Shown here: positions 1 to 44,613 of the stretch, in pieces
How the letters are laid out: each line of letters opens with the position of its first letter
Position numbering within the stretch: the stretch's first letter is position 1
NCBI GenBank assembly: GCA_016212825.1
Contig: JACRDS010000068.1
Location: 1-44,613, forward strand
DNA length: 44,613 nucleotides
Reading direction: 5' to 3'
Source of the DNA: Elusimicrobiota bacterium
GTDB taxonomy: Bacteria; Elusimicrobiota; Elusimicrobia; UBA1565; UBA9628
Made by a program: the position numbers and the translations under genes
Notes under the pieces: generated by a model
What the model saw: only the letters and a program-made list of their open reading frames with translations
Told to the model about the DNA's origin: nothing
Database searches by the model: none

Positions 1-70
1 ATGGAAGAGGTTGCTCCAGGCCAAGAACTTGAACGATCGGAGGTCGGAATAGGCTAGAATCAAATTCCAG

Positions 71-718
71 CTACGAGGTTACGCGGCGAATTTCCACACG
101 ACTCGGGGCACGGCCCTGGAAAGCGCCGGCGTCGATTATGACGCTCGGACCGGGGTCAAGGCCGACGACTTCCTCCGGACCAGCAACCCGCGCATTTACG
201 CCGCGGGAGACATCTGCCTGGCCGCCAAGTTCACCCACACGGCGGACGCCTCGGCGCGCATCGCCATCCAGAACGCCCTCTTCCTGGGCCGCAGGCGGAT
301 CAGCGCGCTGACCATCCCCTGGTGCACCTACACGGACCCGGAGATCGCCCACGTCGGCATGTACGAGAAGGACGCCGCGGAGAAAGGGATCCCGATCCAG
401 ACCTTCCTACAGGAGTTCAAAGACGTTGACCGCGCCGTCCTGGACGGCGAGAGCGAGGGCTTCATCAAGGTCCACGTGCGTCGAGGGACGGACCGGATAC
501 TCGGAGCCACCATCGTGGCCCGGCATGCCGGGGATATGATCGGCGAGCTGGCATTGGCCATGAGCGGAAGGCTGGGCCTCAAGACCATCTCCGCGACCAT
601 CCATCCCTATCCGACCCAGGCTGAATGCATCAAAAAGACGGGCGACGCCTTCAACCGCGCGCGCCTGACGCCTCTGCTAAAGGGCATGCTCGGAAAATGG
701 CTCCAGTTGGGGCTGTAG
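71..718 (+). pseudogene. 5'-truncated mercuric-reductase-like flavoprotein (C-terminal part)
   Basis: About 215 residues of a class I pyridine-nucleotide disulfide oxidoreductase of the mercuric reductase / dihydrolipoamide dehydrogenase type. Visible are the end of the FAD domain (IYAAGDIC, then KFTHTADASARIAIQNA) and the dimerisation domain (TIPWCTYTDPEIAHVG ... IHPYPTQAE). The family is normally 450-550 residues. Here the N-terminal FAD and NAD lobes and the redox CxxxxC are absent: the frame meets a TAG at 50-52, and no other frame in bases 1-70 continues the homology. An ATG at 359 exists but lies inside the dimerisation domain, so it is an unlikely natural start. I read it as a remnant left by a deletion or rearrangement with a breakpoint near base 55-75. 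No mer operon partners are visible. Its 3' end overlaps the convergent methyltransferase gene by 42 bp. Confidence 0.7.
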
Positions 719-1375
719 ACGTTCCCCAGACATGCGACGCGCACGCCGCGAGAGTCGAACGCCGACCTTCTTGACTGCCATGATATAGACGAAATCCTGG
801 GTTCCGCCGAAGGGCTTGCGGTGCTGCTCGCTGAGGCGGCGCAGCACCCTGAACCCCGGCCCCAACTCCCGGGTGAGACCCGCCGTGCTGTAACGCCGCA
901 CGGGCAGGCCGCTGCAACGCTCCGGACCCGTCGGCGCGAATGCCGCCAAGACCAGGAAACCTCCCGGCCTGAGGCAACGCCTCAAATTGCCCAGGTAGCG
1001 CTTCCTGTCGGCGGCGCGCGTCAAGAAGTGAAAGACGGCCCGGTCATGCCAGAGATCGACCTTCTGGTCCAGGCGGCAGTCCGTCAAATCCGCCCGAAGG
1101 AACTGCACGCCCGCTCCCGACGGCTCCAGGCGCTTCTTGACCTCGCGCAAGGCCGCGGCCGAAATGTCCACCAAGGTCAGCCGTCTCATTCCAGCCTTGA
1201 GCAAATGGTCGGCCAGATGCGAAGCGCCGGCTCCAGCATCCAGAATCTGCGCGTCCGGGGCGAGCCGCGCCGCGTGGATCAGGGCCAGAGAACTCGCGGG
1301 CCGCCTCTGCGTCCAGCTACGCTCTCCGGGCAACCGTGTCCTGTAGATTCTATCCCAGTGAGTTCTCCTTTGCAT
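677..1375 (-). CDS. class I SAM-dependent methyltransferase
   Basis: A 232-residue cytoplasmic methyltransferase of the Rossmann-fold class. Motif I is ILDAGAG at residues 44-50, the acidic end of beta-2 is TLVD at 67-70, motif II-like RADLTD is at 94-99, and DLWHDRAVFHFL (107-118) resembles post-motif II of TehB/UbiE-type small-molecule methyltransferases. The LRPGGFLVLAAF segment is the usual motif III region. The substrate cannot be read from the sequence. The start at 1375 is supported by a -10-like TAAGAT ending exactly 6 nt upstream, so the message is probably leaderless. The last residues after the methyltransferase fold are basic and overlap the convergent flavoprotein remnant. Confidence 0.85.
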   Translation of the reverse strand: MQRRTHWDRIYRTRLPGERSWTQRRPASSLALIHAARLAPDAQILDAGAGASHLADHLLKAGMRRLTLVDISAAALREVKKRLEPSGAGVQFLRADLTDCRLDQKVDLWHDRAVFHFLTRAADRKRYLGNLRRCLRPGGFLVLAAFAPTGPERCSGLPVRRYSTAGLTRELGPGFRVLRRLSEQHRKPFGGTQDFVYIMAVKKVGVRLSRRARRMSGERLQPQLEPFSEHAL

Positions 1376-1381
1376 GCGGTC

Positions 1382-1387
1382 ATCTTA
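1382..1387 (-). promoter_or_regulatory. -10 box of leaderless promoter for the methyltransferase
   Basis: TAAGAT on the minus strand, separated from the ATG at 1375 by exactly 6 nt. That places the expected +1 on the A of the start codon. No convincing -35 is seen. Confidence 0.45.
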
Positions 1388-1689
1388 TCAAAAGTCGACT
1401 CAACATCTGACCTTGCGGATGGAGTCTTTGTCCCCGGGCGCATAACCTTACGATATAGCGGTTGACAGAGAACTTGTTCACACCCGCGTTTCGTCGCGTT
1501 CCAGCTTGGCGATGGTGTTGTGGTCGAGACGGGTCATTGTGGCGAAACTCGGCTATCGCAACACCGAGCCGCTTGCGAAGGTAGCGAAGCCGGGCCCCGA
1601 GTGTGGCCCTGGAGAGGTCCGGAATAAGACGGGGAAATAGTCCGTTTGATCACGAGTTCGGTCCCCCGATCTGCCCCAGATTTTTAGTC

Positions 1690-1718
1690 TTGACTTGGTG
1701 TAACACTTCTGATACACT
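1690..1718 (+). promoter_or_regulatory. promoter of the toxin-antitoxin pair
   Basis: TTGACT at 1690-1695, a 17-bp spacer, TACACT at 1713-1718, then exactly 6 nt to the ATG at 1725. This is a near-ideal sigma-70-type promoter with no room for a 5' leader. The promoter abuts the antitoxin start, a natural place for autoregulation by the RHH protein. Confidence 0.75.
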
Positions 1719-1724
1719 TTTAGC

Positions 1725-1952
1725 ATGCCCAGCCTGAACCCAAGAGTGAACGTTGTTTTGGAAAAGCCACTGTTCTTGACGTTGAAGAAGCTGGCGACGA
1801 AGGATGGCGTGTCTTTATCCACCAAAGTCCGCGATCTGATTCGCGAGGCGTTGGAGGAATATGAAGAGGCCTTCCTGGTTGGCGTGGCCCGGGAGCGCGC
1901 CAAGACCTTCAAGCGCGCGCAGGCCTTGACCCACGAACAGGTCTGGAAGTAA
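1725..1952 (+). CDS. ribbon-helix-helix antitoxin
   Basis: A 75-residue protein. The N-terminal strand (NPRVNVVLEKPL) and two helices (FLTLKKLATKDG, STKVRDLIREALEEYEE) fit a CopG/RelB-type RHH DNA-binding fold, in which a dimer's strands insert into the major groove. The C-terminal tail ending LTHEQVWK resembles the toxin-wrapping tail of RelB-family antitoxins. The TAA stop overlaps the toxin ATG by one base (TAATG at 1950-1954), the usual translational coupling of type II modules. The operon promoter at 1690-1718 is probably repressed by the antitoxin or the complex; this is inferred from the family. Confidence 0.8.
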   Translation: MPSLNPRVNVVLEKPLFLTLKKLATKDGVSLSTKVRDLIREALEEYEEAFLVGVARERAKTFKRAQALTHEQVWK

Positions 1953-2245
1953 TGTTTTTCCTTGTCTACCATCCTCTGGTAGCTAGGGATATCATCAGCA
2001 TCAACCGGGACATCCGGCAACGTCTCGCAAAAGCCATTCCAGAACGCCTATCTTCCCACCCGGAATCCTACGGTAAGCCATTGCGCGGGGATTTGGCCGG
2101 CTATTGGACTCTGCGTGTGGGCGATTATCGGGTGGTGTATAGGGTCGTCAAGCATGAAGTCTGGATATTCGCTATCATCAACCGACGCGATGTTTATTCT
2201 GAGGTGATGAATAGACTGTCGTGGGGCGCATCGGCACAGTCATGA
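1952..2245 (+). CDS. RelE/ParE-family toxin
   Basis: A 97-residue protein of the RelE fold. Family features are the N-terminal VYHPLVARDI strand-helix, the central segment GKPLRGDLAGYWTLRVGDYRVVYRV (residues about 46-70; only short parts are diagnostic: LRGDLAGYW and DYRVVY), and the terminal INRRDVYSEV, which matches the HRxxVY tail of RelE toxins. Most such proteins are ribosome-dependent mRNA endonucleases, while ParE relatives target gyrase; the sequence alone does not decide between them. It is translated from an ATG overlapping the antitoxin stop. The final SWGASAQS extends past the usual family end. Confidence 0.82.
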   Translation: MFFLVYHPLVARDIISINRDIRQRLAKAIPERLSSHPESYGKPLRGDLAGYWTLRVGDYRVVYRVVKHEVWIFAIINRRDVYSEVMNRLSWGASAQS

Positions 2246-2319
2246 TTGAGCATAAGCCAGGTTCTAACACTGTCTAACCAGGGACCCCAGCTTCCCTCAC
2301 CCCGCCTGCCGAGTCGGGC

Positions 2320-5300
2320 TCAGTGCCGGCCCGCGAGCACCCGCAGCGCCTCCACGATCTGGGCCGGCTCCGCGGGTTTGGTCAGGTAGAGCTGGAAGCC
2401 GGCTTCCAGGGCCCTGAGGCGGTCTTCTTCCTGAGCCATGGCGGTCAGCGCGGCCGCCGGCACGGAGCGGAGCTTGCCGCCGCGGTCGCGCACCCGGCGC
2501 AGCAGGGTGCAGCCGTCCTCCCCGGGCAGGGCGATATCGAAGAGGAGCAGGTCCGGCTCGGCCGCCTGGTCCAGGCTCGCCATGGCCGCCTGGGCGTCGG
2601 CCGCGCTCCGGACCCGGGCGCCGCAGCGGGAGAGCACCTGCACCAGGAGCTGGCGCGCGTCCGCCTCGTCCTCCACGACGAGGATGTCCAGCCCGGCCAG
2701 GGTGTGGCTGGCGGGCTGGGCCTGCGACGAGGCGGCGCCCTCCTCTCCCTCCGGCGGCCAGGCGGTCGCGGGCAGGCGGACCGTGAAGACGGCGCCGGAG
2801 CCTTCGCCCGCGCTTTCGGCGGAGACCCTCCCGTCGTGGAGCTCCACCAGGCGCTTGACGATGGCCAGCCCCAGCCCCAGGCCGCGGTGCTCGCGGATGA
2901 GGGGGTCTTCGCCCTGGCGGAAGGGCTCGAAGAGGTGCGGGATGAAATGGGCCGGGATGCCCTTGCCCTTGTCCCGGACCTCCACGACGGCCAGGCCTTC
3001 GTCCCGGCGCAGGGACACCCCGATCTCCTCGTCGTCCGGGGAGAACTTCATGGCGTTGTGCAGGAGGTTCCAGAAGACCTGCTGGAGCCTGCCGGCGTCC
3101 CCCTTGATGCCGACCTGGCTCTGCAGGTCGAGCGCGAACCGGATCCCGCGGACCCCGGCGATCTGCTCCAGGGACCGGCAGACCGACTCCAGGATCGGGC
3201 CCAGCTCCAGCCCGCTGCGGGTCATGTTGAACTGCCCGCGCGAGAGGCTCGAGATGTCGATGAGGTCCTCCACGATCTGGCGCTGGGACTGCATGTTGCG
3301 CTGGATGATGTCCAGGGCGTTCTGGCGCTCCTCCTCGGCGAGCTTGCCCGAGCGCAGCAGCCAGCTCCAGCCCATGATGGCGGTCAGCGGGGTGCGCAGT
3401 TCGTGGGAGACGATGGCCAGGAAGTCGTCCTTGGCCTTGTTGGCGATCTCGGCCTCGGCGCGGGCGGCGCGCTCGTTCTCGAGCAGGCGCGACCTCTCGG
3501 CCTCGGCCCGCACCCGGGTCGTGACGTCGCGGAAGCTCCACACGCGCCCCACGACCCTCCCCTCCAGGAGTTGGGGCTGGGAATAGCGCTCGATGACGCG
3601 TCCGTCCTTGAACTCCAGGATGTCGAAGCTCTCCCTCTCCGGCTGGCTGTAGAGCTCGCGCACCTTGGCTAGGAACTCCTCCGGCTGGGTCAGCTGGTCG
3701 AGGACGTAGGCGAGCAGGCGGTCGTCGTCGCGCGTGGCGGCCAGTTCCGACGGTATGCTCCAGATGCGCAGGAAGCGCTGGTTGAAGTTCGTGACCTTGC
3801 CTTCGCGGTCCACCACCAGGGTCCCGTCGGCGGTGGATTCCAGGGTCGCCTGGAGCTGGGACAGGGAGAGCCTGCGGGCCTCCTCCGCCTGCTTGCGTTC
3901 GGTGATGTCCAAAAAGGCGCCGACGATCCCCGCGACCCGGTCGTTCTCATCGCGGAACACGTCCTTGGCATAGATGACCGGGCGGTCCCGTCCGTCCTTG
4001 TCCCTCACCTTGAACTCATAGACCTGGCGGGCGGGATGGCGCAGCAGCTCCAGGTCCTTCTCGTGGTAGATCCGCGCGTCCTCGCCGGGCCAGAGCTCGT
4101 AGACGGTCTTCCCCTCCAGGTCCTCGGAGGCGACGCCCATCAGGTCGGAGAAGGCGCGGTTGCAGCCCAGATACCGGCCTTCCGGGTCCTTGTAGAACAC
4201 GGGCGTGGGGATGGCGGAGAGCAGGGCCTCGGTGAAGCGCAGAGACTTCTTGAGGAGCAGATGCGCCGTCTCCAGCGACTCCTCCGCGAGTTTTCGGTCC
4301 GAGATGTCTTTCATGGTCACGATGAAGTCCAAGATCTCGCCACGCTCTCCGCGGCGGCAGGCGGGGCTTAGGACCACGGGGAACCTTTTCCCGTTCTTCC
4401 GCATGAAGATCAGCTCGGTCTCCGCGAGCTCGCCGCGCAGCATCTTGGCGAAGGACTCCTCTATCCGCGCGCGGTGCTCGGGGGGCCAGATCGGGAAGGG
4501 CGGCTCCTGGCCAAGGAGCTCAGCCTCGGAGTAGCCGGTCATCTCGGCGAAGGCCGCGTTGGTCATGACGCGTCGGCCGCTCTTGTCGATGACGCACAGG
4601 CCCTCGCGCATGGACTGGACCAGGCTGGTCATGAAGGCGCTCTTCTCGCGCAGCGCCTCCTCCACGCGCTTGCGCTCGCTGACGTCCTCGATCTGGGAGA
4701 TGTAGTGGAGGGGCTCGCCTTCCGGCGAGCGCACCACGGAGGTGTTGAGATGGGCCCAGACGTAATGCCCGTCCTTGTGGCGATAGCGCTTCTCGGCCCG
4801 CATGAAGGGGATCTCTCCGGCCAGCAGGCGGCGCGCCTCTGCGAGGTTCTTGGGAAGGTCGTCGGGATGGGTCAGCTCCTGGAAGGTGGTCCGGCACAGC
4901 TCCTCCTCGCCGTAGCCCAGCATCGCGCAGAGGGCCGGGTTGGCGCGCAGCCAACGGCCGTCGACGGCCACCAGCGCCATGCCGATGGGCGCCAGCTCGA
5001 AGGCGTGGCGGAAGCGCTCCTCGCTGTCCCGCAGGGTCGCCTCCGCCTGCTTGCGCCCGGTGACGTCCGCGGCCCAGCCCGTCACGCCCCTGACCCGGCC
5101 GCCCGGGCCGCGGCGGGGCGAGAAGCACATCTCCAAGGTGCGGCCCCGGATCTGGATGGCCGCGCAGAAGATCCTGCCGGCCAGGGCCTCGCGGATGAGT
5201 TCGGCAGCGCGCGGGATGCCCATATGCAGCTCCAGGACGCTGCGGCCCACCGCCGCCGCGGGCTTGAGACGGAGCTCCTCAGCCAGCCCTCCGGCCAGGA

Positions 5301-5421
5301 GCGTGATCCTGCCGCGGGAATCCAGCTCGAAGAGCATGACCGGCGCGTGGGCCACCGCGGCCGATAGGCCGGCGGCCTCTTTGGTCTTGCGGCCCGGGGG
5401 GCGGCGAGAGGGCTTCTTCAT
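2320..5421 (-). CDS. soluble hybrid sensor histidine kinase with five PAS domains
   Basis: About 1,033 residues without a membrane segment. Order: five PAS/PAC modules (roughly 20-125, 135-250, 260-376, 395-510, 520-636), each closed by a D-[IV]-[ST]-x-R linker such as IEDVSERK or LDITERK; HisKA with the phospho-accepting His near 673 in SHELRTPL; HATPase with N-box LLHNAMKFS, G1 DKGKGIP and G2 GLGLGLAIVKRLVELH; and a C-terminal receiver with phospho-Asp near 962 (LLLFDIALPGEDG) and KPAEP. It should sense a cytoplasmic cue and relay phosphate internally; no Hpt domain or partner regulator is adjacent. I chose the ATG at 5421 over the TTG two codons upstream. A -10-like TAGGAT lies on the minus strand at 5455-5450. 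The gene is convergent with the toxin. Confidence 0.92.
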   Translation of the reverse strand: MKKPSRRPPGRKTKEAAGLSAAVAHAPVMLFELDSRGRITLLAGGLAEELRLKPAAAVGRSVLELHMGIPRAAELIREALAGRIFCAAIQIRGRTLEMCFSPRRGPGGRVRGVTGWAADVTGRKQAEATLRDSEERFRHAFELAPIGMALVAVDGRWLRANPALCAMLGYGEEELCRTTFQELTHPDDLPKNLAEARRLLAGEIPFMRAEKRYRHKDGHYVWAHLNTSVVRSPEGEPLHYISQIEDVSERKRVEEALREKSAFMTSLVQSMREGLCVIDKSGRRVMTNAAFAEMTGYSEAELLGQEPPFPIWPPEHRARIEESFAKMLRGELAETELIFMRKNGKRFPVVLSPACRRGERGEILDFIVTMKDISDRKLAEESLETAHLLLKKSLRFTEALLSAIPTPVFYKDPEGRYLGCNRAFSDLMGVASEDLEGKTVYELWPGEDARIYHEKDLELLRHPARQVYEFKVRDKDGRDRPVIYAKDVFRDENDRVAGIVGAFLDITERKQAEEARRLSLSQLQATLESTADGTLVVDREGKVTNFNQRFLRIWSIPSELAATRDDDRLLAYVLDQLTQPEEFLAKVRELYSQPERESFDILEFKDGRVIERYSQPQLLEGRVVGRVWSFRDVTTRVRAEAERSRLLENERAARAEAEIANKAKDDFLAIVSHELRTPLTAIMGWSWLLRSGKLAEEERQNALDIIQRNMQSQRQIVEDLIDISSLSRGQFNMTRSGLELGPILESVCRSLEQIAGVRGIRFALDLQSQVGIKGDAGRLQQVFWNLLHNAMKFSPDDEEIGVSLRRDEGLAVVEVRDKGKGIPAHFIPHLFEPFRQGEDPLIREHRGLGLGLAIVKRLVELHDGRVSAESAGEGSGAVFTVRLPATAWPPEGEEGAASSQAQPASHTLAGLDILVVEDEADARQLLVQVLSRCGARVRSAADAQAAMASLDQAAEPDLLLFDIALPGEDGCTLLRRVRDRGGKLRSVPAAALTAMAQEEDRLRALEAGFQLYLTKPAEPAQIVEALRVLAGRH

Positions 5422-5549
5422 GGGCAAGTGGCGGCGGACCCCGAATCAAATCCTAGCATGTCGCCGAGCAAACCGGCAAGCCGGCTCCGGCTTGTGCCAT
5501 TCGCGGCGCCCGGCAGTTTGCTAAGATGAGCCCGAGGAGGAGGTCCGAC

Positions 5550-6593
5550 ATGAGCCAAGCCCGCGGCTACGCCGCCCAAGACGCGAAGTCCCCCCTGGCT
5601 CCCTTCCGGTTCGCGCGCCGCCAGCCCGGCGCCCGCGACGTCCATATCCGCATCCTCTACTGCGGCATCTGCCACTCCGACATCCACCAGGTCCGCGACG
5701 AATGGGGCAGCTCGACCTACCCCATGGTGCCGGGCCACGAGATCGTGGGCGAGGTCACGCGGGTCGGCGCCCAGGTGCGCCGATTCAAGGCCGGCGACCT
5801 GGCCGGGGTCGGCTGCATGGTGGATTCCTGCCGCGCCTGTCCCAGCTGCCAGGCGGGCCTCGAGCAGCACTGCCAAAAGCACGTCTCCTTCACCTACAAC
5901 GGCACGGAGCAGGACCTCAAGACCCCGACTTTCGGCGGCTATTCCTCGGACATCGTGGTGGCGGAGCGCTTCGTCCTCAAGGTCGAGCCGGGCCTGCCGC
6001 TGGAGCGCGTGGCGCCGCTCTTGTGCGCGGGCATCACCACCTATTCCCCCCTCAAGCGCTGGAAAGCGGGGCCGGGACGCCGCGTGGCCGTGCGGGGAGT
6101 CGGCGGTCTGGGCCACATGGCGGTCAAGCTCGCCGCAGCCATGGGCGCCGAGGTCACGGTCCTGAGCGGCTCCAAGTCCAAGGGCCCGGATGCCAAGCGC
6201 CTGGGCGCGCACGAGTTCGTCCTCACCTCCCGGGACGGGGCCCTGGCCCGGCTCGCGGGCCGCTTCGACCTCATCATCGACACGGTCTGCGCCCCGCACG
6301 ACGTCAACGAGATGCTGGGCCTGCTCAAGGTGGAGGGCGCCCTGGTCCTGGTGGGCGCCTCGCCCAAGCCCCTGGAGGTCGGCGCCTTCCCCCTCATCGT
6401 CGGCCGCCGCATCCTGGCCGGTTCGCTCATCGGCGGCATCGCCGAGACCCAGGAGATGCTCGACTTCTGCGCCAGGCACAAGACCCTCTGCGACGTGGAG
6501 GTCATCGCCATGAAGGACGTCAACAAGGCCTATGAGCGGGTCATCCGGGGAGACGTGCGCTACCGCTTCTCCATAGACCTCGCGACCCTCTAG
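5550..6593 (+). CDS. zinc-dependent alcohol dehydrogenase (MDR superfamily, YahK/CAD-like)
   Basis: A 347-residue cytoplasmic NAD(P)-dependent alcohol/aldehyde dehydrogenase. Catalytic-zinc ligands are visible in CGICHSD, PGHE and APLLCAG. The structural-zinc lobe has the four cysteines of CMVDSCRACPSCQAGLEQHC. The nucleotide fold has GVGGLGHMAVKLA. The order and spacing match the YahK/cinnamyl-alcohol-dehydrogenase-like branch, which reduces aldehydes. The start at 5550 is preferred to the in-frame ATG at 5526 because a strong GAGGAGGAGG (5534-5543) sits 6 nt before it, while the upstream ATG lies inside a possible -10 (TAAGAT, 5522-5527). The glycosyltransferase follows after 6 bp, suggesting one transcript, although no functional link is obvious. 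Confidence 0.92.
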   Translation: MSQARGYAAQDAKSPLAPFRFARRQPGARDVHIRILYCGICHSDIHQVRDEWGSSTYPMVPGHEIVGEVTRVGAQVRRFKAGDLAGVGCMVDSCRACPSCQAGLEQHCQKHVSFTYNGTEQDLKTPTFGGYSSDIVVAERFVLKVEPGLPLERVAPLLCAGITTYSPLKRWKAGPGRRVAVRGVGGLGHMAVKLAAAMGAEVTVLSGSKSKGPDAKRLGAHEFVLTSRDGALARLAGRFDLIIDTVCAPHDVNEMLGLLKVEGALVLVGASPKPLEVGAFPLIVGRRILAGSLIGGIAETQEMLDFCARHKTLCDVEVIAMKDVNKAYERVIRGDVRYRFSIDLATL

Positions 6594-6599
6594 GACCGG

Positions 6600-7712
6600 A
6601 TGGGGGCTCTCAAGGACGCGGCCAAGAGCTTCGAGCGCGCGGGCAGCGCGGCCCTGCGCTCCCTTCTGCGCGCCGTCCTGCCCGCGCCCAGGCCGGTCCC
6701 AGGGCCGCTCGACTGCGCGGCCGTGCGGCGGGTGCTCATCGTCCGGCAGGACAGCCGCCTGGGCAACCTCCTGCTGTTGACTCCTCTGCTCAAGGCCATC
6801 CGGGAGGCCTTCCCGTCGTCCCGCGCCGACATCCTGGTCTCCGACGCTTATGGGGATATCCTGCGTGGCAATCCTAACCTCGACGGGCAATTCGTCCTGC
6901 CCAAGGCCATGTTCTGGCCGGACCCGTCCTTGCCCCCCCGCCTGTTCCTCGAGCTGCGCGGCCGCCGCTACGACCTGGCTTTCGACGCCTCGGCCATGCA
7001 CGCCTTCTCCCTCTCCAGCGCGCTCATCACCGCCCTCTGCGGGGCGGCTCGGACCGTCGGCTTCGACCGCGGCGACGCCCGGGTCTTCCTCAACGCCCCC
7101 GTGCCGCCGCCGGCCCTGCCCCGACACGAGACCTCGATCCAGCTCGGCCTGCTCAGGCACCTGGTCCCCGGTCCCGACGACGCGGCCAAGCCGGAGTGCC
7201 ATCTCGGCGGCGAGGAGCGCGCCGAGGGCCGCGCCCTCTGGTCGTCCTGGGGGCTGGACCCGGACAGCGTCGCCCTCTTCGTGGGCGCGCGCGCGGAGAA
7301 GCGCTGGCCTCTGGAGAGCTTCCTGGGCCTGGCGGGGCGCATCGGTGCGGCGGGCCGGCGCTGCATCATCTTCGCCGGGCCGGCGGAGAAGGCTCTGGTC
7401 GAGGGGCTGGGGCTCCCGGCAGGGGCTTTTCTGGCCCCGTCTCTGCCCCTGCGGCGCTTCGCCGCCGCTCTGGCCCAGGCCCGCGCCGTGGTCACGGCGG
7501 ACACGGGCCCCATGCACCTGGCCGTGGCCCTCGGAGTCCCGACCGTGGAGCTCTTCATCGGCAGCGCGGCCTGGAGCAGCGAGCCCTGGCGCTACGGCTA
7601 CGTCCACCTGCCCGGCCACCGCGTCATCGAGGCCGGGAGCCGCGACCTCCCGGTCGACGAGGTCTGGTCGGTCCTGCACAACCTGGTGTCAGGCCTCAAC
7701 TTATCGGAATAA
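6600..7712 (+). CDS. glycosyltransferase family 9 (heptosyltransferase-like)
   Basis: A 370-residue GT-B enzyme of the ADP-heptose:LPS heptosyltransferase family, acting at the inner face of the cytoplasmic membrane on lipid-linked core oligosaccharide. The N-terminal acceptor lobe carries VLIVRQDSRLGNLLLLTPLL (about 44-63). The C-terminal donor lobe has FVGARAEKRWPLESF and VVTADTGPMHLAVALGVPTV, the family signature. Its presence implies an outer membrane with LPS-like glycans. The last eight residues (VSGLNLSE) and the stop codon are encoded by the left inverted copy of the REP-like repeat flanking the transposase, so the native C-terminus was probably replaced at insertion. No clear ribosome-binding site precedes the ATG; coupling to the upstream dehydrogenase is likely. 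Confidence 0.9.
   Translation: MGALKDAAKSFERAGSAALRSLLRAVLPAPRPVPGPLDCAAVRRVLIVRQDSRLGNLLLLTPLLKAIREAFPSSRADILVSDAYGDILRGNPNLDGQFVLPKAMFWPDPSLPPRLFLELRGRRYDLAFDASAMHAFSLSSALITALCGAARTVGFDRGDARVFLNAPVPPPALPRHETSIQLGLLRHLVPGPDDAAKPECHLGGEERAEGRALWSSWGLDPDSVALFVGARAEKRWPLESFLGLAGRIGAAGRRCIIFAGPAEKALVEGLGLPAGAFLAPSLPLRRFAAALAQARAVVTADTGPMHLAVALGVPTVELFIGSAAWSSEPWRYGYVHLPGHRVIEAGSRDLPVDEVWSVLHNLVSGLNLSE
7685..7707 (+). repeat. left inverted copy of REP-like element (RAYT-associated)
   Basis: Begins GGTGTCAGGCCTCAACTTAT and matches the reverse complement of 8648-8670 at 22 of 23 positions; the sole difference is the C/T at 7705. It overlaps the last codons of the GT9 gene. It shares GGTGTCAGGC with the isolated hairpin at 21697-21770. 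Confidence 0.8.
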
Positions 7713-7790
7713 TCGGCCGTCCTGTCCTTTGTCGGCCTCAGGTATTGAATCCACTTGGGAACTTTTTTCTGCCTGAATCGTATGAATATC

Positions 7791-8645
7791 ATGGGCCGCA
7801 GACCTCGGATCCACTTTCCCGGTGCCATCTACCACGTCACCACGCGCGGGAACGAGGGACGGGCGATATTCTTGGAGGAGGCGGATCGCCCCCGTTTCTT
7901 TGGGATATTGGCCGAGGAGAAGGCGCGCTCGCGCTTCCAGTTATTCGCTCATTGCCTTATGTCCAACCACCTGCATCTGCTCCTGCGTGTAGCGCAAGTC
8001 TCCCTCAGCGTAATCATGCAACGCATCCTTACGAGATATTCCTGCCGCATCAATGCCCGGAGAAGGGTGCATGGGCACCTTTTCCAAGGGAGATTCAAAG
8101 ATGCCCTGTGTCAAGATGACAGCTATTTCCGGGAACTCCTCCGCTATATTCATATGAATCCAGTGAGGGCGGGGGTTGTCTCCGACCCTTCCGAGTGGAC
8201 CTGGTCCGGTCACCTCGATTACACTGGAGCTCGCAACGATGGACTGATCGACACGCGATTCGGGCTCTCCCTATTCCATCCGGATGCCTCCCAAGCGCGC
8301 CGCTGCTACTTGGACTTCTTGGAGCGGTGTCCTGTGGGCGCAGACGCAATCCCCTCTCCTCCCGAGAAAGCCGCTCAGCCCCTGGCTCACGAGGATGCCA
8401 TCCTCGAGGGACCGGGCATCTGCGATGCTGCGCTCATTCAGGACATGGAGACTCTGGGCCGACAGATTGCTCGGTCTACAGGCGTCAGCTTGGAAGCTTT
8501 GAGGAGTCCTAGTAGGAACAGGACTGCCAGCGCCGCCAGAAGGGACTTGGTCCGCTTGTCATTGAGCGAAGGCATCGGGACTTGCGAGATTGCACGGTTT
8601 CTCGGCAGAACCCCATCATTCGTCTACAAGGCTTCATGCCAATAA
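7791..8645 (+). CDS. REP-associated tyrosine transposase (Y1/IS200-like, RAYT)
   Basis: A 284-residue HUH-superfamily nuclease. It opens with the family signature RRPRIHFPGAIYHVTTRGN, has the metal-binding HUH motif HLH at residues 60-62 in SNHLHLLLR, and a candidate catalytic Tyr83 in TRYSCRIN, followed by HGHLFQGRFK and YIHMNPVRAG. The C-terminal part (about 255-284, EGIGTCEIARFLGRTPSFVY) looks like a helix-turn-helix, as in longer RAYTs. Such enzymes nick and mobilise short hairpin REP sequences rather than classical IS ends. The gene lies between inverted REP-like copies at 7685-7707 and 8648-8690. In-frame starts exist upstream (TTG 7755, ATG 7782), but the family N-terminus favours 7791. 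It is lower in GC than its neighbours, which suggests acquisition. Confidence 0.88.
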   Translation: MGRRPRIHFPGAIYHVTTRGNEGRAIFLEEADRPRFFGILAEEKARSRFQLFAHCLMSNHLHLLLRVAQVSLSVIMQRILTRYSCRINARRRVHGHLFQGRFKDALCQDDSYFRELLRYIHMNPVRAGVVSDPSEWTWSGHLDYTGARNDGLIDTRFGLSLFHPDASQARRCYLDFLERCPVGADAIPSPPEKAAQPLAHEDAILEGPGICDAALIQDMETLGRQIARSTGVSLEALRSPSRNRTASAARRDLVRLSLSEGIGTCEIARFLGRTPSFVYKASCQ

Positions 8646-8647
8646 GT

Positions 8648-8690
8648 CCAATAAGTTGAGGCCTGACACCGTCAAGGTGACACCGTCAAG
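8648..8690 (-). repeat. right inverted copy of REP-like element with doubled TTGACGGTG
   Basis: On the minus strand this reads a tandem TTGACGGTGTCACC / TTGACGGTGTC followed by AGGCCTCAACTTATTGG. The distal 23 bp are the inverted partner of 7685-7707. The outermost TTGACGG supplies the TGA stop of the DUF4340 gene (8686-8688). The same doubled TTGACGGTG occurs at 21683-21700. Confidence 0.8.
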
Positions 8691-9573
8691 GGAGGAGTTT
8701 GAGCAGGTTGTCGGCGTCGGCCTTGGACACGAACCCCGCCGCGGCGCGGCTCTCGGATTTGGCGTGACGGCGTCCGGAATCCTCGCGGCCCAGGAGGATG
8801 CGCTCGCCGCGGCCTCCGCCTGCCGCGGACAGGTCGAGGGCCGGCCGGTCGAATCCCGCCTTGCCGGCGGGGGCGTCCGCGGGCGCGAGCTCGAGGAAGC
8901 GCAGCGAGGACGCGGCCAAGACCAGCTCCGCGGCCTGGTCCGCGGAGAGCCGGCGCCCCTCGGCCAGCCAGCTCCCGCCGGATTTCTTCAGCGTGAACCC
9001 GGCGGGGCCGGCGAAGCGCAGGCGTTCGAGCTCGCCCAGGGGGATGGACAGCAGGGCCTTGCTGCGCAGCTCGTCGGCGCCGCGGCGCAGGGCGTGGGAC
9101 TGCACGCCCTCGGCCAGGTACACGGCCGGCTCTCGGCTGGAGCGGAAATAGACCGAGTCCCCGAGGGCCGGCTTGCCGAACCAGCCGTCGAGGACCGGAG
9201 CCGCGCTGGCGCGGGAGTAGACCCGCACCCGGACCGCGCTCGACTCATCGAGTTCGTAGTCCGCCCAGCCCGCCGGGTCGCGCGAGACCTGCGAGCCCAG
9301 GGCCAGGCCGCGCAGGCTCTGCGAAAGGTCCTCGGCCGCGCCCGTGTCCGCTTCGTCCCGCAGGGGCGCGGTCAGCCGCCAAGTCCCGGCCGCCCGCTCC
9401 AGGGCGAGGCGGCCGCCGCGGAAGTCCACCTCGATGCGGGCGACGTCCGCGGCCTGGAGCCCCGCGAGGGGGCGCGACGGCTCCGCCGGTCCCTGCAGGC
9501 GCAGCAGGAGCGCCGCGGCCCCCGCCAGAACCGCGGCCGCGGACGCCAGGAGGAGGACCTGCCTAGGCGTCAT
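8686..9573 (-). CDS. DUF4340-type envelope protein of the Gld-like ABC system
   Basis: A 295-residue protein with one N-terminal membrane anchor (about 5-26, QVLLLASAAAVLAGAAALLL) and a periplasmic beta-rich region with repeated elements such as ARIEVDFRGGRLALERAAGTW and ERLRFAGPAGFTLKKSGGSW. That is the DUF4340 pattern of paired lobes with xxW ends. DUF4340 genes commonly follow GldG-like genes in ABC-2 operons, as here: the start overlaps the GldG-like stop by 11 bp. Its biochemical role is unknown. The stop codon and last bases belong to the REP-like repeat, so the protein may have lost or exchanged a few C-terminal residues. Confidence 0.8.
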   Translation of the reverse strand: MTPRQVLLLASAAAVLAGAAALLLRLQGPAEPSRPLAGLQAADVARIEVDFRGGRLALERAAGTWRLTAPLRDEADTGAAEDLSQSLRGLALGSQVSRDPAGWADYELDESSAVRVRVYSRASAAPVLDGWFGKPALGDSVYFRSSREPAVYLAEGVQSHALRRGADELRSKALLSIPLGELERLRFAGPAGFTLKKSGGSWLAEGRRLSADQAAELVLAASSLRFLELAPADAPAGKAGFDRPALDLSAAGGGRGERILLGREDSGRRHAKSESRAAAGFVSKADADNLLKLLP

Positions 9574-11068
9574 CGAAGCGTTCCGCGAGCTCGCGCCTCC
9601 GGGCCTTCCTCTGGGCGTAGCGCGTCAGTCCGGCCGCGACCAGGACCAGGGGCAGGAAGAAGATGAGGGAGTACTTGGCGGCTAGCATCGCGGCCAGGGA
9701 CAGCGGCCGCAGGGGACGGTAGGCCGCCCCCTTGGAGCGGATGGAGAGCAGGGCTTCGTCCTGGAGCGACCATTCCAGGAGGTTCATCAGGAAGGCCGCG
9801 GAGGCCTCCTTGCCCGCGAACTGCGGCCGGGCCTGCTGCGCGGTCCCCACGATGATGAGGCGGCCCGGGCCCGTCTCCAGGACCCCGGCCAGGGAGAAAG
9901 GACCCTGGTCCTTGGTGACCAGGTCCTCGACGGAGGTCCTGGGGTCGGCGGAGGGCGAGGGGCTCAGCCAGCTGGCCTTGCTGGAATCGACCAAAGACGT
10001 GTAGTTCCTGGTCCCCGGCTTGACCCGGATGGGGGCCGCGAACGGGAAGGCCACCGCGTCCAGGCCGCGGACCGCCGGGTGCCGGCGGTCCATCTGGGTG
10101 GCGATGGGGATGAAGGGATAGTCCACGACCATGATGGAGCGCAGCGGCCCGTAGGGCATCTCCATCTGGATCTTCTCGCACTGGGCGTCCACCACGAAGC
10201 CGTCCGGCAGTTCCAGGCCCCAGCCTGCCAGAAGCGGCTCCAGGCCGGTCTCCACTGGCCGCGCGCGGAAGCTGCGCAGGTCCACGGTGCGGCGCGAGAG
10301 CAGCAGCCCCAGGGACCGGCCGGAGGCGAGCCAGGCCTTGAGCCGGTCGAGCTCCGCGGGCTTGAGAGGCGAGCTCGGGCCCCAGACCCAGAGCGCGTCG
10401 ACATCGGCTGGCACGGGCTGGTCCAGGGCCACGGGGACCGCCTTCATCTGCTCCGAAACCGCTGCGAAGAGCGGCCCGGAGACGGGGTCGCCGGGAGCGG
10501 CCTCGCCGTGGCCGGTCACGAAGCCCACGGTCCTGGTCCGGCCCGAGACCAGCTTCTTGATGCGGCGCGTGATGTCGTACTCCAGGTCCGAGGTCCCGCC
10601 GATGACCGGGATGGCCTCGCTGCGGCCCCGGTAGAGGAAGACCGCGCCCATGAAGGATTCCTTGATCTCGAAGCGCTCGCGGCTGGTCACGCTGAGCTGG
10701 AGGGGCGCCACGCCCGCGTCGACGGCCTCGCGGCGGCGCTTGGCCGTGTCCGGGCTGATGAGCTCCACCCGCACCCGGCCGCGGCCGGCGCTCTGGTATT
10801 CGGCGAGCAGGTCCTTGAGGTACCGGCGGCCGGGGCCGTAGGGCGGGGGCAGGCCCGGAGTGTAATAGGCCTTGATGGTCAGCGTGTCCTGGAGGCCGCG
10901 CAGGAGGTCCTTGGTCCCGCGCGAGATGGAGTAGGCGCGGTCGGCCGAGAGGTCGGCCCGCGCGAAGAGGAGGCTGGAGAGCGCGTTGCCCGCGGCCAGG
11001 GCCGCGAGCAGGGCGGCGGCCCCGGCCCAGGAGAAGACCAGCGCCCGGCGCCTCTGCCGCTCTTCCAT
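9563..11068 (-). CDS. GldG-like ABC-type auxiliary membrane protein
   Basis: A 501-residue protein with an N-terminal membrane helix (about 12-36), a large periplasmic domain and a C-terminal helix (about 462-485). The periplasmic part begins with ADLSADRAYSISRGTKDLL and LTIKAYYTPGLPPPY and includes RTVGFVTGHGE and a later LIIVGTAQQ, matching the ABC_transp_aux / IFT52-like fold of GldG-family proteins. In Bacteroidetes GldG works with GldF and GldA in gliding and T9SS physiology. In other phyla the same set has no established function, so gliding should not be assumed. It lies 1 bp downstream of the permease gene and overlaps the DUF4340 gene. Confidence 0.85.
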   Translation of the reverse strand: MEERQRRRALVFSWAGAAALLAALAAGNALSSLLFARADLSADRAYSISRGTKDLLRGLQDTLTIKAYYTPGLPPPYGPGRRYLKDLLAEYQSAGRGRVRVELISPDTAKRRREAVDAGVAPLQLSVTSRERFEIKESFMGAVFLYRGRSEAIPVIGGTSDLEYDITRRIKKLVSGRTRTVGFVTGHGEAAPGDPVSGPLFAAVSEQMKAVPVALDQPVPADVDALWVWGPSSPLKPAELDRLKAWLASGRSLGLLLSRRTVDLRSFRARPVETGLEPLLAGWGLELPDGFVVDAQCEKIQMEMPYGPLRSIMVVDYPFIPIATQMDRRHPAVRGLDAVAFPFAAPIRVKPGTRNYTSLVDSSKASWLSPSPSADPRTSVEDLVTKDQGPFSLAGVLETGPGRLIIVGTAQQARPQFAGKEASAAFLMNLLEWSLQDEALLSIRSKGAAYRPLRPLSLAAMLAAKYSLIFFLPLVLVAAGLTRYAQRKARRRELAERFDDA

Positions 11069-11069
11069 G

Positions 11070-11810
11070 TCAGAATCTCCGGCTCCGCAGCCGCTGCACG
11101 GTGAGATAGAGGAAGGCGGAGACCAGGCTCGCGAAGTAGACCAGGTCCCGCGAGTCGAGCACGCCCTTGGCCAGGTTGTCGACGTGGGAGTCGAGCCCGA
11201 GATATCCGACGAGGTTCCCGAGGCCTCCCGGGAGCAGCGCCGCGCTCTTGCCCAGGAGGAAGAGGACGAAGCAGACCAGGAACGCGGCCACGAAGGACAC
11301 GACTTGGCTGCGTCCCAGGGATGAGGCGAAGATCCCGACTGCGCCGAAGGCCAGTCCGGTGGAAGCCAGGCCGAGCAGGGTCCCGAGCATCTCGCCCCAG
11401 TCCAGGCCCACGGACGGCGAGACGCACAGGCCCAGGACCGCTACGTAGAACAGCAGGCCCCCCACGCAGACCAGGTGCAGGGCCGCGAAGCCCAGGTACT
11501 TGCCCAGCACGATGTCCCAGTCCTCCAGGGGCAGGGTGGCCAGGGTCTCGAAGGTCCCGCTCTTGAGCTCGTCGGCGAGCAGGCCCATGGTCAGGGCCGG
11601 GACCAGGAAGGCCAGCAGCAGGGGCGCGAGATCGGCGAGACCGCGCAGGCTGGCGGCCTTGACCAGGAACAGCGGCGCGGCGAAGAGCCAGCCGGTGATG
11701 AGATAGAAGACGAGGAGGGTCACGTAGGCGGAGGGCGAGTCGAAGTACCAGCGCAGGGTCCGCCCCGCCAGGGCTCGGACCGCGTGCGTCTGGAAGAAGG
11801 AGCCGCTCAT
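11070..11810 (-). CDS. ABC-2 type permease (GldF-like)
   Basis: A 246-residue integral membrane protein with about six hydrophobic segments, starting VTLLVFYLITGWLFAAPLF and ending with the FLYLTVQRLRSRRF tail typical of short ABC-2 permeases. The motif MGLLADELKSGTFETLATLP, followed by DWDIVLGKY, is the conserved cytoplasmic-loop signature of GldF/NosY-like permeases. It forms the channel component with the adjacent ATPase, whose stop codon overlaps its start by 4 bp (ATGA). Substrate is unknown. Confidence 0.9.
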   Translation of the reverse strand: MSGSFFQTHAVRALAGRTLRWYFDSPSAYVTLLVFYLITGWLFAAPLFLVKAASLRGLADLAPLLLAFLVPALTMGLLADELKSGTFETLATLPLEDWDIVLGKYLGFAALHLVCVGGLLFYVAVLGLCVSPSVGLDWGEMLGTLLGLASTGLAFGAVGIFASSLGRSQVVSFVAAFLVCFVLFLLGKSAALLPGGLGNLVGYLGLDSHVDNLAKGVLDSRDLVYFASLVSAFLYLTVQRLRSRRF

Positions 11811-12730
11811 GATTCTCTGGTCAGGGCCCGGAAGACCTCTTCCAGGCTCAGGCGCTCCTGGCGCAGGGAGAGGATGGGCCAGTCCCGGCGCACCGCGAGC
11901 CGGAAGACCTCCTCGCGCAGGTCGACGCCCGCCGGGGATTCCACGACGAAGCTCCCGGGCGCCCCGTCCGAGACCCCGCCGGCGCCCGGCAGGCCGGCCA
12001 GGGCGGCGCGCGCCTCGTCCCGCGGCCCGCGCAGTTCCAGGTGCAGGCGGTTCTTGTCCGCCAGGTCCCCGGCCAGGTCCGCGGGCCTGCCGTCCGCCGC
12101 GATGCGGCCCCGGTGGATGATGATGACGCGGTCGCAGACCGCCGTGGCCTCGGGCAGGATGTGCGTGGAGACGAGCACGGTCTTGCGGGAGCGCAGTTCG
12201 CGGATGAGGCCGCGCACCTCCTGGACCTGGTTGGGGTCGAGGCCCGAGGTGGGCTCGTCGAGGATGAGGATGTCGGGGTCGTGGATGATGGCCGCGGCCA
12301 GGCCCAGCCTCTGGCGGTAGCCCTTGGAGAGCTCCCCGACCTTGGAGCCGACCTCGCGGCGCAGGCCGCAGGACTTGACCACGGCCTTGACCCGGGCGGC
12401 GCGCTGCGCGCCGTCGCCCAGGCCGCGCAGGCGGCCGGCGAAGTGCAGGGCCTCGGTGAGCTCGAGGTCCTCCCAGAGCGGGTTGTCTTCGGGCAGGTAG
12501 CCCAGGCGCCGGCGCACGGCCAGGGGGTCTTCGCTCACGTCGATGCCGGCGAGCTCGGCGCGGCCCTCGTCGGCGGGCAGGTAGGCGGTGAGCAGGCGCA
12601 TGGTCGTGGTCTTGCCCGCGCCGTTGGGGCCCAGGAAGCCCACGACCTGTCCCTGCGGGATCTCGAAGCTGACCCGGTCGACCGCGGTGCGGCCGCCGAA
12701 GCGCTTGGTGAGGTCCTTCGCGAGGATCAT
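11807..12730 (-). CDS. ABC transporter ATP-binding protein (GldA-like)
   Basis: A 307-residue ATPase. Walker A is GPNGAGKT (34-41), the Q-loop region is YLPEDNPLW, the signature is LSKGYRQR (134-141), Walker B is ILILDEP with TSGLDPNQ following, and the H-loop is VLVSTHIL. The extended C-terminal domain (about 225-307) is typical of GldA/CcmA-type exporter ATPases. It energises the downstream permease in a four- or five-gene minus-strand operon (12878 down to 8686). The ATG at 12730 is 4 bp after the stop of the tiny upstream reading frame. Confidence 0.92.
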   Translation of the reverse strand: MILAKDLTKRFGGRTAVDRVSFEIPQGQVVGFLGPNGAGKTTTMRLLTAYLPADEGRAELAGIDVSEDPLAVRRRLGYLPEDNPLWEDLELTEALHFAGRLRGLGDGAQRAARVKAVVKSCGLRREVGSKVGELSKGYRQRLGLAAAIIHDPDILILDEPTSGLDPNQVQEVRGLIRELRSRKTVLVSTHILPEATAVCDRVIIIHRGRIAADGRPADLAGDLADKNRLHLELRGPRDEARAALAGLPGAGGVSDGAPGSFVVESPAGVDLREEVFRLAVRRDWPILSLRQERLSLEEVFRALTRES

Positions 12731-12734
12731 GGGA

Positions 12735-12878
12735 TCAAGGGACCTTCAGGAGGGAGGCCCCGCGCTCCACCGCGGTGTTCTGGGGATCCAGGGTCCGCTC
12801 GCCGTCCACGATGAACTGATAGCGGTAGCCGCCCGCGGCGACCGGCAAGGCCAGAAGGAGGCTCAGTATCCAAGACAT
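12735..12878 (-). CDS. 47-residue CBM48/AMPK-type carbohydrate-binding domain fragment
   Basis: A short reading frame, ATG at 12878 and TGA at 12735-12737. After a hydrophobic start (MSWILSLLLALPVA) it encodes GGYRYQFIVDGERTLDPQN, then ERGASLLKV, which is the C-terminal half of a CBM48/AMPK1 glycogen-binding E-set domain (pattern GxYxYxFxVDGxxxxDPxN...SxLxV). A complete domain needs about 80 residues; the first half is missing upstream. It could be a real micro-protein, a signal-like hydrophobic start joined to half a domain, or a remnant whose start is fortuitous. It heads the ABC operon, 4 bp before the ATPase start. The reading frame is certain; its function is not. Confidence 0.55.
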   Translation of the reverse strand: MSWILSLLLALPVAAGGYRYQFIVDGERTLDPQNTAVERGASLLKVP

Positions 12879-12923
12879 GTAGGAAGATGTTATCGGAAAT
12901 CCTGACCCCACATCAAGGCAGGC

Positions 12924-13739
12924 CTAGCGGCTGCGCTCTTTGGGGCCGGAAGGGGCTCCCCCCATGGTCTTGGGCGCGTAGAGCTCCCGGATGAGCTCCG
13001 GGAGCCTGCCTTCCTTCATCGCCTTGCGGATGCGCTTCATGTCCCGCTTGAAGGCGGCGACCTCGGCGTCCTCGCCCTCCGGGTCTTCGCGCGCGTCCAC
13101 CACGCCGCCGCCTCCGAAGCGGCGCGTCCAGGCGTACCAGTAGAACTCCTCCATGGTGAAGGCTTCTTCTTCCAGCGGATGGTTGTGGCGGCCCCAGTAG
13201 CGCCGCTGCATGTAGGCCAGCATGTGGTCGAGCTCATGGACCAGCACCGGCACGATGTACTCGATGGGCAGGCCGCGCAGGTGGAGCTGCTGGAGTTGGG
13301 AACTCAGAGTGATGCGCGGATGCATCGGGTCCATGGTGCTGAACCGGCCCAGCGTGTCCGGGGGCATGGGCGAGAAGGCGATGGAGCCCGGGTCGTCGGC
13401 GAGCATGGCCCCGGCCAGGCTGGTCATGAAGGGCAGGTTGGGGACGTAGCCGGGGACCGCGGCCAGCACCGACGACATGGCCGCGACCAGGTCCTCCACT
13501 GTGAGCGGCGCGCGCGGGTCAACCTCGGTGCCGGTGCGCGCGCCGAACTCGGCCCGGCTCCCGGACCTCCTCTGCTCCAGGGCGGTGTCGAGCTGCGGTT
13601 TCTCCTTCCCGATGAAGACCTGGGAGCCGTTGAGGCTGGCCCGGAACTCGCGGCCGGACTTCTTCGGGCCGAACTGCGCCAGCAAGGCGGCGCCGATGAG
13701 CGCGGTCAGGCAGCCGGCGATGAGGAGCTTGAGGACCAT
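12924..13739 (-). CDS. membrane-anchored zincin-like protein with HExxH motif
   Basis: A 271-residue protein with an N-terminal hydrophobic anchor or signal (residues 1-22, MVLKLLIAGCLTALIGAALL) and a perfect HELDH at 168-172 within VPVLVHELDHMLAYM. Acidic residues in HPLEEEAFTMEE (187-198) are candidates for the third zinc ligand of a gluzincin-like metallopeptidase. The remainder shows no family I recognise, and the C-terminal tail is charged. It is probably exported and facing the periplasm. A TATGCT -10 lies 8 nt upstream of the ATG (13753-13748, minus strand). Peptidase activity is inferred from the motif alone. Confidence 0.6.
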   Translation of the reverse strand: MVLKLLIAGCLTALIGAALLAQFGPKKSGREFRASLNGSQVFIGKEKPQLDTALEQRRSGSRAEFGARTGTEVDPRAPLTVEDLVAAMSSVLAAVPGYVPNLPFMTSLAGAMLADDPGSIAFSPMPPDTLGRFSTMDPMHPRITLSSQLQQLHLRGLPIEYIVPVLVHELDHMLAYMQRRYWGRHNHPLEEEAFTMEEFYWYAWTRRFGGGGVVDAREDPEGEDAEVAAFKRDMKRIRKAMKEGRLPELIRELYAPKTMGGAPSGPKERSR

Positions 13740-13790
13740 GCCCTATAAGCATAGCCCTGCCCCGGGCGGGGCGCAAGGTCCCGGCCGGGG

Positions 13791-15683
13791 CTACTTCGTC
13801 CCGGCCTGCTTCATCTGGCCGTCGAGGACCCGGTCGATCTGCTTGTCGGTCCAGGCCCGCTCCGCGGCGCGCCGGGAGTTGACCTCGGCCATGACGCTCT
13901 CCAGGGCGCCCTTGATGGGCGCGAAGCCGGACCGGGCCTGGTTGGCCTGGCTCTCCGAGAACATGGTCATGAAGAAGTTCCAGGAGGCGGGCAGCCAGAA
14001 GTCGAAGAACACGCTGCCGTTGGCGTTGGGGCCCTTGCCCTTGTTGGCGGGCAAGGCGAAGGTCAGGCCCTCGGCCTTGAGCACCGGGTCCTTGTGCAGC
14101 AGCGGGATGATGGTGTTGAGGGCCTTGACCCCGGCCTGGGCGCTGGCCGCGGCGGCGCGGGCCTCGGCTCCGGCCGAGGCCGCCAGGGCCTTGAAGGTGG
14201 CGCTGTGGTCCTCGTAGTGCGAGCCGATCACCCGGCCCTGGCTGTCGTAGTCGTTGACCAGGACGTTCTCGTTCTGGGAGGCGAGCATCAGGTTCAGGGC
14301 CCGGGACTGCTCGTGGCGGGCCATGTCCGCCATGTCCTTGTCCACCTGCTGAGCCATCTCCACCGCGGACTTGAGCGTGCCCTCCGCGGCTCCGTTGAGG
14401 GTATCGAGGCGCGCCAAGTGGCTTTGATACTCGGCATCCTTGGCGGAGAGGCGGTCCGAGACCCGGCCGCGCATGGCGCCGTTGGCCTTGTCGAAGAGGG
14501 CCTTCTCCGGCGCGATCTCGGCGGACTTGAACTCTCCCAGGTCCTGCTGGGCGCGCTTGGTCATCTCCTTGAGCCGCCCGCCGAAGAGGCCGGGCACGCG
14601 TTCGTCGAACTTGGCGATGTCCTTCTCGAACCGGGCCGCGGCCGCGTCCTCTGAGCCTATCTCGGAGCGCAAGGACTTGAGGCTCAGGGCCAAAGTGCCT
14701 TCGAACTCGGTCGTCTTGGCCTGGGCCTCGAGGCCCGAGACCTGGGCTTGCCAGACCGCGGGCGGCTCGGCGCCCACGCGTTTGGCCGGGTCCTGGGACA
14801 CCGCGTTGTGGGTCATCTCGGCGCGGGCGGCGGCCAGGCCGTCGAAGGCGGCGAAGGTCTGGGCGTCCTTGACGCTGATGGACTTGCCGTCGGAGAGGTC
14901 GATCTTCTTGGAGCCGGCGCTCTGGGCGTCGGCGATGCGTCCGTCCATGCGCTGCTGGCGGCCGCGGGCCTCGGCCTTGATCTTCTCCAGGGCCGGGGCG
15001 TCCTTGTCGCGGCGGGCCTTCTCCAGGGCGATGATGTCCTGGTTGCTCTTGGAGTTCTGCCAGGTCTCGTTCTTGTTCTTGCCGCGCAGCCAGAAGTAGA
15101 CGCCGGTGCCCGCGGCGACCACGGCCGCCACGATGGCGACGATCGCCACGACGGGGATGACGGCCGCATGCTGGCTGGGGGCCTGCGGGGCCGGGACGGC
15201 GGAAGACGGCTTGCCGTCCTTCTCTGCGGCGGCCTTCAGGCCGCTGTCCGCGGCAGCCGTCTTGGACGCCAGGACCGCGCCGGAGGCGTCCCGACGCGTC
15301 CCGCTGCCGTCATAGTAGCCGCCCAGGTCGAAGCCTTCGACGCTGAGCCCCTCGTCCATGTCGCGCAGGAGCGCGTCGGCCGAGGGCCGGCCCGCGTCCG
15401 CATCGGAGTCCGGCTGGGGAGCGACGGGCTCCACGCCCGGGACCGCAGGCTGGGCCGTGGTCTTGGGGAGCTTCTTCTCGGGCTTGACGGGCGGCAGGGG
15501 GACGGGTTGGAAGTCCTTCTGGATGGGGTCGGCCACGGCCTGGCCCGGGACGATCGGGGCTGCGCCCGGCAGGCGCTCGATGGGTTGGGGCGCGGAGCCG
15601 GCGAACATGGCGGCTTGGGCCACGGAACCGTGCAGGATGGCGGCGGTCAGGAGAGAGGCCAAGAGTGTACGCATAATTTTCAT
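13791..15683 (-). CDS. large secreted or membrane-anchored protein of unknown function
   Basis: A 630-residue protein I do not recognise. It has a signal peptide (1-24, cleavage likely after SVAQA), a Pro/Ala/Lys-rich stretch (about 30-100), a motif [10 protein letters not shown] at about 121-130, one strong membrane helix (172-199, [20 protein letters not shown]), then a long, mostly alpha-helical, Ala/Glu/Lys-rich region (about 205-540) likely to form coiled coils, and a short globular end ([19 protein letters not shown], about 570). The layout suggests a bitopic envelope protein with its helical part on one side of the membrane. The start has a GGAGG on the minus strand 12 nt upstream and a TAGGAT further up. 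No partner gene is evident. Confidence 0.7.
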
Positions 15684-15834
15684 GTTTGGGTGCTACCTCC
15701 GTGGGCTCTATCCTATCATTAGGAGCCGGATTGCGGCATGAGAAGAATGGCCTACTCCGGCCCCGGCAACGGCCCCGCCCGGGGCTGGGACCTTTGGCGG
15801 AGGCGGACCCTTTCCGCCGGAGGCTGGAAACGGC

Positions 15835-15840
15835 TAGAAT
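15835..15840 (+). promoter_or_regulatory. -10 box of near-leaderless promoter for the pseudouridine synthase
   Basis: TAGAAT, 7 nt before the ATG at 15848. The short CAGGGGC between them could act as a weak ribosome-binding site only if transcription starts earlier. Confidence 0.45.
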
Positions 15841-15847
15841 CAGGGGC

Positions 15848-16408
15848 ATGCCGCGGGTCATAGCCTTCCACAAGCCCTACGGGGTCCTCTCCCAGTTCAC
15901 GGAGCATGACGGCCATCCCGGTCTGACCGGCTTCGGCCTGCCCGCCGGCGTCTATGCGGCCGGCCGGCTCGACCGCGACAGCGAGGGGCTCCTGCTCCTG
16001 ACGGACGACGGAGCCCTGCAGAGGCGCCTCACGGACCCCCGCTTCGGACACCCCCGGACCTACTGGGCGCAGGTCGAAGGCGAGCCCGCGGCCGAAGCCC
16101 TGCGGCGCCTGGCGCGCGGCGTGGCCCTGCGCGACGGGATGACGCGGCCCTGCCGGGCGCGGCTCTTGGGGGCGGAGCCGGACCTTCCCCCCCGTGACCC
16201 GCCCATCCGCTTCCGCAGGAGCGTGCCCACGGCTTGGCTGGAGCTGGTCCTCACCGAGGGCCGCAACCGCCAGGTCCGGCGCATGACCGCGGCCGTGGGC
16301 CTGCCGACCCTGCGCCTGGTGCGCTGGGCCGTCGGCGGCCTGACCCTGAAAGGGCTCGCCCCCGGGGCGTGGCGGCAGGTCCCCGCCGCGGCCGCCCTGA
16401 GCCGTTAA
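15848..16408 (+). CDS. rluE: RluE-like 23S rRNA pseudouridine synthase
   Basis: A 186-residue RsuA/RluB/RluE-family enzyme that isomerises uridine in rRNA. It starts directly at the catalytic fold ([14 protein letters not shown]), with the catalytic Asp42 in [16 protein letters not shown] and the conserved [21 protein letters not shown] near the C-terminus (split here: [10 protein letters not shown] then GLPTLRL). There is no N-terminal S4 RNA-binding domain, which is the hallmark of RluE in this family; RluE modifies U2457 of E. coli 23S rRNA. Upstream in-frame codons exist, but the homology and the -10 box at 15835-15840 favour this start. Its TAA overlaps the TAA of the convergent gene (shared TTAA at 16405-16408). 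Confidence 0.88.
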
Positions 16409-17055
16409 AGGTCGCCCTGGATGTCGTTGACGCGCTGCTGGCGCTTCTGCTCTTCCGCGCGCCGACGCTCCTCGTCCTGGCGCAGGGCGCGCTTGGCGCT
16501 GACGGCGATGCTCGTGTAGAGGACCGTGACCGTGGAGCTGGGGTAGGGCTCGGCGGCGAGGTTCGGGTTCTTCCCGGACGGCCGCGGCGCGCGCATGCGG
16601 AATTCGATCTTGGTGATGCCGTCGTTCCAGGTCACCAGCCGCAGGGGCTTGCCCTCCTTGTCTGTGAAGCCGTCCTCCTCCTTGCCCGGCCCGTACTTCT
16701 TGCTCAGGCCGGAGACCACCGCCTCCGCGGCCGTCGGCTCGCCGTCTACGGCCACCGGCTGGTAGATGGCCTGGAAGAAGCGGTCGTTCTCGAAGAAGCA
16801 GGAGAGTTTGCGTCCCTCCCCGAGGCTGAGGATGAGGGTCTTCTCGACTTTGGGCTGGCGGGTCTCGTAGTCCACGCGGGCCGGGATCCTCTTCTTGACC
16901 TCGGCCGGGGACATCCCCCACTTGGCGTCCTTGTAGCCTCCGCCCAGACGCCCGGATGCCGCGGGCGCGGCGGCGGGCGGCGCCGGGTTCTGCGCGGCGG
17001 CGGGCAGGGCGGAGACGAGCAGGGCGGCGAGCAGGACGGCGGGCGCTTTGGTCAT
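16405..17055 (-). CDS. secreted hypothetical protein
   Basis: A 216-residue exported protein of unknown function. It has a signal peptide (1-21, [16 protein letters not shown]), a short Pro/Ala linker, then a domain starting [17 protein letters not shown]. That opening is typical of small periplasmic lipoprotein-like domains in which a WGM/WGxS-x-EEV helix leads a beta-sheet. Further strands include [18 protein letters not shown] and [18 protein letters not shown]. It ends in a charged coiled-coil tail ([19 protein letters not shown]). The start has a clear GAGGAGG on the minus strand 7-13 nt upstream. A TACACT -10 candidate lies at 17083-17078. The frame is open far upstream of this ATG, but that extension is out of frame with the real genes there. 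Confidence 0.75.
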
Positions 17056-17102
17056 GGAGACCTCCTCATCGACCGGAGTGTACCAAATTGTCCGGCCGCG
17101 GC

Positions 17103-17744
17103 TCAGGCTCCGCGCCCGAAGAACGAGCCGGTCAGGTAGTTGAGGAGCTTGAGGGTCTCGGTGGCCGCCGCGAAGGTCAGGCCTTTGTGGCGCCACCAGC
17201 GGCGGTCGAAGGTCTCGTAGGGCGTGGGACAGACGATGACGCGGCTGCCGGGCAGGCGGCCGCGGAAGATGAGGCGGGCGCGGCGCGCGTGATAACGCGA
17301 GGTCACCAGGAGGATGGTCCGGCCGCGGCCCCCGCCGAATTCCCGGGCGAAGGACGCCGCTTCGTCGCGGGTGCTGTTGACGTCCTGCCCATAGAGCCGG
17401 ATGTCCTTGGCCGGCACGCCCTTCTTGAGCAGGATGATCCGGTTGAGCGCGGTCTCGGAGCGCAGCGGGACGCCGAGCTCGCGCAGGGGCGCTTCGTGCT
17501 CCTCGGGGAGGATGCGGGAGATCCAGACCTGCGGGGCCAGGCCTTCCCGGTAGAGGTCCGCTCCGTACATGGGGCGGAAGAACCCTCCGCCGAGGACCAC
17601 GATGGCGTCGGCGCGCTCGGGCGGGTCGGAACAGTCGAGCCACCAGCCCACCGCGGCCATGGCCAGGCGCAGGGCCAGAGCCGCGCCGGCCAGGGCGGCG
17701 CCGGCATAGAGGAGGACGCGCTTGGCCGGGGCCGCGGTCTTCAG
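17103..17744 (-). CDS. YdcF/DUF218 family protein with probable CTG start
   Basis: A DUF218 protein of the YdcF/SanA-like type. Core motifs are ADAIVVLGGGFFRPMYGADL, then SETALNRIILL, GQDVNSTRDEA and LLVTSRYHARRA, which form the nucleotide-binding-like Rossmann core of the family; some members are linked to envelope or vancomycin-barrier functions. The only ATG is at 17660, but in frame above it lies a typical anchor: a basic N-terminus (KTAAPAKR) followed by VLLYAGAALAGAALALRLA. No ATG, GTG or TTG opens that segment. A CTG at 17744 overlaps the upstream gene's TGA (CTGA) and is preceded by GAGG at 7 nt, so I place the start there (213 residues). Starting at 17660 instead gives 185 residues without the anchor. 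Confidence 0.75.
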   Translation of the reverse strand: MKTAAPAKRVLLYAGAALAGAALALRLAMAAVGWWLDCSDPPERADAIVVLGGGFFRPMYGADLYREGLAPQVWISRILPEEHEAPLRELGVPLRSETALNRIILLKKGVPAKDIRLYGQDVNSTRDEAASFAREFGGGRGRTILLVTSRYHARRARLIFRGRLPGSRVIVCPTPYETFDRRWWRHKGLTFAAATETLKLLNYLTGSFFGRGA

Positions 17745-18892
17745 GAGAACACCTCGGGCAGGTAGCTCCCGTCGCGCATGAGGGGGCTGCGCCGGCCGTC
17801 CTCCATGACCAACTCCACGCCCGCGACGCGGATGTCGGGCTGGGTCTGCGGCACATAGACCCGGTCGATGTGGACCACGGCCGCGGGGCTGGAGAACTGG
17901 GTTGGTCCCACGCGGCCGCCGAAGTGGTCGCTGCGGCCGAAGGCGATGTGCAGGCCGAGCTTCTCGTCGAGCAGGACCTCGCCCACGGGCTTGACCCCGA
18001 AGGCGTCCAAGACGCCCAGGCCCAGCTCCGCCAGGTTGGCGTAGGCGGGCTCGGCCTCGAGCAGCGCCGCCTCGCGGTCCGACTCCGGGCCTCGGGAGAG
18101 GACCTCCGCGGCGCGGTTGCCCGCGACGCGGTAGCGCACCACCTCGGAGCCGAACTGCACGGGGAGCTCGCCCGCGCTGCGGCTGGGCTCCCCCTCTCCT
18201 TCATAAGGCACGATGTAGGCCTCGCCCGAGGGCAGGTTGCCCGCCATGCCGGGCGAGGGGAGGAGCCCGCCGGAGGCGTGGCCCTGGCGGAAGCGCAGGT
18301 CCAGATGCAGGAGGCTTTCTCCGCCGGGATGTCGGAAGCGCAGGTCCGCGCCGGCGGCCCGGTCGAGCAGGCCTTTGAGGATGCCCACGCGGCGGTTGAC
18401 CTCCGCGTAGTCCAGGCGCAGGGCCGGGATCATGGCGGCCTTGAACCCGGGCATGGTGGCGGCGCGGATGGGATAAATCTTGGCCGCGAGCTTGAGTGGG
18501 GCCGTGGCCGAGAGCTCGGTCGGGGCGAGGAGGATGGGGTGGCTCGCGAAGAGCTCGGCCCACGGCACGCTGCGGGCCGGGTCGAGTTCCTCCGTGGTCC
18601 GGGGCAGGGGCCCGCCCGCGTGGAGCCAGGCTGACGGGGGCAGGTCGCCGTTGTTGGCGCCGGCGTTGCGGTAGAGGACCAGGTGCGCCTCCAAGCCGAG
18701 CTGCCGGCTCTGGCCGGCCAACTCCCGCACCCAGGAGGCGGCCATGTCGCGGCGCAGCTGCCAGTCCGGGTTGTCCGGGGTGCGGGCGTCGGGCAGGTCC
18801 ACGAGCACCGCCAGGGCCTTCTCCCCCGGCCGGGGCGCGAAGACGCGGCGCACCAGTTCCGCCAGTTCCGGCCCCTTCAGGTCTTCGGGCAT
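17741..18892 (-). CDS. M29-like aminopeptidase
   Basis: A 383-residue cytoplasmic protein resembling the thermophilic metallo-aminopeptidase family M29 (AmpS/PepS). Relevant signatures are GNLPSGEAYIVP (first metal-binding Glu), then LGLHIAFGRSDHFGG and AAVVHIDRVYVP, matching the family's His and HxD ligand regions. Similarity to classical M29 is partial, especially in the N-terminal half, so specificity is open. A second, more typical M29 enzyme is encoded at 29531-30733. The gene is translationally coupled to the DUF218 protein (4-bp overlap). Its start has TATGAT exactly 6 nt upstream, and it is divergent from the OmpR-type regulator gene. Confidence 0.75.
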   Translation of the reverse strand: MPEDLKGPELAELVRRVFAPRPGEKALAVLVDLPDARTPDNPDWQLRRDMAASWVRELAGQSRQLGLEAHLVLYRNAGANNGDLPPSAWLHAGGPLPRTTEELDPARSVPWAELFASHPILLAPTELSATAPLKLAAKIYPIRAATMPGFKAAMIPALRLDYAEVNRRVGILKGLLDRAAGADLRFRHPGGESLLHLDLRFRQGHASGGLLPSPGMAGNLPSGEAYIVPYEGEGEPSRSAGELPVQFGSEVVRYRVAGNRAAEVLSRGPESDREAALLEAEPAYANLAELGLGVLDAFGVKPVGEVLLDEKLGLHIAFGRSDHFGGRVGPTQFSSPAAVVHIDRVYVPQTQPDIRVAGVELVMEDGRRSPLMRDGSYLPEVFS

Positions 18893-18898
18893 GGGCTA

Positions 18899-18904
18899 AT
18901 CATA
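18899..18904 (-). promoter_or_regulatory. -10 box of leaderless promoter for the M29-like gene
   Basis: TATGAT on the minus strand with exactly 6 nt to the ATG at 18892. It lies in the 77-bp divergent promoter region shared with the response-regulator gene. Confidence 0.5.
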
Positions 18905-18956
18905 TCACAAGCCGGGGAGCCCCGGAGAGGTTGACCTTTTTCAGACCGGGGCGAGC

Positions 18957-18962
18957 TAGATT
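18957..18962 (+). promoter_or_regulatory. -10 box before the response regulator
   Basis: TAGATT, 7 nt before the ATG at 18970. A TTGACC at 18931-18936 is 20 bp upstream, longer than the usual spacer. Confidence 0.4.
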
Positions 18963-18969
18963 ATGTTTG

Positions 18970-19683
18970 ATGGCCGTCAAGATCATGGTGGTGGAGGACG
19001 ATGCGGAGTTCCTGCATCTGGTGCAGTTCGCCTTGGAGCAGGCCGGCTATCTGGTGATGCCGGCCTCCAGCGGCAAGGCGGCGCTGCGCTGGCTGCGGGA
19101 GCCCGGCGCCCGGCCCGACCTCTTCGTGCTGGACATCGGTCTGCCGGACCCCGATATGGACGGCTTGGCGCTGTGCAAGGCGCTCAAGAAAGACGCCGCG
19201 ACCCGCAAGCTCCCCGTGATCATCGTCAGCGGCTTCGCGGACAACGCCCGCCGTCTGGAGGCGGTGCTGGTCCACGCTGATCTCATGCTCAGCAAGCCGG
19301 TGATGATGTCCGATCTCATCAAGGCGGTGCGCGCCCTGCTCGACAATCCCCGCCCGGAGCGGCGCGGCCTGCTGCATCGGGGCGGACTGGAGCTCGACCC
19401 GGAGACCCACTCGGTGTTCTTCAACGGCCGGCAGATCCAGGACCTGGGGCTGCGCCTCTTCGACCTGCTCTATCTGCTCGCCGAGCACTGCCCTATCGCG
19501 CTGAGTCCGCGCTTCATCCTCGACGCCATGAAGCTCAAGACCCGCGACGAGGAGGTCGCGGTCATGGTCAGCCGGCTGCGCGGGGCCCTGCGCGGGGAAT
19601 TCGGCCTTCCGTTCATCGTCACGGTGCCCAACGAGGGCTATCGTCTGGAGCCGCCGGTCCCGCAGGGCGTCCGTCCCCTGTAA
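18970..19683 (+). CDS. OmpR-type response regulator (receiver plus winged helix)
   Basis: A 237-residue transcription factor. The receiver has the acidic pair E9-D10-D11 (MVVEDD), phospho-Asp55 in FVLDIGLPDPDMDG, Ser87 in IIVSGF and Lys109 in LSKPVMM. The C-terminal half (about 140-230) is an OmpR/PhoB-type winged helix, with GGLELDPETHSVFFNGR as the lead sheet, LRLFDLLYLLAEH as the first helix, and VAVMVSRLRGAL with TVPNEGYRL as recognition helix and wing. The wing GYRL is canonical. No cognate kinase is adjacent; the hybrid kinase at 2320-5421 has its own receiver. The ATG at 18963 is in another frame. Targets are unknown. Confidence 0.88.
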   Translation: MAVKIMVVEDDAEFLHLVQFALEQAGYLVMPASSGKAALRWLREPGARPDLFVLDIGLPDPDMDGLALCKALKKDAATRKLPVIIVSGFADNARRLEAVLVHADLMLSKPVMMSDLIKAVRALLDNPRPERRGLLHRGGLELDPETHSVFFNGRQIQDLGLRLFDLLYLLAEHCPIALSPRFILDAMKLKTRDEEVAVMVSRLRGALRGEFGLPFIVTVPNEGYRLEPPVPQGVRPL

Positions 19684-19688
19684 CCTTG

Positions 19689-19708
19689 CGCCGCCATTGC
19701 GGGCGGCG
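19689..19708 (+). terminator. GC-rich hairpin after the response regulator
   Basis: CGCCGCC (19689-19695), 6-nt loop, GGCGGCG (19702-19708), 6 nt after the stop codon. There is no T-run after it, so intrinsic termination is uncertain. Confidence 0.35.
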
Positions 19709-19819
19709 GGCTCCGCCTTGCAGCCTGCAACGATCCTTGCGTCAGCGGCGGCAGTCGGGTCGAACCACTCGATTTCCGCTGATTTTCGCGGCATCGTTCG
19801 TCTTGCGCGGCGCAATGTC

Positions 19820-19847
19820 TTGACCTCTGGTCCGTATGCCCTAAACT
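19820..19847 (+). promoter_or_regulatory. promoter of the 3D-domain gene
   Basis: TTGACC at 19820-19825, a 16-bp spacer, TAAACT at 19842-19847, then exactly 6 nt to the ATG at 19854. This predicts a leaderless transcript. Confidence 0.7.
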
Positions 19848-19853
19848 GAGGGC

Positions 19854-20330
19854 ATGAAACGAAAAAGGACGGTCCGCAAGCCGCATGGCCTGCCGCCCGG
19901 AGTCTTCCTTTCTCTTTTCCTCATGACGCTGCTGCTCCCCCGTCCGGTGTCGACCTCCGTGGTGGTCGAGGTCAAGCTGCCCCGCGGCTATGAGATGGTG
20001 TCCCTGGGCGAGGTCCGCGTCACCCAGTACACGCATCACGAGACCGGCTCGCGGGTCACCTCCTCCGGATATGTGCTGCGGGACCAGGACGAGGGCCGGG
20101 TCTGCGCCATCTCCCGCGACTGGTGGCGCTCGCGCGTCAAGCCGGGAGACCTGGTCTGGGTCGGGGGCCGCGCCCAGCCCTGCGTCGCTCTCGACACCAT
20201 GGCGCTCCGTAACCGTAAGGGCCTGCTCCAGTCGCGCTGGGTGGACATCTACATCACGAATCGCCAGGCCGGGCTGGACTTCGGCATCCAGAAGGCCCCC
20301 GCCTTCCTGATCCGCCGGGTCCGGTCCTGA
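19854..20330 (+). CDS. exported 3D-domain (double-psi barrel-like) protein
   Basis: A 158-residue protein with a basic N-terminus and hydrophobic export segment (about 12-36, GLPPGVFLSLFLMTLLLP), then a compact beta domain. VRVTQYTHHETGSRVTSSGYVL, read in parts (VTQYTHHETGS; TSSGYVL), followed by CAISRDWWRSRVKPGDLVWV, CVALDTMA and SRWVDIYI, follows the plan of 3D domains (VTAYxxxxxxTxxG...VAVDP...PxGTxVxV...AxDTG...VDIYF). These occur in MltA-type lytic transglycosylases and Rpf-like wall proteins. Conserved Asp residues are present in ALDTM and VDIY. A peptidoglycan-related role is therefore inferred. It is transcribed from its own leaderless-type promoter and followed by a small hairpin. 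Confidence 0.65.
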   Translation: MKRKRTVRKPHGLPPGVFLSLFLMTLLLPRPVSTSVVVEVKLPRGYEMVSLGEVRVTQYTHHETGSRVTSSGYVLRDQDEGRVCAISRDWWRSRVKPGDLVWVGGRAQPCVALDTMALRNRKGLLQSRWVDIYITNRQAGLDFGIQKAPAFLIRRVRS

Positions 20331-20334
20331 CCCC

Positions 20335-20355
20335 GGAGGACGGGAAAATTCCTCC
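20335..20355 (+). terminator. hairpin between the 3D-domain gene and the nucleoside transporter
   Basis: GGAGGA (20335-20340), 9-nt loop, TCCTCC (20350-20355), starting 4 nt after the TGA. There is only a weak A/T tract downstream. It could terminate the upstream transcript just ahead of the TATACT -10 at 20369-20374. Confidence 0.35.
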
Positions 20356-20405
20356 ACAATCTTAATGATATACTATGCTCCCCATACGGGGCGTAGGGAG
20401 GATCC

Positions 20406-21686
20406 ATGGACCGTCTCATCGGCTTCGTCGGCATCGCCGTGCTGCTGGGCCTGGCCTGGCTCATGTCCAACAACAAGCGGCGCATCAACCTGCGCACCGT
20501 GGGCGTGGGGCTGGGGATGCAGTTCGGCCTGGGGCTGGTCCTGCTCAAGTGGGAGTCGGGCAACATGGCCCTGCAGTGGTTCGCGGGCAAGGTGACGACC
20601 TTCCTCAACCTCGCCGAGCACGGCACCAAGTTCCTCTTCGCCAACCTCGCCGACCCGGCCTACATCGGCCAGTTCGGCTTCCAGTTCGGCTTCCGGGTCC
20701 TGCCCATCATCATCTTCTTCGCCTCCTTCATGGGCATCCTCTACTACCTGGGCGTGATGCAGAAGATCGTCGAGTTCTTCGCCGTCGTCATGAGCCGCCT
20801 CATGAAGACCTCGGGCTCGGAGTCGCTTTCCTGCTCGGCCAACGTCTTCCTCGGGCAGACCGAGGCGCCCCTGCTCGTGCGGCCGTTCCTGAAGCACTGC
20901 ACCTACTCCGAGCTCAACGCCATCATGGTCGGCGGCTTCGGCACCATCGCGGGGTCGGTCATGGCCGGCTACATCGGCATGGGCGTGCCCGCCGCGCACA
21001 TCATGGTGGCCTCGGTCATGGCCGCTCCGGCCAGCCTCATGATCGCCAAGATCCTGGTGCCCGAGACGGCGCACTCCGAGACCATGGGCGACACCAAGCT
21101 CCCGAAGCTCGAGGTGGGCACCAATCTCCTCGACGCGGCCTCCCGCGGCGTGACCGACGGCCTGCACCTGGCCCTCAACGTCGCGGCCATGCTCATTGCC
21201 TTCATCACCCTCATCGCTCTGGTGGACAAGGTCATGCTCATGTTCGACCGGCTCATCGACGGACGGGTCCTGGGCGGCGCGATCCTGGCCAGCGGCGAGT
21301 ACAGCGGCGTCTGGCCGGGTAGCCTGCGCACCCTGTTCGGGACGGCGCTCTCGCCTTTGGCCTTCCTCATGGGCATCCCGCGCCAGGACCTCTTCGAGGT
21401 GGGCAACCTCCTGGGCACGAAGCTGGCCATCAACGAGTTCGTGGCCTACGCGCGGCTGGCGGAGCACATCAAGGCCGGGACCCTCTCGGACAAGTCCATC
21501 ATCATGGCCACCTACTTCCTCTGCGGCTTCGCCAACTTCTCCTCCATCGGCATCCAGATCGGCGGCATCAGCGCGCTGGAGCCGTCGCGGCGCGCGGACC
21601 TGGCCAAGCTGGGCTTGAAGGCCATGCTGGGCGGGGCCATCGTGTCCTGCCTGACCGCCTGCATCGCCGGCATCCTCGTCGGTTGA
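20406..21686 (+). CDS. nupC: concentrative nucleoside transporter (CNT/NupC family)
   Basis: A 426-residue inner-membrane symporter that imports nucleosides with H+ or Na+. It has about 10 hydrophobic segments and the CNT hallmarks SANVFLGQTEAPLLVRPFL, MVGGFGTIAGSVMAGYIGMG, VMAAPASLMIAKILVPE and GTKLAINEFVAYARL. The central gate and core helices are complete, so it should be functional. A TATACT -10 at 20369-20374 and a GGGAGG ribosome-binding site (20396-20401, 4 nt before the ATG) define its own expression unit, with a small CCCC-ATAC-GGGG hairpin in the leader. Its TGA stop (21684-21686) lies inside the first TTGACGGTG of the adjacent REP-like element. Confidence 0.93.
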   Translation: MDRLIGFVGIAVLLGLAWLMSNNKRRINLRTVGVGLGMQFGLGLVLLKWESGNMALQWFAGKVTTFLNLAEHGTKFLFANLADPAYIGQFGFQFGFRVLPIIIFFASFMGILYYLGVMQKIVEFFAVVMSRLMKTSGSESLSCSANVFLGQTEAPLLVRPFLKHCTYSELNAIMVGGFGTIAGSVMAGYIGMGVPAAHIMVASVMAAPASLMIAKILVPETAHSETMGDTKLPKLEVGTNLLDAASRGVTDGLHLALNVAAMLIAFITLIALVDKVMLMFDRLIDGRVLGGAILASGEYSGVWPGSLRTLFGTALSPLAFLMGIPRQDLFEVGNLLGTKLAINEFVAYARLAEHIKAGTLSDKSIIMATYFLCGFANFSSIGIQIGGISALEPSRRADLAKLGLKAMLGGAIVSCLTACIAGILVG

Positions 21687-21770
21687 CGGTGTTGACGGTG
21701 TCAGGCTTTCACAAAGTTCATGGTCCCTGTGGAACGGTGGACTTTGTGAAGTTCGTGAAAGCCTGACACC
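21683..21770 (+). repeat. isolated REP-like hairpin element
   Basis: Two tandem TTGACGGTG units (21683-21691, 21692-21700) lead into a 16-bp perfect inverted repeat: GGTGTCAGGCTTTCAC at 21697-21712 and its complement at 21755-21770. A smaller inner pairing (CACAAAGT / ACTTTGTG) lies inside. It shares TTGACGGTGTCAGGC with the repeats flanking the RAYT gene 13 kb away, so it is a probable substrate of that transposase. Confidence 0.8.
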
Positions 21771-21810
21771 AATAGGTCTTTCGGCCCATGGCGGCGGGGA
21801 AGGCCTCGCC

Positions 21811-21827
21811 TATAATGGATGTATAAT
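21811..21827 (+). promoter_or_regulatory. double TATAAT -10 region before the secreted 870-residue protein
   Basis: TATAAT occurs at 21811-21816 and again at 21822-21827. The ATG at 21849 follows 21 nt after the second, with a GAGG ribosome-binding sequence between (21835-21838). Confidence 0.55.
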
Positions 21828-21848
21828 ATCCCATTGAGGTACCCGCTC

Positions 21849-24458
21849 ATGAAAACGGCCGCCAGCCGCTTCCTCATCATTTTCTGCCTGAGCGTCCAGC
21901 CCGTGTGGGCCGCCAACCCCATCGCCGAGACCCAGAAGCCCGGTTCCTCGAACGCCAGCGGACTGACGGGCGGCGGTCCCTCCACCGGAGGCAACAACAA
22001 TCTGGGCTCAAATTCGCTCCAGCCTCAGCAGTCCATCAACATGAGCGGCACGCTGGGCGGCTCGGTCTCCCCCGCGCCCACGGTGGGAGTGAACAAGACG
22101 GTGACCGCGGCGCCGGTCGCGCCAGGTTCCGTCGTGGCCCCGCAGGCCGACCTCACCGAGACCCCGGTCTCCAAGACCCAGACCCCCGCGGCCCAGCCTG
22201 TCGTCGAGAAGGTCGGCGTGCGGACTCCTGCCCCCATCCTTCCCGGGGAAGGAGAACTCCTGCCCGAAAAGGACGGCAGGCCCACGCCCGCCGCTGCGGG
22301 CAAGAGCCTGCAGTCCGGGGTCATGTCCATCCAGCAGGGCGCGGCCGCCGAGGCGGCGGGCATGGGGGAGGGCGCGGTGCAGCAGGCCCTCGACAAGATC
22401 TTCGACGCTTCGCAGGCTTCCCAGGCCTCCGGCCTCATCGGCATCCCCGGCTCCCTCTCGCCGGTGCAGGACAAGATCAAGAAGACCGTGGCCCTGGCCA
22501 ACACCTCCGCGCCGCGCAACGCGCCGGACCTCTATGTCTCGGCCATCAAGGCCGCCGAGGACTCTTTCCCGGCCCAGGTCGCGGGCGAGGTCAAGCTCGC
22601 GGTGCTCGGCTATGCCGCGCGCAAGGCCGCCACCGCGCTCCAGGACCTGGCCAACGAAGCGTACCGGTCCGCGGGCTCGGGCGAGGTCAAGGAGGTGCGC
22701 AAGGCCTTCGCCTCCATGGACAAGTGGGAGAAGCTGCTGGCCCGGCCTGGAGAACCCCTGGTGGCCAACCGGGACCGCCTGGAGGCGGACGTGGAGCGCG
22801 TCCTGGAAGAGGGGACCCGCGCCGCCTCCAAGGGGACGACCTTCCCCGCGCCCCGCATCTGGTTCGCGCGCGTCGGCAGCTCCTTCAACGCCGTCCTGCC
22901 CTCGGCTTCGGTCGCCTCCCTCCCCCTCGGGCTGGCGGAGTCGCTGGCGCTCAAGGACGCGCTGGCTCCGGCGCCCTTCTATCAGCAGGCGCTGCTGTCC
23001 TACCAGGCCCGGCCGACGCTGGCCAACGGCTTCAAGCTCGTGTATCGGGCGCACCGCGGCGCCGGCCGCTCGGCCGTGGGCAGCTCTTTCGCCGCCGCCT
23101 CCTACGGCGCCAGGTCCCTCCTGGCGCGGTTCTGGCACGCGCTCAAGGACCTGGCCCTGCGCCTGCTGGGCCGCGCGCCGGACGCGGCCATCGGCCGCGG
23201 CTTCACGGTGGACGCCGCGCCCGCGCCCACGGCGCGGGCCGAGACGGTCTCCTTCTCCGGGGCGCACCTGCGTCTGGCCTCGGCCGAGGTCTCCCTGCCG
23301 TCCTGGGGCCTGAGCCTGGAGGCCCTGCACGCCCTGCAGACCGAACACGCCCTGGCCCTGGCCCTGCTCTCCCGCGAGACCCCTCTGGACCTGCAGGCCG
23401 CGCGCGCCGTGTTCGGTCTGGCTGCGGCCATGGCCGCCAACCACGAGGCGATCACGGGCGAGGGTTCCGCCGCGGATGTCCCGCGCCGCCTCTCCGTCCG
23501 CTTCGAAGCCCTGGCGCGCGAGGAGGGGCTCGGGCCCCGGTCGCGGCTCACCGCGGCCATGCTCCACCTCCTCTCCGACCTGGAGGGCGGCAGTCTCAGG
23601 CAGTGGCTCGACCGGGTCGTGGAGAGCGCGCAGGAGCGCGTGCTGGGCCTATCGGGGAGCCTGCGCGCCAACCGCTGGCTCTCCCAGCCGGGCGGCAAGG
23701 ACGCGGCCCTCTTCGCCCTGACGGACTTGGGCGCGGGGGCGCCGGCCTCCAAGGGGCGATTCCTCGGCGCGGGCCTGCGCGCCGCGGCCAGGCTGTTCCT
23801 CGATGCGGGCCCTGCGCCGCAGGGCTCCTTCGCGGTCAAAGACGACGTGGTCCTGGGCCGCTGGAGCGGGGCGCAGGGCAGCGGCAAGGTCCTGGCCGTG
23901 CTGGCCCCGGCGGCGCTCGGCGGCGGCATCCGCATCCTCTTCGAGCATCCTTCGGACGTCGGCGCGGCCGCGCGCCTCCTCTCTGGCCTCGGTTTCTCGG
24001 TGGAGACCCGGGGCCGCGCCCTTTCCGCGAGCCTGGCCGCCGAGGCCTCGGACGCGGGCGGGACGGCACTCTCCGGCATCCTGTCCCGGGTCGTGCTCGG
24101 TTTGCAGACGGGCCGCGAACCCGGGCCCGCGCTCTCCGGCCCGGCGCGCGGCGAGGCGTCCTCGTCCGTGCGCAAGCTGGTCTCGGACCTGGAGAGCCCG
24201 CAGGCCGCGGCCGTGGCCGGGGTCCTGCAGGCGCAGGCGCCGGCTTCCCTGGTCTACGCCTTCATCGGTCGGGTCGAGGGGCTCTGGGCTCAGAGTTCGC
24301 GTCTGGTCCTCGACGACGGCAGGATCCTCTCGGCCTATGCGCTCCGTGACCCGTCCACCGGACTCATCACCGCGGCCCGGGCCGAACTCTCCCGTCCGGG
24401 AGCCAAGCCTCGGACCGTCGGCGCTTCCGAGCTCGCCGTCCTGCTCAAGGGCGAATGA
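21849..24458 (+). CDS. large exported protein of unknown function
   Basis: An 869-residue protein beginning with a signal peptide (FLIIFCLSVQPVWA, cleavage near 21). Next comes a low-complexity Ser/Gly/Pro/Thr-rich stretch to about 160, a KIFDAS motif at 183-188, a mixed helical region (190-450), and a long Ala/Leu-rich region. Near the C-terminus, GGGIRILFEHPSDVG followed by LLSGLGFSVETRGRALSASL resembles, weakly, the C-terminal domain of PEP/pyruvate-binding proteins in which a GFxVExxGDxVxA pattern recurs. That would fit the PEP-synthase-like protein encoded next, whose ATG overlaps this stop by 4 bp. Beyond that I recognise nothing. The start at 21849 is chosen because the signal peptide begins there. 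Confidence 0.7.
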   Translation: MKTAASRFLIIFCLSVQPVWAANPIAETQKPGSSNASGLTGGGPSTGGNNNLGSNSLQPQQSINMSGTLGGSVSPAPTVGVNKTVTAAPVAPGSVVAPQADLTETPVSKTQTPAAQPVVEKVGVRTPAPILPGEGELLPEKDGRPTPAAAGKSLQSGVMSIQQGAAAEAAGMGEGAVQQALDKIFDASQASQASGLIGIPGSLSPVQDKIKKTVALANTSAPRNAPDLYVSAIKAAEDSFPAQVAGEVKLAVLGYAARKAATALQDLANEAYRSAGSGEVKEVRKAFASMDKWEKLLARPGEPLVANRDRLEADVERVLEEGTRAASKGTTFPAPRIWFARVGSSFNAVLPSASVASLPLGLAESLALKDALAPAPFYQQALLSYQARPTLANGFKLVYRAHRGAGRSAVGSSFAAASYGARSLLARFWHALKDLALRLLGRAPDAAIGRGFTVDAAPAPTARAETVSFSGAHLRLASAEVSLPSWGLSLEALHALQTEHALALALLSRETPLDLQAARAVFGLAAAMAANHEAITGEGSAADVPRRLSVRFEALAREEGLGPRSRLTAAMLHLLSDLEGGSLRQWLDRVVESAQERVLGLSGSLRANRWLSQPGGKDAALFALTDLGAGAPASKGRFLGAGLRAAARLFLDAGPAPQGSFAVKDDVVLGRWSGAQGSGKVLAVLAPAALGGGIRILFEHPSDVGAAARLLSGLGFSVETRGRALSASLAAEASDAGGTALSGILSRVVLGLQTGREPGPALSGPARGEASSSVRKLVSDLESPQAAAVAGVLQAQAPASLVYAFIGRVEGLWAQSSRLVLDDGRILSAYALRDPSTGLITAARAELSRPGAKPRTVGASELAVLLKGE

Positions 24459-26248
24459 TCCCGGCTTGGGCTCTCCTCCTGGGAGCCGTCTGCGTCCGGG
24501 CCGCCGAGAGCCCGGCCCTGCTGCCCGCGGCGGCGCTGAGCCCGGGCACGGGCCGTCCCGTCACCGCGCGCATCACCTATGACCGCGGCCGGGCCAAGGA
24601 GGGCGGCGCCATCCTGGTCCTGCCCGGGTTCTCCGATTCCGACGCGGCCGTGGCGCGGCTGGCCGAGGCCCTGATCCTGGGTTCGGGCGGCGCGGGCGGC
24701 CGCGGCGCCGCGTTCGCGCGCGGCCGCCGCATCCCGGCCGTGGCCCTGGAGTCCGCCGTCTGGGCGGACGGGGTCCTCGAGGCCCGGGCGCCGGTCCTGG
24801 GCCGGCCGCAGAGCCAGGATGGCGTGTCCTTCCAGGTGGCGGAGAAGACCGTGCCCGTGCGGCTGCGGGAGGGCGACGTGGTCACCGTCGACCCGGTCCA
24901 GGGGACGGTGGCCCTGTCCGCGCCCGAGGACGCGGAGTCCGACCTGGCCGCGGCCGAGGCCCTGCGCGCCTACGACGGACTGCGCGACGGCCAGGCCCTC
25001 CGGCATTGGTGGGCGGCGCGCGCCGGCGCCGACGCGCGGGCGGGCGTCGCGGCGGCGGCGGGGCTGGCCGCGCGTGTCGCGGACGGCGGCGTCCGGGCGG
25101 ACGACTTCTCGGCCTTCAGCCGCGCCGTGGCGGCCGGGCTGCCGCCGGCGCTCCGGAAGCGGCTCGCCGAAGAGCAGCGCCGGGTCCTCGGGGAGGCGGC
25201 CGCGCAAGCCCAGCGCTCCCTGCGCCAGGAGCTGGGCTCGGTCCGGGAGGCCGCGACCGCCCTAGCCGTGGAGCGCATCCTGGCCCGCGCCCAGACGCGC
25301 TGGGAGGGGCTGCAGGCCCTGGCCGCGGCTCTGTCGGAGAAATCCCGGCTGCGCGGCTGCGCGGCGCTCTGGCAGGAGCTCTCCCGGGCCGCCGCCCAGC
25401 GGCGCCAGGTTCTTTCTTCCGCCGCCGTCTCCGACCCCCTGACTGCCGCGGCAGCGGCCGCCGGAGCGGAGATCCCCCCCCGTGCCGCCTTCGGGGAGGT
25501 GGAGTGGCGCCTTTTCCTGGCCGAGGGGCGGCTGGATGCTCCCCTGGCCCGCATCCTGGACGATGCCTCCCTGGACCTGCGCCGGCGCTCCGCGCGCCTG
25601 CGGTCCCTGCTCCTGGAGCGCGGCCTGCCGGAGGGTTCCGAGTTGGGGAGGCGCATCCTGGGGAATCTCCCCCCTGCGCAGAGCTACTCCGTCGCGGGGG
25701 CTTACGAGGTCATCCCGGATGTCCCGGCCGCCGGCGTTCTGGGCGCGGTGTTCCGGGCCTGGGCCGCGGGCTTCGACCCGGGACCTCTGGGCGCGCGCAA
25801 GCGCGCGGCCCAAAGCGGGCTCCCGGCGCTGTTCGCTTCAAGCGTGGATGTGACCGCTCTTCCCCAGGCAGAGGTTTCGGGCACGGTCTTCAGCCGGGAG
25901 CCGGCCGCCGGCCGGCGCGAGCGTCTGTTGGTCGCGGCCGCGAAGCCGGGCGGGGCCGCGCAGGAGACCGTCCTCGAGAACCGGACCGGCCGAGAACTGC
26001 GCCCCGCGGGAGCCGGCAGGCTTCTGGAGGCCCGGGACCTGGCCGTCCTGGCCCGGGCGGCGCGCAGCCTCGACGACCACGAGGGCCGCGGCGTGGAGCT
26101 CGAGTTCTGCAAAGCGGCCGGGAAGCTCTATCTGCTGGGCTCGCGGCCCATCGCGGGCCTGGACGAGGAGCCGGCCCGCGCGGCGCCCTTCACGGTCGAG
26201 GTCCCGGCCTCGGCCACGGTGGCGCCGGTCCAGGCCTTGCGGCGCTAA
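24455..26248 (+). CDS. exported, rearranged PEP-synthase-like protein without catalytic His
   Basis: A 597-residue protein with a short hydrophobic export signal (1-16, IPAWALLLGAVCVRA). Residues about 45-155 look like the swivelling PEP-utilising domain (GGAILVLPGFSD ... FARGRRIPAVALES ... LREGDVVTVDPVQGTVAL). Where the family has the phospho-His (TSHAA...IPAV spacing) this protein has Arg83. Residues about 455-567 look like the end of the PEP-synthase ATP-grasp domain (VDVTALPQAEVSGTVFSREP ... GVELEF ... GKLYLLGSRPI). The order His-domain then ATP-grasp is reversed relative to PEP synthase, and the helical region between is unassigned. A binding or scaffold role is more likely than catalysis, though this is inferred. 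It is coupled to the upstream gene (ATGA). Confidence 0.65.
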   Translation: MIPAWALLLGAVCVRAAESPALLPAAALSPGTGRPVTARITYDRGRAKEGGAILVLPGFSDSDAAVARLAEALILGSGGAGGRGAAFARGRRIPAVALESAVWADGVLEARAPVLGRPQSQDGVSFQVAEKTVPVRLREGDVVTVDPVQGTVALSAPEDAESDLAAAEALRAYDGLRDGQALRHWWAARAGADARAGVAAAAGLAARVADGGVRADDFSAFSRAVAAGLPPALRKRLAEEQRRVLGEAAAQAQRSLRQELGSVREAATALAVERILARAQTRWEGLQALAAALSEKSRLRGCAALWQELSRAAAQRRQVLSSAAVSDPLTAAAAAAGAEIPPRAAFGEVEWRLFLAEGRLDAPLARILDDASLDLRRRSARLRSLLLERGLPEGSELGRRILGNLPPAQSYSVAGAYEVIPDVPAAGVLGAVFRAWAAGFDPGPLGARKRAAQSGLPALFASSVDVTALPQAEVSGTVFSREPAAGRRERLLVAAAKPGGAAQETVLENRTGRELRPAGAGRLLEARDLAVLARAARSLDDHEGRGVELEFCKAAGKLYLLGSRPIAGLDEEPARAAPFTVEVPASATVAPVQALRR

Positions 26249-26254
26249 CGCCGC
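26239..26254. terminator. hairpin formed by two overlapping stop codons
   Basis: GCGGCG-CTAA-CGCCGC. The loop CTAA contains the TAA of the plus-strand gene and the TAG of the convergent flippase gene. A short bidirectional stem without a T-tract, so only a possible terminator. Confidence 0.35.
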
Positions 26255-27699
26255 GCCGCCAGCGCCTTGAGCTCGGCGAGTTCCTCCCCGTCGCAGACGC
26301 CGGTGAGCAGGAGCAGGGCCGGGAAGGAGAGCAGCAGACCCGCGCGCAGGGCCAGCCCCTGGAACGGCGCGCTGGAGCGGCCCCAGAGCCAGAAGGCGGC
26401 GAGGCTCAGGGCCAGGCAGGCCGCGATGTGCCCGAGCCTGCGGTACTCGTAGGCCACGGGATAGACCCGCCGCGCCATGAGGAAGAGGGCGGCGGACATG
26501 GCGAGGTAGGCGAGCAAAGTCGCCGAGGCCGCGCCCATCATCCCCAGCCGCGGGATGAGCAGGAAGTTGCTCGCGACGCTGGCCGCGACCCCGATGCCCG
26601 TCGCCCAGGCTAGGAGGTCCGTGCGCTTGGCCAGGGTCACGGGCGCGAGTAGGTTGACGTGGACGCCGTGGAAGAGATAGCCCAGGGTCACCACGGGCAC
26701 GATGCCCAGGCCGGCCCAGTAAGAGGGATGGATGAGGGGCTTGCCGCGCAGGATGTGCAGGGCGACGATGTCGGGGATGAAGAGGGTGACGGCCAGGAAC
26801 AGGAGGGAGGCTCCGACGACGAAGTAGGTCATGACGCGGGCGAAGATCTCCTGATGCCCGGGCTCGGCGGCGCGCTGGATGAAGAAGGGGCGCCAGGCCG
26901 CGTCGAACATGTTGACGGTCATCACCATGAAGATGCCCAGGCGGTAGTTGGCCTGGTAGATGCCTACGGTCGCGTCGTCGGTGAGGCGCTGCAGGATGGG
27001 CCGGTCGATGACCTGCACCATCATGGCGGCCAGCCCGGCGGGGATCAGGGGCAGGGCGAAGCGCATCAGCTGGGGGTGCAGCGCCCGGTCGAAGCGGGCC
27101 TCCAGGCGCATCCAGAGCACGGGGGCCACCATCACGAAGGTGGCGGCCGCGGTGATGAGGCTGGCCAGGAACACGCCCCGGATGCCCATGGGCACGCGTA
27201 CGAGGAAGACGTAGTTGAGCGCGATGTTGAGGGCGATGTTGGCGACCTTGATCCCGGCGTAGGCGGCGGGCTTGTGGGTCAGGCGCAGCTCGGCGAAGGG
27301 CACCAAAGACAGGGCGTCGAGGGCCATGATCCAGGCCGAGTAGCGCACGATGTCGGAGAGTTCCGCGGGCACCATGGCCAGGGCCGCCAGGGGCTCGGCG
27401 CAGAAATGGATGACGCCCGAGATGGCTAGGGAGGTGGTCAGCAGGGACCAGAAGGGCGTGGAGAAGTCTCCGGTGTCCTTGCCGCCCGAGAAGCGCATGA
27501 AGGCGAAGTCCATGCCGTGGCTGTAGAGGACGTTGCAGATGGCGATGTAGCTGAAGACCGTGGCCACCACGCCGTAGTCCGACGGAGAGAGAGTGTGGGT
27601 GTAGAGGGGCAGGAGCAGGAAGTTGAGCAGGCGGCCGACCACGGTGGAGAGGCCGTAGACCATGGTCTCGCGGCCCAGGCGCTTGAGCTCTGCGAACAT
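26245..27699 (-). CDS. polysaccharide flippase (MOP/Wzx-type)
   Basis: A 484-residue inner-membrane protein with about 14 hydrophobic helices. The N-terminus (KRLGRETMVYGLSTVVGRL, then LLLPLYTHTLSPSDYG) is the standard opening of the MOP/MVF family of lipid-linked oligosaccharide flippases. The central IYQANYRLG and MFDAAWRPFFI are also family-like. It should move a lipid-linked glycan across the inner membrane for surface polysaccharide or LPS. The ATG at 27699 is 2 bp after the stop of the YkgJ-like gene, so they form one operon. The frame remains open upstream, but that extension (Arg/Pro-rich) is only the antisense shadow of the neighbouring gene. Confidence 0.9.
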   Translation of the reverse strand: MFAELKRLGRETMVYGLSTVVGRLLNFLLLPLYTHTLSPSDYGVVATVFSYIAICNVLYSHGMDFAFMRFSGGKDTGDFSTPFWSLLTTSLAISGVIHFCAEPLAALAMVPAELSDIVRYSAWIMALDALSLVPFAELRLTHKPAAYAGIKVANIALNIALNYVFLVRVPMGIRGVFLASLITAAATFVMVAPVLWMRLEARFDRALHPQLMRFALPLIPAGLAAMMVQVIDRPILQRLTDDATVGIYQANYRLGIFMVMTVNMFDAAWRPFFIQRAAEPGHQEIFARVMTYFVVGASLLFLAVTLFIPDIVALHILRGKPLIHPSYWAGLGIVPVVTLGYLFHGVHVNLLAPVTLAKRTDLLAWATGIGVAASVASNFLLIPRLGMMGAASATLLAYLAMSAALFLMARRVYPVAYEYRRLGHIAACLALSLAAFWLWGRSSAPFQGLALRAGLLLSFPALLLLTGVCDGEELAELKALAARR

Positions 27700-27701
27700 C
27701 C

Positions 27702-28076
27702 CTAGGCCTTGCGGAAGCTGTATCCGCAGGGGACCGGCGCGCCCAGGGAGTCGCGGTCGCGCAGGTCGCGCTCGTCGATGGGGAAGAAATGGCAGTTGTC
27801 GGGCTTGCGGCCGTGGATGCGGCAGCGGCTGGAGCCGCCCGGGAGGTTCTGCAGGAAGGGACATTCGAAGAAGAGCTTGCAGCACAGGCCGCAGCGCAGG
27901 CAGGCGCCCTGACGCAGGCGCTGCATGCGGGCGATGTATTCTTCCTTGACCGTGGTCAAGGCGAAGCGCCTGAGCTTGCCCATGCCCTGGGCCATCTTGG
28001 CCTTGACCTTGGGCGGGAGCCTGGGAGTCTTGAGCTTCGATGTCTTCAGGGTGCGCAAAGGGGCGAAGCGGGGCAT
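27702..28076 (-). CDS. YkgJ-like cysteine-cluster protein
   Basis: A 124-residue basic protein. The C-terminal half has a dense cysteine cluster (ACLRCGLCCKLFFECPF, then SRCRIHGRKPDNCHFFP and a last CGYSF), the YkgJ/UPF0153 pattern of CxxCxxCC...C...C thought to bind zinc or an Fe-S cluster. The N-terminal half (1-50) is Lys/Arg-rich (TSKLKTPRLPPKVKAK). Function is unknown. It is the first gene of a two-gene operon with the flippase and is divergent from the phosphoesterase. A TACAAT-like -10 sits about 20 nt upstream on the minus strand. Confidence 0.75.
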   Translation of the reverse strand: MPRFAPLRTLKTSKLKTPRLPPKVKAKMAQGMGKLRRFALTTVKEEYIARMQRLRQGACLRCGLCCKLFFECPFLQNLPGGSSRCRIHGRKPDNCHFFPIDERDLRDRDSLGAPVPCGYSFRKA

Positions 28077-28106
28077 GCGGGATTCTCCGAGACCATTGTA
28101 TACCTT

Positions 28107-28134
28107 TTGGCCCCTGGTCTCAAATTCCTATGAT
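28107..28134 (+). promoter_or_regulatory. promoter of the metallophosphoesterase gene
   Basis: TTGGCC (28107-28112), a 16-bp spacer, TATGAT (28129-28134), then exactly 6 nt to the ATG at 28141. Leaderless transcription is predicted. Confidence 0.6.
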
Positions 28135-28140
28135 AGGGAC

Positions 28141-29088
28141 ATGACCTTGGCGGTCCCCCATCCTTCCTGGCGCCGGCTGGAGCCTCTGGCCGCTCACTGG
28201 CGCACGCGCCGCCAGCTCGAGCTGCTGGGTCCGCGGCCGCACCGGGATCCCTGCGAGTTCGCCATACTCGGCGACGTGGAGCCCTGCCGCTTCCGCCTTC
28301 TGCGCCTGGTCTTCAATCGGCCCCGGGTCTTCGCCCGGCAGCTGCTGGCCATCCAGGAGGGGCCGGCGGCCTTCTGCGTGCAGTTGGGCGACATGGTGGG
28401 CCGGGGCTCGCCGCGCTTCTACGCCCGGTTCCTGGAGGAACTGGGCGGCCTGGGCGTGAAGAAGCCTTATCTGACGGTGATCGGCAACCATGACCGCTCC
28501 CAGCCCAACGGTCCGTCCGACTCCGCGCTCTACCGGCACCTCTTCGGACCGTGCAACTACGCCTTCGACTTCGGCCCGGCGCGCTTCGTGATGCTCGACA
28601 CCAGCTTTCATCGCCTGCGCCGCGCCCAGCTGCGCTGGCTGGAGAGGGTCCTGGAGACGCACCGGCGCAAGATCATCTTCACCCACATGGGGCCGGTCCA
28701 GCTGGGCCTGTGGGGCGGCTCGGTCGCGCACGCGCACGGGGGCTTCTCCCGGGGCGCGCGGGAGTTCACTGAACTGGTCTCCTCCATGAACGTGGACCGG
28801 GTCTACCTCGGCCACGTGCATGCCTTCGGGGTGCAGGACTACCTGGGAGTGCGCTACGTGCTCACGGGCGGCGGGGGCTCGGCCTTGTTCCCGGTGGGCG
28901 CGCCGGACCGCTTCCACCACTACCTGATGGTGAGCGTGGACCAGCGCGGCATCCGGGAGCGGGTGCACCCTCTGGAGGGGCGTCCCTTCGAGGTGCCGCC
29001 GGGCACGGTGCTTCTGCCGCCGGTGGAGCCGACCTGGCCGGCGCGGGTGGCCCACCGGGCCAGGCGGCTGGTGAACGGCGGCATCTAA
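28141..29088 (+). CDS. calcineurin-like metallophosphoesterase
   Basis: A 315-residue protein of the calcineurin-like fold. Visible metal motifs: GDVE (44-47) in FAILGDVEP, GDMVGRG (83-89), GNHD (115-118), a His in FTHMGP (His182) and GHVH (224-227). The usual first motif is DxH; here it reads D-V-E, so one metal-1 ligand is changed to Glu. That occurs in some lineages but makes substrate prediction harder. The final 60 residues are a beta-rich extension with a basic tail. No signal peptide is evident. The start at 28141 is fixed by the promoter; upstream in-frame codons belong to the divergent gene's antisense. Confidence 0.83.
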   Translation: MTLAVPHPSWRRLEPLAAHWRTRRQLELLGPRPHRDPCEFAILGDVEPCRFRLLRLVFNRPRVFARQLLAIQEGPAAFCVQLGDMVGRGSPRFYARFLEELGGLGVKKPYLTVIGNHDRSQPNGPSDSALYRHLFGPCNYAFDFGPARFVMLDTSFHRLRRAQLRWLERVLETHRRKIIFTHMGPVQLGLWGGSVAHAHGGFSRGAREFTELVSSMNVDRVYLGHVHAFGVQDYLGVRYVLTGGGGSALFPVGAPDRFHHYLMVSVDQRGIRERVHPLEGRPFEVPPGTVLLPPVEPTWPARVAHRARRLVNGGI

Positions 29089-29095
29089 AATCTGT

Positions 29096-29101
29096 TATGA
29101 T
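29096..29101 (+). promoter_or_regulatory. -10 box before the yjbQ gene
   Basis: TATGAT, 9 nt before the ATG at 29111. It allows at most a very short leader with no Shine-Dalgarno. Confidence 0.4.
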
Positions 29102-29110
29102 TCGTCCGAC

Positions 29111-29521
29111 ATGCCGGCACCAAAAGAGATCCCCATCCGCACCAGCCGGCGCTGCGAACTCGTCAACATCACCGGCGAGGTCCAGGCCTTCCTGAAGGAA
29201 GCCGAAGCCAGGAGCGGCACCCTCGTCCTCTTCGTCCCCCACACCACGGCCGGCGTCACCATCAACGAGAACGCCGACCCGGACGTGGTGCGCGACATCC
29301 TCCACTTCACCGGCGGGCTCATCCCCGAAGGCGCGGACTTCCGTCACGGCGAAGGCAACTCCGACGCGCACATCAAGTCGTCCTTGTTCTCCCCCTCCCT
29401 GACCCTCATCGTGCAGGACGGCCGCCCGTGCCTGGGCACCTGGCAGGGCGTCTTCTTCGCCGAGTTCGACGGCCCCCGCAGCCGCAAACTCTGGCTCAAA
29501 TACCAGCCCGACCCCGCTTAA
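29111..29521 (+). CDS. yjbQ: YjbQ/UPF0047 family protein
   Basis: A 136-residue single-domain protein. Family signatures are complete: LVLFVPHTTAGVTINENADP with the conserved His and Glu/Asp, HGEGNSDAHIKSSLFSPSL, and LGTWQGVFFAEFDGPRSRKL. The family is annotated as secondary thiamine-phosphate synthase, since E. coli YjbQ shows weak activity of that kind; the true role is unsettled. The three conserved His residues probably bind a metal. The M29 aminopeptidase gene follows after 9 bp with a good AAGGAGA site, so the two are likely co-transcribed. Confidence 0.92.
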   Translation: MPAPKEIPIRTSRRCELVNITGEVQAFLKEAEARSGTLVLFVPHTTAGVTINENADPDVVRDILHFTGGLIPEGADFRHGEGNSDAHIKSSLFSPSLTLIVQDGRPCLGTWQGVFFAEFDGPRSRKLWLKYQPDPA

Positions 29522-29530
29522 GGAGAGACC

Positions 29531-30733
29531 ATGGTCTTCACCAAGAGACAGCTCGAGAACTACGCCGACACCCTCGTCTGGGGCCTCGGAGCCGAGCGCC
29601 GGCGCCCCCTCAAGCGCGGCGACGTCATCATCCTGCGCGTCCAGTTCGACGCCATGCCTCTGGCCGAGGTCGTGCACCGCAGGCTCGTGGAGCGCGGCCT
29701 CAACGTGGTGTTCCGCTATCTCCCCAATCCCATCATCGAGAAGGACTTCTACCAGCTCACGGACAAGGCCCAGCGCGCGTTCATCAACGCGGGCGAGAAG
29801 GAGCTCTATGAGAGCAACCACGGCCTCATCGCCCTCAACTCCCCCGCCAGCCTCACCCATCTGAAGGACGTCGACCCCAAGCGCATCGCCGATGTCGCCA
29901 TCGCCAAGCGGCCCCTGCGCAGGATCTGGGACCGCCTCGAGGAGAAAGGACAGTTCTCCTGGACCCTGTGCACCTATCCCACCGAGGAGCTGGCCCGCAA
30001 CGCCCGGCTCTCCATGAAGGAGTACGCGGCGCAGATCGCCAAAGCCTGCTACCTCGACGAGAAGGACCCCGTGGCCAGGTGGAAGCGGACCTATAGGGAC
30101 TGCATGCAGATAAAGAAGTGGCTCCAGGGACTCGGCATCAAGACCCTGCGCGTGCAGACCAAGAACATGGACGTCGAGATCCTGCTCGGGGAGCGGCGGC
30201 GATTCAAGGGCATCAGCGGCGCCAACATACCATCCTTCGAGGTCTACACCTCCCCGGATTGGCGCGGCACCCGGGGGGTCTACTACGCCAACCTCCCTTC
30301 GTTCCGCAACGGGAACATCGTGGAAGGCATCAAGCTGCGTTTCAAGGACGGCCGCGCGGTCAAGGTCCAGGCCGCCAAGGGCGAGGACTTCGTCAGGAAG
30401 ACCCTGGCTACGGACAAGGGCGCCTGCCAGCTCGGCGAGTTCTCCCTCACCGACATCCGCTTCTCCAAGATCGACAAGTTCATGGCCGACACCCTCTTCG
30501 ACGAGAACTTCGGCGGCCGCTGCGGCAACTGCCACGTGGCCGTGGGCGTCTCCTACAGCGACACCTTCGACGGCGACCCCGGCAAACTCACCGAGGCGGC
30601 CAAGAAGAAGCTCGGCTTCAACGACTCCTCCATCCACTGGGACATCATCAACACTGAGGACAAGCTCGTCACGGCCAAGTGCCGGGGCGGCCGGACCGTC
30701 ATCGTCTACGAAAAAGGCAAGTTCAAGTATTAG
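29531..30733 (+). CDS. M29 family aminopeptidase (AmpS-like)
   Basis: A 400-residue cytoplasmic metallo-aminopeptidase of family M29, enzymes that release N-terminal residues from peptides using a two-metal centre. Typical segments are the N-terminal YADTLVWGLG and GDVIILRVQFDAMPL. The C-terminal active-site region includes IPSFEVYTSPDWRGTRGVYY, LGEFSLTD, NCHVAVGVSYSDT and SIHWDII, which carry the conserved Glu, His, Tyr and HxD ligands. Length fits the family (about 410). A ribosome-binding AAGGAGA precedes the ATG. It sits between yjbQ and a prolyl oligopeptidase, suggesting a peptide-degradation cluster. Confidence 0.9.
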   Translation: MVFTKRQLENYADTLVWGLGAERRRPLKRGDVIILRVQFDAMPLAEVVHRRLVERGLNVVFRYLPNPIIEKDFYQLTDKAQRAFINAGEKELYESNHGLIALNSPASLTHLKDVDPKRIADVAIAKRPLRRIWDRLEEKGQFSWTLCTYPTEELARNARLSMKEYAAQIAKACYLDEKDPVARWKRTYRDCMQIKKWLQGLGIKTLRVQTKNMDVEILLGERRRFKGISGANIPSFEVYTSPDWRGTRGVYYANLPSFRNGNIVEGIKLRFKDGRAVKVQAAKGEDFVRKTLATDKGACQLGEFSLTDIRFSKIDKFMADTLFDENFGGRCGNCHVAVGVSYSDTFDGDPGKLTEAAKKKLGFNDSSIHWDIINTEDKLVTAKCRGGRTVIVYEKGKFKY

Positions 30734-30751
30734 GCCGTTTCGGGAGGGCGC

Positions 30752-32893
30752 ATGCTGAACCTGGTTTTCCTGCTGGCGTTCTCGGTCGCCCCCGCGCGCG
30801 CGGCCGTCCCCTCCGGGAGCGGAGAACGCCTTCCCTCCGGGGACGGCGCTTCCCGGCGCGCCGAGGAGGACCCTTTCCTCTGGCTCGAGGAGCTCCATTC
30901 CCCCAGGGCCATGGAGTGGGTCAAGGCCCACAACGACAGGTCCGTCGGCCTGCTCACCAAGGACCCCCGCTACGGCCGCATCGAAGGTGACGTGCGCAGG
31001 ATCGTCACGGCCAAGGACCGCATCCCCATGCCCCGCCTGGCGGGCGGCTGGGTCTACAACTTCTGGCAGGACGCCGAGCACGTGCGCGGCCTCTGGCGCC
31101 GGGCCCGGCCCGAGGAGTACGCCAAGCCTGAGCCCAAGTGGCAGGTCATCCTCGACGTGGACCGCTTGAACAAGGAGGAGGGCCAGGACTGGGTCTGGCA
31201 CGGCGCCGGCTGCCTGCCTCCCGCCTATGAGGACTGCCTGGTCCACCTCTCCCACGGCGGCAAGGACGCCGCCGTGGTGCGCGAGTTCGACGTGGCGCGC
31301 GCCACCTGGGTGGCGGGCGGCTTCGCTCTGCCCGAGGCCAAGACCAGCGTGGCCTGGCTCGACGCCGGGCGCGTCTTCGTGGGCACCGACTTCGGGCCCG
31401 GCTCCTTGACCGAGTCCGGCTACCCCCGCGTGGTCAAGCTCTGGACTCGCGGCGAGCCCCTCTCCGCGGCCCGGACCCTGCTCGAGGGCCAGGCCAAGGA
31501 CGTCTCGGTCCAGGCGGCCGCGCAGTTCCGCCCCGAGGGCGCGGTCGCCTTCGTCACCCGGCAGAAGACCTTCTGGACCGCCGAGCACTGGACCCTCCAG
31601 CCCGACCTGAGCCTCAAGCCCGTCCCCTTCCCGGACGACGCGGACCTCCAGGGCGTGTTCCAGGGACAGCTCCTCGCCATCCTGCGCTCGGAGTGGAAGG
31701 TCGGCAAGGCCTCTTACCAGCCCGGCGCCCTGGTCTCCATGCCCCTGACCGCCATCTGGGAGCCTCGGCCCGAGCTTTGGGTCTCCTACGTCTGGGTTCC
31801 GGACAGCCGGTCCTCCATCGTGGGCGTCTCCACCAGCAAGGACTATCTCTATCTCGACGTCCTGCAGGATGTGCAGGGACGCGTGCTCCAGGTCTTCCGC
31901 TCGCCCGAAGGCGGTTGGGGCGCCACGGCCGTGCCCCTGCCCGGCTTCGGCATGGCCTCGGTGCGCAGTCTCGACGAGTTCGAGGACCGCGTCTATCTGG
32001 GTTTCGAGAGCTTCCTCGTGCCCACGACCCTGTCCCTGTACACGCCCGAGCCGGGCGGAGTCCCCCAGACCGTCAAGAGCCTGCCCGCGCGCTTCAAGTC
32101 CCAGGGCCTGGCGGCGGAGCAGTCCGAGGCGGTGAGCAAGGACGGCACCAAGGTCCCCTACTTCCTGGTGCACAAGGCCGGCCTCAAGCTCGACGGCTCC
32201 GCGCCCACGGTGCTCTACGGCTACGGCGGCTTCGAGATCCCCATGACGCCGGGCTACCTCAACGACATGGGCAAGGTCTGGCTGGAGGCGGGAGGCGCTT
32301 ACGTCCTGGCCAACATCCGGGGCGGCGGCGAGTTCGGGCCCAAGTGGCATGAAGCCGCATTGAAGGAGAACCGCCAGCGTGCCTTCGACGACTTCATCGC
32401 CGTGGCCGAGGACCTGGTGCGCCGCAAGGTCGCCTCGCCCCGCCGCCTGGGCATCATGGGCGGCAGCAACGGAGGCCTGCTGGTCGGGGCCGCCTTCATC
32501 CAGAGGCCGGAGCTCTTCCATGCCGTGGTCTGCCAGGTGCCCCTGCTGGACATGCTGCGCTACACCAAGATCGCGGCCGGCCCCTCCTGGGTCGGCGAGT
32601 ACGGCGACCCGGCTGACCCCAAGATGGCCGAGATCATAAGGCGCTATTCTCCTTACCAGAACGTCAAGCCGGACGGGCACTATCCGGAGGTCTTCTTCCT
32701 CACTTCGACGAAGGACGACCGGGTGGGGCCGGTGCACGCGCGCAAGATGGCCGCGCGGCTCGAGGCGGCCGGCCACAAGACGCTCTACTGGGAGAACATC
32801 GAGGGCGGGCACGGAGCGGCCGCGGACCTCGAGGAGCGCGTGAAGATGAAGTCCCTGCAGTACGCCTATCTCCTGCGCCGGCTGGCGGACTGA
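30752..32893 (+). CDS. prolyl oligopeptidase family serine peptidase (S9A), exported
   Basis: A 713-residue peptidase with a signal peptide (LNLVFLLAFSVAPARA, about 1-18), so probably periplasmic. The N-terminal DPFLWLEELHSPRAMEWV is the S9A opening. The middle (about 90-450) is the propeller that gates access. The C-terminal hydrolase has GYGGFEIPMTPGY, LANIRGGGEFGPKWH, the nucleophile Ser572 in GGSNGGLL, the acid in KDDRVGP (655-656), and His687 in GGHGA. All catalytic residues are present. It should cleave proline-containing oligopeptides. The gene starts 18 bp after the M29 gene with a GGGAGG site, supporting an operon. Confidence 0.93.
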   Translation: MLNLVFLLAFSVAPARAAVPSGSGERLPSGDGASRRAEEDPFLWLEELHSPRAMEWVKAHNDRSVGLLTKDPRYGRIEGDVRRIVTAKDRIPMPRLAGGWVYNFWQDAEHVRGLWRRARPEEYAKPEPKWQVILDVDRLNKEEGQDWVWHGAGCLPPAYEDCLVHLSHGGKDAAVVREFDVARATWVAGGFALPEAKTSVAWLDAGRVFVGTDFGPGSLTESGYPRVVKLWTRGEPLSAARTLLEGQAKDVSVQAAAQFRPEGAVAFVTRQKTFWTAEHWTLQPDLSLKPVPFPDDADLQGVFQGQLLAILRSEWKVGKASYQPGALVSMPLTAIWEPRPELWVSYVWVPDSRSSIVGVSTSKDYLYLDVLQDVQGRVLQVFRSPEGGWGATAVPLPGFGMASVRSLDEFEDRVYLGFESFLVPTTLSLYTPEPGGVPQTVKSLPARFKSQGLAAEQSEAVSKDGTKVPYFLVHKAGLKLDGSAPTVLYGYGGFEIPMTPGYLNDMGKVWLEAGGAYVLANIRGGGEFGPKWHEAALKENRQRAFDDFIAVAEDLVRRKVASPRRLGIMGGSNGGLLVGAAFIQRPELFHAVVCQVPLLDMLRYTKIAAGPSWVGEYGDPADPKMAEIIRRYSPYQNVKPDGHYPEVFFLTSTKDDRVGPVHARKMAARLEAAGHKTLYWENIEGGHGAAADLEERVKMKSLQYAYLLRRLAD

Positions 32894-32899
32894 GAGGGA

Positions 32900-34279
32900 T
32901 CAGTCCCGCTTGCGGGCGTTGAGGGTCTTGAGGCGGGATTCGACCAGGGCGCGGGTCTGGGCAGACGGCCCCACTTCGAGGGCCTTGGCGAAGAACTTGT
33001 GCGCGAAAGTCTCGTCTTCCTGGAGCAGGCACTCTCCCATCCCCGCATAGAGGTCCGCCACTGAGTCGTCGCGCATCCCCAGGGCGGCGGCGAACTTGAG
33101 GCCGTCCATGTAGTAGGACTTGGCCTTCTCGAGCCGCCCCTCCTTGAAGGCGATGAAGCCCATCCTCTCGTAGTAGACGATCATGCGGCGGTCCTCGGGC
33201 CCCATGAGGCCCGCGGCCGTGGCCAGCTCCGCCTTGGCCGACAGGAAGTCGCCGGCCGAGATGGACTTGAAAGCCGCGGCGAAGCGCTCCTCCACCGTGA
33301 CCCGCTGCGGGATCGCCATCTCGCGCACCAGCTCGCCCCGGAGCGCCACGGGCCGGTCCTCGGTCTCGGAGCCCCAGCGGAAGGTGAGGCTGATGCGGTG
33401 GGCGATGCCCAGCGCCGCGAAGGGGACGAAGGCGTAGTCCACGGCCAGGCTGCGCCAGTTCACGCCCAGGCCGCCCGTGATGCCGATGTCCGTGTCGTTG
33501 CGCGTGGTGAAGCCCGCGCGCAGCGCGACGAGGTGGGAGAGGAGGGTCTCCACGCCCACGCCTATGCGCAGCTTGTCCGTGCGCACCTTGGAGAGGTCGA
33601 AGGCGAAGGTGTTATCCGTGCCCTTGAGCGTGCAGCGGTAGGCCGCGCCCGCGCGCACGGCGGAGGGCAGCTTCTCCTTGGTGCTCACGTAGCGCACCTC
33701 GGGCCCCACGTTCAGGACCGCGGCGCCTAGGGAGAGGCCGGGCCGCTCCTTGATCTTGGCCAGGACCCCGGCGTCGAAGGCGTAGCCGTCGGCCGAGACC
33801 TTGTCTATGGTCTCGCGCAGGTACTTGGCGCCGCCGCCCAGGGCGAGGCGGCCGTCGTAGAACGAGCGGCCGTAGCCCGCGCCCAGGGCCAGGTCGCTGA
33901 TCCCGAAGCTGCCCAGGGTCCCGTCCGGGTTGGCCAAGGTGGTGCGCGGGATGTTGCTGAAATCGAGGTAGTTGAGGTTGACCCCGAAGCCCTGCTTGAA
34001 GGCGAAGGCGGCGTAGTCCTGGGTGAGGCCCTGGACGTACTGGTTGTGCATGAAGGTGGCCTCGTGCGCGCCCACCAGGCCCAGGCCGGCCGGGTTGTAG
34101 AGCAGGGCGTTGGCGTCCGTGGCCAGGGCCGTGTAGGCTCCGCCCAGGCCCACGGCGCGGGCGTTGGCGTCGAGGAGCAGGAAGTCGAAGGACTCGGCTC
34201 CGGCCGCGGTGTCCGCCGCGGCGGGCCGGGCCAGGGCCCCCGCCAGCGCGCAGACCAACGCCGCTCTGAGTATCTTCAT
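32900..34279 (-). CDS. PorV/UPF0164-like outer-membrane protein with TPR tail
   Basis: A 459-residue protein with signal peptide (1-22, AALVCALAGALARPAAA) and an FadL/PorV-like barrel start, FLLLDANARAVGLGGAYTAL, then ANALLYNPAGLG, the hallmark of the PorV/UPF0164 family. Strands continue to about residue 310. Residues 330-455 form TPR-like helices (LSAKAELATAAGLM, KSYYMDGLKFAAALG, AHKFFAKALEVGP). PorV is the outer-membrane shuttle that binds C-terminal domains of type IX secretion cargo. The gene is directly downstream of, and overlaps by 4 bp (ATGA), a giant protein ending in such a domain, which supports that role here. The TPR tail is an addition compared with classical PorV. Confidence 0.82.
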   Translation of the reverse strand: MKILRAALVCALAGALARPAAADTAAGAESFDFLLLDANARAVGLGGAYTALATDANALLYNPAGLGLVGAHEATFMHNQYVQGLTQDYAAFAFKQGFGVNLNYLDFSNIPRTTLANPDGTLGSFGISDLALGAGYGRSFYDGRLALGGGAKYLRETIDKVSADGYAFDAGVLAKIKERPGLSLGAAVLNVGPEVRYVSTKEKLPSAVRAGAAYRCTLKGTDNTFAFDLSKVRTDKLRIGVGVETLLSHLVALRAGFTTRNDTDIGITGGLGVNWRSLAVDYAFVPFAALGIAHRISLTFRWGSETEDRPVALRGELVREMAIPQRVTVEERFAAAFKSISAGDFLSAKAELATAAGLMGPEDRRMIVYYERMGFIAFKEGRLEKAKSYYMDGLKFAAALGMRDDSVADLYAGMGECLLQEDETFAHKFFAKALEVGPSAQTRALVESRLKTLNARKRD

Positions 34280-37200
34280 CTGATGACAGCCAGCTTCTTG
34301 ACCACGCTCTTATTGCCGGGCGAGGAGATGACGGCGAAATAGCCTCCCGAGGCCACTCCCCTGCCGTCGGAGTTCGCCGCGTCCCACTGGATCTTTCCGG
34401 TGGTGCAGGTGGTGGTGTCGAACTGCGCCACCGGGCGGCCGCTCAAGGTGTAGATCCTGATGCTCACCGCCTGCGGCAGGTTGTCGAAGATGATCCCTGA
34501 TGTCGGGTCGCCCGCGGAATAGGGCTTGCCCTCGTTCGGGTCCGCGCCGTTGGGCTTGTATGGGACAGGGTAGACCCTCACGCGGCTGAGGTCCGGGGCC
34601 GCCACGCCCGCGCCGTTGATGACCGCGAATATGCTGAAGTGCGGCGTGGCGCAGGTGATGGTGCGGTTGTTGGTGTCTACGGAGAGGGTCTGCAGGGCCG
34701 ACCACTGGCCCATGACCGGGTCCAGGGAGTGGATCTGCAATCCGCGAGGATCCCCGGCTCCCTCCGGATAGGAGAGGGTCAGGCTGGCGTTGAGCCCGCC
34801 GGCGAGGAAGTGCGTGCCGTCGGCGAAGTCGATCTGCACCGCCGAACCCACGAAGAAGCCGCCGGCGGGCGGGCCGGTCGAGATGGTGGGATTGCTCACC
34901 ATGGTCACGGTCACGGTCGAGCCGCCCAGGGCCCCGGCGGGCAGGAGGACCTTGACCGAGGGGTCGTCGAGCGCGGCGCCGGCCGAGACGATGGTGTTGG
35001 GGACGGCGTCGTCGACCGACTGCTGCTTCTCGACCTTGCCGCTCACCACGTTCTCCGTGATGTCCGCGGTGACGGGATCGACGATGATGGTGATGGCCGA
35101 GGGCGCGGTGTCGGAGCTGCCCGCCACGTTGACCGCCACGGCGCGCAGGTCGTAGCTGCCCGCGGGCCAGCCCGTGACGTCGACGTGGATGAAGTAGGGC
35201 GAATCCAGGTCGGGGTTGGGGTGGTTGATCTCCGCGGCGGTCATGTCGGCCCAGGACGAGGTCCCGGTCGGCCGCGACTGGAAGGAGATCTGCGAGACCT
35301 GGTTCGGCACTCCCGCCGCCAGTTCGGCCATCACCGTGATGCGGTTGCCGCGGATCCTCTTGCCTGAATCCGGCGTCTTTATGAAGGCCCGCACGTCGGC
35401 CAAGGTCCCGGTGGAGCCCGACATGGCGAAGACGCCGTTGGTCTCCTCCACGCCGCAGCGGTGCTTGGCGCGCAGGGCGAAGGTGTAGGCCGCGCTGGAG
35501 ACCAGGGCCCCGGTGGTCCAGGAGGTCTCGGTCGAGGTGAACACGGCCAAAGGCGCGGCGTAGCTCACCGCGCCCGTACCGTTGTCATAGTAGAGCCGGT
35601 ACTGCGTGATGCCTTCGGTCACCGACGGCACCCAGGACAGGGTGATGCGGTTGCCTGTCACTGGCTCCGCGGTCAGAGAGTTGGCCGCGGCCGGAGTGGA
35701 TGCCATGGTCCGGAACCAGACCTCGGAATCGAAGGGGCTGGCCACGTCCACGGCGTTGCGGTTGCGCACCCGGTAGTAGTAGCTGGTGCAGCCGAGCAGG
35801 TTGGGGTCGACCATGCTCAGCGTCGCGCTGCTGAAGATGGCGGTGAAGGCGGCGTCGTCCGTGGAGCGCTGCACCTCGGCCAGCGTGGCGACCGGGTTGG
35901 TGCCGAGGTTCCAGGAGATGGTGGCGCTGGTCGCCCAGACGCCGGAATAGGCGGTGCCTGTGGGCGGCGCGGCCCAGGTGTAGGCCGTGGCCGCGGCCGA
36001 GAGCGGCCCTTGGCCGATCGCGTTGACTCCGGCATAGACCGCGCCGTAGGCGCGGTTGGGCAGGAGCGCGGTCTGCACGTAGGTCAGGGTCGGGGTGCTG
36101 GCGATCAAGGAGGCCGTGTTCGTGGCCCGGTAGAGGCTGTAGGACTGGGCGTCGGCGACCGCGGTCCAGGTCCAGGAGATGGAGGAAACGCCCAGCGCCG
36201 CCGCCGAGAGCGTCCCGGCGGTCCCGGGCCCCAGAATCACGGACACGGGCACGCTGACGCTCAGCGTCCCGGAGCTGACCGTGAGCACGGCGGCACCGCT
36301 GGCCACGGCCGTGACCAGGCCGTTGGGGCTGACAGTCGCCACGCTGCTGCCCAGGCTGACGGACCACTGCAGGGCGTCGGAGAGGCCCAGAGCGCGGCTG
36401 GAGCCGCCCTCGAAGACCCCCGTGGCCGCGATCTGGGCGCTCTGGGGCGGGGTGAGAGTGACGCTGCTCTGGTTGAGGGTGAAGGAGGTCAGCGGCGCGG
36501 GCGGCAGCCCGAACTTGCCCACCCAGGTCTGTATGGCGGAGACCGGGGTGACGTAGCCGGCCACGTAGGCGAAGCGGGACACCGTGTCCACGGCCAGGGC
36601 CCAGCCGTCGTCGTTGCTCGCGCTGCCCGTGTCGTAGGTGGCGCTTGACAGGGCATTAAGGGAATAGTCGAAGACGCCGAGATAGACGCTGTTGCCCAAG
36701 GAGGTGGTGTGCCAGTTGCCACCCACGTAGACGCGAGTATCGGTGACCACCTCGGCAATCCCTTCGGAAGCGCCGTTACCGGAGCCGCGGAAGGAGGCCT
36801 GCTTGAGCAGGTTGAGGTTGAGGTCGTACTTGGCCAGCCAGAGGTCGCCGATGAGGCCCGTGTTGTTGATAATGCCGCTGACGAAGAGATATGTGTTGGT
36901 GGGATCGACCTTGGCGCTGTAGGCTTGGTCGCTGTTGCCGCCCGCGCCGGCCATTGAGGCGCTGGTCAGGAACACCAGGCTGCTGTTGAACTTGCCCACC
37001 CAGATGTCGCCTGAGGTGGCTGGGGCGGGCGCGACATAGCCCACCGCGTACAGGTTGCCCGAGCTGTCGCGGTCCAGACCGAGGGCCGCGTTGGCGTTGA
37101 AGCCGTTGAAGAAGGTGGTGCTCGATACCAGGGCCAGAGCCGAGGTGAACTGGGCCACCAGGATTTTGACGACGCCGCCCTGCAAGAGATATCCGGAGAT

Positions 37201-39375
37201 GAAGACGTCGCCGCTGGGCGCCACCACGAGTCCCATCCTGGGGGCCCCCGCGCCGCCGCCGGCCGGGCTGGGGAGGTTGTAGGTGCGGCTGCTGATGAGG
37301 TTGAGGCTGGGGTCGAACTTGCCCATCCACACCGCGTAGCCTATGCCCGGAGCGGAGGAGAGACCCGTCACGTAGACGTTGCCGGAGGCGTCGAGGGCCA
37401 CGCCCCGCGCGTCGTCGTCGGCCGCGCCGCTGCTGTTGAGGGTGACGCTCGAGATGGTGGCGAGGTTGGAGGCGTTGAGCTTCGAGACCCAGATGTCGAG
37501 GCCGTTGGAGGCCTGGCTGGTGTAGCCCACCACGTAGAGGCTGGAGCCAGAGCGCGCGATGGCCGAGGCCTGGTCCCAGGTGCCGTTGGTCAGGGCGGTG
37601 CTTACCGCGACCGGGATGCTGGCGCTAACCGCGCCCGAGCTGACGGTGAGCAGGGTCGCGCCTGCGCCCATGGCGGTGACCAAGCCGTTGGAGGTCGTGG
37701 CGGCCACGCTGCCGGAGGCCACGGACCAAGTCAGGCCGTCGGAAGGGCCCAAGGCCCGGCTGGAACTGTCGCTGAAGGTGCCGTTGGCCGTGAGCTGGAC
37801 GCTCTGGCCCAGGATGAGCGTCGCGCTGCTTTGGCTGAGCGAGATCAAGGTCAGGGTGGGCGCGGCGAACTGGTACTTGGCCAGATAGATCTGGTAGGGG
37901 CCGGACGGGGTGATGAAGCCGGCGAGGTAGGCGGTGCGGGTCTGGGTGTCCACGTCGAGACCGTAGGCGTAGTTGATGCCCGCGCCGCCGGTGACGATGG
38001 CGGCGCTGGAGACCATGTTGAGGCTGTAGTCGAGCTCGGCCACGTAGATCTTGCCGTCGGCGGCGGCGACGTTCCAGGTGCCGCTGACGTAGACCCGGGT
38101 GTCGCTGACCACGGTGTCGAAGGCGATGGAGCCGCCGGTGCCCGTGCCGCGGAAGGAGGCCTGGGCCAGGAGGTTGAGGCCGAGGCTGTACTTGGCCACC
38201 CAGAGGTCGCCGATGGCGCCCGTGTTGTTCTTGTTGCCGCTGACGAAGAGGAAGCTGCTGGTGGGGTCGACCTTGGCGCTGTAGGACTGGTCCGTGTTGC
38301 CGCCCGCGCCGGCGACCGTGGCGGAGGTGACGAAGGCGAGGCTGCTGTTGAACTTGCCCACCCAGATGTCGTTGGAGGTGGCGGGGGCGGGCGGGACCGA
38401 GCCCACGGCGTAGAGGTTGCCGGAGGCGTCAACGTCGAGGCCGAAGCCGATGTTGGCGTTGTAGCCGTTGTAGAAGGTGGTGCTGGAGACGAAGGCCAAA
38501 GCCGGGGTGAACTGGGCCAGGAGGATCTTGAAGACGCCGCCGACCGGGATGTAATCGACGGCGAAGATGTTGCCGCCCGGGGCCACGACGAGGCCGGCCT
38601 TGGGCGTGCCGGCTCCGGCCGCTGGGGTGGGGATGGGATAGGTGGCGCTGCTGACCATGGTGAGGGCCGAGTCGAACTTGCCCAGCCAGACCACGGGCCC
38701 CAGGCCGGCGGCGGAGGAGCGGCCCAGCACGTAGAGGTTGCCGGAGGCGTCGAAGGCCGCGGCCTTGGCCTCGTCATCCCCCCCGGCGCTGCCGTTGAGC
38801 AGCATGCTGGCGGTCACGGCAAGGTCGGAGGCGTTGAGCTTGGCGACCCAGAGGTCGAGGCCGCGGCTGCCCTGGCTGGAGGCGCCCACGGCATAGAGGC
38901 TGGCGCCGCGGCGGGCGATGTCGATGGCCTGGTCCTGGGCGCCGGCGGGCAGAGCGGGCGTCACGACCAGGGGGGCCGACGCGTTGACCGCGCCCGAGCT
39001 GACGGTGAGCAGGGTCGCGCCGGAGGCCCAGGCCGTGGCCAGGCCGTTGGACGTGGTGGTGGCCACGCTGCTGGAGGCCACGGACCAGGTCAAGCCGTCG
39101 GAAGGACCCAGGACGCGAGCGGATAGGTCGCTGAAGGTGCCGTTGGCCGTGAATTGGACGCTTTGACCCGGTAGGAAGGAAGAGGTGCTCGGCACCAGCG
39201 AGATGGAGGCCAGCGTGGGCGCTGCGATCTGGTACTTGGCCAGATAGATCTGGTAGGGGCCGGACGGGGTGATGAAGCCGGCCAGATAGGCGGTGCGGGT
39301 CTGGGTGTCCATGTCGAGGCCGTAGGCGTAGTTGATGCCCGCGCCGCCGGTGACGATGGCGGCGCTGGAGAGCAT
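34276..39375 (-). CDS. giant repeat surface protein, C-terminal part with T9SS-like sorting domain
   Basis: The downstream part (1,699 residues) of a single roughly 2,500-residue frame interrupted by a TAA at 39387-39385; it continues in the same frame as 39385-41793. It holds the rest of repeat unit 2 and units 3 and 4, each a YxVG/LWVAKY-type propeller section plus a BIG2-like Ig domain (LTWSVASxSVATTTSNGLxT, VLTVSSGxV). FN3-like domains follow (36220-35400), then a beta region with VLLPAGALGGSTVTVTM, and a C-terminal sorting domain: VRVYPVPYKPN, IRIYTLSGRPVAQFD, GVASGGYFAVIS, VVKKLAVIR. The last is the T9SS type A / FlgD-Ig plan. If translated alone from the ATG at 39375 this part lacks a signal peptide and could not be exported. 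Confidence 0.8.
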   Translation of the reverse strand: MLSSAAIVTGGAGINYAYGLDMDTQTRTAYLAGFITPSGPYQIYLAKYQIAAPTLASISLVPSTSSFLPGQSVQFTANGTFSDLSARVLGPSDGLTWSVASSSVATTTSNGLATAWASGATLLTVSSGAVNASAPLVVTPALPAGAQDQAIDIARRGASLYAVGASSQGSRGLDLWVAKLNASDLAVTASMLLNGSAGGDDEAKAAAFDASGNLYVLGRSSAAGLGPVVWLGKFDSALTMVSSATYPIPTPAAGAGTPKAGLVVAPGGNIFAVDYIPVGGVFKILLAQFTPALAFVSSTTFYNGYNANIGFGLDVDASGNLYAVGSVPPAPATSNDIWVGKFNSSLAFVTSATVAGAGGNTDQSYSAKVDPTSSFLFVSGNKNNTGAIGDLWVAKYSLGLNLLAQASFRGTGTGGSIAFDTVVSDTRVYVSGTWNVAAADGKIYVAELDYSLNMVSSAAIVTGGAGINYAYGLDVDTQTRTAYLAGFITPSGPYQIYLAKYQFAAPTLTLISLSQSSATLILGQSVQLTANGTFSDSSSRALGPSDGLTWSVASGSVAATTSNGLVTAMGAGATLLTVSSGAVSASIPVAVSTALTNGTWDQASAIARSGSSLYVVGYTSQASNGLDIWVSKLNASNLATISSVTLNSSGAADDDARGVALDASGNVYVTGLSSAPGIGYAVWMGKFDPSLNLISSRTYNLPSPAGGGAGAPRMGLVVAPSGDVFISGYLLQGGVVKILVAQFTSALALVSSTTFFNGFNANAALGLDRDSSGNLYAVGYVAPAPATSGDIWVGKFNSSLVFLTSASMAGAGGNSDQAYSAKVDPTNTYLFVSGIINNTGLIGDLWLAKYDLNLNLLKQASFRGSGNGASEGIAEVVTDTRVYVGGNWHTTSLGNSVYLGVFDYSLNALSSATYDTGSASNDDGWALAVDTVSRFAYVAGYVTPVSAIQTWVGKFGLPPAPLTSFTLNQSSVTLTPPQSAQIAATGVFEGGSSRALGLSDALQWSVSLGSSVATVSPNGLVTAVASGAAVLTVSSGTLSVSVPVSVILGPGTAGTLSAAALGVSSISWTWTAVADAQSYSLYRATNTASLIASTPTLTYVQTALLPNRAYGAVYAGVNAIGQGPLSAAATAYTWAAPPTGTAYSGVWATSATISWNLGTNPVATLAEVQRSTDDAAFTAIFSSATLSMVDPNLLGCTSYYYRVRNRNAVDVASPFDSEVWFRTMASTPAAANSLTAEPVTGNRITLSWVPSVTEGITQYRLYYDNGTGAVSYAAPLAVFTSTETSWTTGALVSSAAYTFALRAKHRCGVEETNGVFAMSGSTGTLADVRAFIKTPDSGKRIRGNRITVMAELAAGVPNQVSQISFQSRPTGTSSWADMTAAEINHPNPDLDSPYFIHVDVTGWPAGSYDLRAVAVNVAGSSDTAPSAITIIVDPVTADITENVVSGKVEKQQSVDDAVPNTIVSAGAALDDPSVKVLLPAGALGGSTVTVTMVSNPTISTGPPAGGFFVGSAVQIDFADGTHFLAGGLNASLTLSYPEGAGDPRGLQIHSLDPVMGQWSALQTLSVDTNNRTITCATPHFSIFAVINGAGVAAPDLSRVRVYPVPYKPNGADPNEGKPYSAGDPTSGIIFDNLPQAVSIRIYTLSGRPVAQFDTTTCTTGKIQWDAANSDGRGVASGGYFAVISSPGNKSVVKKLAVIR
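36216..37575 (-). repeat. 1.36-kb tandem repeat, unit 4 (most diverged)
   Basis: Fourth copy, starting at WDQASAI and ending with the last BIG2-like domain (SVPVSVILGPG). The same anchor motif lies 1,362 bp from that of unit 3. The end position is approximate. Confidence 0.65.
37576..38934 (-). repeat. 1.36-kb tandem repeat, unit 3
   Basis: Third copy, 1,359 bp, starting at QDQAIDI. The region around 38392-38440 matches 39751-39799 almost base for base. Confidence 0.8.
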
Positions 39376-40293
39376 GTTGATGGATTAGTCGAGCTCGGCC
39401 ACGAAGATCTTGCCGTCGGCGGCCGCGACGTTCCAGGTGCCGCTGACATAGACCCGCGTGTCGCTGACCACGTTGTCGAAGGCGATGGAGCCGCCGGTGC
39501 CGGTGCCGCGGAAGTTGCCTTGGGCCAGCAGGTGCAGGGAGAGGTCGTACTTGCCCACCCAGAGGTCGCCGATGAGGCCGGTGTTGTTCTTGTTGCCCAC
39601 GGCGAAGAGGTAGGAGCCCGAGGGATCCACCTTGACCGAGTAGGCCTGGTCGCTGTTGCCCCCGGCCCCGGCGATCGTGGTGCTGGTGATGAAGGCGAGG
39701 CTGCTGTTGAACTTCCCTATCCAGGTGTCGTTGGAGGTGGCGGGGGCGGGCGGGACCGAGCCCACGGCGTAGAGGTTGCCGGAGGCGTCGACGTCGAGGC
39801 GGAAGCCGATGTTGGCGCTGTAGCCGTTGAAGAAGGTGGCGCTGGAGACGAAGGCCAGGGCCGGGGTGAACTGGGCGATGAGAATCTTGAAGACGCCGCC
39901 GACCGGGATGTAGTCGACGGCGTAGAGGTTCCCTCCTGGAGCGACCACGAGGCCGGCGGTGGGCGTGCCGGCTCCGGCCGCCGGGGTGGGAATGGGATAG
40001 GTGACGCTGCTGATGAAATTGAGGGCCGAGTCGAACTTGCCCAGCCAGAGCACGGGGCCCAGGCCGGCGGCGGAGGAGCGGCCCACGGTGTAGACGTTGC
40101 CCGAGGCATCGAGAGCCACGGCCACGGCCTCGTCGTCGCCATCGGCGCTGCCGTTCATGAGGCGGCTGGCGGCGACGCTCATGTCGGAGGCGTTGAGCTT
40201 GGCGACCCAGAGGTCGAGGCCGCGGCTGCCCTGGCTGGAGGCGCCCACGGCGTAGAGGCTGGCGCCGCGGCGGACGATGTCGACGGCTTCGTC
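38935..40293 (-). repeat. 1.36-kb tandem repeat, unit 2
   Basis: Second copy, 1,359 bp, starting at the HDEAVDI motif. It is nearly identical to unit 3 over long DNA stretches and contains the nonsense codon at 39387-39385. Confidence 0.8.
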
Positions 40294-41793
40294 ATGGGAG
40301 CCGCCGGCGGGCAGGGCGGGCGTCACGACCAGGGGGGCCGACGCGTTGACCGCGCCCGAGCTGACGGTGAGCAGGGCCGCTCCGGAGGCCCAGGCTGTGG
40401 CCAGGCCGTTGGATGTGGTGGTGGCCACGCTGCTGGTGGCCACGGACCAGGTCAGGCCGTCTGAGGGACCTAAGGCCCGGCTGGAGCTGTCGCTGAAGGT
40501 GCCGCTGGCCGTGAACTGGACGCTCTGGCCCGGTATGAAGGTGGAGGTGCTGGGTATAAGGGAGATGCTGGTGAGGGTGGGCGCGGCCAGCCCGAACTTC
40601 CCCAGCCAGGCCTGCATGGGTCCGGCGGGGGTGACGAAGCCGGCAAGATAGACATTCGGCGGAGACATGGTGTCAACGGTGAGGCCGTAGGCGTAGTTGA
40701 TGCCCGTGCCGCCGGTGTCGATGGCGGCGCTGGAGATCATGTTGAGGCTGTAGTCGAGCTCGCCCACGAAAATCTTGTCGCCGGAGGCCGTGTTCCAGGT
40801 GCCGCTGACATAGATGCGGGTGTCGCTGACCACGTCGTCGAAGGCGATGGAGCCGCCCGTGCCCGTGCCGCGGAAGGAGGCCTGGGCCAGGAGGTTGAGG
40901 CCGAGGCTGTACTTGGCCACCCAGAGGTCGCCGATGAGGCCGGTGTTGTTCTTGTTGCCGCTGATGAAGAGGAAGCTGTCGGTGGGGTCGACCTTGGCGC
41001 TGTAAGACTGGTCCGTGTTGCCGCCCGCGCCAGCGACCGTGGCGCTGGCGATGAAAGCGAGGCTGCTGTTGAACTTGCCCACCCAGATGTCGTTGGAGGT
41101 GGCTGGGGCGGGCGGCACGGAGCCCACGGCGTAGAGGTTGCCCGAACTGTCGCAGTCCAGGCCGAAGCCGATGTTGGCGTTGTAGCCGTTGAAGAAGGTG
41201 GTGCTCGAGACCAGGGCCAGGGCCGGGGAGAATTGGGCCAGGAGGATCTTGTAGACGCCACCGGACAGGACCCAATCCACGGCGAAGATGTTGCCGCCGG
41301 GCGCCACGACCAAGCCGGCCTTGGGCGTGCCGTTGCCGGCGGAGGTGGTGGGGATGTTGTAGGTGGCGCTGCTGATGAGGTTAAGGGCAAGGTTGAATTT
41401 GCCCAGCCAGAGCACTGGGCCCAGTCCGGTGGCTGAAGAGCGGCCGACCACGTACACATTGCCGCCGCCGTCGAGGGCCACTGCCTTGGCCTCGTCGTCG
41501 CCCCCGGCGCTGCCGTTCAAGGTCATGCTGGATACCACACTCAAGTCCGAGTCATTGAACCTGCTGACCCAGATGTTAAGCCCCTGTGCGCCCTGGCTGG
41601 AGGAGCCCACGACGTAGAGCCTGGTATTGGAGCGGACTATGTCAGTAGCTTGGTCCTGGTTGCCCAGCGGGATAGTGGCGCTGCTGATGAAGTTCAATCC
41701 CGAAGCAGACGCAGGCTCGGACAGGAGTGTCGTGAGAAGGGGCGCTATGCAGGAAAGGAAGAGCGCGGCGGACTTCGGCGCGCGGCTCGGCAT
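39385..41793 (-). CDS. giant repeat surface protein, N-terminal part ending at an in-frame stop
   Basis: An 802-residue product with a signal peptide (SAALFLSCIAPLLTTLLS, mature end near PASASG at about 30). It contains all of repeat unit 1 and most of unit 2: propeller-like blades with DLWVAKYSLGLNLL, SGNLYAVGSVPPAPATSNDI and ASFRGTGTGGSIAFD, and a BIG2-like Ig domain. It ends KIFVAELD at a TAA (39387-39385) where the other copies read LDYSLNM, so one C-to-A change (TAC to TAA) explains the stop. Without the downstream part it lacks the sorting domain. A consensus promoter lies at 41941-41913, giving a leader of about 110 nt. I prefer the ATG at 41793 (signal peptide) to the GTG at 41826. 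Confidence 0.8.
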   Translation of the reverse strand: MPSRAPKSAALFLSCIAPLLTTLLSEPASASGLNFISSATIPLGNQDQATDIVRSNTRLYVVGSSSQGAQGLNIWVSRFNDSDLSVVSSMTLNGSAGGDDEAKAVALDGGGNVYVVGRSSATGLGPVLWLGKFNLALNLISSATYNIPTTSAGNGTPKAGLVVAPGGNIFAVDWVLSGGVYKILLAQFSPALALVSSTTFFNGYNANIGFGLDCDSSGNLYAVGSVPPAPATSNDIWVGKFNSSLAFIASATVAGAGGNTDQSYSAKVDPTDSFLFISGNKNNTGLIGDLWVAKYSLGLNLLAQASFRGTGTGGSIAFDDVVSDTRIYVSGTWNTASGDKIFVGELDYSLNMISSAAIDTGGTGINYAYGLTVDTMSPPNVYLAGFVTPAGPMQAWLGKFGLAAPTLTSISLIPSTSTFIPGQSVQFTASGTFSDSSSRALGPSDGLTWSVATSSVATTTSNGLATAWASGAALLTVSSGAVNASAPLVVTPALPAGGSHDEAVDIVRRGASLYAVGASSQGSRGLDLWVAKLNASDMSVAASRLMNGSADGDDEAVAVALDASGNVYTVGRSSAAGLGPVLWLGKFDSALNFISSVTYPIPTPAAGAGTPTAGLVVAPGGNLYAVDYIPVGGVFKILIAQFTPALAFVSSATFFNGYSANIGFRLDVDASGNLYAVGSVPPAPATSNDTWIGKFNSSLAFITSTTIAGAGGNSDQAYSVKVDPSGSYLFAVGNKNNTGLIGDLWVGKYDLSLHLLAQGNFRGTGTGGSIAFDNVVSDTRVYVSGTWNVAAADGKIFVAELD
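40294..41655 (-). repeat. 1.36-kb tandem repeat, unit 1
   Basis: First copy (in coding order) of the propeller plus BIG2 module, from the QDQATDI motif to the matching Asp codon of unit 2; 1,362 bp, a multiple of three. Confidence 0.8.
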
Positions 41794-41848
41794 CACAGCG
41801 GTTCGGCCTCCCGCTGACCGGCTCACTTTCGGCGTCCTAGATGAAGAG

Positions 41849-41870
41849 ATGATGGCCTAAAGACCATCAT
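41849..41870 (-). promoter_or_regulatory. hairpin in the leader of the giant surface-protein gene
   Basis: ATGATGG / CCATCAT, a 7-bp perfect stem with an 8-nt loop, about 36-57 nt after the predicted transcription start. Possible RNA-stabilising or regulatory structure; no known riboswitch was recognised. Confidence 0.35.
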
Positions 41871-41912
41871 TCCCTGCATGGTAGCATAACAAATACCACC
41901 ATTCTTTTATGC

Positions 41913-41941
41913 AGTTTATACCTGATTGGACTGCCTGTCAA
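41913..41941 (-). promoter_or_regulatory. consensus promoter of the giant surface-protein operon
   Basis: On the minus strand: TTGACA (41941-41936), a 17-bp spacer, TAAACT (41918-41913). Expected start is near 41906, giving a leader of about 113 nt before the ATG at 41793. This is the only perfect TTGACA in the promoters noted here. Confidence 0.75.
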
Positions 41942-42099
41942 GACCCAATTCCGGCCTATGTCCCGGCCTGGCCGCGGCATCCGAATGGCCTAGGCTCCGG
42001 CGGCCTGATGGCCCAAGCTCTTGTGGGCCATAATACACGGCGCCCCTAGGACCATCGTATCTATTGGAAATAAAGATGAGATGTTATTCTCTCTGCACT

Positions 42100-44613
42100 A
42101 TGCAGAAGAAAAACAACTCCCAGCTCGCCGCGACCATCCTCCCCCTGGCCGTCATCCTCCTGGCCCCCTCCGGCGCCTTCGCCGGCGCGGTCAAGACCGG
42201 GCAAGCCGTTGCCGCGCCCGGCGCTTCCGGGTTGACCGGCAACATCCTGAGCCGTCCCGGCTCCGCCGGCTCCGGCATCAGCACCCTGTCCAGCGGGCTG
42301 CAGTTGAACCTGAACTCGAGCCTCGCTGTCCCGGCGCCGGCCGCTCTCGGGCCGGCCGTCTCTCCCGTCGTCCCGATCCAGGCGGCCCCGGCCCTCGCCG
42401 CTCCCGCGGCTCTCGGCGCGGCCCCGGTCTTGCCCGCGCCCGACGCTCAGGCTCCGGCCGCGGTCCTGGCCGCTCCGGCGCAGGAGCAGTCCGGCGCCCT
42501 GGGCTCCGTGAAGGACGCGGTCCAGACCATCCAGGCCGACGAGGCCAAGAGCGGCGCCCCGGAGCAGGGCGGCGTCATCGGCAAGCTCTTCGACGGCGGC
42601 TCCAGAGCCGCCGTCCCTGGAGGCGATCGCCTTGCTCCGCTCGCCGGAAGGGACGGCTCGGCGGCCTCCTACCTGAGCCAGGCTCCCAAGACCATCTTCT
42701 CCGAGGCCATCGCGATCTGGAAGGACGCGGGCGCGCCCAGCGAGACCGACCTGCAGGTCAAGCAGGACAACGGAGGGCTCTCCGACGTGGGCGCCGAGCG
42801 CGACCTCATCGAGGACGCGCAGGTCCAGACCGAGCCGGTCAAGGTCGAGCTGCCCGAGCCCGCGTACGGCTTGGACAAGGTCGGCCTGCAGCGCTGGGTC
42901 GTGACCGGCGGCGTCAAGTACGCGGCTTTGGTCAAGGGCGGCGTGTTCTGGGTGGACCAGACCGGCAACGTGTTCCTCTACCGCCGCGCCTCGGCCGAGA
43001 CCGTGCGCATCGTGGTGGCCCCCGGCAAGCTCGGGCCCGTGACCGTGAGCGAGGACGGCAAGAACGTCTACGCGGTGGTCGACGGCCGTTTGCAGCGCTG
43101 GGAGATCAAGGACCGGGAACTCTCGGCCAAGTCGGTCAAGTCCGAGAGCCTCGACGGCGCCAAGATCACGGGCTTGGAGCCCCTCAACGCCGAGGACGCG
43201 GGCCGGGGCGACGGCGCGCAGATCCTCATGGCGGGCAAGCGCTTCTACTGGGCCAAGTCCAAGATCGTGTTCCAGAGCGAGGGCGCCGAGCAGATCACCA
43301 AGAACGGCTCTTTGCGCTCCGGCCTCACCCTCCTCGGCCGTTCCCTCTATACGGAAAAGGCCGCCGGCGGGACCCGAGTCTGGCTCAAGCCTTACTTCGG
43401 CAGCGAGACCAAGCTCGAGGACCTCGGCACCCTCCCCTTCGAGATCAAGGCCATCGTCGCGGGCGACGCGCGCGGCACCTACTTCGCCGCAACGGCGGAA
43501 GGCATCGTGGAGTGGGACGTCAAGACCCGGCGCTACCGGCTCTTCCCGGTCAACGGCCTGGAAGCCGCGGGACAGGTCCTGGGCCTGGACGTGGACCCCG
43601 AAGGCCGCGTGCTGGTCTCGGGCAGCCACGGCCTGACCCAGGTCGAGCTCGCGCCGGCCCGGGAGTTCCTCTCCAGCAAGTCCGCCGAGGTCCGGCTCTG
43701 GTCCCAGTCCAACCCCATGTACATAAAGGATGGGGCCCTGCATATCGGCGACTTCTCCTTCCCCCTCGCCAGGAAGGCCTTGGCCCCCAAGTCCGGCCTG
43801 GCCCGCTTGGGCGCGGCGCTCAAGAGCCTCTTCGGCGGCAAGAGCGCGGTCCCGGCCGAGGTCTCTGACATGGGCATCAGCGAGAAGGAGTGGCAGGCCT
43901 TGAACCTGCCCACCAACAAGCGGCTCATCTACGACACCCTCAAGGGCTTCTCCCTGAGCCAGCACATGCTCTACATCGGCGAGACCGGCGGCGGCAAGAC
44001 CTGGATCGCCGAGCGCATCGCCAAACTCACGGGCAACGAGCTCTGGATGGTCTCCATGAACGAGTACACGCGCAACAAGGACCTCATCGCGCGGGAGACC
44101 TTCGGCGAGGAAGGCAAGAACAAGACCGGGCTGACCATGTCCACCGTGCTGCGCTGGATGACCGAGGGCGGCATCCTGCTGCTCGACGAGATGCACAAGC
44201 CGCTGGAAGGCATCGCGGTCTTGAACAACATCCTGCAGAACGGCGAGTACCGCATGCCCGACGGCCGCATCATCAAGTACGACAAGAAGAAGTCCTGGGT
44301 CATCGGCACCATGAACCCGGTCAAGCCTCCCTACAAGGGCGAGCCTCCTTCCGGCGAGCTCTCCTCTCGCTTCGGCATGACCTTGGAGGTCAAGTACCTG
44401 CCCGCCGACGAGGAAGCCGCCCTGCTGAACATCTTCTACTCCAAGGTGCCCCGCACCGTGCTCGACAAGCTCGTGGCCATCGCCAACGACCTGCGCAAGG
44501 TGTACCCGGACATCCTGCCCCTGCCCATCGCGCCCCGCACGCTCATGCACATCGTGGAGCACGCGGCCCGGTACCCCAACGACAGCATCGTGGACATCTT
44601 CCGCAAGACCTAC
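42100..44613 (+). CDS. exported AAA+ ATPase with propeller-like domain (3'-incomplete)
   Basis: 838 residues are visible and the frame runs off the window. Order: signal peptide 1-28 (LPLAVILLAPSGAFA, then G), a Pro/Ala-rich stretch (about 70-150), KLFDGGS (162-168), a beta-propeller-like region (about 265-535; GGVKYAALVKGGVFWVDQ, NVYAVVDGRLQRWEI, GTYFAATAEGIVEWDV), and a MoxR/dynein-type AAA+ module with Walker A GETGGGKT (627-634), Walker B ILLLDE (Asp696-Glu697), sensor-1 Asn739 in GTMNP, and an arginine in LSSRFG. All key ATPase residues are intact. The odd point is the combination of a signal peptide with an ATP-dependent motor. Such ATPases usually work with a VWA-domain partner, which may lie downstream outside the window. 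Confidence 0.85.
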   Translation, partial: MQKKNNSQLAATILPLAVILLAPSGAFAGAVKTGQAVAAPGASGLTGNILSRPGSAGSGISTLSSGLQLNLNSSLAVPAPAALGPAVSPVVPIQAAPALAAPAALGAAPVLPAPDAQAPAAVLAAPAQEQSGALGSVKDAVQTIQADEAKSGAPEQGGVIGKLFDGGSRAAVPGGDRLAPLAGRDGSAASYLSQAPKTIFSEAIAIWKDAGAPSETDLQVKQDNGGLSDVGAERDLIEDAQVQTEPVKVELPEPAYGLDKVGLQRWVVTGGVKYAALVKGGVFWVDQTGNVFLYRRASAETVRIVVAPGKLGPVTVSEDGKNVYAVVDGRLQRWEIKDRELSAKSVKSESLDGAKITGLEPLNAEDAGRGDGAQILMAGKRFYWAKSKIVFQSEGAEQITKNGSLRSGLTLLGRSLYTEKAAGGTRVWLKPYFGSETKLEDLGTLPFEIKAIVAGDARGTYFAATAEGIVEWDVKTRRYRLFPVNGLEAAGQVLGLDVDPEGRVLVSGSHGLTQVELAPAREFLSSKSAEVRLWSQSNPMYIKDGALHIGDFSFPLARKALAPKSGLARLGAALKSLFGGKSAVPAEVSDMGISEKEWQALNLPTNKRLIYDTLKGFSLSQHMLYIGETGGGKTWIAERIAKLTGNELWMVSMNEYTRNKDLIARETFGEEGKNKTGLTMSTVLRWMTEGGILLLDEMHKPLEGIAVLNNILQNGEYRMPDGRIIKYDKKKSWVIGTMNPVKPPYKGEPPSGELSSRFGMTLEVKYLPADEEAALLNIFYSKVPRTVLDKLVAIANDLRKVYPDILPLPIAPRTLMHIVEHAARYPNDSIVDIFRKTY

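Follow-up and report, generated by a model that had tools for sequence, protein, structure and literature searches.

AAA+ motors are treated as limited to compartments that contain ATP, which the periplasm of bacteria is taken not to do. The NorQ/NorD, CbbQ/CbbO, and CobS/CobT pairs, each an AAA_5 core with an adjacent or fused VWA partner, are cytoplasmic and carry neither signal peptides nor propellers. Midasin (Rea1), a eukaryotic nuclear/nucleolar protein, carries six AAA modules on a single chain. For NorQ/NorD, the VWA protein plugs the pore of the AAA hexamer and transmits ATP-driven movement to the target (PMC9976466). In the β-propeller-containing MoxR-vWA ternary conflict systems, it is the VWA component that carries the fused propeller (Kaur et al. 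2020, PMC7159879). In the open-access literature, no description was found of exported or periplasmic AAA+ ATPases, nor of Elusimicrobiota AAA/VWA proteins. Here we analyse a gene from an Elusimicrobiota MAG (3.56 Mb, 186 contigs) in which a signal peptide and a propeller precede an AAA+ core. The window, i.e., the whole stretch of DNA analysed, is the entire contig C16 of 44,613 nucleotides.

Leader, propeller, and AAA core of the window protein

A single frame is open on the + strand from the ATG at 42100 to the last base of the window at 44613 without a stop (42100..44613; 838 codons), as the original prediction had it; the window ends where contig C16 ends, and the gene is thus truncated by the assembly. 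Upstream, the frame stays open to a TTG at 42064, with an additional in-frame ATG at 42076. The translation begins with a predicted Sec/SPI-type signal peptide (residues 1-28, 42100..42183; MQKKNNSQLAATILPLAVILLAPSGAFA, followed by G), in which a Lys-rich n-region and a hydrophobic core lead to an AFA/G cleavage motif, with neither a lipobox Cys nor any further TM segment in the protein. An Ala/Pro-rich linker follows (residues 29-155, 42184..42564; A+P 38%), disordered in the AlphaFold2 model; both the signal peptide and the spacer previously proposed are present in the sequence. The leader is closed by KLFDGGS (residues 162-168, 42583..42603), the F-D-G of which is invariant in the family alignment. 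It had been raised that the first 60 or so codons might not be translated; however, the leader is open in all homologues, the frame has a GC3 of 0.94, and dN/dS across residues 1-60 is 0.38-0.74, so that this stretch behaves as coding. For the signal peptide alone, a slice of 23-26 codons and as such too short, dN/dS spans 0.24-1.23. The conservation of the leader also led us to reject a start codon located after it.

The region thought to be propeller-like was modelled by AlphaFold2 as a WD40-type β-propeller (residues about 205-530, 42712..43689), mostly at pLDDT 65-90 with dips, and Foldseek matched it to RACK1-like WD40 propellers (E about 1e-9), in agreement with that reading. Downstream lies the AAA_5 ATPase core (Pfam PF07728; residues 622-758, 43963..44373), detected at E 4.9e-18 with a score of 65.9 bits, where the cut-off is 22. 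Its Walker A (GETGGGKT, residues 627-634, 43978..44001), Walker B (ILLLDE, residues 692-697, 44173..44190), and sensor-1 (GTMNP, residues 736-740, 44305..44319) motifs, all on the + strand like the features above, were each found intact as claimed. The motor had also been called complete, which holds for the AAA core; beyond it, the window protein is cut within the start of an α-helical lid (44380..44613, +), whereas homologues run approximately 20-50 residues further, or, in one homologue class, approximately 800 residues further into HExxH and VWA domains.

Of the label "AAA_5/MoxR-type", the first half stood. Membership in MoxR proper was rejected because AAA_3 (PF07726) gave no match at E<=1 in the window protein, which is also not among the AAA_3 loci of its own genome; a PDB sequence search instead returned midasin first (1.2e-23), followed by NtrC/PspF-type regulators, ClpA, and CobS. 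The AAA part of the AlphaFold2 model is of low confidence and was therefore not used to derive the geometry of a ring.

Tandem paralogues and a HExxH-VWA partner

When 84,980 species, each represented by a single genome, were scanned by a search that reaches close relatives only, relatives were detected solely in Elusimicrobia MAGs. Among 341 Elusimicrobiota genomes, close relatives are present in 7 besides the window's own, distributed over three families of one order, with remote matches (31-36%) in three further genomes. Rather than a solitary case, the architecture represents one copy of a tandem family within a wider set of AAA+ proteins with signal peptides. Genome G230 encodes two copies in a row and one separate copy, G183 encodes three in a row, and GWA2_69_24 (G187) has at least two tandem copies. 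The array of the window's own genome is not assembled; assemblies break in tandem arrays, which accounts for the position at which the window ends. Most copies contain one AAA module, with two in the fused G183 and remote relatives, and three in G007. GWA2_69_24 also contains a 262-codon AAA frame (L013:9965-10753) that begins inside the AAA, just before Walker A, and lacks both propeller and signal peptide; it is either a fragment or a stand-alone AAA module. In G230, part of the AAA lid is missing from copy 1 (L034:13790-13860), at a point that coincides with the contig end; this is probably an assembly collapse.

Linked paralogues share 95-97% identity across their AAA cassettes but only 28-34% across their propellers. 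Synonymous divergence (dS) between linked copies is 0.12-0.23, compared to 0.19-0.59 between like-placed copies of different genomes. As the values for linked copies lie at or below those for orthologues, the comparison points to gene conversion acting on the AAA cassette. Such near-identical AAA modules beside diverged propellers would fit a shared ring interface equipped with divergent adaptors.

A VWA-domain partner downstream had been suggested, and one was found in several arrangements. In the window's own genome, contig C11 opens inside a second AAA copy of 80% identity (L007:1-2799, 932 codons), which overlaps the window protein from 44380 on and continues through the lid, a HExxH domain (HETWH), a charged low-complexity tether rich in Lys, Gln, Gly, and Asp, and a VWA domain with DTSGSM before reaching a stop. 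We infer that the AAA gene on C16 and this VWA gene on a separate contig are linked. In relatives, AAA, HExxH, and VWA occupy one frame at L008, and the AAA module is cut by the contig start ahead of HExxH-VWA at L014 and L039, as it is at L007; either the fused AAA-HExxH-VWA form or its cut 3' part is present in G214, G213, G183, G187, and G190. The AAA and HExxH-VWA genes adjoin in G228. There, a ten-A run marks the frame change between them (L036:8490-8520) and the alternate frame reads through, which may reflect one protein, a sequencing error, programmed slippage, or phase variation. In the remote system of G225 (L045), separate signal peptides are present on an AAA_5 x2-ankyrin protein and on the VWA protein next to it.

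Close-family members keep both HExxH and, downstream of it, EDPRVN, whereas HExxH is lost in many remote relatives. Searches for a zincin fold in this putative gluzincin-type metallopeptidase domain gave no significant match: the best Foldseek match of an AlphaFold2 model built from two sequences was at E 1.3, a broad HExxH profile found no relative in the PDB, and a CobT match reached only E 0.05. The VWA partner resembles CobT_C/CoxE, and for the VWA domain of a relative the nearest match is the MIDAS domain of midasin (1.1e-5). The only cysteines of the array-terminal protein in the window's own genome form a CxxC..CC pattern (L007:460-530), a possible zinc ribbon.

Evidence for export from the cytoplasm

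Three explanations had originally been offered for an ATPase behind a hydrophobic N-terminus, namely an uncleaved anchor that leaves the ATPase in the cytoplasm, activity in an unusual compartment, or activation before export; the second is the best supported. Signal peptides, assigned by eye and from hydropathy, are present in 12/12 complete close-family N-termini from 7 genomes, even though their sequences differ, and this also answers the proposal that homologues might begin after the propeller. A unit in G183 that has no signal peptide of its own is fused downstream of another unit. By hydropathy, no second hydrophobic or membrane segment was found in family members.

Cysteine content follows the same pattern. 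Proteins without a signal peptide encoded at the same loci contain 12.0 Cys per 1,000 residues, and other signal-peptide proteins contain 4.9, compared to 0.41 in the family (3 in 7,363 mature residues), with 8/10 members having none and the window protein having 0 in 838 residues. The HExxH-VWA proteins and remote giant relatives range from 0 to 4.3 per 1,000, while the L045 pair in G225 contains 0 Cys (AAA_5 x2-ankyrin) and 2 Cys (VWA). For a canonical MoxR protein of the window's own genome (L094), which has no signal peptide, the value is 12.2. Export of the family from the cytoplasm is thus well supported, by inference from sequence features.

The family is accompanied by other AAA+ proteins with signal peptides. 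In a sister genus, several genomes encode Lon proteins of this type (L187-L191, L193, and L194) that retain Walker A as well as the catalytic Ser (DGPSA) and Lys (IGGLKQK) motifs. Taken more broadly, signal-peptide, nearly Cys-free Lon proteins in related genomes comprise L187-L194, L211, and L184/L173; in the last of these, from G228, Met replaces the first Lys of an IGGLKEK motif. Across the same 400-residue core, the Lon proteins with signal peptides contain 0.19 Cys per 1,000 compared to 8.35 in canonical Lon (Mann-Whitney p=2e-6, an optimistic value since the sequences are related). MoxR-type (L118/L179), Lon-like (L174), and ClpB-like (L165) proteins with signal peptides, likewise nearly Cys-free, are single occurrences in relatives, and no exported Hsp70 was seen.

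The FDG motif after the linker is common to the window family, the AAA and VWA proteins of L045, and the Lon proteins L187-L194. In a set chosen around these families, it is present in 16/27 signal-peptide Ala/Pro-rich proteins compared to 5/158 others. A role as a genome-wide sorting signal was considered and rejected, as the motif is not widespread in a 237-kb sample of the window's own genome; we therefore report it only for the exported machines, which amount to a few related families, and in which it could possibly serve as a sorting or processing element.

Two further observations concern other loci in the window. At 24455-26248, a protein with a signal peptide matches PEP-utilizer and PPDK_N (ATP-grasp) at 1.3e-9, and its PDB matches include short ones to PEP synthase; here, too, a signal peptide precedes an ATP-handling fold that is normally cytosolic. 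At 32900-41826 (-), very large repeat proteins (Big_2, SBBP) adjoin a gene with a UPF0164 match and a sub-cut-off PorV match; the C-terminus of the second repeat protein resembles a type IX/FlgD-like tail.

Proposed mechanism, alternatives, and relation to described systems

We consider it probable, at roughly 60%, that the window protein belongs, as one of several paralogues, to an AAA+/VWA remodelling machine specific to Elusimicrobiota, exported in Sec-type fashion and acting outside the cytoplasm. In such a machine, (i) the AAA paralogues would leave the cytoplasm by means of their Sec-type signal peptides, (ii) the propeller, varying between paralogues, would bind a substrate or partner and select partners, and (iii) the AAA_5 modules would assemble into a ring, possibly of mixed paralogues. 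(iv) The last gene of the array would supply the gluzincin-like HExxH domain, the flexible tether, and the MIDAS-type VWA domain. (v) The VWA domain would dock on the ring, by analogy with NorD on NorQ or the MIDAS domain on midasin, with the former providing the docking precedent for the proposed ring and HExxH-VWA protein (PMC9976466). (vi) ATP hydrolysis would then drive the remodelling of an envelope or extracellular protein.

Whether the motor runs on ATP is where this proposal meets its strongest rival, according to which the proteins are exported but not ATP-driven. The AAA ring would then serve as a scaffold, either structural or ATP-binding, whose nucleotide travels with it or is missing, and the activity would lie in the propeller, VWA, and HExxH domains. 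Established knowledge that ATP is not expected outside the cytoplasm speaks for such a scaffold, as does the loss of HExxH in many remote relatives. Broken Walker A motifs also occur in exported relatives: Lys is replaced by Arg in the Cys-free Lon-like protein L176 of the window's own genome (G000:C61, 2111-5596 -) and in its equally Cys-free same-genus relative L175, and the first AAA module of L045 has a degenerate GDMGTGKN. Several remote giant relatives pair one degenerate AAA module with one intact module. Within the close family, however, GETGGGKT, LLLDE/LVLDE, and TMNP are intact in every copy covering them, and the AAA region has the lowest dN/dS of the protein (0.17-0.21). Relatives among the exported Lon proteins likewise keep Walker A along with the catalytic Ser and Lys motifs. 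We hence regard the scaffold as unlikely, albeit deserving of serious attention. Export is well supported, while, with an intact and constrained AAA module on one side and broken relatives on the other, we rate ATP use outside the cytoplasm as no more than likely.

The ATP problem would be solved if the proteins were secreted or delivered into another cell, either prey or host, with ATP, to act there as remodelling or proteolytic effectors. A survey of the phylum reports many huge proteins and links them to host association (PMC11573180), and the remote Elusimicrobiota relatives are giant multi-repeat proteins. In these giants (1.8-6.5 thousand residues; L078-L082, L084, L089, and L046), AAA_5 and VWA occur together with a HExxH domain that is either degenerate or intact, and several also have NHL/WD40 propellers. 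Yet those relatives for which a record title exists come from groundwater and lake samples, as environmental MAGs with no known hosts, and the extreme loss of Cys fits an oxidising or extracellular site as opposed to another cytoplasm, leaving delivery a rather improbable reading.

The uncleaved N-terminal anchor, with the ATPase facing the cytoplasm in the manner of canonical MoxR or CbbQ, would place the AAA_5 module where its canonical counterparts and ATP are located. This we judge very improbable, given that positive charges before the hydrophobic stretch predict an N-in/C-out orientation, an AXA-type cleavage motif precedes a Pro-rich linker, a second membrane segment is absent by hydropathy, and Cys content is 10-30 fold below that of cytosolic proteins, in contrast to the canonical MoxR of the same genome with its normal Cys and lack of signal peptide. 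An artefact of metagenome assembly or a wrong start codon is scarcely credible, for although the gene sits at a contig end in a repeat and copy 1 of G230 has its probable collapse inside the AAA module, the same uninterrupted architecture recurs in several independent MAGs of three families.

The proposed exported remodelling machine may also belong to something broader, and we tentatively suggest, as a possibility with the odds somewhat against it, that ATP-powered remodelling and proteolysis occur outside the cytoplasm in Elusimicrobiota through midasin-like AAA/VWA arrays, Lon, MoxR-type, and ClpB-like proteins, several of which have the leader of signal peptide, linker, and FDG motif in common. 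If true, this would call for an ATP source in that compartment and would change how envelope proteostasis is seen in this phylum, of which very few members have been cultured. A conserved, Cys-poor, signal-peptide AAA+ family with intact motifs makes the rule of no periplasmic ATP directly testable.

Set against described systems, the family has several partial counterparts. With MoxR proper (AAA_3), e.g., RavA, it shares the broad AAA+ clade and the VWA partnership, but it differs in the absence of an AAA_3 match, and the genome encodes its canonical MoxR proteins separately. The MoxR-vWA conflict systems likewise associate propeller, AAA, and VWA modules (PMC7159879); here, however, the propeller is on the AAA protein and the system is predicted to be exported. 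An AAA_5 core with an adjacent or fused VWA partner is the arrangement of NorQ/NorD, CbbQ/CbbO, and CobS/CobT. CobS is among the PDB matches of the window AAA module, and there is a weak match to the CbbQ_C lid (E 0.02-0.14; at best 15.6 bits against a cut-off of 20.6). The Elusimicrobiota VWA partner nonetheless adds a HExxH domain, and the cytoplasmic location typical of NorQ, CbbQ, and CobS is one that the family would not share. Midasin provides the closest AAA module by PDB search, and the likeness extends to the VWA domain noted above, to an AAA_lid_7 that lies above cut-off in one relative, L089, and slightly below it in another, L080, and to a charged tether leading to a C-terminal MIDAS VWA domain, these last elements being found in the array-terminal protein and relatives only and not in the window protein. 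Unlike the six modules of midasin, mostly one AAA module per chain is found here, and the family adds a signal peptide, a propeller, and a HExxH domain. The parts are of known classes (AAA_5, VWA, and WD40), and the exported AAA+/VWA combination predicted here has no counterpart in the open-access papers found.
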